The translations under genes and the position numbers were made by a program. This document shows, piece after piece, positions 1-64,000 of a stretch of 64,000 bases of DNA; positions within the stretch are counted from its first letter, which is position 1, and each line of letters begins with the position of its first letter. Under the pieces are notes generated by a model. It did not search any database, was not told the DNA's origin, and saw only the letters and a program-made list of their open reading frames with translations. Source of the DNA: Chlorobiaceae bacterium (GTDB lineage: Bacteria; Bacteroidota; Chlorobiia; Chlorobiales; Chlorobiaceae); the NCBI GenBank assembly GCA_013334565.1, contig JAAXXI010000002.1, positions 1 to 64,000 on the forward strand, in the 5' to 3' direction.

Positions 1-2698
<2,698 letters not shown>

Positions 2699-2761
2699 AT
2701 ATCCTTTTAAACGACTCTTTTTAACGCCTGTTAATGATGTTCATTCCAAAACAACAGCGTA

Positions 2762-5700
2762 CTAAGGAACCTTGTCGTCGATACGAATCTCGAGGCCGAG
2801 GCCCTGCAACTCCCTGACAAGCACGTTGAAGGATTCGGGTATTCCCGGCTCCGGAAGGTTCTGGCCCTTGACGATCGCCTCGTAGGTCTTGTTGCGGCCG
2901 ATAACGTCATCGGACTTGACCGTCAGCATCTCCCTGAGGATGTTTGCTGCGCCGTATGCCTCGAGCGCCCAGACCTCCATTTCACCGAACCTCTGTCCGC
3001 CGAACTGCGCCTTGCCGCCGAGAGGCTGCTGGGTGATCAGCGAGTACGGGCCGGTTGAACGGGCGTGGATCTTGTCGTCCACAAGGTGGCTCAGTTTGAG
3101 CATGTAGATATAACCAACGGTTACTTCGTCATCGAACTTTTCGCCGGTGCGCCCGTCATACAGGCGGACCTTGCCGTGCCCCGGAAGGCCGGCTTTCTCG
3201 AGCTCTTTCTGCACCTCCTGGTAGGTCGCGCCGTTGAAAATCGGGGTCTTGAACTTGACGCCGAGTTTCTTTGCCGCCCAGCCAAGCGAAGTCTCGTAAA
3301 GCTGGCCGATGTTCATACGGCTCGGCACACCGAGCGGATTGAGAACGATATCGACCGGCGTTCCGTCTTCCATGAACGGAAGGTCCTCGACCGGCAGGAT
3401 TTTGCCGACGACGCCCTTGTTGCCGTGGCGGCCGGCCATCTTGTCGCCGACCTGGATCTTCCTCTTCTGGGCGATGTAAACTTTCGCAAGCTCTTCGATG
3501 CCCGGAGGAAGCTCGTCACCGACGTTGATCTTGTATTTCTCGTTTTCGCGTTCGTCGGCAATGTCCTTCAGCTTGAAGCGGAACTCCTTGACGAGGTTGA
3601 CGACGTTTTCGTTCACCTTGGCCGATTCCGCGACGCCTTTCGAGAAATCGATGGACTCGAGGAACGGCATGTTCGAGAATTTCGCCATCAGGGTATCGTC
3701 GAAAGCCGTGCCAGGAACGATGAGCTGTTTACCTTTCTCGTTAAAAACGCCTGAAGAGACCTTGCCGTTCAGCAGCTGTTTCACCCATTTGGCGTAGCGT
3801 TTGCGAAGATCGGCTTCCTTGGAGTCGTAGCGTTTGTCGACGGCTTCCATTTTTTCCTTGACGTCCAGGCCGACTTTTTTCTTGCGGCTGAAAAGCTTCG
3901 TCTTGATGACAATGCCCTTCATGCCGGCCGGCACATGCATCGAAGCATCCTTGACGTCGCTGGATTTGTCGCCGAAGATGGCCCTGAGGAGCTTTTCTTC
4001 CGGCGTGGGATCGCTTTCGCCTTTCGGCGTGATCTTGCCGACCAGGATGTCGCGCTCCTTGACTTCCGCGCCGATACGGACGATACCGTTTTCGTCGAGG
4101 TTGCGGAGAGCCTCTTCACTGACATTGTAGATGTCGCGTGTGAACTGCTCTTCGCCGCGTTTCGTGTCGCGGACGTTCGCTTCGAACTCGTGAATGTGGA
4201 TCGAGGTGAAGACATCGTCATACACGAGCCGTTCGCTCAGGATGATGGCGTCCTCGAAGTTGTACCCGCGCCATGGCATGAATGCCACAAGGACGTTCTT
4301 GCCGAGCGCGAGCTCACCGTTTTCCGTCGACGAACTGTCGGCGAGCACGGATCCCTTCTCGACCCTCTGGCCGATGTGCACGAGCGGCTTCTGCGAAATG
4401 CAGGTGTCCTGGTTGGAGCGTTTGAACTTGATGAGCTTGTATGTTTTCAGGCCTTCGTCAGGATCGAGAAGCGAAAGCGGCACATTGCTGTCAGTGCCGA
4501 TATCGTAGCGGACCTGGATCTGGTCGGCCGTAACGTCCTCCACCACGCCCTCTCCTTCGGCAAGAATGACCGAACGGGAGTCGCGCGCGACCTTGGCTTC
4601 CATGCCGGTACCGACAACAGGAGCTTCGGAAGTCAGCAGGGGAACAGCCTGGCGCTGCATGTTCGCGCCCATGAGAGCGCGGTTGCCGTCGTCGTGCTCG
4701 AGGAACGGGATGAGCGCGGCAGCTGCGCTGACGATCTGGACGGGAGATACGTCCATATAGTTGACCTGGTCGGACGGGACGACGGGATAGTCACCCTTGG
4801 TCCTCGCCTGCACGGCCTCTTCGGAGATCACATTGTTTTCGTCCATCGGAATGCTGACGGGGACCGTGATCTTGTTTTCCTCGTCCTCCGCGGAAAGCAT
4901 GAGGACCTTGCCGGTCACCTTGCCCTTCTCGACAATGCGGTACGGGGTCTGGATGAAGCCCTTGTCGTTGATTTCGGCATAGACCGAAAGCGATGAAATA
5001 AGACCGATATTCGGACCTTCAGGGGTCTCGATCGGACAGAGCCTTCCGTAATGGGTGTAATGGACGTCGCGAACTTCGAAACCTGCGCGCTCCCTCGTCA
5101 GACCGCCGGGACCGAGGGCGGAAACCCTCCTCTTGTTGGTCATCTCCGCGAGCGGATTGGTCTGGTCCATGAACTGGGAGAGCTGGCTTGTCGCGAAGAA
5201 GCTTGAAACCACGCTCGAAACGGTCCTGGCATTGATGAGATCTGCCGGGGCGATCTTGTCCGAATCCCTCGAATTGAGCTTTTCGCGGACGTTCTTGCCC
5301 AGCCTCGCAAGGCCGATGACAAACTGCGCCGCAAGCTGTTCGCCGACCGAACGGACGCGGCGGTTCGCGAGGTGATCGACGTCATCCACATCGGCAAGCC
5401 CGTTGACGAGCTTGATGAGGTAGTTGATGACGGCGATGATATCGTAATGCGTCAGCACGAGGATATCGCTGCCGACCGGTTCCTCGGAGAAGGACTGGAT
5501 GGTCTGCAGGATCTTGTCGTGGATCGAATCCGAAAGCTGCTTCAGCTCCGGCTTCAGTGCCAGGTCGGCGTTGAGCTCTTCGAACTCCCTGCTGAGCTTC
5601 TTTTCAATCCGGTAACGCCCGACGTCGCCGAGGTCGTATTTTTTCTGGTTGAAGAAGGTCCTCTCGAGGAAGCTCCTCGCTGCATCGATATCCGGCGCCT

Positions 5701-6697
5701 CGTTCGAGCGCAGCTCTTCGTAGACGATTTCGAGCGCTTCTTCTTCCGTTGCCGAACTGTCGTTCAGGATGGTGTTGATGACAATTGACTTGTCAGGCCC
5801 CTTCTCGTTGCCGGTATAGGACTTCATGACCTTGACGGTCTTGTTGCCCGAAGCGATGATCTGCTCGAGAATATCTTCGGTGATCGCCGTCCTTGCACTG
5901 ACGACTTCGCCGGTCTGCATATCGACGATGTCCGATGCAAGATACTGGCCGACGATCTGCTCTTTCTTGCCCGATTTGAGTTGTACATCCTCGACGAGGT
6001 CGAAAAGGCCGAGAATATCCTCGTCGCGGGCGAACCCGATCGCACGAAGGAGGGCGGTGACCAGGAAGTTCTTCTTCTGGTCTATATAAACGAATATCTG
6101 GTTGTTGATGTCGGTCTGGAACTCGATCCAGGAACCCCTCGTCGGCACGATCTTGGCCGAATACATCTTTTTTCCGTTCGGATGGATGGCTTCGCTGAAC
6201 ACCACGCCCGGAGAACGGTGGAGCTGTGCGACCACGACACGTTCGGCACCGTTGACGATAAAGGTGCCGCGCTCGGTCATGTACGGGATCCTGCCGAGGT
6301 AGACCTCCTGCTGGATGGTTTCCTTCCAGTCGGGTTCATCGGCTTCGTCCTTGTAGGAGAGCTTGAGCTTCACTTTCAGCGACACATCGTAGGTGAGGCC
6401 CCGCTCGATGCAATCCTCGACGGTGTATTTCGGCTTGTCAAAGCTGTAGGAAATATATTCGAGCAGATAGAGCCCCCTGGTGTCGGTAATGGGGAACGCA
6501 CTGCGCAGAACACGTTCGAGCCCCTGGTCCTTTCTCTTGGCAAGGGGAACGCTGTCCTGAAGGAAATTATGGAATGAATCTAACTGAACCTTTAATAAAT
6601 CGGGGGGGTCGATAACACTCTGGATTTTGGAAAAGTCAATACACGGTGTTGTTGCGTCAGCCACTTTCACATGCACCTCGCTTTTATCAATTGGCAT
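2762..6697 (-). CDS. rpoB: RNA polymerase beta subunit
   Basis: Second-largest catalytic subunit of RNA polymerase, 1311 residues, a normal length for bacterial RpoB. Conserved landmarks include the GRHGNKG switch/active-site segment near residue 1090 and the following [19 protein letters not shown] block. The rifampicin region reads [20 protein letters not shown], with wild-type-like residues. The listed start is the ATG at 6697; no good Shine-Dalgarno precedes it. A GTG at codon 10 (nt 6670) has GAGGTG just upstream and could be the real start, giving an N-terminus nine residues shorter. The gene lies between the rplL hairpin and rpoC in the same direction. The product is cytoplasmic and assembles with alpha, beta' and omega. 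Confidence 0.98.
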
Positions 6698-6825
6698 GAA
6701 TTACTTACAGGGAAAGGGTCCCGGGGTGGTTCGGAAAAGCTTTGAACAGCAAATTGAATCGTCACCGGATACCTTGTCCTGCAGTCACAGGAACTCTCAT
6801 TTAACAGTACTTATACAAACGGACA

Positions 6826-6854
6826 AAGCTCCGCCTCTGGAAAAGGCGGAGCTT
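6826..6854 (-). terminator. Hairpin between rplL and rpoB (attenuator-like)
   Basis: A perfect 11-bp stem (AAGCTCCGCCT with its complement) closes a 7-base loop, 27 bases past the rplL stop, and is followed on the minus strand by a moderately T-rich stretch. In many bacteria a partial terminator at this exact place lowers rpoBC transcription relative to the ribosomal protein genes. The U tract here is interrupted, which fits a leaky terminator. The attenuation role is inference. Confidence 0.7.
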
Positions 6855-6880
6855 GCTCTGGTAATGACTCTTTTCAAAGA

Positions 6881-7258
6881 TCACTTCAACTCTACTGTTG
6901 CACCTGCGTCCTTCAGCTCTTTTGCAATCTTTTCGGCTTCTTCTTTGGAAACGCCTTCTTTCACGTTTTTCGGAGCACCGTCAACGAGGTCTTTCGCTTC
7001 TTTCAGGCCAAGCCCGGTGATTGCGCGAACAGCCTTGATAACGTTGATCTTGCTTTCGCCGGCGGAAGCGAGAACGACGTTGAACTCGGTCTGCTCTTCC
7101 TGGACCGGAGCATCGCCTGCTGCAGGAGCTGCTGCGACGCCTGCGACGACGGCAGGAGCTGCGGTAACGCCAAATTTCTCTTCGAGCGCTTTGACGAGTT
7201 CGGAAGCTTCCGTAAGGGTCAACTTACCAATTTCCTCTACAAGTGTTTCGATAGACAT
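6881..7258 (-). CDS. rplL: 50S ribosomal protein L7/L12
   Basis: Stalk protein of the large ribosomal subunit, 125 residues, present as dimers on L10 and recruiting translational GTPases. The N-terminal dimerisation helices ([18 protein letters not shown]), the Ala/Gly/Pro hinge (about residues 35-52) and the conserved C-terminal domain with [15 protein letters not shown] are all visible. The open frame extends nine codons upstream, but ATG 7258 is preceded by AGAGGGG at good spacing and gives the expected N-terminus. It follows rplJ by 65 bases in the same direction. Confidence 0.97.
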
Positions 7259-7323
7259 TATTCCCCTCTCTTGTTTTATGGTCAATTAAAATAATTTCTT
7301 GAGTGCGTAATTTTTCCTGAAGG

Positions 7324-7845
7324 TCACTTCTTCTGCTTGGCGACCTGGTCGAGCACGCTGACGAGGTTCCTCATCACGGCGTTGACCACCATCGGCACGG
7401 AAGCGACCATGTTGTTGACAAGACCGGCGACACGACCGATGTTTTCCGTTTTCGAAAGCATTTCGGAAAGCGCCGGAAGCGTATCGGCTCCATAAACGAC
7501 GCCGTCGATGGACGCCATCTTGAACTTGAGCGCTTCGTTGGTCTTGCTGAACTTCCTGATGACCTTTGCCGGAGCGATAGGGTCGTCGTAACTGAAAGCC
7601 ACACCGGTGGTGCTTTTCAGCCCTGCCGAAAGTTTGTCGGCACCGGCGATGTCCTTCAGGGCTTTCTTGACAAGCGTGTTTTTCACGACACGGTATTCGA
7701 TGCCCGCCTTGCGGAATTCGTTGCGGAGTTCGGCCATCTTCTGGACGTTCAACCCCTGGTACTCGGTCAGGTATATGCCCTGGGACCTGCTGATCTTTTC
7801 AGCGACTTCCTGGACGATCTGCTCTTTTGTATCTCGCTTCATCAT
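7324..7845 (-). CDS. rplJ: 50S ribosomal protein L10
   Basis: Base of the ribosomal stalk, binding 23S rRNA and the L7/L12 dimers through its C-terminal helix. 173 residues, a usual length. The N-terminal part (IYLTEYQGLNVQKMAELR) and the VVKNTLVKKAL block are typical of L10. Two consecutive ATG codons follow a GGGGGG run at a proper Shine-Dalgarno distance, so the start is 7845 or 7842. The gene begins only 14 bases after rplA, implying co-transcription. In other bacteria the L10-L12 complex represses its own leader; I could not identify that RNA structure here. Confidence 0.97.
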   Translation of the reverse strand: MMKRDTKEQIVQEVAEKISRSQGIYLTEYQGLNVQKMAELRNEFRKAGIEYRVVKNTLVKKALKDIAGADKLSAGLKSTTGVAFSYDDPIAPAKVIRKFSKTNEALKFKMASIDGVVYGADTLPALSEMLSKTENIGRVAGLVNNMVASVPMVVNAVMRNLVSVLDQVAKQKK

Positions 7846-7859
7846 ATGAACACCCCCCT

Positions 7860-8549
7860 TTAGGCGACAAATTTTTCCATTTTTACCCTCACGCTCGGCG
7901 ACATGGTGCTTGAAAGCGCGATACCCTGAACATACTGGCCTTTCGCCGCGGACGGCTTCAGACGGACAACCTCCTTGAGGAAGCTCGTGATGTTTGCAAC
8001 AAGCTTGTCCGTTTCAAAAGACATTTTGCCGACAGGGGCATGGATATTGCCTGCCTTGTCAACCCTGAACTCTATTTTACCTGCTTTGACATCCTTGACG
8101 GCCTTTGCGACGTCCATCGTGACAGTGCCCGACTTCGGGTTCGGCATGAGGCCGCGTGGTCCGAGGATCTTGGCAACCTTGCCGAGCTGGCCCATGACGT
8201 CCGGAGTGGCGATGATGACATCGACACCGGTCCAGCCTTCCTGGATCTTCTCGATATACTCTTCGAAACCGACCATGTCGGCCCCGGCTTCTTTCGCTTC
8301 CTCGACCTTGGCCTCCTTGCAGACGACAAGGACGGAAACCGTCTTGCCGGTACCGTGCGGAAGCATCACCGTGCCACGGACAACCTGGTCCGCGTGGCGG
8401 GGATCGACCCCGAGTTTCACGGCGACATCGACGGTCGCATCGAACTTCACATCCGTGATCTCACGGACTTTCTCGACCGCATCGGAAAGATCGTACTCCT
8501 GGAGCCTGTCGATCTTCGTCAATGCATTCCTGTATTTTTTTCCAGCCAT
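7860..8549 (-). CDS. rplA: 50S ribosomal protein L1
   Basis: Large-subunit protein of the mobile L1 stalk, which helps release the E-site tRNA; 229 residues. The two-domain fold is recognisable by [17 protein letters not shown] in domain I, the central domain with [13 protein letters not shown], and [14 protein letters not shown] on the return to domain I. The frame is intact. It is preceded by a 74-base spacer from rplK that contains GC-rich palindromes (listed separately). Confidence 0.97.
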
Positions 8550-8576
8550 TACTGTTTTTGTTGTGTTGTGGTTGAC

Positions 8577-8620
8577 ATAGCGGCCTCGCGGCCTCCCACA
8601 GAGACATCCCCGCCGGCGGC
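8577..8620 (-). promoter_or_regulatory. GC-rich palindromes in the rplK-rplA spacer
   Basis: The spacer holds two self-complementary GC blocks: CCGCCGGCGG, and a repeated GAGGCCGC/GAGGCCGC pair. They could fold in the mRNA just ahead of rplA. L1 is a known autogenous repressor of the rplKA message in several bacteria, so an L1-binding hairpin is one possibility. I see no specific match to the 23S L1 site; this is inference. Confidence 0.25.
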
Positions 8621-8623
8621 GGA

Positions 8624-9049
8624 TCAGCCCTGAACGATAATACCCATGCTTCTGGCGGTACCCATGATCATCTCTTCGGCACCCTTGAGGTCGACAGCGT
8701 TGAGGTCGGGCTTCTTCAGCTCGGCGATCTTGCGGACCTGCTCACGGGTGACGGTACCGACCTTGTTGCGGTTCGGCTCGCCTGAACCTTTCTTCAGCTG
8801 GGCTTCCTTGAGCAGAAGTACCGCAGCCGGAGGGGTCTTGGTGATGAAGGTGAACGACTTGTCGGAATAAACCGTGATCACCACAGGAATGATCATTCCG
8901 GCCTCTGACTGGGTCTTGGCATTGAACTGCTTGCAGAACTCCATGATGTTGACGCCTTTCTGACCGAGGGCCGGACCGACAGGCGGAGCCGGGTTGGCTG
9001 CGCCGGCAGGGATCTGCAGCTTGATGAAACCGATTACCTTTTTTGCCAT
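8624..9049 (-). CDS. rplK: 50S ribosomal protein L11
   Basis: Protein of the GTPase-associated centre, binding 23S rRNA and the target region of thiostrepton; 141 residues, standard length. The proline-rich N-terminal domain ([20 protein letters not shown]) and the C-terminal rRNA-binding domain ([18 protein letters not shown]) are both present and complete. It is 40 bases downstream of nusG in the same direction, part of the nusG-rplKAJL-rpoBC block. Confidence 0.98.
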
Positions 9050-9089
9050 ATACTGTAACTATTCAGAAGCTTAAATAACTTAAGCACTA

Positions 9090-9665
9090 TTATTGGGAAA
9101 CTGACTTAACCTGTGAAAAATCAAGCTCTGTAGGTGTACTGCGACCAAAGAAACTGATCATTACCTTGACCTTCATCCTCTCGGTGCAAACCTCGTGAAC
9201 GACGCCGGTCAGCGAACTGAAAGGACCATCGATAACCTTGACAGAATCACCGACCTTGAACGGTGCCTCGACGACGGAACGATGCTCGAGGACATTTTCA
9301 GGTACAAGAATCTTCTCCACTTCTTCAGGGCGGAGCGGGGTGGGAACATCATCGACACCAAGGAAACCCATCACCGAAGGAATATCGAGAATAAGGTTCC
9401 TCGTCTGCTTGTCGAGCACCGCTTCGATAAGCACGTAACCGGGGAAGGCGTTCTTCGTGAGGCTTCTTTTCTTTCCGTTCTTCACCTCGACGAAACGTTC
9501 GTACGGGACATAGACCTGCAGGATCTTTTCGGAAAGGTTGCAGCGGAGCACTTCCGCCTCGATCCCTTCCTTGACCTTGCGCTCGTGGCCTGAATATATC
9601 CTCAGCGCATACCAGCGCGGTACCGGTATACCTGGAGCCTCCTCAGCCTTTTTTCTTGGACTCAT
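9090..9665 (-). CDS. nusG: Transcription termination/antitermination factor NusG
   Basis: Cytoplasmic transcription elongation factor that binds the beta' clamp and couples RNA polymerase to Rho or the ribosome. 191 residues: an NGN domain at the N-terminus (WYALRIYSGHERKVKEGIE) and a C-terminal KOW domain (FKVGDSVKVIDGPFSSLTG). A short charged leader (MSPRKKAEEAPG) precedes the NGN domain. It follows secE by 22 bases in the conserved secE-nusG order. Confidence 0.98.
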   Translation of the reverse strand: MSPRKKAEEAPGIPVPRWYALRIYSGHERKVKEGIEAEVLRCNLSEKILQVYVPYERFVEVKNGKKRSLTKNAFPGYVLIEAVLDKQTRNLILDIPSVMGFLGVDDVPTPLRPEEVEKILVPENVLEHRSVVEAPFKVGDSVKVIDGPFSSLTGVVHEVCTERMKVKVMISFFGRSTPTELDFSQVKSVSQ

Positions 9666-9687
9666 CGAACCAGCCTTAACCTGTTGC

Positions 9688-9879
9688 TTACAATAACTTA
9701 CCCATCATGAAATTGATAGCCTGATCGACGACGAAAGTGAACAGGGCAAGAATCCCCGAAACCGTCAGAACAACGACCGTCAGGTCCTTCGTCTCATCTT
9801 TCGTCGGCCAGACAACCTTGCGCATCTCACTGACGACATCCCGATAATACTGACTTACCTTGCCGAAATATTTATTCAT
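9688..9879 (-). CDS. secE: Preprotein translocase subunit SecE
   Basis: Small essential subunit of the SecYEG channel in the inner membrane. 63 residues with the hallmark KVVWPTKDET before a single transmembrane helix (about residues 34-58). The open frame continues upstream to 9951, but that extension is the translated 3' half of tRNA-Trp, so ATG 9879 is chosen. No strong Shine-Dalgarno is visible. The gene starts 45 bases after tRNA-Trp. Confidence 0.95.
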   Translation of the reverse strand: MNKYFGKVSQYYRDVVSEMRKVVWPTKDETKDLTVVVLTVSGILALFTFVVDQAINFMMGKLL

Positions 9880-9924
9880 GAATGACAATCCGGAATAAAC
9901 TTCAGTGAAATCATACTCTCCATG

Positions 9925-9997
9925 CACGTCAGGAGGGACTCGAACCCCCAACCTGCGGTTTTGGAGACCGCTGCTCTACCAATTAAGCTACTGACGT
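9925..9997 (-). tRNA. tRNA-Trp (anticodon CCA)
   Basis: A 73-base cloverleaf: 7-bp acceptor stem ACGTCAG/CTGACGT, discriminator G, anticodon loop CTCCAAA giving CCA, and a T-loop GTTCGAG. CCA is not encoded at the 3' end. It is the last of four tRNAs leading into secE. Confidence 0.96.
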
Positions 9998-10013
9998 ATC
10001 AACCCAAAACCTG

Positions 10014-10086
<73 letters not shown>

Positions 10087-10098
10087 CTTTGCAAGACG

Positions 10099-10181
10099 TG
10101 GGTAGGGGAGGATTCGAACCTCCGAAGACATATGTCGACAGATTTACAGTCTGTTGCGTTTAACCACTTCGCTACCTACCC
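10099..10181 (-). tRNA. tRNA-Tyr (anticodon GTA)
   Basis: An 83-base class II tRNA with the expected long variable arm. Acceptor stem GGGTAGG/CCTACCC, discriminator A, anticodon loop CTGTAAA giving GTA, T-loop GTTCGAA. Confidence 0.96.
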
Positions 10182-10192
10182 GAGTTTTCATG

Positions 10193-10265
10193 AGCTGGTG
10201 ATGGGACTCGAACCCGCAACCTGCTGATTACAAGTCAGCTGCTCTACCAATTGAGCTACACCAGC
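10193..10265 (-). tRNA. tRNA-Thr (anticodon TGT)
   Basis: A 73-base cloverleaf with acceptor stem GCTGGTG/CACCAGC, anticodon loop CTTGTAA giving TGT, which reads ACA/ACG, and T-loop GTTCGAG. It is the first gene of the four-tRNA cluster. Its D-arm closely matches that of the other Thr tRNA. Confidence 0.96.
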
Positions 10266-10290
10266 AGCTCATTTAAAAAACAGGGCAGGT

Positions 10291-10318
10291 AATATAATGA
10301 GAGGTTTAAAAAAATCAA
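10291..10318 (-). promoter_or_regulatory. Candidate promoter of the tRNA-secE-nusG transcript
   Basis: On the minus strand, TTGATT (-35-like) and TATATT (-10-like) are separated by 16 bases. The predicted start would be about 20 bases before the 5' end of tRNA-Thr(TGT). Placement and spacing are good for a sigma-70 type promoter, but the call is by eye only. Confidence 0.5.
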
Positions 10319-10337
10319 AGAAAAAAGGATTTATTTC

Positions 10338-11114
10338 TCAGCCCCGCACGATTCCGGCAAACAGACCCGAAAGCCGGACCGTAAATTTCCTGCTTGCAAG
10401 CCTTTGCGAAAAAGCGAGGATCCCGTCGAGCGGCGTCGGGAATACCCGAACCCGGTTGTTTTCCAGGCCCCTCAATGCGGCTTTCACGACTTTTTCTGCG
10501 CCGTAAATCGGCAGCCTGATGCCGGAAGCGTTGTGCCCCGTCCGCTCAAGGAAACCGGTATCGATAAAACCGGGGCAGACCGCCAAGACCCGCACCCCGC
10601 TTTTCGACGCCTCCGCGTGGAGCGCCTCGCTCAAGGTGATGAGAAACGACTTTGTCGCAGAGTAGAGGGCGAGCCCCGGAACTCCCTGCAGCCCCCCGAG
10701 GGAGGCGACGTTGATAATCCCGCCCTTGCGCGCCGTAACCATGTCCGGCAGGAAGAGCCGGCTGAGTCGCGCTGCGGCCATCATGTTGACCGTCATGATC
10801 TCGTCGAGCTTTTCCGCCTGCAGCTCGCGGAACTCCCCCGCCCTCGACAATCCTGCGCAATTGACGAGAAGGCCGATATCGATGCCATTTTCCGCGCAGT
10901 ACCCGTAAATCTGCGCCGGAGCGGCGGTGTCGTTCAGGTCCGCCCTGCAGGAGCGGACATCGACGCCGTGCTTCGCATGGAGTTCGGATGCGAGTTCCCG
11001 CAGCTTTTCTTCAGAACGGGCGACCATAACGAGGTCATTCCCCCTCGAAGCAAGTTCGCGGGCAAAGGCCTCGCCAATACCCATGGATGCCCCGGTTATC
11101 AAGGTATGCGGCAT
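10338..11114 (-). CDS. Short-chain dehydrogenase/reductase (SDR), classical type
   Basis: NAD(P)-dependent oxidoreductase of unknown substrate; 258 residues. The Rossmann glycine motif TGASMGIG sits at residues 7-14, NCAG replaces the usual NNAG structural motif, the catalytic Ser lies in VASLGG, and the YxxxK pair in YSATK. An Arg after beta-strand 2 (VARSEEK) suggests NADPH preference. The C-terminus is slightly hydrophobic. It sits 17 bases downstream of ispG in the same direction and may be co-transcribed. Substrate cannot be told from sequence. Confidence 0.85.
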   Translation of the reverse strand: MPHTLITGASMGIGEAFARELASRGNDLVMVARSEEKLRELASELHAKHGVDVRSCRADLNDTAAPAQIYGYCAENGIDIGLLVNCAGLSRAGEFRELQAEKLDEIMTVNMMAAARLSRLFLPDMVTARKGGIINVASLGGLQGVPGLALYSATKSFLITLSEALHAEASKSGVRVLAVCPGFIDTGFLERTGHNASGIRLPIYGAEKVVKAALRGLENNRVRVFPTPLDGILAFSQRLASRKFTVRLSGLFAGIVRG

Positions 11115-11131
11115 GATATCCCCAACCCTGG

Positions 11132-13177
11132 TTATGCGGGGTCAACCCATTTTCCGTGCTCCCTGATGAGACCGATCAGACGGTCGACCGCCAGGTCCTC
11201 GGCAATATTCTCTTCGACACACTCGCGGCCGACATAGAGGCTGATACGGTTCTTTCCCGCACCGACGTAGCCGAAATCCGCGTCGGCCATTTCGCCGGGA
11301 CCGTTGACGATGCACCCCATGATGCCGATCTTCAGGCCTTTCAGGTGGCCGGTCCTCCGCTTGATGGCCGCCGTGGCGTGTTCGAGGTCGAAATAGGTCC
11401 GGCCGCATCCCGGGCAGGAGATGAATTCCGTCCTTGACATCCTGACCCTGGCACCCTGGAGGATATTGAAGGCAAGGCTGATTTCGTCATCGGCCGACAG
11501 AGGCGTTTCGAGAGCAAGCATGTCTCCAAGGCCATCGCAGAACAGCGTGCCGGCCTGGATTGAGCTGTCGATGATTGTTTCGAGCCTGTCCGCAGAATTA
11601 CCCCTGAACCGCACGACCACGGGATAGACGATCCCCTTCTCCCTGAAAGCCTGCAGAAGCTTCCTTGTGGCGAACAGCGTCGTCGGGGAAACGACGGAAA
11701 ACAGGACCCTTGTTGCGCCCTGGCTATGGAGTTTTCCGGCAATGTTCGCAAGGACTTCCGCTGGGACCGCAATACCGGTCTTCTCATGGATGAAAGAGAG
11801 CTCGACGGCTGCGCGACGGGGCACGAGAATGGCATCAAGCAGCTCCGTGTCGAGCATTTCGCCTTCGATGATATCGAACCTTGCCTTCGAAACCATGCCG
11901 AGCAGTTTCAGGAATACTGAAGGGTCCGATGTGGAAACGGCGACATGTGCGGCGGCATCCCCGAGCCTTGCAAGCAGTTTTTCCAGCATCGCAAGATCGT
12001 TTTCCGTGTTCACGCGAACGCCGGCAACTTCCGAACGGATGGCATCCCGGGGCTTTGCGGGGGCAAGCCGGGCTGAAATCTCCGCAAGGGCCGCATCGAT
12101 CTGTTCAAGCTGGGCATGCACTTCGGTTTCAACCCTCGGCGTATGATCCCCGCCCACCTCGAAATCCGTAACTGAGGCCGGAATGGAGAGTCTCCTGCTG
12201 TAGGAAAACGGATTGAAAGGGGCCGCTGAAAACCCTTCCTGCCCCGAAGCACTGTTCCTGCTTTCGATCACCTGCTTCAGGGGCTGACTGCCCCGTTCGC
12301 CTTTGACCGAATGGTAATCGTTATACTTTCTGACTATGGCAAACCCCACAGGCACTTCGTTGACCGGGTCTTCGGTAAGGGATACCCTGATGGTGTCGCC
12401 AAGCCCGTCCTCAAGGAGAGCGCCGATGCCCATGGCGGACTTGATGCGCCCTTCATCGCCGTCGCCCGCTTCCGTGACGCCGAGATGGAGCGGATATGCA
12501 TGGAGAAGCTCCCTGTCGGCTTTTTCGACCAGCAGCCTGTATGCCTGAATCATGACACGGACATTAGAGGACTTCATCGAAAACAGGAGATCGAAGTAAT
12601 CCATGTCTTCGCAGATCCTCGCAAACTCGAGCGCAGCTTCAACCATTCCTTCCGGGGAGTTCCCGTAACGGCTCACCACCCTGTCCGAAAGCGAACCGTG
12701 GTTCGTACCGATCCTCATGGATGCACCGAAGCGGCGGGCTTTCTCGACAAGCGGCGCGAATTCCTCGCGGACATGCTCCAGTTCCTGCAGGTATTCCGCG
12801 TCCGTATAGCTGTCGGAGGAAAACTTCTGCTTCGTGGCGTAGTTCCCCGGATTGACGCGGATGTTTTCAACGAACTCGACTGCTTTCATCGCCGCCTTTG
12901 CGGAAAAGTGGATATCGGCTACAAGCGGGGTATCGATCCCGTCACGGCGCAGCCTCTCCCGGATGATCCCGAGGTTTTCGGCATCTTTTTCGGTCGGGAC
13001 GGTCAGGCGGATAATCTCGCACCCTGCTTCGTAGAGCCTTCTGCACTGCTGAACGGTTGCTTCGGTATCCATGGTGTGGGTGTTGGTCATGGACTCCACC
13101 CTGATTGGCTGGTACCCGCCCAGAGAGATCTTGCCGAAGGCAACTTCCCTGGTCAGGCGGCGACGGTACTGGTACAT
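11132..13177 (-). CDS. ispG: 4-hydroxy-3-methylbut-2-enyl-diphosphate synthase, long (type II) form
   Basis: Penultimate enzyme of the MEP isoprenoid pathway, a [4Fe-4S] protein reducing MEcPP to HMBPP; it feeds carotenoids, bacteriochlorophyll tails and quinones. At 681 residues it is far longer than the roughly 370-residue E. coli type. It has an N-terminal TIM barrel (about 1-290), an inserted domain (about 300-570), and the C-terminal cluster domain with SCPGCGRT (C588, C591) and GCIVNGPGE (C622). This domain plan is that of plants, chlamydiae and Bacteroidota/Chlorobi. It lies between the ftsB-like gene (27-base gap) and the SDR (17-base gap). Confidence 0.95.
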   Translation of the reverse strand: MYQYRRRLTREVAFGKISLGGYQPIRVESMTNTHTMDTEATVQQCRRLYEAGCEIIRLTVPTEKDAENLGIIRERLRRDGIDTPLVADIHFSAKAAMKAVEFVENIRVNPGNYATKQKFSSDSYTDAEYLQELEHVREEFAPLVEKARRFGASMRIGTNHGSLSDRVVSRYGNSPEGMVEAALEFARICEDMDYFDLLFSMKSSNVRVMIQAYRLLVEKADRELLHAYPLHLGVTEAGDGDEGRIKSAMGIGALLEDGLGDTIRVSLTEDPVNEVPVGFAIVRKYNDYHSVKGERGSQPLKQVIESRNSASGQEGFSAAPFNPFSYSRRLSIPASVTDFEVGGDHTPRVETEVHAQLEQIDAALAEISARLAPAKPRDAIRSEVAGVRVNTENDLAMLEKLLARLGDAAAHVAVSTSDPSVFLKLLGMVSKARFDIIEGEMLDTELLDAILVPRRAAVELSFIHEKTGIAVPAEVLANIAGKLHSQGATRVLFSVVSPTTLFATRKLLQAFREKGIVYPVVVRFRGNSADRLETIIDSSIQAGTLFCDGLGDMLALETPLSADDEISLAFNILQGARVRMSRTEFISCPGCGRTYFDLEHATAAIKRRTGHLKGLKIGIMGCIVNGPGEMADADFGYVGAGKNRISLYVGRECVEENIAEDLAVDRLIGLIREHGKWVDPA

Positions 13178-13204
13178 TGAATCGGTGATACTGATGATGA
13201 AAGT

Positions 13205-13522
13205 CTATTTATCCCTGATGATGAACAGGGTTTCCCCTTCCCGGCGGAAATTGTATTTCTCCCTTGCAGCTTTTTCGATGCTGTCGGGATCCTTTGCGTG
13301 CTGAATCCGAATTTCGTTTTCAACCACCTTCTTCCGGGCGGTCTGCAGGCGGTCGAGCAGGATGCGGTGCTCTGCTTCCATGCGGATCCTCTTGACAATC
13401 CCGAGGTCGTCGAACAGGAACCAGATGACGAACAGGGCAAATGCCACCCGGACAAACACTTTTTTCGGGTTGGCGCGGACATAGTCCCATAGCCTGTTGA
13501 ACATTTTTTTCACACCATCCAT
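13205..13522 (-). CDS. Septum formation initiator family protein (FtsB/DivIC-like)
   Basis: Small bitopic cell-division protein, 105 residues: a short basic cytoplasmic N-terminus, one transmembrane helix (about 22-42), then a coiled coil (EAEHRILLDRLQTARKKVVE) and a C-terminal motif (KAAREKYNFRREGETLF) typical of FtsB/DivIC. In the septal complex such proteins bridge FtsL and FtsQ. It lies downstream of eno, as in many bacteria (eno-ftsB), but an eno terminator intervenes. It is probably transcribed with ispG. Confidence 0.85.
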   Translation of the reverse strand: MDGVKKMFNRLWDYVRANPKKVFVRVAFALFVIWFLFDDLGIVKRIRMEAEHRILLDRLQTARKKVVENEIRIQHAKDPDSIEKAAREKYNFRREGETLFIIRDK

Positions 13523-13569
13523 ACGGTCATACCTGGAGCGAGGAAAGATCGGACTGTACTGCGGTACTC

Positions 13570-13607
13570 AGGGAAAAACAGAGAAGGAACCCTGCAGGCA
13601 GGGTCCC
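13570..13607 (-). terminator. Rho-independent terminator after eno
   Basis: A roughly 9-bp GC-rich stem (GGACCCTGC pairing with GCAGGGTTCC, one bulged base) is followed on the minus strand by TTCTCTGTTTTT. It lies 25 bases past the eno stop. Confidence 0.7.
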
Positions 13608-13631
13608 TCCGCTTCAAATTGCAAAAAAAAC

Positions 13632-15032
<1,401 letters not shown>

Positions 15033-15182
15033 CTACCATTTCATCGCTGATGCATCAGCAAATCAGACTTTTTTTTGTTTATTGTTTTTTGTTCCATTTT
15101 CCGCCAGTGAACCACTACACCATGATCTTCACACAGCAATGGCCCGCAAGATCACCATTAAATCCAATCAAGGAGTCCAGCC

Positions 15183-17270
15183 ATGCAAGCCGTTCAACCG
15201 GACAAACTGCGCAATATCGTCATTACTGGTCATGCAGGATGCGGCAAGACCATGCTTTCGGAGTCGCTCGCCTATACCATGGGCGTCATAAACAGGCTCG
15301 GGAGCATCGATGAAGGAACCACCATCTCGGACTACTCTGCCGATGAAATCCAGAAAAAGCACAGCCTGAACACCAGCCTGATCCACGGCTTCTGGAACGA
15401 CATAAAACTGAATATCATAGATACACCGGGACTCCTCGATTTCCATGGCGACGTGAAATCGGCGATGCGGGTTGCCGATACCGTCCTGATCACCGTCAAC
15501 GCATCGACCGGGGTCGAGGTGGGGACCGACACCATCTGGGAGTACACCAGAGAGTACTACAAACCCACGATGTTCGTCCTTACCAAGCTCGATGCCGACA
15601 GGGCGAGCTTCACCGAGACCATACAGCAGCTCAGGGACCATTTCGGCCATCTGGTCACCCCGATCCAGTTCCCTGCAGAGGAAGGTCTCGGACACCATGT
15701 CCTGATCGACATCCTGCTCATGAAACAGCTCGAGTTCACTCCGGACAAACCCGGCAGCATGACGGTTTCCGACATTCCCGACCTCTATCTGAAAAAAGCC
15801 GAAGAACTCCACCAGCAGCTTGTCGAAGCGGTCGCAGAAACCGACGAGAACCTGATGAACAAGTTTTTCGAGGAAGGCAACCTCTCCGAGGACGAACTTC
15901 GCAACGGCATCAAATCAGCCCTTGTCACCCGCACCTTCTTCCCGGTCTTCTGCACCTCTCCGCTTCACCTCATCGGCACGGAACGCCTCCTGAACGTCAT
16001 CACCAACATCTGTCCGTCACCGATCGAACGCGGCCCCGAACACGGGATCTGCACCCTCGACGAAACCGAAAAACTCCTGCAGCCTGATCCGCAGGGCCCG
16101 ACCATCGCCTTCATCTTCAAGACCATGTCCGAACCGAGGGTCGGCGAAGTTTCCTATCTGCGCGTCTACTCGGGTCACCTCGAATCAGGCCATGAACTGA
16201 TCGATGTACAGACAGGACAGATTGAAAAACCCGGCCAGGTCTACACGATGCTCGGGCAGAAAAAACTTCCGGTCGACAGCCTCCTCGCCGGTGACATCGG
16301 CATGGTGGTGAAACTGAAGGACGCCCACACGAACGACACCCTCGCCGACAAAGGCACCAGCTGCAGGATCAGCCCCATTATTTTCCCCGATCCCATGCTT
16401 GCCACGGCAATCGTGCCTGTCGCCCAGGGTGACGAGGAAAAGATTTCGGTCGGCCTCCACCACCTCCACGAAGAAGATCCGAGTTTCACGGTCGAACACG
16501 ATGTCGAGTTCAACCAGACCATCCTGAAAACGCTCGGAGAAACGCATCTCGATACCATCATCAGCAGGCTCCAGGCGAAATTCAACGTGAAGGTTGATAT
16601 CTCCCCGATCAAGATACCCTACCGCGAAACGATCCGCATCCCATCCTCGGCCCAGGGGAAATACAAAAAGCAGTCGGGAGGACGCGGCCAGTATGGCGAT
16701 GTCTGGATTCGACTCGAACCCCTGCCAAGGGATACCGGCTTCGAATTCGCGAGCGAGGTTGTCGGCGGCGTCGTACCTACCCGTTACCTGCCCGCCGTCG
16801 AAAAGGGACTCCGCGAATCAATTTCAAGCGGCATCCTTGCGGGATATCCCGTTGTGGACCTCAAGGCTGTTGCCTATGACGGATCACATCATCCGGTAGA
16901 CAGCTCCGAATTCGCATTCAAAATCGCGGCAAGCATGGGGTTCAAAAGCGCTTTCGACAAGGCGAAGCCCTTCCTTCTCGAACCGATCTATGCTCTGCAG
17001 GTTTATGCTCCTGACCAGTACACCGGTGAAATCGTCGGTGATATTTCCAGCAAGCGTGGAAAAATTCTCGGCATGGATGCGGACGTGAGGATGCAGGTAA
17101 TCCGGGCGCTCATTCCCCAGTCAGCACTGACGACGTTCCATCATGCCCTTACGCGCCTGACGCAGAGCAGGGCAAGGTATTCCTATAAATTCAGCCATTA
17201 CGAGGAAGCGCCGCCCGATGTCGCACAGCAGATCATCAGTGCCAGAGAAAAGGAACCCGCTGAAAAATAA
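15183..17270 (+). CDS. EF-G-like translational GTPase (paralogue with altered GTPase motifs)
   Basis: 695 residues with the five-domain EF-G plan: GTPase domain (about 1-285), domain II, and III-V ending in the EF-G C-terminal fold (GEIVGDISSKRGKILGMDAD). The start has a good Shine-Dalgarno (AAGGAG). The P-loop is GHAGCGKT (residues 16-23) instead of the EF-G GHxDxGKTT. The G3 motif is DTPGLLDF (80-87), with Leu where canonical EF-G/EF-Tu have the catalytic His. The G4 motif is TKLD (134-137) rather than NKxD. It therefore belongs to the EF-G-like (EF-G2) group rather than being the housekeeping EF-G. Its function is unknown; weak or tuned GTP hydrolysis is inference. It is monocistronic with its own terminator. 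Confidence 0.9.
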   Translation: MQAVQPDKLRNIVITGHAGCGKTMLSESLAYTMGVINRLGSIDEGTTISDYSADEIQKKHSLNTSLIHGFWNDIKLNIIDTPGLLDFHGDVKSAMRVADTVLITVNASTGVEVGTDTIWEYTREYYKPTMFVLTKLDADRASFTETIQQLRDHFGHLVTPIQFPAEEGLGHHVLIDILLMKQLEFTPDKPGSMTVSDIPDLYLKKAEELHQQLVEAVAETDENLMNKFFEEGNLSEDELRNGIKSALVTRTFFPVFCTSPLHLIGTERLLNVITNICPSPIERGPEHGICTLDETEKLLQPDPQGPTIAFIFKTMSEPRVGEVSYLRVYSGHLESGHELIDVQTGQIEKPGQVYTMLGQKKLPVDSLLAGDIGMVVKLKDAHTNDTLADKGTSCRISPIIFPDPMLATAIVPVAQGDEEKISVGLHHLHEEDPSFTVEHDVEFNQTILKTLGETHLDTIISRLQAKFNVKVDISPIKIPYRETIRIPSSAQGKYKKQSGGRGQYGDVWIRLEPLPRDTGFEFASEVVGGVVPTRYLPAVEKGLRESISSGILAGYPVVDLKAVAYDGSHHPVDSSEFAFKIAASMGFKSAFDKAKPFLLEPIYALQVYAPDQYTGEIVGDISSKRGKILGMDADVRMQVIRALIPQSALTTFHHALTRLTQSRARYSYKFSHYEEAPPDVAQQIISAREKEPAEK

Positions 17271-17308
17271 CAGGCATCAGGGTTGTCCCAAATGGATGAC
17301 CGATAACG

Positions 17309-17339
17309 CAAAAAGGCTGCCGGGAGGCGGCCTTTTTGC
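17309..17339. terminator. Bidirectional terminator between EF-G-like gene and glycosyltransferase
   Basis: A stem of about 13 bp (GCAAAAAGGCTGCC with GGCGGCCTTTTTGC, one mismatch) has an A run on one side and a T run on the other, so it can act on both strands. It serves the plus-strand gene ending at 17270 and possibly the minus-strand gene ending at 17513. Confidence 0.85.
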
Positions 17340-17512
17340 ATTGTGCACATGTGCCGGTACCCAGACTGGCAACGGGAAACAACGGTCTGTGGTTTATTGA
17401 AAACAATGCAGGTTCAGTCAATGGTAGTGACGCTGACGGGTATCAATACCATGAAAGAGATCGGTACATCAGATCGGGACCGGCCCGTTTTGTTCAGGGA
17501 GTGCTTCTGGTT

Positions 17513-18277
17513 TCAGTGCAACAGGCCGACAAGCGATTTTAGCTTGAGCCACCAGACAATCCATACCGCTTCCCTGATATTCTTTCTGGTCATTTTCGAT
17601 TTTCCAACCGACCTGTCGACGAAAACGATCGGAATTTCCCTGATGGTGAAACCCATTTTCCATACCCTGAAATGCATTTCTATCTGGAAAGAATATCCCT
17701 GCGAATTGATCCTGTCAAGGTCGAGCTTCCCAAGCACTTCGGCACTGAAGCACTTGAAGCCGCTTGTCGGATCTTCGACGGGCATACCGGTGATTACCCT
17801 GGTATAGATGCTTGCCATTTTCGACAGGATCAGCCTGCCGAGGGGCCAGTTCACGACATTCACAGTGTTGTTCATGTAGCGTGAACCAATGACGACACCG
17901 GGCGACTCTTTTTCCATCGTTTCAAAAAACTGCCTGATAACTTTTGGGTCATGTGAAAAATCGGCATCCATTTCGATGATATATCCGTACCCTTTTTCAA
18001 GGGCATATCTGAACCCTGTGATGTAAGCAGTGCCAAGCCCCAGTTTTTTTTCTCTCTGAATCAGGTGGAGGGACGGTATGTTTTCTTTCAGTCCGTTGAC
18101 AATAGCCGCGGTACCGTCAGGTGAATTGTCGTCGATGACAAGAATATCCAGCTCACCTGCATAGAGAGTATGGAGATCACCTATCAGCCTCCCGATATTT
18201 TCCGACTCGTTGTAGGTCGGTATGATAACGAGCGCATTCGCTGGGTATGCACGATCACCGTCGTTGTTGAATGACAT
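17513..18277 (-). CDS. Polyprenyl-phosphate mannosyl/glucosyltransferase (DPM1-like, GT2)
   Basis: Transfers a sugar from a nucleotide sugar to a polyprenyl phosphate carrier for use on the far side of the membrane. 254 residues from ATG 18277; a GTG two codons upstream is also open. It shows VIIPTYNESENI, DDNSPDGT, the metal-binding DADFSHDP, and SGFKCFS with QGYSFQIEM, all typical of DPM1-type GT2 enzymes. There is no C-terminal membrane anchor, only a hydrophobic last 20 residues. It stands alone, so its glycan product is not indicated. Confidence 0.88.
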   Translation of the reverse strand: MSFNNDGDRAYPANALVIIPTYNESENIGRLIGDLHTLYAGELDILVIDDNSPDGTAAIVNGLKENIPSLHLIQREKKLGLGTAYITGFRYALEKGYGYIIEMDADFSHDPKVIRQFFETMEKESPGVVIGSRYMNNTVNVVNWPLGRLILSKMASIYTRVITGMPVEDPTSGFKCFSAEVLGKLDLDRINSQGYSFQIEMHFRVWKMGFTIREIPIVFVDRSVGKSKMTRKNIREAVWIVWWLKLKSLVGLLH

Positions 18278-18665
18278 AAGCACGTTCTTTTCCGGAAATA
18301 TGCGGGATAATGACTATAAAAAAAAGAGCCTTGCGCTCAGTGAAACTTTTTTTCACTTTTTACCGGAGCAAGAAACACATATCCGCTATTCTGAATTCAA
18401 TATCCATGGACGTTCTTTTTTAATCATGCCTTTCTTTCCGACTCACTCGTCCTTCATCGGCACCGAATTGTCCTGAACGAAATCTTCATCCCGATTTCCC
18501 GTGACCATGCTTTGAACTGCGCTCCTGACAGGATCGGAACTCGGTCCTTCTTTTTTTTACTAACAAACAAGTGCCTTCGTGATATTGGAGGAAGTTGAAT
18601 GGCTTGAGGCCTGCGCTCTGAATAATCGCAATATGAGGATAATCAACGGAAGGCTGTTCCTGCCG
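18278..18665. other. Intergenic stretch upstream of the glycosyltransferase
   Basis: About 390 bases without a convincing gene. It contains several T-rich runs and presumably the promoter of the minus-strand glycosyltransferase. A 39-codon GTG-initiated frame (18579-18698, plus) runs through the pscB terminator and is not credible. Confidence 0.6.
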
Positions 18666-18702
18666 AAAAAAAAAGCTGTCACAGTTTTGTCACTGTGACA
18701 GC
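18666..18702 (-). terminator. Rho-independent terminator after pscB
   Basis: A perfect 10-bp stem (GCTGTCACAG) with an 8-base loop is followed on the minus strand by nine T residues. It ends 39 bases past the pscB stop and closes the pscAB transcript. Confidence 0.92.
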
Positions 18703-18740
18703 CTTCTGAAAACCAGTTTAATAAAACAGGATAAAAACTG

Positions 18741-19442
18741 TTACCTCACTTCACGATGGAACCTGTGCAGGAACCTCAGATCGAAATCAAGCCTTTCAGG
18801 CGGCGTAAAGGAGAAATCGAGCACCTGACCGTCGGGCAGAACTTCGACAAGCGCTCCTGACGGACATTCGTCACCGGAGAAACATGCCGAACAGGAAATA
18901 CAGGCGTCCTGGTCGATATAGCAGCGGAACCCTCCTTCCTGGACATCACCGTAGAACTTGTATCCGATCGCGTTGACTTTGGGAGGACATTTGTCAAGGC
19001 AGAGCCCGCAGCCTACGCAAAGGTTCTCAAAAATAAAGTAATGCTTTTTTTCCCTCGGTGCAGCTTTTTTTGGTGCTGCTGCCGGAGCAGGTGCAGCTTT
19101 CGCAGCAGGAGCGGCAGGCTTTGCTGCGGGCTCTCCGCCAGCTTCCGGTGCCCCTTTGGGGGCAGGTTTCGCTGCGGGTTTCGGTGCAGGTTTCGGCGCT
19201 GCCTTTGGAGCGGCTTTTTTAACCGGGAGAGCTGATTCCTGTGGCAATCCGGTCCTGCCGAGGTTGACGTTCAAGGGATCGAGACGAGCTTTTCCTCCAG
19301 TCTCTCTGGGCGCTTCCTTGGGTTTCGCCTGTGCCTGCTTCGGTGCCGGAGCTTCGCCTTTTGGCGCACCCTTGGGCGCAACCTTCGGTTCGGCTTTCGG
19401 CGGTGCTGTCTCTTTATCTGGCTGTTGTACAGGATCGGCCAT
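18741..19442 (-). CDS. pscB: P840 photosynthetic reaction centre iron-sulfur protein PscB (FA/FB)
   Basis: Carries the terminal [4Fe-4S] clusters FA and FB of the homodimeric green sulfur reaction centre and passes electrons to ferredoxin on the cytoplasmic side. 233 residues: a very long Lys/Ala/Pro-rich tail (about 1-130), then a ferredoxin domain. Cluster ligands are C142, C145, C148, C152 and C181, C184, C187, C193; the second set has CX2CX2CX5C spacing with FSGDE inserted. The C-terminus (LRFLHRFHREVR) is basic. It follows pscA by 88 bases, so pscA-pscB form an operon ending in the strong terminator at 18.7 kb. Confidence 0.97.
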   Translation of the reverse strand: MADPVQQPDKETAPPKAEPKVAPKGAPKGEAPAPKQAQAKPKEAPRETGGKARLDPLNVNLGRTGLPQESALPVKKAAPKAAPKPAPKPAAKPAPKGAPEAGGEPAAKPAAPAAKAAPAPAAAPKKAAPREKKHYFIFENLCVGCGLCLDKCPPKVNAIGYKFYGDVQEGGFRCYIDQDACISCSACFSGDECPSGALVEVLPDGQVLDFSFTPPERLDFDLRFLHRFHREVR

Positions 19443-19530
19443 AAAAACCCTCCTCTTTAATTACATGATAAACTGTTAATGTCGATAAACACAACCGGAA
19501 GCGGTGTCCCGCTCCCGGCTGTGACAGAAG

Positions 19531-21714
19531 TTAAGCAATCAGCTTCATCAGGTAATCGACAACCTGCGTCAGTAATGCCTGACCGGTGATCGATGCATCG
19601 CTTACCGTCGGAGGCAGCGGCTGGTCGGTCTGATAGAAACCGTTGGCAATGAAGAGGAAGACCAGCATGAAGGTACCGCCGAAATAGAGGAAGGTACCGG
19701 CAAGCTTGGAGTCCGAAATCGTAAGGACCGGGAACCTGAACGAAACGTCGCGGCCGAGGAACTTCTTGCCGAGCCAGCGGATGGTCCTGGTCTGGATATC
19801 GGCACCTTCAAGACGCGAACCGCGATCTTCAAACCATACCGCGAAGCTGATGAACCATACGAGATGGCCGATCATCAGAATCGTCGAGAGGTGAGAACTC
19901 GAGAAGATCGTCACGGTTTCCGTCCAGAAGTAATAGAAGATGCCGGACGTGTAGTGATGGTGCAGATGAGCTACCGAATCCCATGCTTTCGCATCGGCGG
20001 CAGGAACACCGTACATCATGGAAGCGATCCATGCACCGTCGATATACCAGCAGACAGCTGAAAGACCTTTGACACCCCAGAGCATAGCGAACCAGAGCTG
20101 GTCCTGGATGGATACGCCGCAGGTACCGCCGTAAACCGGGCCGAGGCACGGGAACGAATACGAGTTCTTCTTGAGGCCGAGGTCATCCCACAGCGGTGAA
20201 GTGTGGGCGAAGAACGCGATACGGACAAGAGCGATCAGAGAGAACAGCGAGCCGGCGGTGATGACGTGCGCCATGACCCAGTCGTTGATGCTCGGATCGG
20301 CAAACATCCACTGGAAAACCGGAAGCGGTTTCAGCCAGTAGAACGACATCATGATGTTCGTGCCGAAAATGTTCAGCTCGCAGATGGTATTCCAGACGAT
20401 GACCGCATAAACCGAAAGCATTGTTGCAAAGCAGAGAGCCATGACGGTACCGAGGATCTTGACCTGGACTTCCTGGTCACGTCCTTTGGCGATCCAGATG
20501 GATTTGATCTGGCTGTAGAGGCCGTTGAGCTGGATCTTGAGGAGGTACTGTCCACCATGGTACACACCGGCAAAAACATAGAGCACGCCGCAGATGATAT
20601 GGTTGAAGGTGATGAGGTTGGTCACGACCCTTGACATACCGAAAGCTGAGCCGCTCTTCGGAAGAATTGCGAAAGCAGGGAAGTCTGCGAATTCCTTGGC
20701 TCCGGAGATAATCTTGCCGCCTTCTTCAACGAAGTTGTAGCTGACGCGGTTGAACGGTTCGCCGTAGAGGTAGAAAACGAGATCATCGAGTTTTTTGTAG
20801 TAAGGAGCGAAGGATGGCTGCTGGAAGGCCACGAAGGCGATCACGCCGAGCGCAATATTAATATAGCCGATTGCAGTCAGGTGAACGGAAAAAGCAGCCT
20901 TCATGTCATCGTTGAGATGGATGGCCGCGTTGGGCGGATTGTTCCACCAGTAGACACCGAGAGCGAAAAAGACGACACAGAAAACGAACGACATGAACGT
21001 TTCGGAGTAGATCGTCTGGAAATCAGGGATCGGAGGGAACCCGAGGACAAGCCACATCACGAGGCCCCAGCCGAGGAAAAGAAGCGACATGTAAACGGTA
21101 TGGGGTCCGAGCGCATCCTTGTAGGTTTTGGCGCTGGTGCCGCTGAATACGACGTCGCCGAACTTGCCGAGGAACCTGAAATCGCGGAAGTTACCTGCAC
21201 GGCCGGTGAACGGGTTGGTGAGGTTGTGCGTCCAGTGGCGCCATCCGCCGAAAAGCAGGATGGAACCCGAGACCAGATGAAGGATCGCCCATCCGATCAG
21301 TTTCGATGCGGCAAATTCAAGATCTTCTGTCTTTGTGCTGTACGTATCGATACCGAGGGAGACCATGCGGGGCTTGATGGTCAGGTAGAACCAGTTGTCG
21401 TGGAAACCAGGGGCACCCCACGGAAAGACCTGAATACCGGAGATGTAGTAGATTGCCATGAGGAAGCCAAGCACGCCCAGAAGCGCGAGGTGGCCACCGA
21501 CAACCTGCTCGTCATCAAGTTTTTCGGTATCGAAAATCTGATACCACTTGGTTGAGCGGGTTTCTGTCCTCTGGAACAGAAATCTTCTCATTTTGGCGGC
21601 ATCCTGCTCCTTGATCACGGATGGTGCGCCTCCCTTTGGCGAAGGAGCGCCCCCCTTGGGCGGTGGAACAGAGCCCTTTGGCTTGACTCCTGCCGGATTC
21701 ACTTGTTCAGCCAT
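19531..21714 (-). CDS. pscA: P840 photosynthetic reaction centre core protein PscA
   Basis: Core polypeptide of the type I homodimeric reaction centre, binding P840, antenna bacteriochlorophyll and cluster FX in the inner membrane. 727 residues from ATG 21714, which has AGGAGAG upstream; an upstream in-frame extension of 25 codons lacks support. Eleven hydrophobic segments are expected for the family. The FX loop CLGPVYGGTC (C523, C532) supplies two cysteines per monomer. Many membrane His residues (for example HLHHHYTSG and SSSHLST) fit pigment ligation. The N-terminus carries a Pro/Lys/Gly repeat (PKGGAPSPKGGAPS) resembling the tail of PscB. Confidence 0.99.
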   Translation of the reverse strand: MAEQVNPAGVKPKGSVPPPKGGAPSPKGGAPSVIKEQDAAKMRRFLFQRTETRSTKWYQIFDTEKLDDEQVVGGHLALLGVLGFLMAIYYISGIQVFPWGAPGFHDNWFYLTIKPRMVSLGIDTYSTKTEDLEFAASKLIGWAILHLVSGSILLFGGWRHWTHNLTNPFTGRAGNFRDFRFLGKFGDVVFSGTSAKTYKDALGPHTVYMSLLFLGWGLVMWLVLGFPPIPDFQTIYSETFMSFVFCVVFFALGVYWWNNPPNAAIHLNDDMKAAFSVHLTAIGYINIALGVIAFVAFQQPSFAPYYKKLDDLVFYLYGEPFNRVSYNFVEEGGKIISGAKEFADFPAFAILPKSGSAFGMSRVVTNLITFNHIICGVLYVFAGVYHGGQYLLKIQLNGLYSQIKSIWIAKGRDQEVQVKILGTVMALCFATMLSVYAVIVWNTICELNIFGTNIMMSFYWLKPLPVFQWMFADPSINDWVMAHVITAGSLFSLIALVRIAFFAHTSPLWDDLGLKKNSYSFPCLGPVYGGTCGVSIQDQLWFAMLWGVKGLSAVCWYIDGAWIASMMYGVPAADAKAWDSVAHLHHHYTSGIFYYFWTETVTIFSSSHLSTILMIGHLVWFISFAVWFEDRGSRLEGADIQTRTIRWLGKKFLGRDVSFRFPVLTISDSKLAGTFLYFGGTFMLVFLFIANGFYQTDQPLPPTVSDASITGQALLTQVVDYLMKLIA

Positions 21715-22117
21715 TGTATTCTCTCCTTTGTTTGGACATATTTCAGGTAAAAAAACCGAAAAAACCACTCTGCCGTACCAAAGGATCAAACCGGGAGCCT
21801 GGGGAGGATCTTAACCCTGTTTTACCTTTTTGTCTGTTCCGCCAGAGGAACCAGAATGTGAGTAAGAACCGAAAGCATCAAATCTATGCAGAAGACACCG
21901 AAAAATAAGACGTATTTAAGCAATTCACCAAATCAACCGCCCTTGATTTCACCAAGTAAAATAAGAAAAATTATTTAATAGTAAATTAATTTGGAGTCGG
22001 GGAATGACGCTATTCTTTTATTATACAGTATGAAAGCGCCTCACTGTCCCATGACGGAATCGGCCGAGGGCAGGGAAATATGTCTGGAAATTTTTAACCG
22101 GTACCCGTATAACCACT
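21715..22117. other. Divergent regulatory region between pscA and dapF
   Basis: About 400 bases without a gene. The middle (about 21930-22000) is notably AT-rich, with runs such as AAAATTATTTAATAG and TTAATTTGG. It must hold the pscAB promoter reading left and the dapF promoter reading right. The 190-250 bases ahead of pscA would make a long leader if transcription starts in the AT-rich block. I could not define a promoter with confidence. Confidence 0.5.
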
Positions 22118-22915
22118 ATGGAAATAACGTTCAGCAAACTGTCGGGAGCAGGCAATGACTTCATTATCATCGACAACATGGACAGGTCGATACGTCTCGG
22201 AACCGAGCGGATAAGGGAGCTCTGCACCAGACGTACCGGTATCGGGGCGGATGGCCTGATCCTCATAGAACCGTCCGAAACATACGCGTTCAGCATGAAC
22301 TACCACAACTCGGACGGCCTGCCAGGATCGATGTGCGGAAACGGCGGCAGGTGCGCCGTCTATTTCTCCATGTCTGTCGGCATTCCGGCATCCGATGGCA
22401 ATCATTATGTCTTTGAAGCGAACGGCAACCGTTATGACGCATGGGTAACCGCTCCTGAAACCGTGAAACTGCGCATGCTTTCGCCCAGGGATTTCAGGAG
22501 CGGCATGGATATCGAAGGATTTTCCTGTCATTCGGTCGATACCGGTTCTCCTCATGCGGTCATCTACACGGATGATCTGGAGCATGCCGATGTCACCGGA
22601 AAAGGCAGGGCGATCCGGCACAGGACAGATTTCTTCCCGGGCGGCACCAATGTTAATTTCATCGAGGTCACTTCCCCTGACTCGATTTCGGTGCGGACCT
22701 TCGAACGCGGCGTGGAAGATGAAACCCTCGCCTGCGGCACCGGAGCCGTGGCTTCCGCACTGATGAGCCGGCGGCTGGGAAGGGTGAATGGAACGGCCAT
22801 TCGGGTAAGGGTGAGAAGTGGCGAGCTTCTCGAGGTAAGCTTCAGCGAGGATATGCAGGAGGTTTTTCTCTGCGGTCCTGCAAAAATTGTTTACAAGGGC
22901 AGCTTTGAGAATTGA
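22118..22915 (+). CDS. dapF: Diaminopimelate epimerase
   Basis: PLP-independent racemase converting LL- to meso-diaminopimelate for peptidoglycan and lysine; cytoplasmic. 265 residues. The two catalytic cysteines sit in the expected motifs: SMCGNGGRC (C73) and LACGTGA (C206). The substrate-binding FSKLSGAGNDF and GTNVNFIE are also intact. It appears to be a single-gene unit, with no related lysine gene next to it. Confidence 0.97.
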   Translation: MEITFSKLSGAGNDFIIIDNMDRSIRLGTERIRELCTRRTGIGADGLILIEPSETYAFSMNYHNSDGLPGSMCGNGGRCAVYFSMSVGIPASDGNHYVFEANGNRYDAWVTAPETVKLRMLSPRDFRSGMDIEGFSCHSVDTGSPHAVIYTDDLEHADVTGKGRAIRHRTDFFPGGTNVNFIEVTSPDSISVRTFERGVEDETLACGTGAVASALMSRRLGRVNGTAIRVRVRSGELLEVSFSEDMQEVFLCGPAKIVYKGSFEN

Positions 22916-23020
22916 ATAGAGAAGAGGATTATTTGCGGTTTCTTCGCAGAATTTTCTTCATCACATTGTAATTTATTGTAAATATTCCAACTGTAACTCC
23001 TATATTATACTGTTATAAGT

Positions 23021-23057
23021 GCAGAGCTTCGCTGCCAGAGCTTTAGCTTTGGGCAGC
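23021..23057. repeat. Stem-loop downstream of dapF
   Basis: GCTGCC (23031-23036) pairs with GGCAGC (23052-23057), with further partial pairing around AGAGCTT and AGCTTT copies inside. No U tract follows, so it is not a standard terminator. It lies between dapF and the MEMO-family gene; role unknown. Confidence 0.35.
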
Positions 23058-23183
23058 AATATGCATTTTCAATACAACCGACATCTTCCATTTTCCCGTG
23101 AAAGAGTAGTTACTCCGGGCTGATGAAAGCATATCGGTGTAGCTCTTTTAATGTTTTGCTTCGGGATCACCAAACATGCGGCT

Positions 23184-24047
23184 ATGAATCCCAATATCCG
23201 GTATCCGGCTGTAGCAGAGACACATTACCCCTCTGAAACAGAAGCCCTCGAAGAGCTTCTTTCTCAGCTTCTTGCGTCAGACGGAAAAGAACACCCCCAC
23301 AACGGCAAGCAGATCAGGGCGGTCCTCGCTCCGCATGCCTCGTACGACATGAGCGGAAAAGTCGCTGCCGAAGCTTACAGGGCACTCAAAGGCAAAAGCT
23401 TCCACACCATTTTCCTGCTTGGAAACACCCACGCGTTTTTCTTTGACGGCATTGCCACGGACAGCCGTCATGAATGGCTTACACCTCTGGGCAGCGTTCC
23501 GGTCAACATCAAGCTGATAAAGCAGCTCTGTTCCTCGGAAGAAAAAAACATCCGGATGCTCGATATCGCGCATGACGTTGAACATGTGCTTGAACTGCAG
23601 CTTCCGTTCCTGCAGACATCGATCGACAACCCTTTTTCAATCGTTCCCATCCTGCTTGGCGCAAACGCCAATATCGGCCAGTTCTCCGACCTGTTATGCA
23701 CCCTGCTGCAGCCTGACAGCCTGGTTGTCGTCAGCAGCGACCTTTCCCACTATCCGACCTATCACCAGGCAATGCAGATCGATACCGAAACGATCGATGC
23801 CATCGTCAGCCTCGATATCGACAAGCTCGACGCCTGCCAGAAAACATTGCGGGAAAAAACCGAAAGCGCGTCGATCAACATTTTCTGCAGCCCGGATGCA
23901 GTGAAAATCCTGCTGATGATCGCAAAGGAGCTCGGCTGGAAAGCTGAACGGCTCTCATACCTGAACAGTGGCCATCTTCCTGATGACGACAAATCGGGAG
24001 TTGTCGGTTACAGCTCGATTATTTTCTACGAAGAAAAGAACGGGTAG
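23184..24047 (+). CDS. MEMO1-family protein (AmmeMemoRadiSam system protein B type)
   Basis: Member of the MEMO family, a non-haem iron dioxygenase-like fold related to class III extradiol dioxygenases. 287 residues from ATG 23184; an in-frame upstream ATG at 23151 is possible, and neither has a clear ribosome-binding site. Conserved positions of the family are visible: the His in LAPHASYDMSG, the His in GNTHAFF, SSDLSHY, and the Cys in IFCSPDAVKIL. Bacterial homologues often sit with an AMMECR1 gene and a radical SAM gene; neither is beside it. Biochemical role in bacteria is not established. Confidence 0.85.
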   Translation: MNPNIRYPAVAETHYPSETEALEELLSQLLASDGKEHPHNGKQIRAVLAPHASYDMSGKVAAEAYRALKGKSFHTIFLLGNTHAFFFDGIATDSRHEWLTPLGSVPVNIKLIKQLCSSEEKNIRMLDIAHDVEHVLELQLPFLQTSIDNPFSIVPILLGANANIGQFSDLLCTLLQPDSLVVVSSDLSHYPTYHQAMQIDTETIDAIVSLDIDKLDACQKTLREKTESASINIFCSPDAVKILLMIAKELGWKAERLSYLNSGHLPDDDKSGVVGYSSIIFYEEKNG

Positions 24048-24218
24048 AAATTTCGCGCATCCGGCAGGGTCCCCTATCCTGCAAACAAATCCGGCATCCC
24101 TTCCGGACCTGTTTCCCGCGGCATATCATGTATGTTATCGGATTACCCTGCCACATAGCCGTTCTCGCCGCTATTTACTAACTTTTTCATAAAAACTGCT
24201 CATTCATCGTTTTCGTCA

Positions 24219-25526
24219 ATGAATACCAGAACAGTAGCTCCCGATCACCTCCAGAGCGCACCTTCCTCACCTGCTGCTGAGGCATCACGGAACCAGTTCA
24301 GCGAAGCCCAGCGCCAGCTTGACGAAGCTGCCGCTTTCATCCAGCTTGAACCATCAGCTCACGAACTGCTGCGCTGGCCCATGAGGGAACTCCATGTGAC
24401 CATCCCGGTCCGCATGGATAATGGAAGTACTAAAATTTTCCATGGTTTCAGGGTACAGCATAACGACGCCCGGGGTCCTAACAAGGGGGGGATCCGTTTC
24501 CATCCGGAAGAAACCATCGACACCGTCCGGGCGCTCGCTGCATGGATGACCTGGAAAACGGCAGTCATGGACCTCCCGCTCGGCGGTGGAAAAGGCGGCG
24601 TGGTCTGCGACCCGAAAACCATGTCCGAGGGAGAGCTCGAACGCCTTTCGCGAGCCTACATACGTCAGACTGCCTGTATTCTCGGCCCCGAAAAGGACAT
24701 CCCTGCTCCCGATGTCTATACGACCCCCCGGATCATGGCATGGATGGCCGACGAATATTCAATTATGCAGGGCAACAACGAATTCGGGTCCATCACCGGA
24801 AAACCTCTCGCCCTCGGAGGCTCTGCAGGCAGGAACGACGCAACCGCGAGAGGCGGGATATTCTGTATCAGGGAAGCTGCATCCCTGCTCGGCATCGACC
24901 TCAGGGGCGCTGCTGCCGCCATACAGGGCTACGGCAATGCGGGCGCCCATGCGCACAGGCTGGCCGAAGAACTGCTCGGGATGAAAATCGTTGCGGTGTC
25001 CGATTCGAAAGGGGGCATTTTCAACCCCGAAGGCCTGAGCTGCAATGCCGTATCGGCCCATAAAAAAAGTACCGGTTCGGTAACCGGCTTCCCTGGCGCA
25101 GCACCGGTCACCAACGAAGAGATTGTAGGCCTCGACGTTTGCGTGTTCATGCCGGCAGCGCTCGAAGGAACGGTCCACAAGGCCAACGCCGACAGCGTCA
25201 GGGCACGCATGATCGCCGAACTGGCCAATGGGCCGTTGACTCCGGATGCCGACAAGGTCCTCCACGAAAAAGGGTGTTACATCATCCCCGACCTGGTCTG
25301 CAATGCCGGCGGGGTGACCGTTTCCTGGTTCGAAATGGTGCAGAACTCCTATGGTTACTACTGGGATGAAGAGGACGTACACCGGCGCCTTGAAAAAAAG
25401 ATGGTCGCGGCATACCGGAATGTACACCGCACGGCCCTCGAGCACAAGGTGCATAACCGCCTGGCGGCTTACATCATCGCAATCGGCCGTGTGGCTGAAG
25501 CCATGAAGATGAGGGGCTGGACCTGA
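24219..25526 (+). CDS. gdhA: Glutamate dehydrogenase (Glu/Leu/Phe/Val dehydrogenase family)
   Basis: Reversible oxidative deamination of glutamate to 2-oxoglutarate, linking nitrogen assimilation to the reductive TCA cycle. 435 residues. The N-terminal catalytic domain has [11 protein letters not shown] (K89), K113 and PLGGGKGG (K125), the lysine triad of the family. The Rossmann part has GYGNAGAHA near residue 238. It has an additional 25-residue leader ([14 protein letters not shown]) of no obvious function. Coenzyme preference cannot be stated safely. It is convergent with the glycosyltransferase at 25554, with only 27 bases between them. Confidence 0.93.
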
Positions 25527-25553
25527 ACAATCCGGCTGGTAACAGCACTGACT

Positions 25554-26774
25554 TCAGGCAGTCAGGAAACGCAGCATTTCAGGCAGGCAGCGGGTTTTCA
25601 GGTCATATCGTTCGACAGCGGTCTTGCGGGCATTACGCCTGATCTCTTCGAAACGTGCAGGATTGTTCACCGCCTCCCCGACAGCCCTCGACAGCTGTTC
25701 TTTATCGAAGAAATCCACCAGCAAACCGTTCTCACCATGCCTAACAACCTCCTGCACGGGTGCGGTCGAAGAGCCGACCACAAGGCATCCTGCGGCCATG
25801 GCTTCGAGCATCGACCAGGAAAGCACGAACGGATAGGTCAGGTAGACATGGGCCGATGAGACCCTGAGCACGTTCAGGTAGTGACTGTAAGGAAGCCGCC
25901 CGGTAAAATGTACGCGTGACCAGTCCACCTGCGAGTGCAGCTCTTCGGTGTAGATGGAGCGGTATGTTTTTCCTGCCGGCGGTTTTTTCCCATAACTGAC
26001 ATCGTCGCCTCCCACAATGACGATCCTCGAACCGGGACATCGCTCCTGGATAAGAGGCAACGTGCGCATCAGCACATGAAAACCCCGGTACGGCTCCAGG
26101 TTTCGGCCGACATAGGTTATTATCCTGTCCTCCTTTTTCAGGCGAAGACCTTCGATTTCCAGTGTTGCTGAGCTGTCCGGACAAACTATAGAGGTATCGA
26201 TACCCTCGTGGATGACCCGGATCTTCCGCCGGAACTCCTCGGGATAACGCCTTTTCTGCCAGGTTGTCGGGGAAATGCCGTCATCGGCCGACTCGAGCGC
26301 GAGCAGTTGCGTGGTATTCTTCACTCTTACCCTGCACCGGTCGTCGAAGGTCGAGGGATATTCAGGATCGAAGCCCACATCCCCGCCGGTCGCCTGATAA
26401 AAGTATTCGAAATAGGTGACATGACGCGCTTTCGGAAAAACATCACGAAGGAACATCGATTCTCCCCATGCCGGATGGCTCACCACAACATCCGGCAGGA
26501 ACCCTTTTTCTTTCAGGCCGATAGCCGTCCGGGCCACCTCCTGGCCTCTTCGGACAGCTCCTTCATACTCCCGCAGGTAGTGGTGCGTGCCAGGGCTGCC
26601 TCCCTGTTTCGGCTGGTATCCCACAACGGTAATCGCGGGATGCAGGGTCGGACGGTTTTTCAGGTTCGCGGATTCCCCTATCGCCACGACCCGGTGCCCG
26701 GGCATGCCTGCGAGGGCAGCTGCGACATGCCGGAACTGGCCGGGGAAGTTCTGGTGTACGAAGAGAAAATTCAT
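25554..26774 (-). CDS. Glycosyltransferase family 4 protein
   Basis: Retaining GT-B glycosyltransferase; 406 residues. The N-terminal acceptor domain starts MNFLFVHQNFPGQFRHVA, typical of the GT4 subgroup found in exopolysaccharide clusters. The C-terminal donor domain shows ITYVGRNLEPYRGFHVLM and the EX7E-like region around SWSMLEAMAAGCLVVGS. Donor and acceptor are unknown; likely in envelope or exopolysaccharide synthesis. It is an isolated gene, divergent from the beta-barrel pair and convergent with gdhA. Confidence 0.88.
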   Translation of the reverse strand: MNFLFVHQNFPGQFRHVAAALAGMPGHRVVAIGESANLKNRPTLHPAITVVGYQPKQGGSPGTHHYLREYEGAVRRGQEVARTAIGLKEKGFLPDVVVSHPAWGESMFLRDVFPKARHVTYFEYFYQATGGDVGFDPEYPSTFDDRCRVRVKNTTQLLALESADDGISPTTWQKRRYPEEFRRKIRVIHEGIDTSIVCPDSSATLEIEGLRLKKEDRIITYVGRNLEPYRGFHVLMRTLPLIQERCPGSRIVIVGGDDVSYGKKPPAGKTYRSIYTEELHSQVDWSRVHFTGRLPYSHYLNVLRVSSAHVYLTYPFVLSWSMLEAMAAGCLVVGSSTAPVQEVVRHGENGLLVDFFDKEQLSRAVGEAVNNPARFEEIRRNARKTAVERYDLKTRCLPEMLRFLTA

Positions 26775-27032
26775 GATGGTCAGACTGAAAAGTATTCGCT
26801 ATACCTATCAATATTGTATATGCGCCGCAATACACAAAAATTTACAGCATCCCCGACATGATCATCACATGCTGACCCCTGTCAACTAAAACCTTTTCAT
26901 CATTGACGCAACATAGCGGTTTGGTGCAGCAATCTTCTTATATGCCCGGTAAATTTTTTACTTCTTTCTTTTGTTCCTTGCAGTGAAGCCTGAGTTAGTG
27001 TTTCTTTTTCTTCAACCCCAATTGATACGATC

Positions 27033-27617
27033 ATGAAAAAGCTGCTTCTTTCCCTCCTCGCCGCCGGTTTGTTCACCGCTCCATCGATCGCTCATGCTGC
27101 AGCAAGCCCCTATGTCAGCATTTCCGGAGGTGTTGGCTTTATGACCAACTCAGATGTGAGTGGCGTGCCAAACATAGTAACTTACAAAACAGGATATCTT
27201 GTCAATGGCGCGATTGGTCTGAAAAACGATTTTTACCGTCTGGAAGCAGAAGTCGGTTATCACCGAAACACTGTAGAAACATGGAATGGCGGATCTCCTT
27301 GGGTTGATGAATATGTCTCCATCTGGTCGTTCATGGCAAACGGTTATCTCGACTATGAAATGAAAGACTCCGGCATTTCTCCATACATTATGGGAGGCAT
27401 CGGCTATGCCAGCGTTAAAAACGGCTGGGCATCCGGATCAGACTCTGATGGAGCTTTTGCATGGCAGATTGGCGCGGGTTTAGGGATCAAAGCTGCAGAT
27501 AAGGTCAACATCGATATCGGCTATCGATATTTTGCGACAGCAGATGTCGAGTTGTATGGAGATATGGTTTCCATTGGAAGCCACAACATCCTTGCCGGCG
27601 TCAGAATCGGCATCTGA
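27033..27617 (+). CDS. Outer-membrane beta-barrel protein, copy 1
   Basis: 194 residues with a Sec signal peptide (MKKLLLSLLAAGLFTAPSIAHAA, cleavage after HA/AA). The mature part alternates hydrophobic and polar residues in strands, ends in an aromatic-poor barrel strand (NILAGVRIGI), and contains glycine-rich strands like SISGGVGFM and YIMGGIGYASV. This is the OmpA-like/opacity-type 8-strand barrel pattern. It is closely related to the gene at 27844 over the whole length. Function unknown, probably structural or adhesion-related. Confidence 0.85.
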   Translation: MKKLLLSLLAAGLFTAPSIAHAAASPYVSISGGVGFMTNSDVSGVPNIVTYKTGYLVNGAIGLKNDFYRLEAEVGYHRNTVETWNGGSPWVDEYVSIWSFMANGYLDYEMKDSGISPYIMGGIGYASVKNGWASGSDSDGAFAWQIGAGLGIKAADKVNIDIGYRYFATADVELYGDMVSIGSHNILAGVRIGI

Positions 27618-27660
27618 CATTCCAGCCACAAGGCTCTGCGTACAAATCTCTATCTGAAAC

Positions 27661-27699
27661 GAGGCTGTCCCTGAAACAAAACCGGGATGGCCTCATTTT
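27661..27699 (+). terminator. Rho-independent terminator between the two barrel genes
   Basis: An 11-bp stem (GAGGCTGTCCC with GGGATGGCCTC, two G-U pairs) with a 12-base loop is followed by ATTTTATTT. It separates copy 1 from copy 2, so each is likely transcribed from its own promoter. Confidence 0.8.
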
Positions 27700-27843
27700 A
27701 TTTCGGGTTATCGCATTACAATATGTCACCAATGTTCATCAAATAGAGAAAGAAATCCCGCAGGCTATTTTCACTTGATTTTCACTATATTCTTCTGATA
27801 TCAAGGTGCAAATAAACAACGTTACCATTAAACAACCACAATC

Positions 27844-28431
27844 ATGAAAAAGCTGATCCTTTCCCTGGTTGCCGCAGGACTGTTTTCAATGCCGGCAATC
27901 TCTCACGCCTCAGTAAATCCTTACGCAAGCATCTCTGGCGGTCTGGGATTGATGACCGATTCAACCGTAAACACTGTTGACAATAATGCTACCTATAACA
28001 GCGGGTATCTCATCAATGGCGCCATAGGCTTGAAAGCCGACTATGCGCATGTCGAAGCGGAGGTCGGGTATCACAACAACAGCTTTGACACCTGGGAAGG
28101 CACTGCCGCCAACAGTGGATCCAGTCTTTCAGCTTGGTCCTACATGGCCAACCTGTACCTGGACTACGAAATCGTGAACTCCGGGGTTACTCCCTTCCTC
28201 ATGGGCGGCCTGGGATTGGCGTCTGTCCATGGAGACGACGGAGCTGGCAGCAAGACCGACGACAGCGTTTTTGCATGGCAGGTCGGCGCAGGCCTCAGCT
28301 TCAAAGCCGCAAACAAGGTGAACATCGATGTAAGCTACCGTTATTTTGCCACCGAAGATGCCAAGCTTGGAGCGGATACCTTATCAATCGCCAGCCACAA
28401 CATCATCGCCGGCGTCAGGTTCGAATTCTGA
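27844..28431 (+). CDS. Outer-membrane beta-barrel protein, copy 2
   Basis: 195 residues, paralogue of the gene at 27033: same signal peptide (MKKLILSLVAAGLFSMPAISHA), same strand order (GYLINGAIGLKADYAHVEAEVGYH) and a C-terminal strand SHNIIAGVRFEF with the terminal Phe used for BAM insertion. Copy 1 ends in Ile instead. Differences cluster in the presumed surface loops (around residues 37-48, 82-90 and 124-134). Confidence 0.87.
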   Translation: MKKLILSLVAAGLFSMPAISHASVNPYASISGGLGLMTDSTVNTVDNNATYNSGYLINGAIGLKADYAHVEAEVGYHNNSFDTWEGTAANSGSSLSAWSYMANLYLDYEIVNSGVTPFLMGGLGLASVHGDDGAGSKTDDSVFAWQVGAGLSFKAANKVNIDVSYRYFATEDAKLGADTLSIASHNIIAGVRFEF

Positions 28432-28467
28432 GAACTCCCGCTGCAAGTTCCAAACAAGCATATCTTA

Positions 28468-28502
28468 AACGGAAAAACCCCGGCTTTCGGGGTTTTTCCG
28501 TT
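28468..28502. terminator. Bidirectional terminator after barrel copy 2
   Basis: A perfect 15-bp stem (AACGGAAAAACCCCG) with a 5-base loop has T runs on both strands. It serves the plus-strand barrel gene and the convergent minus-strand peptidase, whose stop lies at 28518. Confidence 0.92.
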
Positions 28503-28517
28503 TCGATACGCAATTCG

Positions 28518-29699
28518 TCAGACGACAACGATGTCGTCCGGCAATTCGCTCAAGCGCTCACCGCCGGTTTCGGTGACGACAAAGGTGTTCTCAATGCCGA
28601 CCGCTCCCTTGTCGGGGAAGACGAATTTCGGTTCGACCGCCACGACCTGCCCGGCCTGAAGCGGCTCCCTGAAACCCTGGGCGAGCACAGGCAGTTCGTC
28701 AAGCTCGAGTCCGACCCCGTGGCCGACAAAGCGGGACTGCTCTCCCGGCATACCCATGAAGCAGTGCCCCAGCCCTTCCTTTTCAGCAATTGAAGCCGAG
28801 AGCTGATAAATTTCCTCGCAGATTGCACCGGGCACCATCGCACGCCGCACGGCTTCCTGAATTCCGAGCGACACATCGAACGCGCGCCGAAGTTCCGCAT
28901 CGAGCTCGCCGATGACGAACATGCGGGTCATATCGGTGATATAACCATTCCGGATTCCGGCAAAATCGACAAGGACAGGCTCGTTCGCGCGGATCGGATC
29001 AAGAGAAGCTCCCTGGGGCGATGCGCTCGACAGCCCCCTTCCGGTCACTGCTCCATCGAAGAAGCCGTAGGTCGCCGCTCCCCCGGATACCGCCATACCG
29101 CCGAAAAGCTCCTGGTTGAAAGCCCTCATGCGCACATACCCCTCGTGTCCCTTTTTCCGCAGCCTGAATTCCATTTCTGCCGCCAGTTCGAGTTCGCTCA
29201 TTCCCTCCCGCAGAAAACCCGGCACCACGGCAAAGACCGATGCCAGCATTGCGGCGCTTTCGCGAAGCAGTTCGATTTCGAACGGGGTTTTGATCGACCG
29301 CGTCTCGCGGACGATCATCGATATATCGACGAACTCCCGCCCCGGAAGTATCCTGGAATAAAAAACATGCTGCTGCACAGGCACCGCATCGAAGGTCATC
29401 CCGATGCGCGACTGTTTTGCCGGAATATGCTTTTCGAACTCCCTGCTTGACGGAAAGGGGCGGACTTCAGCACCAAGGCACTCAACTGTCGCCCTGGATA
29501 CGCTCTTGCGCACGAACAGCACAGGCTCTCCTTCTGCTGGAAGCCAGAGTGCTGAGTTCTGCCGCGTTCCGGTAAAGTAATAGATATCGGCCGGCATGAG
29601 CAGGAGCGCTGCATGCACTCCTGCTTTACCGAGCCTCGCCTGCATGCGTGAAACACGCTCCAGCATCTCAACAGCTGATATTGTCATCGGTTGTACCAT
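28518..29699 (-). CDS. M24 family metallopeptidase (Xaa-Pro aminopeptidase/prolidase type)
   Basis: Creatinase-fold dinuclear metal peptidase, 393 residues from ATG 29699; ATG 29687 or an upstream frame to 29768 are alternatives. The N-terminal creatinase domain (about 1-150) includes YYFTGTRQNSALWLP. The catalytic domain shows the five metal ligands: Asp in VLVDFAG, Asp in ITDMTRMF, His in GHGVGLELDE, Glu in VAVEPKF and Glu in GIENTF. Proline-adjacent peptide bonds are the likely substrate. It lies 19 bases downstream of a small membrane-protein gene in the same direction. Confidence 0.9.
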   Translation of the reverse strand: MVQPMTISAVEMLERVSRMQARLGKAGVHAALLLMPADIYYFTGTRQNSALWLPAEGEPVLFVRKSVSRATVECLGAEVRPFPSSREFEKHIPAKQSRIGMTFDAVPVQQHVFYSRILPGREFVDISMIVRETRSIKTPFEIELLRESAAMLASVFAVVPGFLREGMSELELAAEMEFRLRKKGHEGYVRMRAFNQELFGGMAVSGGAATYGFFDGAVTGRGLSSASPQGASLDPIRANEPVLVDFAGIRNGYITDMTRMFVIGELDAELRRAFDVSLGIQEAVRRAMVPGAICEEIYQLSASIAEKEGLGHCFMGMPGEQSRFVGHGVGLELDELPVLAQGFREPLQAGQVVAVEPKFVFPDKGAVGIENTFVVTETGGERLSELPDDIVVV

Positions 29700-29718
29700 A
29701 ATTACAATGAAAAATTGA

Positions 29719-30141
29719 TTAACGCTTGTGATTTTGCGCGTCAATGACGCCCGGTAATTTCGCGGCAAGGAATGGCGAAAAGAGCATGAAAAGCAGGCCG
29801 AAAATCATGAGCCCGCCCTGCCGCAGGTCGTAATCGGAAAGGATACGCTCCTGCGTCGCCCTGGCCAGCAGACCAAGCCCGACTTCGAAACCAATCGTCA
29901 GAACCGTCCAGAAGGCACCAGCAAGAAGCTGCTCTTTCGACGACCGGAGCGCCATGCCCCGAAAAGTCATTACCGTAATCAGAAAAATGATGGCCGAGCC
30001 CAGGAACACCCCGAGCTGGCGGGAAGGCATATCGCCCATAAGCGGGGCAATAAAGAGACGGCGCAAGGTGCCGCTCACCGATTCGGCAGCCACGATCATC
30101 AGCCATGTCAAGCTTACCCTTTTCCAGTTCATTCCGGTCAT
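29719..30141 (-). CDS. Small membrane protein, four predicted helices, unknown function
   Basis: 140 residues, not recognised. Four hydrophobic segments (about 8-24, 43-61, 74-93 and 110-130) are joined by short charged loops; the C-terminus is basic (DAQNHKR). The start is ATG 30141 or the ATG three codons in (30132). Its spacing to the M24 peptidase suggests co-transcription, but no functional link follows. Codon pattern and hydrophobic profile make it a real gene rather than a shadow. Confidence 0.7.
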   Translation of the reverse strand: MTGMNWKRVSLTWLMIVAAESVSGTLRRLFIAPLMGDMPSRQLGVFLGSAIIFLITVMTFRGMALRSSKEQLLAGAFWTVLTIGFEVGLGLLARATQERILSDYDLRQGGLMIFGLLFMLFSPFLAAKLPGVIDAQNHKR

Positions 30142-30214
30142 TTTTCCGGTTCAGTTACTCTTCGCAGTTATTTCTGCAGCAAGTAAACATATCAATTTTC
30201 CTGTTGAACAAACT

Positions 30215-30341
30215 CCCTGCTCCTGTCATTCTTTTTCTGACATGCTACCTTTTCACCCGTCATGCTGTCATTTTCCTGTCATTCTGAACGAAGTGAAGAA
30301 TCCAAAAGGGATAAAGTCTGGTAATGGATGCTTCACTTCAT
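30215..30341. repeat. Dispersed repeat, unit A
   Basis: Starts with CCTGCTCCTGTCATTC, continues through GACATGCTACCTTTTCACCC and GTCATTCTGAACGAAG, and ends at GGATGCTTCACTTCATT. The core TCATTCTGAACGAAGTGAAG contains the inverted pair ATTCT/AGAAT. Unit B at 30561 matches it almost base for base over the first 90 positions. Core motifs of this type are scattered in Chlorobi and Bacteroidota genomes. Confidence 0.8.
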
Positions 30342-30382
30342 TTCATTGCGTTCGGCACGATGGAATGCAATGGAATGAAGTG
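30334..30382. repeat. Imperfect 16-bp inverted repeat (stem-loop)
   Basis: CACTTCATTTCATTGC (30334-30349) pairs with GCAATGGAATGAAGTG (30367-30382) with one G-T wobble, around a 17-base loop. It is the distal end of repeat unit A and could fold as a stable RNA or DNA hairpin. Confidence 0.75.
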
Positions 30383-30560
30383 TCCCCTGTATCCGGCAAC
30401 AACCGCACACGAAGCATGAACAATCAATCCGTCAATTTTGAACAGTGAATCTACTGCAAGCAGTCGTCGTTCATGCAAAGGCCGTGACATTCGGACGAAG
30501 GATACAGATGTTTTCAATGGCTTCGCTTTGTTCAGGATGACAACCATGATTCAGAACAGC

Positions 30561-30689
30561 TCTCTGCTCCTGCCATTCTTTTCCTGACATGCTGCCTTTT
30601 CACCGGTCATTCTGTCTTTTTCCTGTCATTCTGAACGAAGTGAAGAATCCATCATGGGCAAAGCAGGAATTTGGATGCTTCACTTCATT
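30561..30689. repeat. Dispersed repeat, unit B
   Basis: Direct copy of unit A, about 346 bases downstream, with a few substitutions and indels, sharing the exact core TCATTCTGAACGAAGTGAAG and the distal GGATGCTTCACTTCATT. In place of the unit A hairpin arm it has a tandem pair CACTTCATTC/CACTTCATTG followed by GGAATGAC. Confidence 0.8.
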
Positions 30690-30767
30690 CAGTTGCACTT
30701 CATTGTGGAATGACGAACCTCTTTTTGACATTGACCGGTAACTTATTGTTGCCGGAATAACAAGGGG

Positions 30768-31091
30768 TCATTTGTTTTCATCGAAATCGATCTCATCCAG
30801 TCTGGGCACCTGCCTGCGAACCGCCGTGATGGACTGGCTGATTTTCCGGAACCGCACCACACCGAAAATGCCGGTAACCACACCGACAGGAATACAGACG
30901 ATACCGACCTGGGTAAACCAGCCCTGCTGCGAAAAATGCATCATCGAAACACCTGCGATGACAAGCGAGACAGCCGAGCGCAGGTAGGCCAGCAATGTTC
31001 GTTCGTTGGCAAGAACAGTGCGGTCGATCGCAAGTTCATCGCGAAGGATCAGCTCATTGTCTCTGAATTTCTGGTAGGGCGATTTTGGCAT
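30768..31091 (-). CDS. DUF202 family membrane protein
   Basis: 107 residues. The DUF202 signature RTVLANERTLLAYLRSA is at about residues 24-40, followed by two transmembrane helices (about 41-55 and 61-79). Function of the family is not known; E. coli YidH/YidG are relatives. The N- and C-terminal ends are charged. The gene is bracketed by related repeat sequences on both sides (30.6-30.77 kb and 31.2-31.32 kb). Confidence 0.85.
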   Translation of the reverse strand: MPKSPYQKFRDNELILRDELAIDRTVLANERTLLAYLRSAVSLVIAGVSMMHFSQQGWFTQVGIVCIPVGVVTGIFGVVRFRKISQSITAVRRQVPRLDEIDFDENK

Positions 31092-31549
31092 ATGGTTACT
31101 GATTTGAGCCCCTCCCGTCAGCAGGGACCGAACGGAACGGATTTTGTTTACAAGTGCGTTGATAAAACTCTCTGGTTTACAGCAAAAGCTGCGATGTCAT
31201 CATTCCGGGCAAGCGGAAAACCCGCACCACTGCAATTCATTGCGGAATGACAGCTCCGTCACAGGGATTCCCTTGCGACTTATTGGTGCCGGAACAAGAA
31301 CGGTAATGAATTGCAGTATAGGTCATTGAACTTCCGGAAGCAAGCGGGGCCGACCGCAGATGGAAATAGCGCCGTCCCGGAAGAAGCGGATAATTTCCAT
31401 TTTTTGATGCTGTGGCTGAACTTTTTACAGCCCGATGCGCTTTTTCTTTTCCATATGCACTGCTGTCCCTGAAACTACGTTAAGGAAATGGGATACGTTG
31501 CTGTTTTCCTGTTTGTCCATTCAAGAACAATCAAAACGGAGAAATACAT
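31092..31549. other. Intergenic stretch between DUF202 gene and rubredoxin
   Basis: About 460 bases with no gene seen. It holds the 89-base inverted-repeat element at 31229-31317 and, further right, the promoter region of the rubredoxin gene. Nothing else is recognised. Confidence 0.6.
31229..31317. repeat. 89-base element with 13-bp perfect terminal inverted repeats
   Basis: ACTGCAATTCATT at 31229-31241 is exactly inverted at 31305-31317 (AATGAATTGCAGT). The 63-base interior includes GCGGAATGAC and CTTATTGGTGCCGGAA, both also found in diverged form near 30700-30760 (GTGGAATGAC, CTTATTGTTGCCGGAA). The layout resembles a miniature inverted-repeat element; target-site duplications are not obvious. 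Confidence 0.65.
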
Positions 31550-31726
31550 ATGCAGAAATGGGTCTGTGTTCCTTGCGGTTACGTCTACGATCCTGAAGTC
31601 GGCGATCCTGACAGCGGAGTAGAACCCGGCACGCCTTTCGAAGATCTTCCGGACGACTGGATCTGCCCGGTCTGCGGCGTAGACAAAACGCTTTTCGAGC
31701 CCTACGACGAGAAACGCGGTCGCTGA
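31550..31726 (+). CDS. Rubredoxin
   Basis: Small mononuclear iron electron carrier, 58 residues. The four iron ligands are C6 and C9 (VCVPCGY) and C39 and C42 (ICPVCG); the family motif [11 protein letters not shown] and the [12 protein letters not shown] segment are intact. The start ATG follows GGAGA at proper spacing. In anaerobes rubredoxins serve oxygen or superoxide detoxification and other low-potential reactions; green sulfur bacteria usually have several. It is monocistronic with a terminator 11 bases after the stop. It is shorter than the usual cut-off used to list open frames. Confidence 0.97.
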
Positions 31727-31736
31727 ACAGCCAATG

Positions 31737-31762
31737 AAAAACGCACCACCCGGTGCGTTTTT
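31737..31762 (+). terminator. Rho-independent terminator after rubredoxin
   Basis: A perfect 10-bp stem AAAACGCACC with loop ACCC is followed by T residues. The A/T-rich stem base lets it act on both strands, so it may also serve the convergent gene ending at 31800. Confidence 0.9.
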
Positions 31763-31799
31763 CCGTTTCTGGACTGCTCCTCCACCATGACCGGCATTT

Positions 31800-32759
31800 T
31801 CACTTCGCCTTGTCCTGCGCTTCCGGACCCGGGCGAAGCGCTTCAGCAGCTTTGGCCTTGAGCGTCCGGTACTTGTCGCTGACCGCCTCTATTTTCGATT
31901 CCCACGCCGGGTCCGGCGCCGTCGTGCGGGCTTCCTCGAGAAAGGTGAGGATGGTCGATGTGCAGGCGATGGGATCGAACAGGACCCATTTGGCGGAAAT
32001 GCCGAGAAACAGTGCGAACATGAACAGTGCGAATTTTACGATATCGAGCGATGAGGGAAGCATGACCGAAACCACGCCAAGCGGGACCATGATCGCAATG
32101 GTCGTGATGACGACGAATACATAACTGAGCAGTGTCAGCGCGACGGAATTTTTCAGGAGGGCCTTCCATGACTGGCAGTAGACGATAATGCCGCTCTTTG
32201 CCGCATCGAACACATTTTCGTTCCCGGTATGGAAGGTATAGGCGATAACCGATTCGTCAATGTAGGTCAGGCTGAAATTCACGATACGCTGCATGATGGC
32301 TGCAAGCCCGTCCAGGCCTGGGATAGGGACTGTGTTCATGATATTGAACAGCGTCCGGTTCAGCGAAATGAGCACCCCTTTGACAAGCTGGTCGACAAGG
32401 GCGAGGACGCTCACCTCCCGGTAGTATTTCATAACCCTCTCCTTCGCCCAGCCTGTCTGGGATATCCCTGACGGAAGCCGGCCTTCACGGGCGATTTCAG
32501 TGATCAGCGCGATATGCCCGGCTTTGAGAAGGTAGAGGACATACTCCCTGAGAAGCCTGAACCCTAAACCTCCGGCAAACATCAGGAGGAAAAAAAGCAC
32601 GAACGAGGCACCCGCTCCGAAAATGCTCCCGACCAGGACAAGCACGCCAAGCAGTAGCGCGGCAACCACCGCTGCCGAACCATAGACCATCGTCCGGTAG
32701 AGCAGGTATACTTTTGTCTTAGCCACGATGCTGACGGCACGGCCAAGCTGAAGGCCCAT
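31800..32759 (-). CDS. Conserved-looking multi-pass membrane protein, unknown function
   Basis: 319 residues, not recognised. Two long hydrophobic segments near the N-terminus (about 25-46 and 52-68), a soluble amphipathic stretch (about 85-180) and two more hydrophobic segments (about 203-235 and 240-260), then a charged C-terminal tail (EEARTTAPDPAWESKIEAV...) rich in Glu, Lys and Ala. The composition and intact frame indicate a real gene. It stands alone between a rubredoxin terminator and mtgA, so context gives no function. Confidence 0.75.
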   Translation of the reverse strand: MGLQLGRAVSIVAKTKVYLLYRTMVYGSAAVVAALLLGVLVLVGSIFGAGASFVLFFLLMFAGGLGFRLLREYVLYLLKAGHIALITEIAREGRLPSGISQTGWAKERVMKYYREVSVLALVDQLVKGVLISLNRTLFNIMNTVPIPGLDGLAAIMQRIVNFSLTYIDESVIAYTFHTGNENVFDAAKSGIIVYCQSWKALLKNSVALTLLSYVFVVITTIAIMVPLGVVSVMLPSSLDIVKFALFMFALFLGISAKWVLFDPIACTSTILTFLEEARTTAPDPAWESKIEAVSDKYRTLKAKAAEALRPGPEAQDKAK

Positions 32760-32847
32760 AGAATCGCTCCTTTTCTTGAAATTGTATGACGAGTGGGTAA
32801 CTTTTATCGCCGGTCATCCTGCCGATAGACGGAAGAATGACGTTTCA

Positions 32848-32882
32848 GGGATGATGAGGTTCTGGCGGATCACCCTCATCCC
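32848..32882 (-). terminator. Stem-loop downstream of mtgA
   Basis: GGGATGAGG pairs with CCTCATCATCCC leaving a 3-base bulge and a 14-base loop. There is no U tract, so termination is uncertain. It begins 19 bases past the mtgA stop. Confidence 0.4.
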
Positions 32883-32900
32883 GATCCTACTGAAAAGCAT

Positions 32901-33794
32901 TCAACGCTGTTCCTGGGCATGAGGTACCGGTACAGGCGCTTCATCCTGCCCGCCGGAACTCCCTTTGCCTTCTTTCGGGCCGCCTTTTGCGGAGCTGCTG
33001 TCCGCGGCCGCTTTCTCAATAAGGTTTTCCGGGATTCCCACGGTCACGGTATCGACCGCGGTGGTATCCGGTACCGCAGCCATCACCTCGTTGAAGTCGG
33101 GAACGACGATACCCCGTCTTCTCATGATGGCGTAAATGATCCTCGAACGGTTCCGTACATAACCGGAAGAGCCGTTCGGCTTATATTTTATCGGGTTCGG
33201 CAGCACCGACGCAAGTTTCGACGCCTGGTCGGCCGAAAGGTTCGCGGCACTCACCCCGTAGTAGTGCCGGGCTGCTTCCTCGATGCCGAAGATCCCGTCT
33301 CCCCACTCCGCCACATTGACATAGAGCTCGAGGATGCGGCGCTTGGTCAGCGATTTCTCGAGGCGCCAGGTGAGAATGGCCTCCTTCACCTTGCGTATCG
33401 GGTTCTTCGAAGGCGAAAGAAAAAGGTTCTTTGCAAGCTGCTGGCTTATCGTGCTGCCGCCCATCTTGAATTTTCCGGCGGCAAGGTTTTTTTCAAACGC
33501 CTTCTCCATCGCATCATAGTCAAATCCCTCGTGATGCCAGAATTTGTCGTCCTCGGCGATCAGGACCGCCTTGATGAGGTTCTGTGAAACTTTGCCGATC
33601 GGGACCCACTGCTGCTGTATTTTCTTGTCTTTCAGCCCTTCCCTCCACCATTCGGCCTCCCTGTACTGCATGAACGCAGTCTTCTGGGGGTTCTCGCGGG
33701 CGAGCCTTCCGACATCCGGATAGACGACATAACGCAGGATATCGGCGAAGAAAAGGATCAGCAGGAACGCTGCGATGGTTCTGAAACGCTTCAT
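32901..33794 (-). CDS. mtgA: Monofunctional biosynthetic peptidoglycan transglycosylase
   Basis: GT51 enzyme polymerising lipid II into glycan strands at the periplasmic face. 297 residues: one N-terminal membrane anchor (about 5-25), then the GT51 domain with the catalytic Glu in EDDKFWHHEGFD, the motif GGSTISQQLAKNLFLS, the second Glu region KRRILELYVNVAEWGDGIFG and ASVLPNPIKY. The C-terminal 50 residues are low complexity (SSAKGGPKEGKGSSGG) and not part of the catalytic fold. No transpeptidase domain follows, which fits MtgA rather than a class A PBP. Confidence 0.93.
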   Translation of the reverse strand: MKRFRTIAAFLLILFFADILRYVVYPDVGRLARENPQKTAFMQYREAEWWREGLKDKKIQQQWVPIGKVSQNLIKAVLIAEDDKFWHHEGFDYDAMEKAFEKNLAAGKFKMGGSTISQQLAKNLFLSPSKNPIRKVKEAILTWRLEKSLTKRRILELYVNVAEWGDGIFGIEEAARHYYGVSAANLSADQASKLASVLPNPIKYKPNGSSGYVRNRSRIIYAIMRRRGIVVPDFNEVMAAVPDTTAVDTVTVGIPENLIEKAAADSSSAKGGPKEGKGSSGGQDEAPVPVPHAQEQR

Positions 33795-33986
33795 GCCTTC
33801 GAACTGTTAAGTACTACCGATAAAAAATTGACCGGTAACAAAATACCAAATATGAGCGACTTCATAGAAGGCCCCGAAGAAAAAATCTACCGGGAACGAG
33901 GTCCGGTGGAAGGCGGAAAAAAGGATGACATCAGGGAAAAAGGGGCTGCTGAATCGGGTTGGAAGCATACCCAGAGCGGAGAGGAG

Positions 33987-34059
33987 TACCCTTGGGCAGA
34001 CTCGAACTGCCGACCCACAGTTTAGGAAACTGTTGCTCTATCCACTGAGCTACAAGGGT
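33987..34059 (-). tRNA. tRNA-Arg (anticodon CCT)
   Basis: A 73-base cloverleaf with acceptor stem ACCCTTG/CAAGGGT, discriminator A, anticodon loop TTCCTAA giving CCT (reads AGG) and T-loop GTTCGAG. CCA is not encoded. It lies alone between mtgA and mutL. Confidence 0.95.
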
Positions 34060-34136
34060 AAGAACCCTAATTTAGAACTTTTGGAGAAAGATGCAACCCC
34101 AATTTTACGGGCACCTCTATTATTTATTATTGTCCC

Positions 34137-36014
34137 TCACTTCCGTCCGAACATCCGATCAAGCTGGTCCAGCGAAAACTTCACGATCACCGGCCTGCCG
34201 TGGGGACATGAGTAGGGCTCCCTGGTCGCGAAAAGATTGTCGATGAGCGAGCGCATCTCTTCGAGCGAAAGTTTCTGCCCGGCCATAATGGCGTTTCGGC
34301 ATGAATAGGACTTGGCGATGTTGTCGCGCTTCTCCAGCTTGAGCTTCGAAGCGTTGCCCTGGTATTCGGAAATCATGTCCTGGAGAATGGTGACTTCCGT
34401 TCCCGGCCTGACATCCTGTGGCACGCCTTCGACCATGACGGTCCTGCTTCCGAAAAGCCTGAGGTTGAAACCGAGCCGGTAGAGTTCCTCCCTGATTTCC
34501 TCGAAAACATCGTATTCCCAGGGCCTGAGCTCGACCTTCTGGGGAAAAAGCAGTTGCTGGGAGTTGGGGACATTCTGCTCCATGACGTCCTGCGCGCGTT
34601 CGTACAGGACCCGTTCATGGGCGACATGCTGGTCGATGATCATAAAGCCTGTTTTGATCTGGCAGAAAATGTACCGGTTGTGCAGTTGCCAGATTTTCGT
34701 TTCGGGTTCCTTGCCGATTTGCGAGCTTTCTTCGACCGGAAGCGGGACCGACTGGATGGTGGCCATGCGTTCATCGCCATCGCGCACTTCCCGCTGCACC
34801 GCGCCGGGCATGGAGGAAGCAGGCACGAAAAAGTCTTCCTGGCGTGCTGAAGGAGTTCGGGCGGGTGAAGAAAAATCAGGAGCGCTGTTCCGGTAGGAAG
34901 CATAGAGATCGCCGGTCGTCGTGGTTCGGCCCGGCATATCCTGGAAGGTGAGCTTCCTCAACGCGGGATCGTGCACGCCGCCGGAAAATGCGACATCGAC
35001 CGGAGCTGCAGCAAGGTCCGGCGACAGGTCGTAAAGCCGAATCGCCCTTTTGACAACCGGGTAGAACATGTTCCTGACGCTGCGTTCGTCTTCGAAGCGG
35101 ACTTCGAGCTTCGCTGGATGGACGTTCACGTCGATGTGCGACGGATCGATGCCGATGAAGAGCAGCACGAAGGGGAGTTGCCGTTCGAACAGCAGGTCGC
35201 CGTAAGCCTGAAGGACCGCCTGGGCGAGCATCCGGTTCTGGATGACACGCCGGTTGATGAAGAACAGCTGGTCCTCCTTGCGCCGTTTCTGGATAGCAGG
35301 TTTGCCGAGGAACCCTTTGATGGTGAGGAAATCGTTTTCGTCGGACACTTCGATAAGGCCGGAAGAAAAATCTTCGCCATAGAAAAGGTCGAGCCTTTCC
35401 GTCATATCGGGACCCTTCAGGCTGAACAGCTCCTCGTCGTCGCTGTGCATCTGCCAGTCGATTTCCGGATAGGCAAGGGCATAGGATTTCACCACCTCGT
35501 AGATATGGCTGAATTCCGTGGCGTTGGATTTCAGGAACTTGCGGCGTGCGGGAACATTGTAGAAAAGGTTGCGCACGCTCATCGAGGTGCCGGTCTCGCC
35601 CTGGGCAGAGGTTTCTTCGGCGAGCAGGCCGCCCTCGTAACGCAGTTTCAGCGCTATTTCGGAGCCCGCGTTACGGGTTTTCAGCTCGAAATGGGAGACC
35701 GAGGAAATGCTGGCGAGCGCTTCGCCCCTGAACCCGAGGGTCTGGAGGGCATCGAGGTCGTCGACGCCGGTGATCTTGCTGGTCGCGAACCGTTCGACGC
35801 ACATGAAGGCGTCCTCGCGCCCCATGCCGGAACCGTTATCGACGATACGGATAAGTTCTTTCCCGGCATCCTTGATGAAAACACCGATTTTCGTCGCGCC
35901 TGCGTCGATGGAGTTTTCGATCAGCTCCTTGACGACCGAAGCCGGGCGCTGCACCACTTCGCCAGCGGAAATCTTGCTGGCCACAATCTCAGGCAATCTC
36001 GCAATTCTGGGCAT
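34137..36014 (-). CDS. mutL: DNA mismatch repair protein MutL
   Basis: Couples mismatch recognition by MutS to strand incision. 625 residues. The N-terminal GHKL ATPase has ENSIDAGAT, VDNGSGM and TLGFRGEAL; a variable linker (about 340-420) follows; the C-terminal dimerisation domain carries endonuclease-type motifs: DQHVAHERVLYE, SCRNAIMAGQKLS, CPHGRP and a terminal FGRK. This is the nicking form found in bacteria lacking MutH. The first motif has Val where DQHA is usual. It stands alone, minus strand. Confidence 0.95.
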   Translation of the reverse strand: MPRIARLPEIVASKISAGEVVQRPASVVKELIENSIDAGATKIGVFIKDAGKELIRIVDNGSGMGREDAFMCVERFATSKITGVDDLDALQTLGFRGEALASISSVSHFELKTRNAGSEIALKLRYEGGLLAEETSAQGETGTSMSVRNLFYNVPARRKFLKSNATEFSHIYEVVKSYALAYPEIDWQMHSDDEELFSLKGPDMTERLDLFYGEDFSSGLIEVSDENDFLTIKGFLGKPAIQKRRKEDQLFFINRRVIQNRMLAQAVLQAYGDLLFERQLPFVLLFIGIDPSHIDVNVHPAKLEVRFEDERSVRNMFYPVVKRAIRLYDLSPDLAAAPVDVAFSGGVHDPALRKLTFQDMPGRTTTTGDLYASYRNSAPDFSSPARTPSARQEDFFVPASSMPGAVQREVRDGDERMATIQSVPLPVEESSQIGKEPETKIWQLHNRYIFCQIKTGFMIIDQHVAHERVLYERAQDVMEQNVPNSQQLLFPQKVELRPWEYDVFEEIREELYRLGFNLRLFGSRTVMVEGVPQDVRPGTEVTILQDMISEYQGNASKLKLEKRDNIAKSYSCRNAIMAGQKLSLEEMRSLIDNLFATREPYSCPHGRPVIVKFSLDQLDRMFGRK

Positions 36015-36237
36015 TCGTCCTCAATCATTACCTGTTATTTTCAAAAAAACCGGCCATCCCAATCCGGAGCATGGCATCGAATAAAACATATTCTTTTTAC
36101 CAGAATGATCATAACGCTTTCGGAACAGGTTTTCCCTTGAAACCATAGAGGAAAGCCTGGGAAAAGGGCTCTACAGGCAGATGGCATCTCTGAAAAATCC
36201 GGGTACGACATGAGGGTCTGTTTTTCCGGAGGGAAAT

Positions 36238-37500
36238 TCACTCCTGCGGGGGCTTCATGATCTCCCACAGTTCCCGGAGGGCGGCCTGGCTGAAACGGAA
36301 TTTGTTCACCGCTCGGTCGCCATGCATGTAAAGTGTTTTTGACTGCACCTCTCTGCTCCCTCTCCGGGCCAGCCCGAGACAGATCATGCCGACCGGTTTT
36401 TCGGAACTGCCACCCGAGGGACCGGCTATCCCTGTCGTGGAAACTGCATAGTCGGCACCGCTTTTTTCAAGGCAACCGAGGGCCATCGCCCTGGCAACCT
36501 CCTCGCTGACCGACCCATGCCGTTCGATCAGTTCCTTCGGCACGCCGAGGGAGTTCTCTTTCGCCCGGTTGCTGTAAACGACAAAACCCTGGAGGAAATA
36601 TCCGGACGAGCCGGGAACATCGGTCAGCCTGCTTGCGATGAGACCTCCGGTGCAGGATTCGGCGACGGCTATGGTTTTCCCGGCCGACAGGAGCAATTCA
36701 CCGATAGTTTCTTCGAATGACTTCGCTCCGATGGTATAAACGAACCGGCCTGCACGCTGGAGGATCGCATCGGCAATTTCCCGGTTTTCCCGGTCAACCG
36801 TCTCTCTTGACGAGCCCCTGGTGCTGACCATGAGATCGACCCCTGCGGTATGGGGAAGGTAGGCGAGCTCCGAACCCTCCGGCAGCGAACCTTCGATCTC
36901 GCCGATCAGATCCGCGAGTGTCGATTCGCCGATACCCACCGTCCTGAGCTGGGTGTGTGCTATCGCCGTGGAAACAAGTTTCGAGAGATAAGGGGCCACC
37001 GTCAGCTCCATCATGGCTTTCATCTCGGCGGGAACGCCGGGCATCAGAACAAGCGTATGGTTGCCGAAACGGGGCCCGCAGCCGATAATCATGCCGGCGG
37101 CGGTGCCTTTCGTATTGGGAATGACCGTGGAACCTTCGATAACCGTCGCCTGGTCATGCATCGAATGGGACAGCTCCCGGCCTAATCGCTCCATGCGGCT
37201 CATGAGATTGTCGTATGCCCCGGCATCGAACGTGATCCCCTTGTGGAGCAGCTTCGCCACCGCTTTTTTCGTCCTGTCGTCCGAAGTCGGACCAAGGCCG
37301 CCGGTGACAAGCACGTAATCCGCCCGGCAAAGAGCGTCTTCGAGGACGCTTCCGATCTCGTTCATGCTGTCGGAACAGGTGGTGACCCTCCCGATAGGGA
37401 TGCCGATACCGGCAAGCAATGCCGCCATGAACGAAGCGTTGGTATTGACCTTCCGTCCGTTCAGCAGCTCGTTCCCGATTGATACGATTTCGGCTTGCAT
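36238..37500 (-). CDS. cinA: CinA family protein (nicotinamide-nucleotide amidase)
   Basis: 420 residues with two domains: the N-terminal MoeA/MogA-like domain (GNELLNGRKVNTNA, VTGGLGPTSDDRTK; ADP-ribose pyrophosphatase in studied members) and the C-terminal NMN deamidase domain (AESCTGGLIASRL, TTGIAGPSGGSSEKPVG). Together they recycle pyridine nucleotides. The catalytic Ser in ESCTGG is intact. It lies 11 bases downstream of thrA and may be co-transcribed. Full two-domain length. Confidence 0.93.
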   Translation of the reverse strand: MQAEIVSIGNELLNGRKVNTNASFMAALLAGIGIPIGRVTTCSDSMNEIGSVLEDALCRADYVLVTGGLGPTSDDRTKKAVAKLLHKGITFDAGAYDNLMSRMERLGRELSHSMHDQATVIEGSTVIPNTKGTAAGMIIGCGPRFGNHTLVLMPGVPAEMKAMMELTVAPYLSKLVSTAIAHTQLRTVGIGESTLADLIGEIEGSLPEGSELAYLPHTAGVDLMVSTRGSSRETVDRENREIADAILQRAGRFVYTIGAKSFEETIGELLLSAGKTIAVAESCTGGLIASRLTDVPGSSGYFLQGFVVYSNRAKENSLGVPKELIERHGSVSEEVARAMALGCLEKSGADYAVSTTGIAGPSGGSSEKPVGMICLGLARRGSREVQSKTLYMHGDRAVNKFRFSQAALRELWEIMKPPQE

Positions 37501-37511
37501 ACTACCCCCGC

Positions 37512-39971
37512 CTATACCAGATAACTTGCTATACGGAGGATATCGGCAAAGACGCCCCCTGCGGTTACCTCGCCTCCTGCACCCGGCCCGCGGACGACGA
37601 GCGGCGTGACCCTGTAGCGCTCGGTGGTGAAGACCACGATGTTTTCCGATCCGTTCAATCCCGCAATCGGGCTTGACAGGGGTACGCGTTTGACGCCGAT
37701 GCTCGCTTTGCCGTCACAGATCGAACCGGCATAAGCGATAGTCATGCCTTCCGCTGCGGCTGTTTCAATTTCCGCGGCATACCGTCCATCAACGGACTGG
37801 AGCTTTTCAAGGAATGCCGCAACCGGCATCTCTCCACGGCAATCTTCCGGCACCAGGCTTTCGCACTCGATATCCCCGTATTCGAGGGTGAAGCCGAGCT
37901 CGCGGCCGAGGATCAGCATTTTCCTTGCGAAATCGGCACCAGAAAGGTCATCCCTCGGGTCGGGTTCGGTATAGCCTGCATCTTTCGCTTTCCGGACGAT
38001 GTCGCTGAAGCTGCCGCCCTTGCGCAATTCATTGAAGATGAAGCTGAGGGTCCCGGAAAAAACACCTTCGATGCTGATGATCTTGTCGCCGCTGTTCCTC
38101 AGGTCGTTCAGCGTGCTGATGATGGGAAGACCCGCGCCGACGTTGGTTTCGTAAAGGAACCGGGCATTGCTCTTGCGCTGCGCGTCCCTGATCTGGCGGT
38201 AAAGGGGCCACGGACCGGCCATGCCGAGCTTGTTGGCCGTAACCACGGAGATGTTGTCGCAGAGCAGCGCGGGATACATTTCCGACACATCGGAGCTTGC
38301 CGTGCAGTCAACGAAAATGGTATTGTGCAGGTTGCGTTCCTTCATCAGCTGGATGTAGCCCATGATCCCCGCCGGGCCGGTCCTTTCCTGCATGGCTTCT
38401 TCCCAGTTGTCGAGATCGATGCCCCGATCATCGATCACCATCCTGCGGGTATTGGCCATGCCGCTGACGATGACGTCGAGATCGTTTTCGCGCCTGAGGT
38501 TCTGGCGGTGCGCGGCAATCTGGCGGAGCAGGCTCCTTGCAATATTGCCCGTACCGGCGATGAAGAGATGCACCTTGCCCTGCGACAGGAAAAACGATTC
38601 GTGGATGCAGTTCAGTGATTTGTCCTCGTCATGGCTGTCGACCACAAGCGAGATGTTCATCTCGTTGGCTCCCTGGGCGACGGCAACGACATTGATGCCG
38701 TTCTTGCCAAGTGTCTCGAAGAGCTGCGCAGAAACGCCGGGATGCCCCGACATGTTGTTGCCGACGACGGCGATCAGCGCGAGGTTCTTGCGAAGCGCGA
38801 TGGAATCGACCTGCCGCGATGCGATCTCCCGGCAGAACTCCTCTTCCATGATCTTTTTCGCCTTCGTGCTCTGGGCCGGACTGATGGCAAGGGTGATGGA
38901 CTGTTCTGAAGATGCCTGAGAAATGAAAATGATATTGATCCTGTGGCGGGCCAGGCAGCTGAAAAGCCGCGACGCGATGCCGGGGACCCCGACCATGCCG
39001 CTCCCGGACATGTTCAGGAGGACGATTTTGTTGATCGACGTGAGACCGGTGACGGGGTGCTGCACGAGCCGATCCGCTCCGCCGGGTTCGGCGATCCTCG
39101 TACCTGGGGCTTCGGGATTGAACGAATTTTTGATCAGCAGCGGGATTGAGGCTTTCAGAGCAGGCTGCACGGCAAGCGGATGCAATACCTTCGCCCCGGC
39201 GTGGGAAAGCTCCATGGCCTCGGCATAGCTGATGAACGGCAGGATGCGCGCATCCCTGACCCGTTTCGGATCGGCACTGAAAAAACCGTCCACGTCGGTC
39301 CATATCCATATTTCTGCGGCACCGAGGGCTGCGCCGAGTAGCGATGCGGTATAATCCGAACCACCGCGCCCAAGCGTGGTCGATGTGCCGTCTGGAGCTG
39401 ATGCGATGAACCCCGTGACTACCGGTACTCCCTGCAGGGAACCGAGGCGGGCCGCTATCCTGCTTTCGGTGGCGTGGCTGACAACCCGCGCGTCGGCGTA
39501 ATTGGCATCGGTCACGATCAGCTCACGCGCATCGACAAAGGAAGAAGCCAGCCCCTTTGAAGAAAGGAAGGCGCTCACCAGTCGAGCGGAAAGCCGTTCG
39601 CCGAAACCGGATACCAGGGCGAGACTTCGATCCGAAAGCTCCCGGAGGAGGTAAATCCCGTGGATGACGTCCCCGAGCTCATCCAGTTCCGCGCGTATCG
39701 AAGCGGCAACCTCTTCATGCCCGTTCCCGGAGAAAAGCTCACCTGCGATACCGAAGTGCATCTGTTCGATTTCATCGAGAATGGCCCGGTACCCGCTGTC
39801 GCCGCTGCCGGCTTTCGATGCCGATTCCAGCAGGAGATCGGTCACCCGCTGGATTGCCGATACGACGATGACGAGCTTCTCATGTCGAAGCGCGCCGTCT
39901 ATGATATCCGCGACATTCATGATCCTTGCCGCCGTTCCCAGGGAACTGCCTCCAAACTTGTATACCTTCAT
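37512..39971 (-). CDS. thrA: Bifunctional aspartokinase / homoserine dehydrogenase
   Basis: Catalyses the first and third steps of the aspartate pathway to threonine and methionine. 819 residues from ATG 39971; a frame open to 40019 is ignored because MKVYKFGGSSLGT is the proper N-terminus. The kinase domain (about 1-290) has KFGGSS and GRGGSDYTASLLG. Tandem ACT domains (about 310-460) give probable threonine feedback. The homoserine dehydrogenase domain begins near 465 with GTGNIARSLL and has the catalytic region GVFSGTLSFIFNEL. thrB and thrC are 3 kb away on the other strand, beyond atpG-atpA. Confidence 0.96.
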   Translation of the reverse strand: MKVYKFGGSSLGTAARIMNVADIIDGALRHEKLVIVVSAIQRVTDLLLESASKAGSGDSGYRAILDEIEQMHFGIAGELFSGNGHEEVAASIRAELDELGDVIHGIYLLRELSDRSLALVSGFGERLSARLVSAFLSSKGLASSFVDARELIVTDANYADARVVSHATESRIAARLGSLQGVPVVTGFIASAPDGTSTTLGRGGSDYTASLLGAALGAAEIWIWTDVDGFFSADPKRVRDARILPFISYAEAMELSHAGAKVLHPLAVQPALKASIPLLIKNSFNPEAPGTRIAEPGGADRLVQHPVTGLTSINKIVLLNMSGSGMVGVPGIASRLFSCLARHRINIIFISQASSEQSITLAISPAQSTKAKKIMEEEFCREIASRQVDSIALRKNLALIAVVGNNMSGHPGVSAQLFETLGKNGINVVAVAQGANEMNISLVVDSHDEDKSLNCIHESFFLSQGKVHLFIAGTGNIARSLLRQIAAHRQNLRRENDLDVIVSGMANTRRMVIDDRGIDLDNWEEAMQERTGPAGIMGYIQLMKERNLHNTIFVDCTASSDVSEMYPALLCDNISVVTANKLGMAGPWPLYRQIRDAQRKSNARFLYETNVGAGLPIISTLNDLRNSGDKIISIEGVFSGTLSFIFNELRKGGSFSDIVRKAKDAGYTEPDPRDDLSGADFARKMLILGRELGFTLEYGDIECESLVPEDCRGEMPVAAFLEKLQSVDGRYAAEIETAAAEGMTIAYAGSICDGKASIGVKRVPLSSPIAGLNGSENIVVFTTERYRVTPLVVRGPGAGGEVTAGGVFADILRIASYLV

Positions 39972-40093
39972 GCTTCCGCCAATCCCTTGATGTGATGGAT
40001 AGAGTGATCCGACCCTCACAGGTCATGTCGTTGAATATAAATCATTTCGCCTTGTGCTTCATCATGCTCTACCCCGTTGTGGAAGGAAAGGAT

Positions 40094-40125
40094 AAAAAAA
40101 AAGCGCCCGTTCGGGGGCGCTTTTT
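40094..40125 (-). terminator. Rho-independent terminator after atpG
   Basis: AAAAAGCGCCC pairs with GGGCGCTTTTT around a 7-base loop, flanked by A and T runs. It lies 20 bases past the atpG stop and could also act on the plus strand. It separates atpAG from thrA. Confidence 0.92.
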
Positions 40126-40144
40126 ATCATTCGCTGCTGGATCG

Positions 40145-41023
40145 TCAGCTCTTCAATGCATCGGCGCCGCCGACGATTTCGCTGAGCTCCTTGGTGATGG
40201 CTGCCTGCCTTGCACGGTTGTAGCCGATATTCAGCGTCCTGAGTAGCTCCTTGGCGTTCTCGGTTGCTGAATCCATGGCCGACATACGTGCGGCCTGTTC
40301 TGCAGCATTCGACTCGAGCAGCATCCTCCATACCTGGGTATTGAGGTGTTTCGGCACCAGCACATCGATGATCGACGCCGGTGACGGCTCGTAGATATAA
40401 TCGCTGCTGCTTCCTTTTTTGCCGGATGTTTCCGGTTCGATGGGCAGAAGCGTTTCCGCTTTCAGGACTGGCGCGAGCACCGATTTGAACTCGTTATAGA
40501 CGACCACAACGCGGTCAACCTCGCCTTTGAGGTACATCGAAGATGCGGTTTCCGCAATCTCCCGCGCGATGCTGAAATCGAGGTTCTGAAATACTGCGGG
40601 ATACCCCTTGATAATGTTGTAGCCGCGCTTGCGGAAGTAATCGTTACCGCGGGTTCCGGCGCAGATCATACGGACCCCTCCCTTGGCGTGCTGGGCGGCA
40701 AAATCTTCGGTGACAGTTTTCTGCGCAAGCTTGATGATATTGGTGTTGAACGCACCGCAGAGGCCCCTGTCGGCAGTGATCAGGATCACGAGCACCTTGT
40801 TCACGTCCTGACGGCTGGAGAGAAGCGGATTGAGCGACGTATCCACCTTTGCGGACAGCGATGCGAGCATCTCCTTCAGCTTGCCGGCATAAGGACGGGC
40901 CATGATAGCCCTGTCCTGCGCTCTTCTCAGCTTTGCCGCGGCCACCATCTTCATTGCCTTGGTGACCTGCTGCGTGGACTTCACACCTTTGATCCGAACA
41001 CGTATATCCTTTAAAGTAGGCAT
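40145..41023 (-). CDS. atpG: ATP synthase F1 gamma subunit
   Basis: Central rotor shaft of the F1 motor, 292 residues. The N-terminal helix ([20 protein letters not shown]), the GLCGAFN motif and the C-terminal helix with [28 protein letters not shown] are conserved. It is 42 bases downstream of atpA. No atpH, atpD or atpC is adjacent, so the F1 genes are split into at least two loci. Confidence 0.97.
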
Positions 41024-41065
41024 GTATTACCGGTCTGTTAATAGTTTGCTGAAAATACCTTCACG

Positions 41066-42646
41066 TTACGCCTTGTTCTTTTCCTTGAAGGCATCGACAA
41101 ATTTAACAGCAACCTCCTTGAGCTTGTTGGCCGTATCGGTATCGAGCTGGCCGGTCTCCGCGATGCTCTTGAGGATCTCGGGGTTCTTGATCTCGAGCAT
41201 GCCGATAAACTCCTCTTCGAACTTGCGGATGTAACGGAGATCGACCGTATCGAGAAGGCCCTGGGTTCCGAGGAAGATGATGGCGACCTGTTTTTCGACC
41301 GGGACCGGAACATACTGGCCCTGCTTGAGGATTTCGACAAGCCTTGCGCCCCTGTCGAGCTGCGCTTTGGTCGATTTGTCGAGATCGGAACCGAATTTCG
41401 AGAAGGCTTCGAGCTCACGGAACTGTGCGAGGTCGAGCCTGAGGGTACCGGCAACCTTTTTCATGGCCTTGATCTGGGCGCTGCCGCCGACGCGGGAAAC
41501 CGAGATACCGACGTTGATAGCCGGCCTCTGACCAGAGTTGAAGAGGTTGGACTCGAGGAAGATCTGACCATCGGTGATGGAGATCACGTTGGTCGGAATG
41601 TAAGCCGAAACGTCACCCGCCTGCGTCTCGATGACCGGGAGAGCGGTGAGGCTTCCGCCGCCTTTGACCATAGGCTTGAGGGCATCCGGAAGGTCGTTCA
41701 TTTTCTTGGCGACTTCGATGTCGTCGGTGATCTTCGCAGCCCTTTCGAGAAGGCGTGAGTGGAGATAGAAAACGTCGCCCGGGTAAGCTTCGCGTCCCGG
41801 CGGACGGCGCAGCAGCAGGGAAACCTGACGGTAGGAAACCGCCTGTTTGGAAAGATCATCATAGACGACGAGCGCATGGCGGCCGGTATCGCGGAAGTAT
41901 TCACCGAGCGCGGCGCCTGCGAACGGAGCGATGAACTGGAGCGGAGCGGGATCGGATGCCGTAGCGGTGATAACCGTGGTGTACGACATCGCGTCATATT
42001 TTTCGAGGGTGCTGACAACCTGTGCGACGGTCGAGCCTTTCAGGCCGATCGCGACATAGATGCAATACACGCCTTTACCTTTCTGGTTGATGATGGTATC
42101 GATCGCGACGGCGGTCTTGCCGGTCTGGCGGTCGCCGATGATAAGCTCGCGCTGGCCGCGGCCGATCGGGATCATGGAATCGATAGCTTTCAGACCTGTC
42201 TGAAGCGGTTCATGTACCGATTTACGGTAGATGACGCCGGGAGCCCTGCGTTCGAGGGGAAGACGGATTGACGTTTCGATCGGGCCTTTGCCGTCGATCG
42301 CTTCGCCGAGCGGATTGACAACCCTGCCGAGCATCGCTTCGCCGACCGGAACGGAAGCGAGAATGCCGGTCCTTTTGACCGTATCGCCTTCCTTCACCAT
42401 GTTCGACTCACCGAACAACACTGCACCGACGTTATCTTCCTCGAGGTTCAGTGCCATACCGGTCACGTTGTGAGGAAACTCGAGAAGTTCACCGGCAGCG
42501 ACCTGCGACAAACCGTAAACACGAGCAATACCGTCGCCAACCTGCAGTACTGTTCCCACATCATAGATTTCCGCTTCAGACTCGAAACCCGCAAGCTGCT
42601 TGCGAAGTATGGATGACACCTCATCAGGCCTGACTGTTGTAGACAT
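41066..42646 (-). CDS. atpA: ATP synthase F1 alpha subunit
   Basis: Non-catalytic nucleotide-binding subunit of F1, 526 residues. Walker A is GDRQTGKTA (around residue 170), and [20 protein letters not shown] is the DELSEED-adjacent/signature region. The start is ATG 42646. Usually preceded by atpH; here the upstream neighbour is divergent thrB with a 225-base spacer, so atpA heads its own transcript. Confidence 0.98.
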
Positions 42647-42871
42647 ATCTTATTCCGCTTGGTTATTGTGTTAAGAAAAGAGAAAGATTCTGCTTACCTT
42701 CCATGTGAAATCCGAACAGGACTGTTCTCCTTCAAACAGATTGAAATGTGAATTTAATGAAAAGCTTTTAGTATTTCAAATTCTCTCTTTGTTTCGAACG
42801 AATCCTTTTTCCGGCTTTTCAACCAGCATCCAATAATACAGTATACAGGAATTTTGCCTGCAGATAACAGC

Positions 42872-43834
42872 ATGAAAACTGTCAGAGGATTTGCATCCGC
42901 TACCGTCGGCAATGTTGCATGCGGTTTCGACGTCCTTGGGTTCGCCATAACGGAACCGGGCGATGAAGTGGTGCTCACCCTTTCCGACGAGGTGCTTCCC
43001 GGCCCGCCTGTTTCCATTTCATCGATTACCGGGGACGGCGGCGCGCTGCCGCTCGACCCGAAGAAAAACACGTCGAGCTTCGTGGTCCTGAAGTTCCTTG
43101 AATATATCAGGACCCACAAACAGATCGATTTCAGGGGGCATATATCGCTCGAGCTGAAAAAGAACCTTCCGCTCAGCAGCGGGATGGGCAGCAGTGCCGC
43201 CAGCGCGGCCGCTGCCCTGGTCGCGGCGAACGAACTGATGGGCAACCCCTGCACGAAAATGGAGCTCGTCCACTTCGCAATCGAAGGCGAACGGGTGGCC
43301 TGCGGATCGGCCCACGCCGACAACGCAGCTCCGGCTATGCTCGGCAATTTCGTTCTGATCAGGAGTTACGCCCCGCTCGACATCATTCCGATCCCTTCGC
43401 CTGCTGAACTTTACTGCACCCTGGTCCACCCTCACACCGAACTGCGGACATCCTACGCCCGCTCCGTCCTGCCGGCAAGCATACCGCTCAAGACGGCCAT
43501 CCAGCAGTGGGGCAATGTGGGCGCTCTCGTGACAGGCCTCCTGACGTCGGATTACGAACTGATCGGCCGGGCCCTTGTCGATGTCGTCGCCGAACCCAAG
43601 CGGGCTCCGCTGATCCCGGGATTTCCGGAAGTCAAGCGGGCCGCCCTCGATTCCGGCGCTCTCGGATGCAGCATCGCAGGTTCAGGACCCTCTGTTTTCG
43701 CGTTTTCCTCTTCGGAGAAGATTGCCGCTACTGCAGGCAAGGCGATGCAGGAGGCGTTCCTCCAGGGCAAATCGCCCCTCCGGTCCGACATGTGGGTATC
43801 GCCGATCTGCAAGCAGGGAGCGAGGATACTCTGA
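42872..43834 (+). CDS. thrB: Homoserine kinase
   Basis: GHMP-family kinase phosphorylating homoserine, the committed step to threonine. 320 residues from ATG 42872; a TTG six codons upstream is open but unlikely. The ATP-binding glycine/serine loop LPLSSGMGSSAASAAAA is near residue 100, with GNVACGFDVLGFA at the N-terminus and IAGSGPSVFAFS near the C-terminus. It is 29 bases upstream of thrC and clearly co-transcribed. Confidence 0.96.
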   Translation: MKTVRGFASATVGNVACGFDVLGFAITEPGDEVVLTLSDEVLPGPPVSISSITGDGGALPLDPKKNTSSFVVLKFLEYIRTHKQIDFRGHISLELKKNLPLSSGMGSSAASAAAALVAANELMGNPCTKMELVHFAIEGERVACGSAHADNAAPAMLGNFVLIRSYAPLDIIPIPSPAELYCTLVHPHTELRTSYARSVLPASIPLKTAIQQWGNVGALVTGLLTSDYELIGRALVDVVAEPKRAPLIPGFPEVKRAALDSGALGCSIAGSGPSVFAFSSSEKIAATAGKAMQEAFLQGKSPLRSDMWVSPICKQGARIL

Positions 43835-43863
43835 AGAACCCATGAACATACCAGCTATCCGCC

Positions 43864-45180
43864 ATGATCTATTTCAGTACCAATAAATCGTCCGTTCCCG
43901 TATCGATCAAACAGGCCACCCTTCACGGCCTCGCGCCTGACGGAGGGCTCTACATCCCGTCGGAAATGCCCCGATTTTCCAATGCGGAGCTGAAACTGCT
44001 CGAAGGGGCGTCTTTCAACAACATCGCATTCGCCATCGCCAGAAAGTTCGTCGGCACGGAAATCCCTCCCGACAGGCTTGAAGAGATCATCGAAAACTGC
44101 TGCAACTTCGATACGCCCCTCAAGAGGCTCGACGACGGCACCTTTGTCGAAGAGCTTTTCTGCGGGCCAACCCTCGCATTCAAAGACTATGGCGCACGCT
44201 TCCTTGCAAGGCTGACCGGATATTTCGCCCAGGAAGAACAGCGCCTTATCACCGTGCTTGTCGCCACGTCCGGCGATACCGGCAGCGCCGTCGCGTTCGG
44301 GTTCCAGGGGGTCGCCAACACCAGGGTCGTCCTGCTCTACCCGTCCGGAAAGGTCAGCCCGCTGCAGGAACAGCAGCTCACCACGGTCGGCGGCAATGTG
44401 CACGCTCTTGAAGTCCGGGGAGATTTCGACGACTGCCAGCGGATGGTCAAGCAGGCGTTTGTCGATCCCCTGCTGAACGAAAGCCTCACGCTCACTTCGG
44501 CCAACTCGATCAACATTTCGCGCCTCATCCCGCAGTCGTTCTATTACGCATGGGCGGCGATGCACCTCAGGGATGCGTTCGGTCTTCGGGAGCCGGTCTT
44601 TTCCGTACCGAGCGGCAACTACGGCAACCTCACCGCCGGCGTAATGGCAAAAATGATCGGGTTCCCGATCGGCCACTTCATCGCCGCATCGAACGCCAAC
44701 GACAGCGTCACCCGCTACCTCGAGGATGGCAGGTACGACCCGCATCCCACCATAACCACCCTTTCGACGGCTATGGACGTGGGAAACCCGAGCAATTTCG
44801 CCAGGCTCAGGTATTTCTTCGGAAACGACCATGCCGCGATGGGAAGGGAAATCTCCGGCATTTCGGTTTCCGACGAGGAGACCACCGCTACCATCCGCTC
44901 GGTATACGACCGGTTCGGCTATGTCATGGACCCGCACACCGCGGTCGGGTTCCGCGCGCTCGAACGCTACCGCGCCGACGCAGGCAGTTCCGCAACGCCC
45001 GGCATCGTGCTCTCCACCGCGCATCCGTCGAAGTTCATCGAAACCATCAAGGAGACCCTGCAGATGGAAATCGACATTCCCGAGCGGCTCCGCTCGCTGC
45101 TCGAAAAGAAAAAACAGGCGACCCTGATCAGTTCCGATTACAGGGACCTCGCTTCGTACCTGAACAACCTCGACCAGTAA
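43864..45180 (+). CDS. thrC: Threonine synthase
   Basis: PLP enzyme turning phosphohomoserine into threonine. 438 residues. The PLP lysine is in LAFKDYGARF, the phosphate-binding loop in TSGDTGSAV, and VPSGNYGNLTAG is conserved. It is the longer ThrC form (as in E. coli) with the N-terminal FSTN segment. No clear Shine-Dalgarno precedes the ATG; a 14-codon frame (43842-43886) overlaps the start out of frame and may couple translation. Confidence 0.96.
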   Translation: MIYFSTNKSSVPVSIKQATLHGLAPDGGLYIPSEMPRFSNAELKLLEGASFNNIAFAIARKFVGTEIPPDRLEEIIENCCNFDTPLKRLDDGTFVEELFCGPTLAFKDYGARFLARLTGYFAQEEQRLITVLVATSGDTGSAVAFGFQGVANTRVVLLYPSGKVSPLQEQQLTTVGGNVHALEVRGDFDDCQRMVKQAFVDPLLNESLTLTSANSINISRLIPQSFYYAWAAMHLRDAFGLREPVFSVPSGNYGNLTAGVMAKMIGFPIGHFIAASNANDSVTRYLEDGRYDPHPTITTLSTAMDVGNPSNFARLRYFFGNDHAAMGREISGISVSDEETTATIRSVYDRFGYVMDPHTAVGFRALERYRADAGSSATPGIVLSTAHPSKFIETIKETLQMEIDIPERLRSLLEKKKQATLISSDYRDLASYLNNLDQ

Positions 45181-45197
45181 ACCTTTCCGTTACGGCC

Positions 45198-45908
45198 ATG
45201 AATTTCAGGACCCTGCTTTTTTTTGTGATCCTGGTGCCGATCATGTTTTTCGGCCTCTCCTTCGCGCTCTTCATGAACATGGTGGACCGGACCGGGGACA
45301 GCTTCCACAGGCTGGCCGCATGGTGGGGCCGTTTCAGCGCGAGGCTCTTCAGCATCGATATCGAAGTGGTCGGCCGGGAAAATTATGACGCCGATAAAAA
45401 CTACCTTGTCCTGAGCAACCATGCCGGCATGGCGGATATTCCCCTGCTGCTGGGCTCCATGGACCTGAACCTGCGATTCGTGGCCAAGGAGGAGCTCGGG
45501 AAAATCCCCATTTTCGGCTGGTCGATGAAACAGGCCGGATATGTCCTCATTCGGAGGGGGCAGAACCGCGAGGCACTCAAAAGCCTGCTCGCCGCGTCTG
45601 AAGTGCTGAAAAAAGGAAAGTCGGTGCACATTTTCCCCGAAGGCACCCGTTCGGCCACCGGAGAACTGCTTCCATTCAAACGCGGGGCGTTTCTCGTTGC
45701 ACAGAAGGGGGGCACGCCGGTCCTGCCGGTCACGATCGTCGGCAGCAACCTGATCACGCCGAAAAAAAGCCTGAAAATCAATGGCGGAAAAATAAAGCTC
45801 GTCATCGCCCCACCCCTCGAACCGTCGAGCTTCAGGAACGTCGAAGAGCTGATGGAAACAACCTCGTCGATCATCCGGAACAATCTCGAAAAATACCGCC
45901 TGAACTGA
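45198..45908 (+). CDS. plsC: 1-acyl-sn-glycerol-3-phosphate acyltransferase (PlsC family)
   Basis: Acylates lysophosphatidate to phosphatidate at the inner membrane. 236 residues from ATG 45198. One N-terminal transmembrane segment (about 5-27) precedes the acyltransferase domain with NHAGMAD (the HX4D catalytic motif), an RRGQNREAL block and FPEGTRS. An out-of-frame-with-thrC open frame extends far upstream to 44550, but it is spurious. The gene is 17 bases after thrC. Substrate within the LPLAT family is inferred from motif similarity. Confidence 0.92.
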   Translation: MNFRTLLFFVILVPIMFFGLSFALFMNMVDRTGDSFHRLAAWWGRFSARLFSIDIEVVGRENYDADKNYLVLSNHAGMADIPLLLGSMDLNLRFVAKEELGKIPIFGWSMKQAGYVLIRRGQNREALKSLLAASEVLKKGKSVHIFPEGTRSATGELLPFKRGAFLVAQKGGTPVLPVTIVGSNLITPKKSLKINGGKIKLVIAPPLEPSSFRNVEELMETTSSIIRNNLEKYRLN

Positions 45909-45915
45909 CGGCTCT

Positions 45916-46719
45916 TCAGCACCCTCCGGTAACCGCCCAGATCTGATCGAGAAACTCAACAGCGAAACTGCCCGGACCGGCGGACTTTTGCGCCGCACGC
46001 GCCCCTGCCTCACCAAAAACGGCTGAAGCAGTAACTGCAGCAAGAAGCGCAGATGGCGCTGCCGGAATCATCGCCGCAATAAGCGCTCCGAGGGCACAAC
46101 CTGTCGCGGTCACCCTCGTCATCATCTCGTGCCCGCCTTCAACCCCGATGACGCATTTGCCTTCGGTGATGTAATCGACCTTTCCGCTCAACGCCACGAC
46201 GGCATTCGTGCTTCGGGCAAGCAGCACCGCTGCCGGCAGCGCATCGCCGGATGACAGGGAGGAATCGACGCCTTTTCCCCCGCCCTCGTCACCGCAGAGG
46301 GAGATGATTTCCGACGCGTTGCCGCGGATTACCGTCGGTCGGAATTTCAGGAGTTCGGCGGCGATACCGGTACGGAACCCGAGAACGCCCGCCGCAACGG
46401 GATCGAGCACCCAGGGGGTGCCTGAATTCATGGCGGATTCCGCAGCCGCAAGCATCGCTTCGGCATCGGGACGGGTGACCGTTCCCACATTGATAAGCAG
46501 CGCCCCGGCTATCCGGGCAAAACCGCCGGCCTCCTCTACAGAAGGTATCATTGCCGGCGAGGCCCCCGATGCAAGCAGGACGTTTGCCGTGAAATTGGCT
46601 GCGACGAGGTTGGTCATGCAGTGCACAAGCGTGGCTTTTGCTTTCAGCCGCGACACGGTTGCCGATATTTCAGGGTCGCTCAATCCCATCGGAGTAATGT
46701 CGGGTATCGAATTTGCCAT
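45916..46719 (-). CDS. thiM: Hydroxyethylthiazole kinase
   Basis: Salvage kinase phosphorylating the thiazole moiety of thiamine. 267 residues from ATG 46719; the frame is open to 46779, but the upstream extension does not look coding. Ribokinase-like fold with VHCMTNLVAANFTANVLLA, VLDPVAAG, GNASEI and the catalytic Cys in TGCALGAL. It is convergent with plsC with only 7 bases between, and no terminator is visible. No TPP riboswitch motif was seen upstream. Confidence 0.94.
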   Translation of the reverse strand: MANSIPDITPMGLSDPEISATVSRLKAKATLVHCMTNLVAANFTANVLLASGASPAMIPSVEEAGGFARIAGALLINVGTVTRPDAEAMLAAAESAMNSGTPWVLDPVAAGVLGFRTGIAAELLKFRPTVIRGNASEIISLCGDEGGGKGVDSSLSSGDALPAAVLLARSTNAVVALSGKVDYITEGKCVIGVEGGHEMMTRVTATGCALGALIAAMIPAAPSALLAAVTASAVFGEAGARAAQKSAGPGSFAVEFLDQIWAVTGGC

Positions 46720-46811
46720 TGTTTTTTTACTGTTCTGTATTGCTTTGACCGGAAACCGCCCGGCTGTCCTCCCCGGCATGTTCAGGAAAGGTAAAAAACG
46801 ACGGCGTAATC

Positions 46812-46836
46812 AAAAAGGGGACCATGAAGGCCCCCT
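46812..46836 (-). terminator. Terminator after the TorF-like gene
   Basis: An 8-position stem AGGGGGCC/GGTCCCCT with one mismatch and a 5-base loop is followed on the minus strand by TTTTTG. It lies 48 bases past the stop at 46885. Confidence 0.7.
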
Positions 46837-46884
46837 GCCGTTTCCTGAAACCGTACAAGCGAGGAAGAAGAGTACGTTTCAGGA

Positions 46885-47571
46885 TCAGAACGATGCTGAA
46901 AAAACGAGATGTGAGCGTTCGGTATCGGGATTGTAGACATAGGATACGGTGTACCGGTCTTTCGAAACGGAAATACCGGTATTGACCAGAGCGAGGTTAT
47001 CCCCTTCCCCGTCACCGTAATAATCCTCATCGCCGGCTCCGACAACAGCTTTAGCCGTGTAACCGTTTTTATCGTAGAATTTGTAGCCGGCTTCGAAATA
47101 CTTTGCATTACCGGTATCGGCTCCGCCGATATTGATGGCACCGAGCAAGCTCAAATTGTCGATGGAGACCGAGGCGCTCAGTTCAATCACGTTGGGTCCG
47201 TCGCTGCTGAAGTCGAATGCCCTGGTTCCATCAGCGGTCGCATTCAGGTAATCGGTCAATGTTATGCTCACAGGGCCAACCGGAACGGTAAGGAAGAGAT
47301 CGACCTCCTTGTAGTTGTTCTTTTCAGTCGCACCGGACGGAAGATAATCTTTTACGGCATAGGTCCCCCATGCTCCAAGAACGATCCCGCTGCCGGGAAA
47401 GGTATAGGAAAGATTGGGCTGGATTGCGGGAGAATCCCCGATATCACCACCCCTCCAGACGAAGCTGCTGACAACGTCCGCGCCGATTTTGAACCCTTCG
47501 GCTTTCGCTGAACCTGCTGTTCCGGCGATCATGGCCGTTGCAAGGCACAATAATTTCAATGTCTTTCTCAT
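46885..47571 (-). CDS. TorF-like outer membrane protein (Gcw_chp family)
   Basis: 228 residues with a signal peptide (about 1-24, MRKTLKLLCLATAMIAGTAG...KAEG). The mature start VVSSFVWRGGDIGDSPAIQP resembles the SDYVFRG motif of TorF/Gcw_chp barrels. The rest shows alternating strands and a C-terminal VFSASF with final Phe. Members are predicted outer-membrane barrels of unknown transport role. It is 62 bases downstream of metY in the same direction, so read-through is possible. Confidence 0.75.
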   Translation of the reverse strand: MRKTLKLLCLATAMIAGTAGSAKAEGFKIGADVVSSFVWRGGDIGDSPAIQPNLSYTFPGSGIVLGAWGTYAVKDYLPSGATEKNNYKEVDLFLTVPVGPVSITLTDYLNATADGTRAFDFSSDGPNVIELSASVSIDNLSLLGAINIGGADTGNAKYFEAGYKFYDKNGYTAKAVVGAGDEDYYGDGEGDNLALVNTGISVSKDRYTVSYVYNPDTERSHLVFSASF

Positions 47572-47633
47572 TGCGATTCACTCCTGTTGTTGTGTTGTGT
47601 GTTGTTGTCCTGTGTTATTTGCCCAATGTATTT

Positions 47634-48938
47634 TTATGAAGCTGACGCTTCGAACGCCTGCCGGATATCCCACAGCAGATCATCGATATGTTCAGTGCCG
47701 ACGGAGAAACGGATCTGTTCAGGCTTCACGCCCGCAAGAAGCTGTTCCGCTTCGGTCAGCTGTCCATGGGTGACCGTGGCCGGGTGTACCACCAGCGACT
47801 TCGAATCACCGACATTCGCAAGGAAGGAGAAGACCTTCATGCTCTCGATGAACTTCCTGGCACGCTCGAACCCGCCCCTGATGCCGAACGCAAGGATCGC
47901 TCCGGGTCCCTTCGGCATATATTTCCTGCCTAGTTCATAGCAGGGACTGCTCCTGAGGCCGGGATAGTTGATCCATGCCACGTCCGGATGCCCCTCGAGA
48001 AATTCCGCTATGCGCTGCGCGTTTTCAACCTGGCGCGATATCCTGAACGAGAGCGTCTCGAGCCCCTGGAGAAAAAGGAAGGCGTTGAACGGGCTCATGC
48101 ACGCCCCGAGGTCGCGGAGGTACTGCAGCCTGACTTTGATGATATAGGCGATATTGCCCATGCCGGGATAGTTTCCCCAGCGGTCCCAATGGATGAAACC
48201 ATTGTATGCGGGGTCGGGTGTCGTGAAATCGGGAAATTTGCCGTTCGACCAGTCAAAATTTCCTCCGTCAACGATGAGCCCGCCGATGCTTGTCCCATGC
48301 CCTCCGATGTACTTGGTTGCCGAGTGCACGATGATGTTGGCCCCGTAATCGAATGGGCGGAACAGGAAGGGCGTTCCGAACGTGTTGTCGACGATAAGCG
48401 GAATGCCGTTCTCTGCGGCTATCCTTGCCACCTTTTCGAAATCGATGATATTGATGTCCGGGTTGCCGATGGTTTCGATGAAGATCGCCCTGGTATTGCC
48501 GTTGATCGCCTTTCTGAAATTTTCCGGGTTGGAGGGATCGACAAACGTTGTCCGGACACCGTGTTTCGGCAGGGTGTTCTGGAACAGGTTGAAGGAGCCG
48601 CCGTAAAGGGTTTTCGCGGCTACGACCTCATGCCCCGCATGGGTGATGTTCAGGATCGAATAAGCTGTCGCTGCCGAACCTGAGGCGAGTGAAAGTGCCC
48701 CGCTGCCGCCTTCGAGAATGGCTATCCTGTTTTCAAGCACCTCGTTGGTCGGGTTCGTGATGCGGGTATAGTCGAAGCCGAACTCTTCGACGGAACTGAT
48801 GGCCTTCGCCTGTTCGAAATTCTTGAAAACAAACGAGGTCGTCTGGTAGATCGGTACGGCGCATGCGCCGGTTGCCGGGTCCGGGAACTGCCCTGCATGG
48901 ACCTGCAGGGTATCGAAGTGGAATGCTCTGTCGCTCAT
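47634..48938 (-). CDS. metY: O-acetylhomoserine (thiol)-lyase
   Basis: PLP enzyme replacing the acetyl group of O-acetylhomoserine with sulfide or methanethiol to give homocysteine or methionine, a natural route in a sulfide-rich anaerobe. 434 residues, the typical MetY length rather than the roughly 380 of MetB/MetC. The PLP lysine is in SATKYIGGHGTSIGG; the N-terminus FDTLQVHAGQFPDPATGA is typical. The start overlaps the stop of the AhpD-like gene by 4 bases (ATGA), with AGGAGG just upstream. Confidence 0.93.
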   Translation of the reverse strand: MSDRAFHFDTLQVHAGQFPDPATGACAVPIYQTTSFVFKNFEQAKAISSVEEFGFDYTRITNPTNEVLENRIAILEGGSGALSLASGSAATAYSILNITHAGHEVVAAKTLYGGSFNLFQNTLPKHGVRTTFVDPSNPENFRKAINGNTRAIFIETIGNPDINIIDFEKVARIAAENGIPLIVDNTFGTPFLFRPFDYGANIIVHSATKYIGGHGTSIGGLIVDGGNFDWSNGKFPDFTTPDPAYNGFIHWDRWGNYPGMGNIAYIIKVRLQYLRDLGACMSPFNAFLFLQGLETLSFRISRQVENAQRIAEFLEGHPDVAWINYPGLRSSPCYELGRKYMPKGPGAILAFGIRGGFERARKFIESMKVFSFLANVGDSKSLVVHPATVTHGQLTEAEQLLAGVKPEQIRFSVGTEHIDDLLWDIRQAFEASAS

Positions 48939-49519
48939 GCCTTCGCCTCCTCTTTCAGTGCCCTGTAGCGGGAGGAACCGGCAAAAGCTACCTCCGGATC
49001 GACGATAAAGTCTGCCAGCACGTCATCGAGATCGATACGCAGGGCGTTATTGAATACATTGTTGACGATCATCATTGCACCGAAAGCGGTAAGCTCGACG
49101 ATCTCGGTTTCAGAGAGGTATTCGCCGAGTTTCGCAAACTCATCGTCGGTAATCCTGTTCGGGTCGGCGGCGAGCTTGCGCCCATATTCGACGACTGCCT
49201 TGTCGCGCTCCGAAAGCTGCAGGTCATCAGGATCGTCGCCGCCGAGCACAATACCCCGGCGCATATAGGAAGAACAGAGCTTGCAGGCGTTTTCCCTCGA
49301 TATCGCATCGCAGAAGAGTATCGTCAGTCTTCCGCCAAGCACGGGTTTCACTTTTTCATAAAGGCTGTACCATTCGAGCACGGCATTCAGGGCTGTCGGC
49401 GAGTGAAGAAGCACGGCTTTCATGTTCGTCACCGATCCGTGGTTTTTCACAACACTGTCCCAGGCTGCGCGGGTCTCTGGTGATGCCTTTTCATAATCGA
49501 CATGGGATATTCTTGACAT
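48935..49519 (-). CDS. Carboxymuconolactone decarboxylase/AhpD-like protein
   Basis: 194 residues. The CMD/AhpD fold is indicated by ISRENACKLCSSYMRRGI, where a Glu and two Cys (CxxC) match the redox motif of AhpD-type proteins; the second half (LSERDKAVVEYGRKLAADPN... VELTAFGAMMIVNNVFNNAL) fits the peroxidase-associated subfamily. Likely role is peroxide or thiol redox chemistry, not carboxymuconolactone decarboxylation. Translation is coupled to metY by a 4-base overlap. Confidence 0.8.
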   Translation of the reverse strand: MSRISHVDYEKASPETRAAWDSVVKNHGSVTNMKAVLLHSPTALNAVLEWYSLYEKVKPVLGGRLTILFCDAISRENACKLCSSYMRRGIVLGGDDPDDLQLSERDKAVVEYGRKLAADPNRITDDEFAKLGEYLSETEIVELTAFGAMMIVNNVFNNALRIDLDDVLADFIVDPEVAFAGSSRYRALKEEAKA

Positions 49520-49563
49520 GGTGGTGGTGTCTTTTTTTTCAATGAAATTTCCAGGCAGGACCG

Positions 49564-51012
49564 CTAAAGGCTCTTTGCGGTCACTTCGGCAATAGCGTCG
49601 CCGACAATGTCCGCGACAAGATCTATCTCGTCATCGCTGACTACCAGCGGTGGAGCAAGGCAGATCGTCTCGTCGATGAGACGGGTCAGAAGGCCCCTGG
49701 AAAGCAGGGCGCTGCGGATTTTTTTACCGATCCCCAGTTCTGCGGGATAGGGTTCGCGGGTTGACTTGACGGAAACGAGCTCAATGCCGGCAAGAAGGCC
49801 GAGCCCCCTGATATCGCCGACATGGGGATGCCCGTCCAGAAGCTGCCCGAGCCTCCCGAGCAGACGTTCTCCCCCCTTTACCGCACGTTCGCGAAGCTTT
49901 TCCTCTTCGAGTATCCTGATGTTGGCAAGTGCGACGGCGCAACCCGCGGGATGTGCCGAACAGGTATAGCCGTGCATCCAGCGACGATCCGCAGGCACCG
50001 AGTCCATGACCTCCTTGATGGCGGCCGAGACGCCTGTCCCGCCCAGAGGGAAATAACCGCTCGTTATCCCCTTGGCGAACTGGACGATATCAGGTGTGAC
50101 ATCCCAATGTTCGAGCGCGAACCAGCGTCCGGTCCTTCCAAATCCCGTGATGACCTCGTCGCTGATGAAAAGGACATCGTAACGATTGCAGATATCCCGG
50201 ATACGCCTGAAATAATCCGGCTGCGGCACGATGACACCGCCCCCGCCCCCCTGGACCGGCTCCGCGATGAAAGCGGCGACCGTCTCCGGCCCTTCGCGGA
50301 GAATGGCTTCTTCGAGCAGGTCTGCCGCAGCGACGCCTTCGGTCACTCCGGTCCGGTCCGTCCGGAAACGGTAAGGATAAGGCGAATCGATCTGCAGGAA
50401 GCCGTTGGCCCTTGGTCCGAAAACCGATGAAAACTCTTCGACACCCGTCGCCGCTGCAGCCCCAACGGTTGAGCCGTGGTAGCTCAGCTTTCTGGAGATG
50501 ATCTTGAATTTTTCAGGTTTTCCAAGTGCGCCCCAATAGAACCGTGCGGTCCTGATAGAAGTATCGGTGGCATCGGAGCCGCCGAGGGTGAAATAAAATG
50601 CCTCGATGTTCGGATAAACGAGTCGCTTGAGCGTTTCAGCCAGTTCGATCGCAGGCTTGTGGGTCGAACCGGCATACGCCGTTGCGAAAGGGAGTTCGGT
50701 GAGCTGCCTTCGGGCCGCTTCGGCAAGTTCATGCCTGCCGTGGCCGACATAGACATTCCACATCCCGCTGAGGCCGTCGATGTAGCTTTTCCCCTCGATG
50801 CTGGTGAGCCTTGCCCCCTTCCCTGAAACCCAGATATGGGGGGCAAGGTGCTCGCTCGGATGGTGCTGGGGGTGGATGAGATGCCTGCGGTCGGCACGGA
50901 CAAGCTCGATCCCTTCCCGCCCGCCCGCTGCCGTCCCGGCTTCCGTTGCAGGCTGGTCGCCCGCGATTTCCCTGAATTCGTGTTCTGTTCCTGACATCGG
51001 TACATCATGCAT
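49564..51012 (-). CDS. Class III PLP-dependent aminotransferase
   Basis: 482 residues from ATG 51012 (ATG 50997 is the alternative). The PLP lysine is in QFAKGITSGYFPLGG, the cofactor Asp region in FISDEVITGFGRTGRW, and the GGSDATDTSIRTAR block is typical of omega-amino acid:pyruvate or diamine transaminases. The exact amine donor is not clear. The start overlaps the end of the permease gene by 8 bases, so the two are translationally linked and the permease probably supplies the substrate. A 44-base gap leads to the AhpD-like gene. Confidence 0.88.
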   Translation of the reverse strand: MHDVPMSGTEHEFREIAGDQPATEAGTAAGGREGIELVRADRRHLIHPQHHPSEHLAPHIWVSGKGARLTSIEGKSYIDGLSGMWNVYVGHGRHELAEAARRQLTELPFATAYAGSTHKPAIELAETLKRLVYPNIEAFYFTLGGSDATDTSIRTARFYWGALGKPEKFKIISRKLSYHGSTVGAAAATGVEEFSSVFGPRANGFLQIDSPYPYRFRTDRTGVTEGVAAADLLEEAILREGPETVAAFIAEPVQGGGGGVIVPQPDYFRRIRDICNRYDVLFISDEVITGFGRTGRWFALEHWDVTPDIVQFAKGITSGYFPLGGTGVSAAIKEVMDSVPADRRWMHGYTCSAHPAGCAVALANIRILEEEKLRERAVKGGERLLGRLGQLLDGHPHVGDIRGLGLLAGIELVSVKSTREPYPAELGIGKKIRSALLSRGLLTRLIDETICLAPPLVVSDDEIDLVADIVGDAIAEVTAKSL

Positions 51013-52456
51013 TTGTTGTTGCACTGAAACGGGAGCTGTTCTCGCTGGTCTCCCTGTGGATTTCGTCAACGACATGGGGATGGTAGTTATGGATAACGGC
51101 AATCCATGCAACTCCGCCGAGAAGCAGCGCGAAGAAGATGTAGGGCAGGTAATTGTACGGGAACGGGGGCACCGGATAGAGGTTGCCGAGGATGGCGAGC
51201 CCGAGAACGAATACCGAGATGACAGCCGTGACGATATGCTGCCATTTCAGTTCGTTGCGTTTGTTAAGGTAAACCGGGGCCGCGACTGAAATAATGCCGT
51301 AGGTGACAATGAACCCGAGCGTCGCGATCGTTCCTACCCAGCCGTAGATATCGAAGTCTCCTGTGCCGGCCAGAGAGAGAATCGCTGCAGGGAAAAACGC
51401 GATGACCGATGCTATCGTCACCGCCGCATGCGGTGTCGAGTTGGTCTCATGGGCTGTACCGGCAAACGAATGGAAAATACCGTGGCGGCTCATCAGGAAC
51501 AGGATGCGCGAGGCTGCGTTGATGCTTGCCAGCGTGCATGCGAAAAAGCTGATGGTCGCACCGATATCGATCAGGATACCGATAGAAGAGAGTCCGGCAC
51601 GGTCGGCGAGGACATTGAGCGGAGCGGTGCTCTTGTCAAGCGTTTCTGTATAACCCTGGAAACCGATCACCTGGGCATAGGAAGAAAAGACAAAGATCGC
51701 TCCGACGATAACCGCGCTCCTGATGATTGCCTTCGGAATGCTCTGTAACGGGTTCCTTGCTTCGGAACCGAGCGTGCTCGCGCTCTCGAACCCCACGAAA
51801 CTGAAAATCGCGAGGACGAGCCCGCCTTTCAGCGCATCGAGCGATGTGTTTTTCAGGAGAAGCTGGTCGAAATCGAGCCTGAACCCGTAATTGAAAATCG
51901 TTACGGCAACCAGCAGAAGAATGAAGGTAACCGAGGCAAACTCGAGGCCGAGCATCAATCGTGCCGAAAGCTGGATATCCTTCCATGCCACATACCAGGA
52001 AAGAAGGATGCTGAGACCGATCAACAGCACTGCCGGCACCTTGAAACCGCCGAGATGCTCGAACAGGACGTTCGCGTAGTTCGAAAATCCGGAGGTGACC
52101 GCCGATGCGCATCCGATATAGGCAATCAGGAGCGCCCATCCGGCGATGGAACCCCAGAACGAACCTAAGCCTTCGACGGTATAGGAATAGAACGAGCCGG
52201 GAGAAGCGGACCTTCGGGCGAACTGGTTGATGCTCGACGAAACAAGCAGGATGCTGAAGGTTGCGATAAGGTATGCCAGCCAGGTGCCTCCGCCTGAAAC
52301 GGCATAGACGAGCGGAATAACCACCGTCGGCGTTGCCGTAGGCGCTATGTTGGCTATGGACTGCCCGAGGGTCTCGAGCGGAGAAAGCGCTGCATGCTTC
52401 AATCCGTAAGAATTATTGACCGCTTCAGCACTTTTTACGTGTCTGCTGTGACTCAT
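51005..52456 (-). CDS. APC-family amino acid/amine permease
   Basis: 483 residues with about twelve transmembrane helices, inner membrane. The APC signature region is near the N-terminus (LETLGQSIANIAPTATPTVV), followed by GGGTWLAYLIATF and SPGSFYSYTVEGLG; FSFVGFESASTLGSEARNP in helix 6 is the substrate/ion region. Substrate unknown; coupling to a class III aminotransferase suggests an amino acid or polyamine-like amine. First gene of the permease-aminotransferase-AhpD-MetY cluster. Confidence 0.9.
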   Translation of the reverse strand: MSHSRHVKSAEAVNNSYGLKHAALSPLETLGQSIANIAPTATPTVVIPLVYAVSGGGTWLAYLIATFSILLVSSSINQFARRSASPGSFYSYTVEGLGSFWGSIAGWALLIAYIGCASAVTSGFSNYANVLFEHLGGFKVPAVLLIGLSILLSWYVAWKDIQLSARLMLGLEFASVTFILLLVAVTIFNYGFRLDFDQLLLKNTSLDALKGGLVLAIFSFVGFESASTLGSEARNPLQSIPKAIIRSAVIVGAIFVFSSYAQVIGFQGYTETLDKSTAPLNVLADRAGLSSIGILIDIGATISFFACTLASINAASRILFLMSRHGIFHSFAGTAHETNSTPHAAVTIASVIAFFPAAILSLAGTGDFDIYGWVGTIATLGFIVTYGIISVAAPVYLNKRNELKWQHIVTAVISVFVLGLAILGNLYPVPPFPYNYLPYIFFALLLGGVAWIAVIHNYHPHVVDEIHRETSENSSRFSATTNA

Positions 52457-52822
52457 AGGTATGCTCCCGTTGAGGATGGTGATGGATTTTTTATTGCCAG
52501 TTAATATCCATCAGCCGCCCGTAAGCCGAAATACCGCATTTACGGTATTTTCCATACCCTGATGCGGGCAAAAATACAGGACCGGATTTGTCCTGGTTAT
52601 ATATTTTCAGGATCATGCAATGCGGAAATAACCATACCGGAACGCAACATCGGGGTGGCTTCCAATGATATCCTGACTGGAAGGAAAGGAAACAGGGAAA
52701 CAATAGGGAGGGGAAAGGGACGAAGTCCGGCGAAGAGCATCATGAAGCTTGAAACGGAGGAAACGGATTGCCACGGGGCAACCGGAATCGATGAAGCGGG
52801 TTCTATAAGGGAGTCATGGGAT
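52457..52822. other. Intergenic region upstream of the permease operon
   Basis: About 370 bases with no credible gene; short open frames on both strands have poor codon character. It contains the 22-base inverted repeat at 52529-52550, some 70 bases ahead of the permease start, and then the ribH terminator at its far end. Confidence 0.6.
52529..52550. promoter_or_regulatory. Inverted repeat ahead of the permease operon (candidate operator)
   Basis: AAATACCG and CGGTATTT form an exact 8-bp inverted repeat around a 6-base centre, 73 bases upstream of the permease ATG. Size and place suit a dimeric repressor site. The regulator is not identified. Confidence 0.35.
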
Positions 52823-52877
52823 AAAAAGGGGACGGGAAGGCGATGAGCTGTATTGCAGTATTCATGCCGCCTTCCCG
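52823..52877 (-). terminator. Terminator after ribH
   Basis: A perfect 10-bp stem (CGGGAAGGCG) closes a 25-base interior that itself has short pairing (CTG/CAG). On the minus strand it is followed by TCCCCTTTTT. It begins 9 bases past the ribH stop. Confidence 0.7.
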
Positions 52878-52885
52878 GCTTGGAA

Positions 52886-53353
52886 TCAGATCTGGCGGTA
52901 GAGGTTCACCATCTCGATGGCGGTCATGGCGGCGTCGAACCCTTTGTTGCCGGCTTTCGTCCCCGCGCGTTCGATGGCCTGCTCGAGGTTTTCCGTGGTG
53001 AGGACGCCGAACGATACCGGGACCATGGTATCGAGTGCAACCTGGGCGATCCCCTTCGTCGCTTCGGCGGCAATGACGTCGAAGTGCGGAGTCGAACCCC
53101 TGATGATGACGCCGAGCGCAATGACGGCATCGAAATTGCCGCTTATGGCAACTTTCCTGCACACCATCGGCAGTTCGAAGGCACCGGGGCAGCGGTAGAT
53201 CGCGATATTCTCGTCAACCCCTCCGTGGCGGCGGATGCAGTCGATGGCGCCTTCGAGGAGCTTCTGCCCGATAAAATCGTTAAACCGGGATACTACGAGC
53301 GCAAACCTCGTGTCCTTTGCGCCCAGTGTTCCTTCAATCTGTTTTATCTGCAT
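52886..53353 (-). CDS. ribH: 6,7-dimethyl-8-ribityllumazine synthase
   Basis: Penultimate step of riboflavin synthesis, forming hollow icosahedral or pentameric shells. 155 residues from ATG 53353; the frame is open to 53428 but that part overlaps gmhA and is not conserved. Motifs present: VVSRFND, PGAFELP, GVIIRGSTPHFD and the catalytic His in that block, and SFGVLTTENLEQA. It is 13 bases downstream of gmhA, probably in one transcript. Confidence 0.96.
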   Translation of the reverse strand: MQIKQIEGTLGAKDTRFALVVSRFNDFIGQKLLEGAIDCIRRHGGVDENIAIYRCPGAFELPMVCRKVAISGNFDAVIALGVIIRGSTPHFDVIAAEATKGIAQVALDTMVPVSFGVLTTENLEQAIERAGTKAGNKGFDAAMTAIEMVNLYRQI

Positions 53354-53366
53354 TGCAGTGTAGGTT

Positions 53367-53984
53367 TTAGGTTGTTTTCGACAAACGGTGATATCCGAGC
53401 ATGCGCTCCACAAGATCGATGATGACATGCCCGATGGTTATGTGGCACTCCTGAACGCGATCGGCGGAACCGCTGTGCGGTATGATTATTTCGAGGTCGG
53501 CAAGGCCTTTGGTCTTCCCGCCGTCACCGCCGAGAAGCGCTATGGTCTGCATGCCGGCATTGCGAGCGCATTCGAGCGCGTTGATGATGCTCTGGCTGTT
53601 GCCGCTCGTCGAGAGGGCAAGAAGCAGGTCGCCTTTTCTGCCGTAGGCCTCGACCAGCCTTGCGAAAACAGCGTCGTATCCAAGGTCGTTCGCACCGGCC
53701 GTAAGGGCAGAAGAATCGGTGTTGAGCGCGATAGCCGGCAAAGCCGGGCGCTGGACGCTTCCGCGGTAGCGGATGGTGAGCTCGGTCGCCAGGTGCTGGG
53801 CATCGGCCGCGCTTCCTCCGTTTCCGCAGATCAGCAGTTTCCCGCCTTCCCGGAATGTTTCCGCCGCCATGCGCGCCATCGCCACGATGACCGCGCTGTT
53901 CTGGCGCGCCACCGACTCCTTGAGCCTGGCGCTGTAAAACATGATGTCAAGGACTACCTCATCGAACGATGAACGGTCGGTCAT
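53367..53984 (-). CDS. gmhA: Sedoheptulose 7-phosphate isomerase (SIS domain)
   Basis: First enzyme of ADP-heptose synthesis for the LPS inner core. 205 residues from ATG 53984; an ATG ten codons upstream (54014) is open. SIS-domain motifs: [27 protein letters not shown], and the zinc ligand region [16 protein letters not shown], matching GmhA rather than DiaA. Presence is consistent with an LPS-bearing Gram-negative envelope. It lies just upstream of ribH. Confidence 0.92.
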
Positions 53985-54014
53985 TGCACCGGAACACCTG
54001 CATTGATCGCTCAT

Positions 54015-54292
54015 AAATAGGCTTCGTACATTGTTGAAGTGGCATTGCCGGTAAATATAACGAAAAACAGGACACCCGGCATAACGGCATGGCCATTCGT
54101 GGCAACAGGGTCAGAACGGCGGTGTTGGCGAAAGGGCATCTTTATTGTCGTGAGAAGCACGAGTGCAAGGCGGACAGTGTCCCGATGAATCTGATAAACT
54201 TCAAAACCGGAGTCCCGACAAGTCGGAATGAGGATTTCGAGCACCGACCGACGCTGCAGCAGGGCTTCGGAACAAATACATGGAAATGCCCA
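54015..54292. other. Intergenic region between gmhA and hemE
   Basis: Together with the hemE terminator this makes about 344 bases without a convincing gene. A 77-codon minus frame (54011-54244) overlaps gmhA and has no family features. The promoter of gmhA-ribH should be here. Confidence 0.55.
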
Positions 54293-54330
54293 TAAAAAAA
54301 CTCCGCCGGATCCTGTGGTTCCGGCGGAGT
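54293..54330 (-). terminator. Rho-independent terminator after hemE
   Basis: A perfect 11-bp stem ACTCCGCCGGA with a 9-base loop, followed on the minus strand by seven T residues. It lies 28 bases past the hemE stop. Confidence 0.93.
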
Positions 54331-54358
54331 GAATGCGCTCTGTCGCTGGTGGAGATGA

Positions 54359-55414
54359 TCAGTGGTACTTCACGCTCTCTTCCTTGACGAACTCGACGAG
54401 CAGCTTGAGGTTTGCCGGATCGACATCGGGCAGGATGCCATGGCCGAGGTTGAACACATGTCCGGAGTGCTCGGTGTGCGGGCCATACTGCTTGAGGATC
54501 TTCGCCGCTTCGGCTTTGATCCTTTCCGGCGTACCGTAGAGGATCGTGGGATCCATGTTGCCCTGGAGGCAGACACGGTCCTTGAGCTCTGCGCGTGCTT
54601 TGGAAATATCGATACCCCATCCGAGGCCCATGGCATCGCAGCCGGTATCGGCGATATCGGAGAGGATGGTGTTGCAGTCCTTCGAGAACACGATGACCGG
54701 GGTTTCCGGATGCTTCGTCTTGATGGCCTGAACGGTTTCCCTGATGTACGGGAGGGCGAACTCGCGATAGTCGTCCTCGGAAAGCGCGCTTGCCCAGGAA
54801 TCGAAGATCTGGATTGCATCTGCACCTGCCTCGATCTGGCGCAGGGTGTACTCGGTGATGACGGTCGAGATCTTGCTGAGGAGCATGTGGGCCATTTTCG
54901 GCTCACGGTACATCATTTTCTTGGCGTTCGCATAGTTTTTCGAACCACCGCCTTCCACCGCATAGGTGAAGAGGGTCCATGCCGCACCGGAAAAACCGAT
55001 GAGCGGGACACGGTTGTCGAGCTCTTTCTTTGTCATACGGATAGCATCGAGCACGTAGCCGAGCTTTTCGTCGATATCCGGAACGATCAGCCTGTCGATA
55101 TCAGCCTGGCTGCGGATCTGGGGAGTAAGCCTGATCCCTTTGGTTTCGATGATTTCGACATCCATGCCCATCGCTTCGTTGATGACAAGGATATCGGAGA
55201 AAATAATGGCTGCATCCACGCCCATCAGTTCCACTGGCTGAATGGTCACCTCGGTAGCCAGCTCCGGGGTTTTACAGAGAGTTAAAAAATCTGTTTTTTC
55301 TCTGACGGCACGGTACTCCGGCAGATAACGGCCGGCCTGCCGCATTACCCAGATCGGTGTCCGGGAACATGGCTGGCGCCTCAATGCCCGGAGAAAAAGA
55401 TCATTTTTGAGCAT
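54359..55414 (-). CDS. hemE: Uroporphyrinogen decarboxylase
   Basis: Converts uroporphyrinogen III to coproporphyrinogen III, in the common trunk of haem and bacteriochlorophyll synthesis. 351 residues from ATG 55414; a TTG three codons upstream is open. The signature RTPIWVMRQAGRYLPEYR is near the N-terminus, and GFSGAAWTLFTYAVEGG and GNMDPTILYGTPE are further conserved blocks. Monocistronic with its own terminator. Confidence 0.97.
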   Translation of the reverse strand: MLKNDLFLRALRRQPCSRTPIWVMRQAGRYLPEYRAVREKTDFLTLCKTPELATEVTIQPVELMGVDAAIIFSDILVINEAMGMDVEIIETKGIRLTPQIRSQADIDRLIVPDIDEKLGYVLDAIRMTKKELDNRVPLIGFSGAAWTLFTYAVEGGGSKNYANAKKMMYREPKMAHMLLSKISTVITEYTLRQIEAGADAIQIFDSWASALSEDDYREFALPYIRETVQAIKTKHPETPVIVFSKDCNTILSDIADTGCDAMGLGWGIDISKARAELKDRVCLQGNMDPTILYGTPERIKAEAAKILKQYGPHTEHSGHVFNLGHGILPDVDPANLKLLVEFVKEESVKYH

Positions 55415-55579
55415 GCAATGCAATAATTGATGGGTTGATAAAAAAATGCGAGTCAGGAGCCCCGGAAATCCGGCTGACGGCGATGATAAAAGTGCAAAGA
55501 TACTCTTTTTCAGGCTTATAAAAAATTTGCCTGAAAATCACGTTATCAAAGCTTATTTGCAGTGCGGGTCGGGCTTCTT

Positions 55580-56431
55580 TCAGGTGACGATGTGCCGTTT
55601 GATGCCGAGCTGCTTCGCCGTATAGCCCAGCGCGAGGCCCACCATCTCGGAGAGGTGGAAAACAGGAATGGAGTTTTTCTCGTCACCGGCCTGTTTGAGC
55701 GCCTTGGCCTGGTAACCGTCAAGCACCGTATGGCAGAGGGGACAGGGGGTCACGATGAAATCGGCCTTTTCCCGGATCGCCTCTTCGAGGGCTTCCGCGG
55801 CAACATTGAGGGACTCCTCCTCCGCAACAAGCAGGGTGTGGAAGCCGCAGCAGCGGTTCTTGTGTTCGTAGGGGATCGTTTTGCCTCCGAGCGCTTCGAT
55901 GAGCTGGTCGAGTGAACTTGGCTCGACCGGGTTGTCGTGGCCGAGCACCTTGGAAGGCCTGAGGATGTGGCATCCGTAGAAAGGCGCTATCCTGTAGTTC
56001 GTCAGCGGCACTTTCACTTTCTCTTTTATGGCATCGATCCCGACATCGTCGATAAGCACCCATAGCAGATGGCGGACATCGGAAGTACCGCGGTATTCAA
56101 GCCCTTCTTTTTTCAGGATGTCGTTGACCTCCTGTTTCAGTTCCGGGGTTTCGTCGAGCTTTTTCTTTGCCGAACGGATGGTCATGAGGCAGGTATTGCA
56201 GGATACGACAAGGTCCAGTCCCATTTTTTCGGCAATGGCGATATTACGTGCGTTGACCAGCGCAAAATGCTTGGGGCTGACGTAGTCGAGGTTGCTCCCG
56301 CCGCAGCAGGTGCTTTCATGCATTTTAACCAGCTCGATGCCAAGGTCCTTCTGCCAGAGATCGATCGATCGGTCAACTTCTTTGGTCATCGACTCGTTGA
56401 TACAGCTCAGATAATATGCGTAACGCTTCAT
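55580..56431 (-). CDS. CCG-domain subunit of succinate dehydrogenase/fumarate reductase (SdhE/HdrB-like)
   Basis: 283 residues with two cysteine-rich CCG domains: C10, C42-C43-G, C78, C81 and C154, C194-C195-G, C230, C233. The pattern is that of heterodisulfide reductase HdrB and of the SdhE subunit in archaeal-type (class E) succinate dehydrogenases. It takes the place of the haem-bearing anchors SdhC/SdhD. It has no transmembrane helix, so association with the membrane would be peripheral. Last gene of the sdhA-sdhB-sdhE operon, 17 bases after sdhB. Confidence 0.92.
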   Translation of the reverse strand: MKRYAYYLSCINESMTKEVDRSIDLWQKDLGIELVKMHESTCCGGSNLDYVSPKHFALVNARNIAIAEKMGLDLVVSCNTCLMTIRSAKKKLDETPELKQEVNDILKKEGLEYRGTSDVRHLLWVLIDDVGIDAIKEKVKVPLTNYRIAPFYGCHILRPSKVLGHDNPVEPSSLDQLIEALGGKTIPYEHKNRCCGFHTLLVAEEESLNVAAEALEEAIREKADFIVTPCPLCHTVLDGYQAKALKQAGDEKNSIPVFHLSEMVGLALGYTAKQLGIKRHIVT

Positions 56432-56448
56432 CCTGCGGTTCTCCCCGG

Positions 56449-57489
56449 TTATTTATTATGTGATTTATGATCTTCCCTGACATGTTCGGACATCTCCCTG
56501 AACATCGACCGGAACACCCTGATGCCCTTGGTCGGCTTCACCAGAGGGGGCGGCGGCGGAGTGCGCCGTTTGACGATCATTTTCATGGCCATTGGAAGAA
56601 GGTTCTTCAGGGTCCAGGCCATACCGTTGGTACGGATGGGCAGGGTCGCCTCGACCAGCTTGCCTTTCTTTTCGATATCGGACATGAATGCTTCAGCATG
56701 TTTTGACCCGCTGGTATCCTTCATGCCCCTGCGCTCGATGGCATCTTCACGGATACCATGGATTGCGTCCATGATGGGAATGCTTTTCACGCAGGTCTCC
56801 TGGCAGCGGTAGCAGTGCGTGCAGTCCCATACGCCGTGGTCCTTCACCAGTTCGGCAAGCCGGACGTCATGGATGGCGTCGCGGCTGTCGGAGTTCATCC
56901 GGTAGGATTTCAGGAGCACCGCAGGAGAGACATACTCGCTGTTCGCCCGCAGAATGCTGCACTCTGAAACGCAGGACGCGCAGAGGATGCAGTCCGTCGC
57001 CTTGTCGTATTTCAGGAACTCCTCTTCGGAAATCAGGAACTCTTTCTTACCCATTTTCTCTTCGGGCATCGTCGACTCGACCCAGTTCGAGTAGTGCTTC
57101 ATCTTGTCGACAAGCGGGTCCATATCGACGATAAGGTCCTTGACGAGTGGAAGGTTTCGCAGCGGTTCGACCTTGATGACGTTCGGCTCCCTGCACTTTT
57201 CGAGCACCTCCCATACCTGGGTGGTGCAGGCGAGCTTGGAAAGCCCGTTCACCCGCATGGCACACGAGCCGCAGATGCCGGCCTGGCAGAAAGCCCTGAA
57301 GCTCACGGTCGCATCGAGGTGTTCCTTGATGTAGTTCAGGGACCTGAGCACCGTGATACCGCGTTCCACCTGAATGGTATAATCGTCGTAGTAGGGCTTG
57401 CTGTCGATCTGGGGATTGAAGCGGAATACCCTGAAGGTGATATCTTTTTTCGCCTCTTCTATATGCGGTTCTGTTACCGTCATGAGCAA
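56449..57489 (-). CDS. sdhB: Succinate dehydrogenase/fumarate reductase iron-sulfur subunit
   Basis: 346 residues, about 100 longer than usual. The N-terminal [2Fe-2S] domain has C68, C73, C76, C88. The second domain has two full CX2CX2CX3C sets: C167, C170, C173, C177 and C223, C226, C229, C233. Canonical SdhB lacks the cysteine equivalent to C226 and so holds a [3Fe-4S] cluster; here a [4Fe-4S] is predicted. An extra C-terminal region (about 255-346, with RRTPPPPPLVKP) follows. In green sulfur bacteria the complex is expected to run as fumarate reductase in the reductive TCA cycle. Confidence 0.94.
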   Translation of the reverse strand: MLMTVTEPHIEEAKKDITFRVFRFNPQIDSKPYYDDYTIQVERGITVLRSLNYIKEHLDATVSFRAFCQAGICGSCAMRVNGLSKLACTTQVWEVLEKCREPNVIKVEPLRNLPLVKDLIVDMDPLVDKMKHYSNWVESTMPEEKMGKKEFLISEEEFLKYDKATDCILCASCVSECSILRANSEYVSPAVLLKSYRMNSDSRDAIHDVRLAELVKDHGVWDCTHCYRCQETCVKSIPIMDAIHGIREDAIERRGMKDTSGSKHAEAFMSDIEKKGKLVEATLPIRTNGMAWTLKNLLPMAMKMIVKRRTPPPPPLVKPTKGIRVFRSMFREMSEHVREDHKSHNK

Positions 57490-57494
57490 TAAGG

Positions 57495-59198
57495 TTAATA
57501 AGTTCTTTCCTGAAGTTCGTAACGGCCCATGGTAACCGGTTTTTCACCAAGGGCGACTTTGCCGTTTTCCAGGGTGGCCACGGTATGCCTGTGCCATTTT
57601 TCGTCATCCCTTACCGGAAAATCAACACGGGTATGGGAACCGCGGCTTTCCTCGCGGGCATAGGCCCCAGCGGCGACGGTTTCGGCAAGGTCGAGCATGT
57701 TTTTCAGTTCGAGGACCTGAATGAGATTGGTGTTGTACACGTCGCTGGTATCGAAGACACGCACATGCTGGTAACGCTCCCTGAGCGCGGCGATATCGTC
57801 GATGCCTTTGCGGAGCAGGGGGGCTTCACGGAAAATACCGACGTTCATGGCGAGGGTCTGCCCGAGCTCCTCGCGCAGCGCACCGTAGCGCTCATAGTGG
57901 CCGGATGGCTTCATGAAGCTTCTCAGCTCCTCGGCCTTCTCGGCGATTTCCGATTCCGGTATGATGCCCGGGGCAAATTTTCCCACTTCTTCAGCGGCGG
58001 TACGGCCGGCAATGCGCCCGAAAACGAGGATGTCGAGCAGGGAATTGCCTCCGAGCCGGTTCGCGCCGTGCACGGACACGCAGCCGCATTCACCTGCGGC
58101 ATAGACGCCGCCCATGACGGTACGTCCGAAATTGTCGGTATCGATGCCTCCCATGGAATAGTGGGCGGTCGGCCTGACCGGTATCGGTTCTTCGATGGGA
58201 TCGACGCCTTCGAACTGCATCGACATTTCACGGATCTGCGGCAAACGCGATTTGATGAGGTCGGCTCCGAGGTGGGTGAGGTCCAGGTGGATGTATTTTC
58301 CTGCCGGACTGTCGAACCCTCTCCCCTCCAGGATTTCCGTTTCTAACGATCGGGCGACAAGGTCCCTCGGGCCGAGTTCCATTTTTTCTTTCGCATACCT
58401 TGCCATGAACCGTTCGCCGTCCCGGTTGACAAGGTAGCCGCCTTCGCCCCTCGCCCCTTCGGTTACGAGCAGGCCGCTCTTGCGCAGGCCGGTCGGATGG
58501 AACTGGACAAACTCCATATCCTTGAGCGGGATGCCCGCACGGTACGCGATCGCCTGGCCGTCACCGGTATTGCCTGCGGCGTTGCTCGACCGGTTCCAGT
58601 ACATCTTGGCATAGCCGCCTGTCGCGAAAATCACGGTCTTCGACGCAAAGGCTTCGACCTTGCCGGTCTTGATGTTCAATGCGAGCAAACCCCTCATGCG
58701 GCTGCCGTTGACCGAAAGGCTGAGCGCGAAATATTCGTTGAAAAACTGGACCCCTTTCTTGAGGCACTGTTCATAAAGCGTCTGCAGGATGGTATGCCCG
58801 GTCTTGTCGGCACAGTAGCAGCATCGGGGGCGTCCGGCACCGCCGAACGGGCGCTGGGCGATGGTGTTGTCGTCCATGCGCGACCACGGGGTACCCATGT
58901 TGTCAAGTTCGCGGATGATTTTCGGGGCTTCCGAACAGAGCACTTCGACGGCATCCTGGTCGGCAAGGTAATCGCTGCCCTTGATGGTATCGAAAATATG
59001 CAGTTCAACCGTATCGTCCTTGGCCTTGTTGGCAAGCGCGGCATTCGCGCCGCCCTGGGCTGCCGACGTGTGCGAACGGTTCGGGTAAACCTTTGAAAGC
59101 ACGGCGATATTCAGGGACGGGTTTGTTTTCATCGCCTCCATCGCCGCGTACAACCCGGCACCGCCTCCGCCGACAATGACAATATCGAATGGTTTCAT
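57495..59198 (-). CDS. sdhA: Succinate dehydrogenase/fumarate reductase flavoprotein subunit
   Basis: Catalytic flavoprotein interconverting succinate and fumarate; 567 residues. The FAD-binding GGGGAGLYAA starts at residue 10, and the histidine for covalent FAD is H43 in NRSHTSAAQGG. Active-site blocks include FVQFHPTGL, TEGARGEGG and RPTAHYSMGGI. First gene of the operon, 5 bases upstream of sdhB. The symbol frdA would be equally apt given the expected direction in the cell. Confidence 0.96.
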   Translation of the reverse strand: MKPFDIVIVGGGGAGLYAAMEAMKTNPSLNIAVLSKVYPNRSHTSAAQGGANAALANKAKDDTVELHIFDTIKGSDYLADQDAVEVLCSEAPKIIRELDNMGTPWSRMDDNTIAQRPFGGAGRPRCCYCADKTGHTILQTLYEQCLKKGVQFFNEYFALSLSVNGSRMRGLLALNIKTGKVEAFASKTVIFATGGYAKMYWNRSSNAAGNTGDGQAIAYRAGIPLKDMEFVQFHPTGLRKSGLLVTEGARGEGGYLVNRDGERFMARYAKEKMELGPRDLVARSLETEILEGRGFDSPAGKYIHLDLTHLGADLIKSRLPQIREMSMQFEGVDPIEEPIPVRPTAHYSMGGIDTDNFGRTVMGGVYAAGECGCVSVHGANRLGGNSLLDILVFGRIAGRTAAEEVGKFAPGIIPESEIAEKAEELRSFMKPSGHYERYGALREELGQTLAMNVGIFREAPLLRKGIDDIAALRERYQHVRVFDTSDVYNTNLIQVLELKNMLDLAETVAAGAYAREESRGSHTRVDFPVRDDEKWHRHTVATLENGKVALGEKPVTMGRYELQERTY

Positions 59199-59417
59199 GC
59201 GCTCATATCTCCTTGTGAGAACCTCCCCGGAGAGGCCTCACCTGTTAAATGACAGTGCCCTGCTGCCGCAGCCTGCCTGTTGAATATGTAGGGAATTTGG
59301 TATTGACGAGGAAAGCTGCTCTCTGACGAACCGCGGACGGAAACTTCTTTACCTGATCTTCCGATGCATCTTTGGACAAGGGAAGAGCACAGCATTCCTC
59401 ATGCTTCCGAACGATAT

Positions 59418-59445
59418 AAAAAAAGGGACTGTTGCCGAAGCCCTG
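59418..59445 (-). terminator. Likely terminator after the CBS-domain gene
   Basis: A short imperfect stem (AGGGCT/AGTCCCT around TCGGCAAC) is followed on the minus strand by seven T residues. It lies just past the stop at 59450; the stem is weak but the T run is good. Confidence 0.5.
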
Positions 59446-59449
59446 ACGT

Positions 59450-59896
59450 TTACAAGGCTACATTGTTGTCATGCACCGGAAGCTCCTCGACGGCACGGAG
59501 AACATCGCTCATGTTGAGTACGCCGATAACCTTGTTACCCTCCATGACGGTAAGGCGCCTCACATTGGTGCGCTTCATCAGGCGAAGGGCGTACTTTACC
59601 CTGAGGCCCGGATTGACGCTGATGATCGGCTTGCTCATGATCTGGAAAACAGGGGTGTTCCATGGATCGCGATGGATGTCTTCTCCCGGATCGATAACCT
59701 TCTCGAGGATGTCCTTTTCCGTTACGATGCCATAACAGTCATCCTCGTTTCTTGGCTCGATGATCAGGCCGCTTTCGTTGCTCTTTTTCATGATCTGCAA
59801 CGCTTCCGCAACCGTGCAGCTGCCTTTGATGACCTGAAAATCCTTCTGCATGAGGGCAGAGACCGGGAGGGTACGCAATGTTATAAGCTGATCCAT
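59450..59896 (-). CDS. Two-CBS-domain protein
   Basis: 148 residues forming one Bateman module: first CBS about 10-75 ([32 protein letters not shown]), second about 82-140 ([35 protein letters not shown]). Such stand-alone modules bind adenine nucleotides or SAM and regulate partners, none of which is adjacent here. The gene is monocistronic. Confidence 0.85.
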
Positions 59897-60086
59897 GGGT
59901 CAGGCTCCTTGAAATATTGTAGAAGAAGTAAGAGGCTTGATTATTATCGAAGGATAAATAACCGAACGCCGGTTTCTGAAATCGGAATGAAAGGCAGGGC
60001 CGCCAGCTTTATAACTATATAGTTGGCGAAAGCATAGAGTTTATGAAAAAAACACTATAAAAACAATAACCGGAAGAAAAAAAGGA

Positions 60087-60728
60087 TCACGGAATGCCAT
60101 GGGCTTTCTTGTAAGCCGCCCAGTTCTGCTTCAGGAGCAGGAAAGCGTCGAAGTCCTCCGCAAGCAGGAAGGGGTTTGCAGAGCGCTCGCGGCCGATGGT
60201 CGAAACCGGCGAAACCCCGTAATCGTGGCCGGGAAACACTCTGGTCTCCGATGGAAGCGCCATGAGCTTGCGGTGCAGGGAATCGTATTCGGCACGTGCC
60301 TGCGCTTCGGTGGAGGTTCCGCCGATTTTTCCCGTAAACAGGGTGTCTCCGGTGAAGACCGCATCGCCAACGATGAGGCAGATCGAATCTTCCGTATGGC
60401 CGGGAGTGTGGATGACCCGCACGTCGAGGCCGCCGAGCGGGAAAACCGCCCCGTCCTCCACCTCGATGCCCGTCTGAGGACAGGTATCACCGAACAGCAG
60501 GGGCGTCACCCCGCAGAGCCTTTTCATGGCGCCGTTCCCGTTCGTATGGTCAGGATGACCATGCGTGGAGAACAGAAAACGGATGGTGAAGCCGTTCTCT
60601 TCGGCGTACCGGGCGATTTTATCGGGAGAGTATGAGGCATCGATGACCAGTGCATCACGCGAAACCTTGTCGGCGACAAGGTAGCCGAAATTCCGGTCCC
60701 CGCCCGTTCGGAACTGCTGGATAATCAT
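60087..60728 (-). CDS. Metallo-beta-lactamase fold hydrolase (glyoxalase II-like)
   Basis: 213 residues. The start is taken at ATG 60728 because AAGGAG precedes it at 9 bases; ATG 60746, which overlaps the previous stop as ATGA, is the alternative. The dinuclear metal motif THGHPDH and the later His/Asp ligands ([22 protein letters not shown]) are intact. It is close to hydroxyacylglutathione hydrolases and ETHE1-type persulfide dioxygenases, and the substrate is not determined. Last gene of the RND operon. Confidence 0.85.
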
Positions 60729-60742
60729 GGATGGAGACTCCT

Positions 60743-61051
60743 TCATACTGTTTTTTCCACATTCATCAGAAACGCTCTGGAAGGAAATTCGCCATCGACG
60801 GTAATCGGGCTCCTTTCCAGTTCGAACATGATCGCCTCGGCTTTATGGTCGTCAATGATGGCGAAACAGAGCGAAGAGTAGACACCGAGCGTCTGGTCGG
60901 CCGGCCACCAGGCCTGCACCTCGCTCCCCTTCTTTTCGCAGTTGCATCCCCTGATGTCCATACTGCTGAACATGCTCACCTGGTATTTCCTGAAAAGCTC
61001 CCGCACCATCGGCCGGGTTTCCTGATGCCCCATGATAGCAAGAAATTTCAT
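60743..61051 (-). CDS. Small protein of unknown function coupled to an RND pump
   Basis: 102 residues, not assigned to a family. It begins [20 protein letters not shown] and holds a cysteine pair in [17 protein letters not shown], then an alpha/beta C-terminal half ([19 protein letters not shown]). The predicted beta-alpha-beta order and the end of the chain are reminiscent of small ferredoxin-like/PII-like fold proteins seen beside RND exporters, but that is inference. Its ATG overlaps the RND stop by 4 bases. Confidence 0.7.
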
Positions 61052-64000
61052 CTGGCCCCTACGTTTGTTGCGTTTTTCCTTTCTGCGATATAATAAACGA
61101 TCGGCACAACGACAAGGGTCAGTACCGTAGAAAGCACGCCGCCCCAGATCATCGAGATGGCGAGACCCTGGAAAATCGGGTCGAACAGCATGATGACCGA
61201 ACCGATCACCACTGCGCCCGAAGTCAGGATGATCGGCCTCGTACGGACTGCCGCCGACTCGATGATCGCCTGCTTCAGTTCAATGCCTTCATCGCGACGG
61301 ATCTGAATGAAGTCTATAAGCAGCACCGAGTTGCGAACCATGATGCCGGCGAGGGCGATCATGCCGATCATGCTGGTCGCCGTGAAGAACGCCCCGTGGA
61401 AGAAGTGCCCCGGAATGATGCCGACAAGGCTCAGCGGGATCGCGATCATCATGATGAGCGGCGTTTTGAACGACTGGAACCATCCCACGATCAGGAGGTA
61501 GATGATGACAAGCACCACGGCGAATGCCGTTCCAAGGTCCCGGAAGACCTCGAAGGTGATCTGCCACTCTCCGTCCCACTTCATGGCCGGACGGTCTTCT
61601 TTCGAAGGCGGTGCGGTATAGAGCGGATCGATCGAGTAACCGCCGGGAAGCTTGATCTGCTTGATTTTCCTGTCCATCTCGAGCATGGCGTAGACCGGGC
61701 TTTCGGTCGCCCCGGCAACATCTGCCGTCACATAGACCACATTGCGGAGGTCTTTGCGGTAGATGCTCTTGTCCTGGATTTTATCCTCGACCCTGACAAG
61801 CTCGGAAAGCGGGATCATCTCTCCTGCCCGAAGGCGGGTAGTCAGTGAGCCCATTCCCAGCGACTGCACGAATATACCGGACAGGTCTTTCAAAGATGTC
61901 CTGTCCGCCCTTGGAAGGCGAACCTGGATCGTGACCGGGTCTTTGTCGTTGCCGGTATGCAGGACACCTGCATCCATGCCGCCGAGCGACATGCGAAGCG
62001 TCTGGGCGATCTGCTCGGCGCTTACGCCTCGAAGCGCGGCGCGTTCCTTGTTGACCTGGAGGTTGACGACTTTCTGGTCATCTTCCACAAGCCAGTCCAC
62101 GTCGACCACTCCGGGAGTTTCCTGGAACACCTTCCTGACCTCTTTCGCAAGGGCGATCTGCTGCTGCCGGGATGGTCCGTAGATCTCGGCTACGATGGTT
62201 GAAAGCACCGGCGGTCCGGGAGGAATCTCCACGATCTTGGCATTGCCGTTGTATTTCAGGGCGATCTTCTGGACATCGGCTCGGACCCTCCTGGCGATAT
62301 CGTGGCTCTGCTCCTTCCGCTCGCCTTTCGGCAGGAGGTTCACCTGGATATCGGCCATGTTGGGCGACTGGCGGAGGTAATAATGCCTGACCAACCCGTT
62401 GAAGTTGATCGGTGCGTTTACACCGGCATAATACTGGTAGCTGCTCACTTCGGGAACGGTCCTCAGATAGGCCGATATTTCCTTCGCCACGCGCGAAGTC
62501 TCTTCGAGCGCGGTCCCTTCGGGCATATCGAGGATCACCTGGAACTCGTTTTTGTTGTCGAATGGAAGCATTTTCAGCTGCACGGCTTTCATGGGGATCA
62601 GGATGACAGCTCCCGCGAGCATCAGGCCGACGATGCCGAACGCCAGAAAACGCATGAACCCGTTATCGAGCAGAGGGGAAAGCACCTTCCGGAACAGCCT
62701 GTAATACACTGTTTTGGTAATGTCGTACTCATCGTGGCCGCCATGCTCGACCTTGATCAGCCGGTAGGAAAGCCAGGGCGTGACGATAAGGGCGATCATG
62801 AGCGAGAAGATCATGGCAAGCGATGCTCCGATCGGCATTGGGCTCATGTAAGGGCCCATCAGGCCGGAAACGAAAACCATCGGAAGGACCGCTGCTATCA
62901 CCGTAAAGGTGGCGAGAATGGTCGGGTTGCCGACCTCGCTGACTGCAGTGATGGCCGCCTGCAGTTTCGGCTGCCGCTTCATCGAAAAATGGCGGTGGAT
63001 GTTTTCGGCAATGATGATCGAGTCGTCGACGACGATACCGGTCACGAAAATAAGCGCGAAAAGCGTAACCCGGTTGAGCGAATAATGGAACAGGTAATAG
63101 ACCAGCAGGGTCAGGGCGAAGGTGATCGGCACGGAGACAAAGTTCACCAGCGCGCCTCGCCACCCGAGGAACAGGGCGACCACGATCGTCACCGCAACAA
63201 TAGCGATAAAGAGGTGTTCGAGCAGGGTGAACACTTTTTCCGTCGCTGTTTCGCCGTAGTTTCTCGTTTCCGTGACCGTGATATCGGACGGTATCACTGA
63301 ACCTTTCAGCTGATCGACCTGCGCGATCACCTTGCCGGCAAGCACCGAAGCGTCGGCGCCTTTCCGTTTGGCTACCGTCAGTGTCACGGCCGGATATTCT
63401 CCGCGGTCTTTCGCCCCGGAAGCTGCCCCCCATCCGAAAAAGCTGTAATTGCTTACCTCTTCAGGGCCGTCGATCACCGTTGCGACATCTTTTATATAAA
63501 CCGGCAGGCCACCGTTGACACCGACAACGATATTGGATACATCATCGACGCTTTCGAGGAAATTTCCCGATTGAACGACGATTTCGCTGTTGTCCTGCCT
63601 GAAATTGCCCGAGGTCATCCGGCTGTTGGCCATCTGGATCTGCCGTGCAATCTGGAACGCGCTCACGTTGTAGCGCTGCAGCATCTCTTTTTGAAGCTGG
63701 ACGCGAACCTGGCGGCGAAGGCCGCCCTTGATTTCGACATCGCCGATATTCGGTATTTTTTTCAGAAGGTCGGCGACATCCCGGGATGTTTTCCGTATCT
63801 GGAAAGGATCTTTCTGTTTGCTCCAGAAAGTAAGGTTGAGCACCGGCACGTCATCGATGGCAACCTTTTTCATCAGGGGCATCTGGACGCCGGGAGGCAT
63901 CCTGTCCATATTCTTCAGCAGGGTGGACCACAGTTTCACCATGCTGGCCTCGGTGTCCTCGCCAACCTTGAAACGGACGGTCACCAGCGCGAAATCAGGC
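61048..64000 (-). CDS. RND-family efflux transporter, inner-membrane pump (partial)
   Basis: HAE1/CusA-type proton-driven exporter; at least 984 residues, open at the right edge (the GTG at 63984 is not the start, as the frame continues to the edge). Transmembrane and porter signatures: IFVTGIVVDDSIIIAENIHR, PWLSYRLI, ALAGIMVRNSVLLIDFIQIR, and the terminal helix IVYYIAERK. About 60-90 N-terminal residues are missing. The membrane-fusion partner is presumably beyond the window. Substrate class cannot be told; the intramembrane DD pair is intact. Confidence 0.93.
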   Translation of the reverse strand, partial: PDFALVTVRFKVGEDTEASMVKLWSTLLKNMDRMPPGVQMPLMKKVAIDDVPVLNLTFWSKQKDPFQIRKTSRDVADLLKKIPNIGDVEIKGGLRRQVRVQLQKEMLQRYNVSAFQIARQIQMANSRMTSGNFRQDNSEIVVQSGNFLESVDDVSNIVVGVNGGLPVYIKDVATVIDGPEEVSNYSFFGWGAASGAKDRGEYPAVTLTVAKRKGADASVLAGKVIAQVDQLKGSVIPSDITVTETRNYGETATEKVFTLLEHLFIAIVAVTIVVALFLGWRGALVNFVSVPITFALTLLVYYLFHYSLNRVTLFALIFVTGIVVDDSIIIAENIHRHFSMKRQPKLQAAITAVSEVGNPTILATFTVIAAVLPMVFVSGLMGPYMSPMPIGASLAMIFSLMIALIVTPWLSYRLIKVEHGGHDEYDITKTVYYRLFRKVLSPLLDNGFMRFLAFGIVGLMLAGAVILIPMKAVQLKMLPFDNKNEFQVILDMPEGTALEETSRVAKEISAYLRTVPEVSSYQYYAGVNAPINFNGLVRHYYLRQSPNMADIQVNLLPKGERKEQSHDIARRVRADVQKIALKYNGNAKIVEIPPGPPVLSTIVAEIYGPSRQQQIALAKEVRKVFQETPGVVDVDWLVEDDQKVVNLQVNKERAALRGVSAEQIAQTLRMSLGGMDAGVLHTGNDKDPVTIQVRLPRADRTSLKDLSGIFVQSLGMGSLTTRLRAGEMIPLSELVRVEDKIQDKSIYRKDLRNVVYVTADVAGATESPVYAMLEMDRKIKQIKLPGGYSIDPLYTAPPSKEDRPAMKWDGEWQITFEVFRDLGTAFAVVLVIIYLLIVGWFQSFKTPLIMMIAIPLSLVGIIPGHFFHGAFFTATSMIGMIALAGIMVRNSVLLIDFIQIRRDEGIELKQAIIESAAVRTRPIILTSGAVVIGSVIMLFDPIFQGLAISMIWGGVLSTVLTLVVVPIVYYIAERKNATNVGAR

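Follow-up and report, generated by a model that had tools for sequence, protein, structure and literature searches.

How do reaction centres of the FMO type hold a labile iron-sulfur subunit and an antenna in place, yet leave room for ferredoxin to reach the acceptor side? This question is raised by the N-terminal tails encoded at a locus within a window of 64,000 nucleotides from a Chlorobiaceae bacterium, in which pscA (19,531-21,714) is directly followed downstream by pscB (18,741-19,442), both on the minus strand, as are all features described below. PscA (727 aa), the homodimeric core protein of the reaction centre, aligns with 6m32_A over residues 1-727 (E value 0), and its PsaA/PsaB-like core scores 32.3 bits with PF00223 (cut-off 23.3). 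In the alignment, its translation carries FPCLGPVYGGTCGVSIQDQLWF, corresponding to the FPCxGPxxGGTC motif, which we take to bind F_X. Homology to 6m32_A suggests that PscA would form a homodimer with F_X and P840. PscB (233 aa) is the F_A/F_B iron-sulfur subunit of the P840 reaction centre: it matches the PscB subunits of 6m32 (chain B, residues 9-233) and 7z6q with an E value of 2.6e-82. The Fer4 Pfam model, over its cut-off, and the family alignment place its ferredoxin-type domain, which holds two PscB-type 4Fe-4S motifs, at residues 135-233 (18,744-19,040).

A first-pass annotation of this DNA had described a low-complexity tail at the N-terminus of each subunit, and this observation is confirmed. 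In 399 kb of this genome, 337 ORFs of 100 aa or more were called. The first 40 residues of their products have a mean K/A/P/G fraction of 0.264 (sd 0.085), and PscB ranks first among them (0.70) and PscA third (0.65). The PscB tail, announced as about 130 K/A/P residues ahead of the ferredoxin domain, comprises residues 1-134 (19,041-19,442), with 72% K/A/P/G and a net charge of +14. The PscA tail comprises residues 1-41 (21,592-21,714), ahead of MRRF, with 63% K/A/P/G and a net charge of +3.

For comparison, pscA and pscB loci were gathered from genomes of the class. The 98 Chlorobiales genomes consist of 86 Chlorobiaceae (f1) and 12 genomes (G086-G097) of sister families of the same order (f2-f4), of the Chloroherpetonaceae and Ca. 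Thermochlorobacteriaceae type. Within Chlorobiaceae, 76 PscA and 75 PscB tails were measured; genes cut at a contig edge were dropped for PscA (G033, G071, G024), cut genes for PscB (G061, G074, G009), and a few more genomes because their genes were incomplete, split or unmatched. On the sister-family side, G095 contributes two PscA rows (13% contamination) and a PscB fragment only, and G088 has no PscB match.

The PscB tail of Chlorobiaceae has a fixed order of parts, namely a MA(D/E)PV start, a spacer, a conserved island, a second spacer, a basic patch and the ferredoxin domain. The start is near-invariant, positions 1, 2, 4 and 5 being conserved at 99% in the 75 proteins; in the window it opens a hook at residues 1-16 (MADPV, 19,395-19,442). 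The island (residues 50-76, GKARLDPLNVNLGRTGLPQESALPVKK, 19,215-19,295) matches the pattern GKxRLxxLNVxLGRxGxxQES in 73 of the 75 tails, the remaining two being near-variants, and K51, R53, G62, R63, G65, S70 and P73 are invariant among 42 aligned PscB. Its distance to the ferredoxin domain ranges from 49 to 171 aa in Chlorobiaceae. In a codon comparison of up to 2,775 pairs, the island has an amino-acid identity of 0.733 with a same-codon frequency of only 0.437, near the 0.481 of the core; the island is thus held at the protein level. The spacers, whose amino-acid identity is 0.50-0.62, differ in both sequence and length across the 75 Chlorobiaceae while hook and island are conserved. The basic patch lies just ahead of the ferredoxin domain (APKKAAPREKKH, 19,041-19,076) and has 5 K/R among 12 residues. 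An AlphaFold prediction of PscB from 42 sequences has a mean pLDDT of 45, with low values in the core as well, and so says little about the tail.

Part of this tail has been seen by cryo-EM in Cba. tepidum, where both N- and C-terminal loops of PscB bind FMO1 (PMC9529944). Residues 1-16 were placed on FMO, and residues 17-129 are unmodelled, the tail, already known, being drawn there as an unmodelled loop (PMC9529944); the structure, whose density the first-pass annotation had proposed as a check, thus shows the end of the tail but not its greater part. In G020, a genome taken as Cba. tepidum and with a PscB of 231 aa, the island begins at residue 59, inside the unmodelled stretch.

The PscA tail is built differently. 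Residues 1-20 (MAEQVNPAGVKPKGSVPPPK, 21,655-21,714), with the consensus MAEQVxPAGVKPKGxVPPPK and mean majority-residue frequencies of 0.97 and 0.96 over 75 sequences, hardly vary, nor do residues 33-50, and residues 21-32 are the most variable; a duplicated tail in one genome (G082) was observed and excluded from this alignment. The usual tail is 45 aa long, as in 66 of the 71 Chlorobiaceae genomes with both tails. In the window, PKGGAPS occurs exactly twice (residues 19-32, 21,619-21,660), mostly inside the variable part. The shorter PscA tail with its repeated unit was therefore rightly described for this protein, but the perfect pair is found in only 2 of 76 complete Chlorobiaceae PscA tails, those of this genome and its nearest relative, both 41 aa long. 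As a functional repeat it was rejected on these grounds. Since 5 of 7 codon pairs differ synonymously between the copies, the pair is not a fresh DNA duplication either, and a recent DNA repeat expansion in the window was likewise set aside, as Tandem Repeats Finder reports no array in PscA and only two, short 12-base ones, in the PscB tail. Some genomes have extra repeats. The idea that both tails form one uniform charged brush does not hold, because the PscA tail is conserved in length and sequence and the PscB tail consists of conserved motifs on variable spacers.

Beyond Chlorobiaceae, the long tail changes its host subunit. In Chlorobiaceae, the PscB tail measures 120-215 residues (n=75) and the PscA tail mostly 45, the two lengths showing no correlation (rho -0.01, n=71). 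In the sister families f2-f4, it is PscA that carries a K/A/P/G tail of 67-72 residues beginning with MADQ (13 rows from 12 genomes), and PscB starts 11-17 residues ahead of its ferredoxin domain in all 10 full-length cases. Chloracidobacterium has a K/A/P tail of 68-104 residues on PscB (4 loci) and a tail-less PscA with about 13 residues ahead of the first conserved WYQ (2 loci). The pooled long tails are alike in composition across the three lineages (K 13-17%, A 29-31%, P 13-20%) and nearly devoid of aromatic residues (58/10,973, 0/904 and 0/314). A long tail is found on PscA or PscB in every one of the 81 genomes in which both tails are complete (71 f1, 2 f2 and 8 f4). The first-pass annotation would have been weakened by tails absent in close relatives: the PscB tail is indeed nearly absent in the 10 full-length sister-family proteins, but there the long tail is on PscA. 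The low-complexity extension, present in 75/75 Chlorobiaceae PscB measured and 0/10 full-length f2-f4 PscB, thus does not define PscB as a whole. A common function of the two tails, which had been proposed from shared composition, becomes more likely in view of this swap.

Two explanations of the swap were rejected. Loss of FMO or PscD does not cause it, both genes being present in both Chlorobiales arrangements (FMO in 95 and PscD in 96 of the 98 genomes, each including all 12 of f2-f4). Nor is a PscB tail hidden in f2-f4 by missed upstream starts, as the in-frame upstream stretch is short and not K/A/P-rich. In the PscA-core tree, f2-f4 form a weakly supported grade when unconstrained and a single clade is not rejected (p-AU 0.315), so that the tree is compatible with either direction of the swap. 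A PscB phylogeny exists (Figueras et al. 2002, cited in PMC8452559). Among the titles and abstract openings listed, mostly from the open literature, none describes a change of the tail-bearing subunit, and reports on tail deletions were not found.

What could such tails do? We give about an even chance to the proposal that, on its cytoplasmic face, the FMO-type reaction centre uses them as flexible tethers. In PscB, the hook would lie on the FMO1 trimer and be linked by a pliable Ala/Pro/Lys spacer to the island, the island of about 25 residues would bind a partner absent from purified complexes, and a second spacer would run to the basic patch at the ferredoxin domain. Such a leash could stop PscB, which is easily lost, and the first FMO trimer from coming off the reaction centre, and it could fill the space beneath the antenna while leaving the way clear for ferredoxin. 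On PscA, the tail would be a shorter arm that sets out next to that acceptor site. Since a spacer need only be soluble, extended and rightly placed, the long arm could have changed subunit in the course of evolution, which would place it on PscB in Chlorobiaceae and Chloracidobacterium and on PscA in the Chloroherpeton/Thermochlorobacter-type families. The comparison itself shows the architecture of the tails, their pattern of conservation and the change of host subunit, and published cryo-EM shows the contact of the PscB N-terminus with FMO1; the tether function, a partner for the island and an equivalence of the long tails of PscA and PscB are inferred.

The published data on Cba. tepidum agree with a cytoplasmic, acceptor-side position of both tails, which the first-pass annotation had assumed. 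Ferredoxin docking is predicted near PscA K45/R47/R48, which directly follow that subunit's tail, and also near PscB K149/K153 (PMC10968294); together with the PscB loop on FMO1 (PMC9529944), this fits the assumed side. The counterpart of K45/R47/R48 in the window is KMRR (residues 41-44, 21,583-21,594), conserved at 97-99% in 75 sequences. Genetic data exist for the PscA end, where the tag of the 6xhis-pscA study reportedly lies at the N-terminus. Complexes with six-histidine-tagged PscA could still be purified, and the reaction-centre content of the chromosomal strain was about 20% of wild type, for which the authors offer lower stability or a polar effect (PMC3842273). This result neither proves nor excludes a role of the tail.

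In f2-f4, PscB is without the hook that touches FMO1 although FMO is present, so the hook cannot be a general requirement. A search of the 12 sister-family genomes for the island gave no match at E <= 1, with a short query of weak power (G020, the genome taken as Cba. tepidum, matched only at 1.5e-4); the island's share of the function would thus not have moved with the tail. Hook and island, missing in f2-f4, therefore appear to be lineage-specific modules. A bolder reading, which is possible but tentative, treats the acceptor-side tail as a mobile module: a long Ala/Pro/Lys tether would have passed from PscA to PscB toward Chlorobiaceae and gained the FMO hook and the island there, the PscB tether of Chloracidobacterium would have been built separately, and selection would act on the tether at the level of the complex, not on either subunit. 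A natural tail swap, together with a conserved island in a structurally invisible stretch, suggests concrete deletions and transplants as tests, and the comparison supplies two testable claims, one on the conserved island that PscB carries within its invisible stretch, the other on the placement of the long tail on PscB or PscA by lineage.

A first alternative is that lysine-rich tails around F_B act as a positive cloud concentrating acidic ferredoxin at the exit site. The long tails are net positive (+14 to +26 on PscB in Chlorobiaceae, +8 to +12 in Chloracidobacterium), and their lysine content stays at 12.5-18.7% irrespective of GC (rho -0.13 over 75 related genomes, without control proteins). 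Every lineage examined has a basic patch ahead of the ferredoxin domain, with 2-5 K/R per 12 residues in 75 Chlorobiaceae, 5-8 in the six sister-family PscB listed and 5 in four Chloracidobacterium loci, and the predicted docking residues adjoin the PscA tail (PMC10968294). The long PscA tails of f4, however, reach only +2 to +3, and a generic cloud has no need of the conserved uncharged parts of the island, which makes this alternative doubtful. Charge also bears on the docking to FMO that the first-pass annotation had suggested. The contact itself is borne out by the PscB N-terminal loop on FMO1 (PMC9529944), but the comparison of tail length and charge across Chlorobi, although it revealed a long tail in all 81 genomes with both tails complete, also revealed a median net tail charge per reaction centre that drops from +25 to +10 between families and is much lower where PscA bears the tail. 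In six genomes, the net charge of FMO is +1 and 0 in two Chlorobiaceae, -2 in two f2 genomes, and -5 and -6 in two f4 genomes; FMO is thus nearly neutral, and the tails are most positive in Chlorobiaceae, the reverse of simple charge complementarity. With tail charge falling and FMO following no complementary trend, simple electrostatic docking is not supported.

Another possibility is that the island or the hooks serve to attach the reaction centre to CsmA in the chlorosome baseplate, or to some other partner lost on purification. Although its protein sequence is conserved, the island lies within the stretch left unmodelled in purified complexes, where its partner may thus be missing. Its absence from f2-f4 (12 genomes, short query) speaks against such a docking role, which we consider improbable.

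Quite improbable, too, is a mostly neutral origin of the low complexity, in which repeat expansion and GC drift act on an unconstrained N-terminus and leave functionless spacers. The K/A/P/G (A/P/G) richness of the PscB tail tracks the GC content of the locus (rho 0.83, n=75 related genomes), which makes the shared composition partly mutational and weak evidence for function; to this extent the argument from composition to a common function loses force. A PscB tail length of 120-215 unrelated to GC would suit neutral drift, as would the extra repeats of some genomes and the single duplicated PscA tail. An unconstrained N-terminus, however, would not be expected to keep its tail in 75/75 Chlorobiaceae PscB with hook and island conserved, to hold the PscA tail at 45 residues in 66/71 genomes, or to bear a long tail in each of three lineages, now on one subunit and now on the other.

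Finally, that the N-terminal conservation reflects translation initiation or mRNA constraint on two very highly made proteins, and not protein function, is highly improbable: same-codon frequencies of 0.735 (PscA 1-20) and 0.863 (PscB 1-5), against about 0.5 in the cores, indicate that conservation there may be partly at the nucleotide level, but the island far downstream combines amino-acid conservation with no codon conservation, an Rfam scan of the region matched zero RNA families, and the cryo-EM report has the PscB N-terminus bound to FMO (PMC9529944). Taken as a whole, the interpretation of the first-pass annotation is partly supported.

Among known systems, the closest is the Cba. tepidum reaction centre (PDB 6m32, 7z6q, 7uea, 7ueb and 8gwa). 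Its PscB is the same subunit with the same tail plan, including the hook (MAEPV) and the island (GKPRLASLGVTLGRSGVRQES), but its spacers differ in sequence and length, and its tail has 132 aa against 134 in the window. Its PscA shares the MAEQVxPAGVKPKGxVPPPK start and KMRRFLFQRTETR after the tail, but with 731 aa it is four residues longer than that of the window and is without the perfect PKGGAPS repeat. The tails of the window are thus the usual ones for Chlorobiaceae. The Chloroherpetonaceae and Ca. Thermochlorobacteriaceae type proteins have homologous PscA and PscB cores, accompanying FMO and PscD genes and one K/A/P-rich tail, but this long tail is on PscA, PscB has practically none, and the island was not found in these 12 genomes. 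In Chloracidobacterium (Acidobacteriota), a K/A/P-rich tail precedes the same PscB ferredoxin domain as in the window, but another motif lies near this domain (PPIPGPPNRLSRPK) and PscA has no tail. Chlorohelix (Chloroflexota) is reported to have an FMO gene. Heliobacteria and PSI are not known to have either such tails or FMO. A likeness in working can be drawn to pyruvate dehydrogenase E2, an unrelated protein with which no common membership is claimed, in which Ala/Pro-rich linkers, extended and flexible, lie between binding modules, as the spacers of the PscB tail would between hook, island and ferredoxin domain.

Across the Chlorobiaceae, the codons at the start of pscA (window 21655-21714) and of pscB (19428-19442) are far more constant than those of the gene cores, a degree of conservation pointing to a putative nucleotide-level constraint at translation start. 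In one of the genomes compared, G082, the first 43 codons of pscA (locus L117) are duplicated in tandem, which gives PscA an N-terminal tail of 88 residues. The two copies are identical at 125 of 129 bases and differ in some amino acids. The doubled tail is either natural or an oddity of that genome's assembly.

Among the 337 ORFs of at least 100 aa sampled from the window's genome, the only N-terminal K/P/A outlier besides PscA and PscB is an ORF of 127 aa with a K/P/A-rich stretch (MAQEEKKRGFFARFRKSAPEPPKPAAPAPK...), located at L263:3234-3614 on the reverse strand (about 67,234-67,614 of contig C12 of G000). It lies immediately downstream of a BchB-like frame, which looks like the C-terminus of BchB.

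The pscA and pscB genes are found on separate contigs in all four genomes of genus g8 (G091-G094) and are adjacent in the other genomes. In G092, the pair looks split, since both contigs are long. Downstream of pscB, the window carries a glycosyltransferase-like frame (17513-18283, reverse strand), and such a frame occupies the same position in G087 (L135), from the sister family f2; pscB and this frame form a conserved neighbourhood in the window and G087.

Finally, PscD carries about 20 additional N-terminal residues in both Chlorobiaceae genomes compared (L279 and L286), whereas its counterparts from the sister families f2-f4 (L272-L278) lack them, their PF10657 match beginning at profile position 19 or later. 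Between these two genomes and f2-f4, the extra PscD piece is lineage-specific and accompanies the PscB tail.

Follow-up and report, generated by a model that had tools for sequence, protein, structure and literature searches.

A predicted haem-free type-E complex II (SdhABE) in a Chlorobium genome and its conserved upstream CBS-pair gene

The type-E complex II of Wolinella succinogenes, SdhABE, acts as a menaquinol-type fumarate reductase for which succinate dehydrogenase activity was undetectable; its sdhABE genes come without an SdhF, its SdhE has no predicted transmembrane segments, and the enzyme is probably attached to the membrane by amphipathic helices (PMC2680327). A second [4Fe-4S] cluster in SdhB is a hallmark of type-E enzymes, and green sulfur bacteria were listed among the SdhE relatives (Juhnke et al., 2009; PMC2680327). 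A published tree treats the flavoprotein as the fumarate reductase of the reductive tricarboxylic acid (rTCA) cycle of Chlorobiales, with a history of transfer, a relationship to Lambdaproteobacteria and an absence from photoheterotrophic relatives (PMC9560492). As the Wolinella SdhABE has been described and green sulfur bacteria are listed among the relatives of its SdhE, the SdhABE reported here is a known kind of enzyme, already recognised in green sulfur bacteria as well, and is a further member of it; our analysis adds a second complex II, a CBS-A-B-E cassette and a doubled SdhB in Chloroherpetonaceae.

The SdhABE locus

The window, that is, the whole stretch of 64,000 nucleotides analysed, comes from a metagenome-assembled genome (MAG) of the genus Chlorobium (2.35 Mb, 86.8% complete), and one of its proteins has a 99% identical counterpart in a lake MAG. 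As the original prediction held, the minus strand at 55580-59198 carries sdhA, sdhB and a CCG gene as three adjacent open reading frames, whose identities are given concordantly by Pfam and NCBIfam, and neither within nor after this operon is there a gene for a haem anchor or for SdhF, the next gene being hemE. The features of the locus are:

57495..59198, minus strand, sdhA/frdA, flavoprotein subunit of 567 aa (FAD_binding_2 and Succ_DH_flav_C in Pfam), cytoplasmic, with predicted covalent FAD
56449..57483, minus strand, sdhB/frdB, iron-sulfur subunit of 344 aa with an ATG start (Fer2_3 and Fer4 in Pfam; a [2Fe-2S] and two four-Cys motifs)
56959..56991, minus strand, cluster-2 motif of SdhB, CxxCxxCxxxC
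56791..56823, minus strand, cluster-3 motif of SdhB, CxxCxxCxxxC, with four Cys
56458..56535, minus strand, C-terminal tail of SdhB, a proline linker and then a cationic amphipathic helix, weak candidate for an interfacial membrane tether
55580..56431, minus strand, sdhE, CCG subunit of 283 aa with the HdrB fold (Pfam CCG twice, E 1.2e-27)
56189..56404, minus strand, first CCG motif, C-x31-CCG-x33-CxxC
55733..55972, minus strand, second CCG motif, C-x39-CCG-x33-CxxC
55495..55502, minus strand, TATCTTTG (TAnnTTTG) box between the operon and hemE, probable hemE promoter

Judged from its sequence, the locus is a haem-free type-E ('non-classical') complex II, SdhABE. Its SdhA belongs to the SdhA/FrdA family (840 bits against TIGR01812, cut-off 567), starts with MKPFDIVIVGGGGAG, which places the Rossmann motif at the very beginning and leaves no N-terminal extension, and retains the flavin-attaching histidine (RSHTSAAQGG); inspection of the N-terminus revealed no Tat signal. 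The SdhA tree places it in an ABE clade (98/96), apart from the sdhCDA, sdhCAB and NadB proteins. In SdhB, C223, C226, C229 and C233 are invariant across an alignment of 23 rows, and haem-type SdhBs from this order, both those of sdhCAB operons and the stand-alone ones of sdhCDA genomes, have a three-Cys third motif, CxxxxxCxxxC. With four cysteines at cluster 3, a [4Fe-4S] would be expected in place of a [3Fe-4S], and this motif together with the CCG subunit bears out the proposed assignment to class E.

The third subunit had been described as SdhE/HdrB-like with two complete CCG domains, and so it proved: both motifs are complete, all ten cysteines are invariant among 36 relatives down to 47% identity, and the AlphaFold2 model (pLDDT 86.6, pTM 0.87) has a methanogen HdrB as its best Foldseek match (TM 0.90). 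The profile search suggested at the outset gave 263 bits on the SdhE model of 8-methylmenaquinol:fumarate reductase (MFR) against 224 on the HdrB model, a preference of 39 bits, whereas two of three HdrBs taken from HdrBC clusters scored the opposite way, in favour of the HdrB model. The phylogeny of the CCG protein does not place it outside SdhE/HdrB; in the E tree, which comprises no Campylobacterota or archaeal SdhE and contains some long branches, it falls in an SdhE clade (97/93) apart from HdrB, with members from Chlorobiota, Spirochaetia, Lambdaproteobacteria and Hydrogenothermaceae. That separate clade, and a context of SdhAB and not HdrA/HdrC, argue against an HdrB identity for the window's protein. 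Elsewhere in the phylum, E matches at 28-38% resembled SdhE, and the five loci read were all HdrB adjoining HdrC.

The A-B-E order recurs wherever a related locus extends far enough to include it, the exception being Hydrogenothermaceae, where A is unlinked and B and E are still together; given this shared gene order, the arrangement is not due to chance. The TAnnTTTG box precedes hemE in 64 of 70 Chlorobiaceae intergenic regions (shuffle expectation 6.6), mostly 81-99 bp ahead of the hemE ATG, and its conservation supports the proposal that hemE forms a separate transcript; such boxes in front of sdhA or of the CBS gene did not exceed chance. The missing SdhF, which the original prediction saw as leaving the membrane link unexplained, is not an anomaly, since three-subunit type-E enzymes without it are known, W. 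succinogenes and C. jejuni both lacking SdhF (PMC2680327). The predicted locus is real, correctly located and for the most part correctly read, with an interpretation that is partly supported; its first description mentioned neither the second complex II nor the upstream CBS gene.

A second complex II and the electron donor of SdhABE

Contig C66 of the same genome carries an sdhC of the cytochrome b558 family (215 bits against a cut-off of 96), accompanied by an sdhA and an sdhB of its own. A search of the genome with Pfam Sdh_cyt returned no match, and taken alone would have been misleading, since the more specific TIGR02046 detected this SdhC. Haem-type (type-B) sdhC occurs in 69 of 71 Chlorobiaceae; the ABE-type E is present in 63 of 65 Chlorobiaceae, in both Chloroherpetonaceae (2/2) and in none of eight members of the order's two remaining families. 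Chloroherpetonaceae combine ABE with a CDA operon and have no type-B sdhC, and the two other families have CDA, in some cases also CAB, and no ABE. By gene content, ABE is the complex II common to both families described as autotrophic. Chloroherpetonaceae also have two SdhB genes, in the order A-B'-B-E; B' was considered as the partner of their CDA operon and rejected, because a stand-alone SdhB lies elsewhere in each of the two genomes, the one read carrying the three-Cys motif. The citrate-binding model of ATP-citrate lyase (ACL) matches all eight non-Chlorobiaceae genomes that were fetched through E, seven over the cut-off, four of these only moderately (59-63 bits); the MAG of the window itself, 86.8% complete, gave no match to this marker, which is present in a close relative. 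As some relatives bear ACL without ABE (G079, G137 and G288), the link between the two is not a strict one.

We infer donor, direction and attachment when we suggest, with moderate confidence, that SdhABE is a cytoplasmic, peripheral menaquinol:fumarate reductase of the rTCA cycle. Electrons from menaquinol would enter at the HdrB-like subunit E, pass to SdhB ([4Fe-4S], [4Fe-4S], [2Fe-2S]) and from there to the FAD of SdhA, where fumarate would be reduced. Such a role is favoured by the redox potentials, menaquinol (-74 mV) being able to reduce fumarate (+30 mV) (PMC3578206), by the co-occurrence with ACL, and by a review according to which rTCA enzyme activities are present in C. tepidum and succinate dehydrogenase expression is reduced (PMC11269200). 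All three subunits lack transmembrane segments (hydropathy means over 19 residues reach about 1.2 at most), and the complex, having no transmembrane subunit, would sit peripherally on the membrane via SdhE and possibly via the amphipathic tail of SdhB. The C-terminal extension of SdhB is conserved as far as Hydrogenothermaceae and in Chlorobiaceae ends in the proline linker and helix, which is the highest-moment 11-residue segment across A, B and E and ranks first among SdhB segments in most relatives, with exceptions. Owing to the weak SdhB structure model (pTM 0.46) the helix is a hint, and the tail at most a weak candidate for a membrane tether. Several observations speak against this reading of SdhABE: the haem-type sdhCAB could do the same job, there are ACL-bearing relatives without ABE, no subunit reaches its MFR equivalog cut-off, some relatives rank another segment above the amphipathic tail, and quinone binding is a prediction.

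It is possible, though we regard it as doubtful, that SdhABE is a soluble fumarate reductase, its HdrB-like E being fed by thiols, like the thiol:fumarate reductase of methanogens, or by NADH or ferredoxin through an HdrA-type flavoprotein, with sdhCAB serving the quinone pool. The HdrB fold and full CCG cysteine set of SdhE would suit such a donor, as would the lack of transmembrane segments in A, B and E and the quinone-type sdhCAB that Chlorobiaceae also carry, and an HdrCB-HdrA-FlpD cluster, which the genome has as well, could supply the electrons. However, the ABE loci read have no linked gene for HdrA, an NADH-binding protein or ferredoxin; in Chloroherpetonaceae, which have ABE, no full-length HdrCB-like match was found; and the characterised bacterial SdhABE takes menaquinol (PMC2680327). 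The two enzymes could also have exchanged roles, with SdhABE oxidising succinate and the haem-type sdhCAB acting as the rTCA fumarate reductase, but this we consider improbable: Chloroherpetonaceae with ACL have ABE and no type-B sdhC, and ABE is missing from photoheterotrophic relatives (our survey; PMC9560492), even though type-E enzymes are said to favour succinate oxidation in most carriers (PMC3578206) and type-B sdhC, nearly universal in Chlorobiaceae (69/71), is also found in two ACL-bearing relatives without ABE. The original prediction had named, as evidence against itself, an SdhC/D anchor elsewhere that co-purifies with SdhAB; an SdhC does exist in a separate and complete sdhCAB operon, but has A and B partners of its own. 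That the SdhA and SdhB of the window should borrow this SdhC, with the CCG protein doing something else, is accordingly very hard to believe, since the SdhC present in the genome adjoins its own SdhA and SdhB, that SdhA falls in a different clade, the CCG gene follows A-B in related loci that span it and stays with B in Hydrogenothermaceae even where A is unlinked, and ABE occurs in Chloroherpetonaceae, which lack a type-B SdhC.

Fumarate reduction is a step that determines which way the rTCA cycle runs, and which donor serves it in green sulfur bacteria is unsettled; with two structurally different complex II enzymes carried by Chlorobiaceae, the question is open to deletion tests. A literature search on six C. 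tepidum locus tags returned no papers.

The upstream CBS-pair gene

Directly upstream of sdhA the window carries two further features:

59450..59896, minus strand, CBS-pair protein of 148 aa with two CBS domains (Pfam 7e-25), candidate adenylate-sensing regulator
59426..59443, minus strand, terminator-like hairpin 3' of the CBS gene (pattern match only)

The hairpin makes co-transcription of the CBS gene and sdhA uncertain in the window. A CBS gene precedes sdhA in every one of the 66 Chlorobiaceae loci in which both could be located, at gaps of 105-260 bp, and likewise in Chloroherpetonaceae, in a Lambdaproteobacterium, in two Spirochaetia MAGs and in a further locus (L112), whose genome (G300) a phylum-level search returned within the phylum of the Lambdaproteobacteria genome; outside Chlorobiota the gap is about 50 bp or less. 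Conservation of the order CBS-A-B-E spans three phyla: it is seen in Chlorobiota, in two Spirochaetia MAGs and, within the Lambdaproteobacteria phylum, in three genomes. An independent search of the last phylum with the CBS protein alone yielded one further genome with CBS followed by A, B and E. Orthologues of at least 150 bits were found in all 13 CBS-ABE genomes tested; in the eight members of the order without ABE, scores were 33 bits at most. None of the roughly 55 other SdhA-family loci inspected, many of which show the same genes in overlapping views, had the CBS gene beside it.

Across its relatives, the CBS protein has invariant Thr59 and Asp62 and a nearly invariant Asp131, the first two fitting the adenosyl-binding motif usual in CBS domains. 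Among solved structures, its nearest relative is CBS-CP12 (5nmu; E 3.1e-27), an AMP-binding cyanobacterial regulator (PMC9406205). CBS-CP12 controls the Calvin cycle, whereas the window's protein has no CP12 domain and adjoins fumarate reductase genes. A regulatory role is probable for the CBS protein. In parallel with CBS-CP12 it might sense adenylate energy charge and switch or tune SdhABE, thereby gating electron entry into the rTCA cycle, a proposal we make tentatively. A literature search found no paper on CBS together with fumarate reductase, and a conserved CBS gene before the ABE genes across three phyla looks new. A putative energy-sensing CBS protein that travels with a haem-free complex II across phyla is a candidate for the regulation of rTCA carbon fixation.

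Comparison with known systems

The flavoprotein of the published tree (PMC9560492) is the same enzyme as that of the window by its taxa and tree neighbours (Chlorobiales and Lambdaproteobacteria; absent in Thermochlorobacter), and our trees agree with it; neither heterodisulfide-like subunits nor CBS genes turned up when that paper was searched by term. The window's enzyme resembles the MFR of Wolinella succinogenes and Campylobacter jejuni in its A-B-E order, the absence of SdhF, the CCG subunit, whose best NCBIfam match is the MFR SdhE, and the two [4Fe-4S] motifs of SdhB. It differs in that the Wolinella SdhA is periplasmic with a Tat signal and has Ala86 in place of the flavin histidine, whereas the window's SdhA has no such signal and retains the histidine. 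Scores against the MFR equivalogs lie below the cut-offs for all three subunits (A 613/1100, B 193/600 and E 263/500 bits, NCBIfam), and on sequence criteria SdhABE of the window is not of the Wolinella subtype.

With the archaeal SdhABEF of Acidianus and Sulfolobus it shares a second [4Fe-4S] in SdhB, a two-CCG SdhE and the lack of haem, but the window has no SdhF, with hemE as the next gene, and the physiological direction is probably opposite. SdhE has the fold (TM 0.89-0.90), the CCG motifs and 36% identity in common with HdrB of the CoB-CoM heterodisulfide reductase (PDB 5odc, 8rvy), but belongs to a different clade and stands beside SdhA and SdhB, not HdrA and HdrC. The methanogen thiol:fumarate reductase TfrAB likewise combines SdhA, SdhB and two CCG domains; in TfrB, however, iron-sulfur subunit and CCG domains form one fused protein, whereas in the window the two are separate open reading frames.

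A second complex II and an Hdr-like cluster

Besides the haem-free sdhA-sdhB-sdhE (ABE), the window's own genome carries a second complex II, of the haem type, whose SdhC is found in 69 of 71 Chlorobiaceae. This genome also has an Hdr-like cluster, and the HdrCB-like match is found across Chlorobiaceae.

Contig C66, 92211-95650 (locus L157, 3212-6651): sdhC-sdhA-sdhB, haem-type complex II
Contig C13 (locus L158, 5366-9567): HdrC-HdrB fusion, HdrA-like flavoprotein and FlpD/MvhD

ABE in other lineages

ABE also occurs in Spirochaetia MAGs (loci L107, L108; genomes G297, G298), and the type-B (haem-type) SdhA of G297 and G298 groups with that of Chlorobiaceae, which suggests that both complexes have been exchanged. 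In Hydrogenothermaceae (L114-L116, L228, L229), sdhB and sdhE stay together, sdhA is at another place, and there is no CBS gene nearby. The extra SdhB (B') of Chloroherpetonaceae is without the C-terminal extension and retains the four-Cys third motif.

L106, 2914-5004, and L159, 5498-7622: two SdhB genes within the operon, order A-B'-B-E

The probable hemE promoter box and the CBS gene

Window 55495-55502, (-): TAnnTTTG box ahead of hemE, a probable promoter of the Bacteroidota-like kind
Window 59450-59896, (-): CBS-pair protein, directly upstream of sdhABE

The promoter motif is conserved (64/70 Chlorobiaceae intergenic regions upstream of hemE, against 6.6 expected from shuffling). Genomes of Chlorobiota, Spirochaetia and the Lambdaproteobacteria phylum keep the CBS-pair gene directly 5' of sdhABE, and the solved structure nearest to the window's protein is CBS-CP12 (5nmu), a cyanobacterial AMP-binding regulator of the Calvin cycle.
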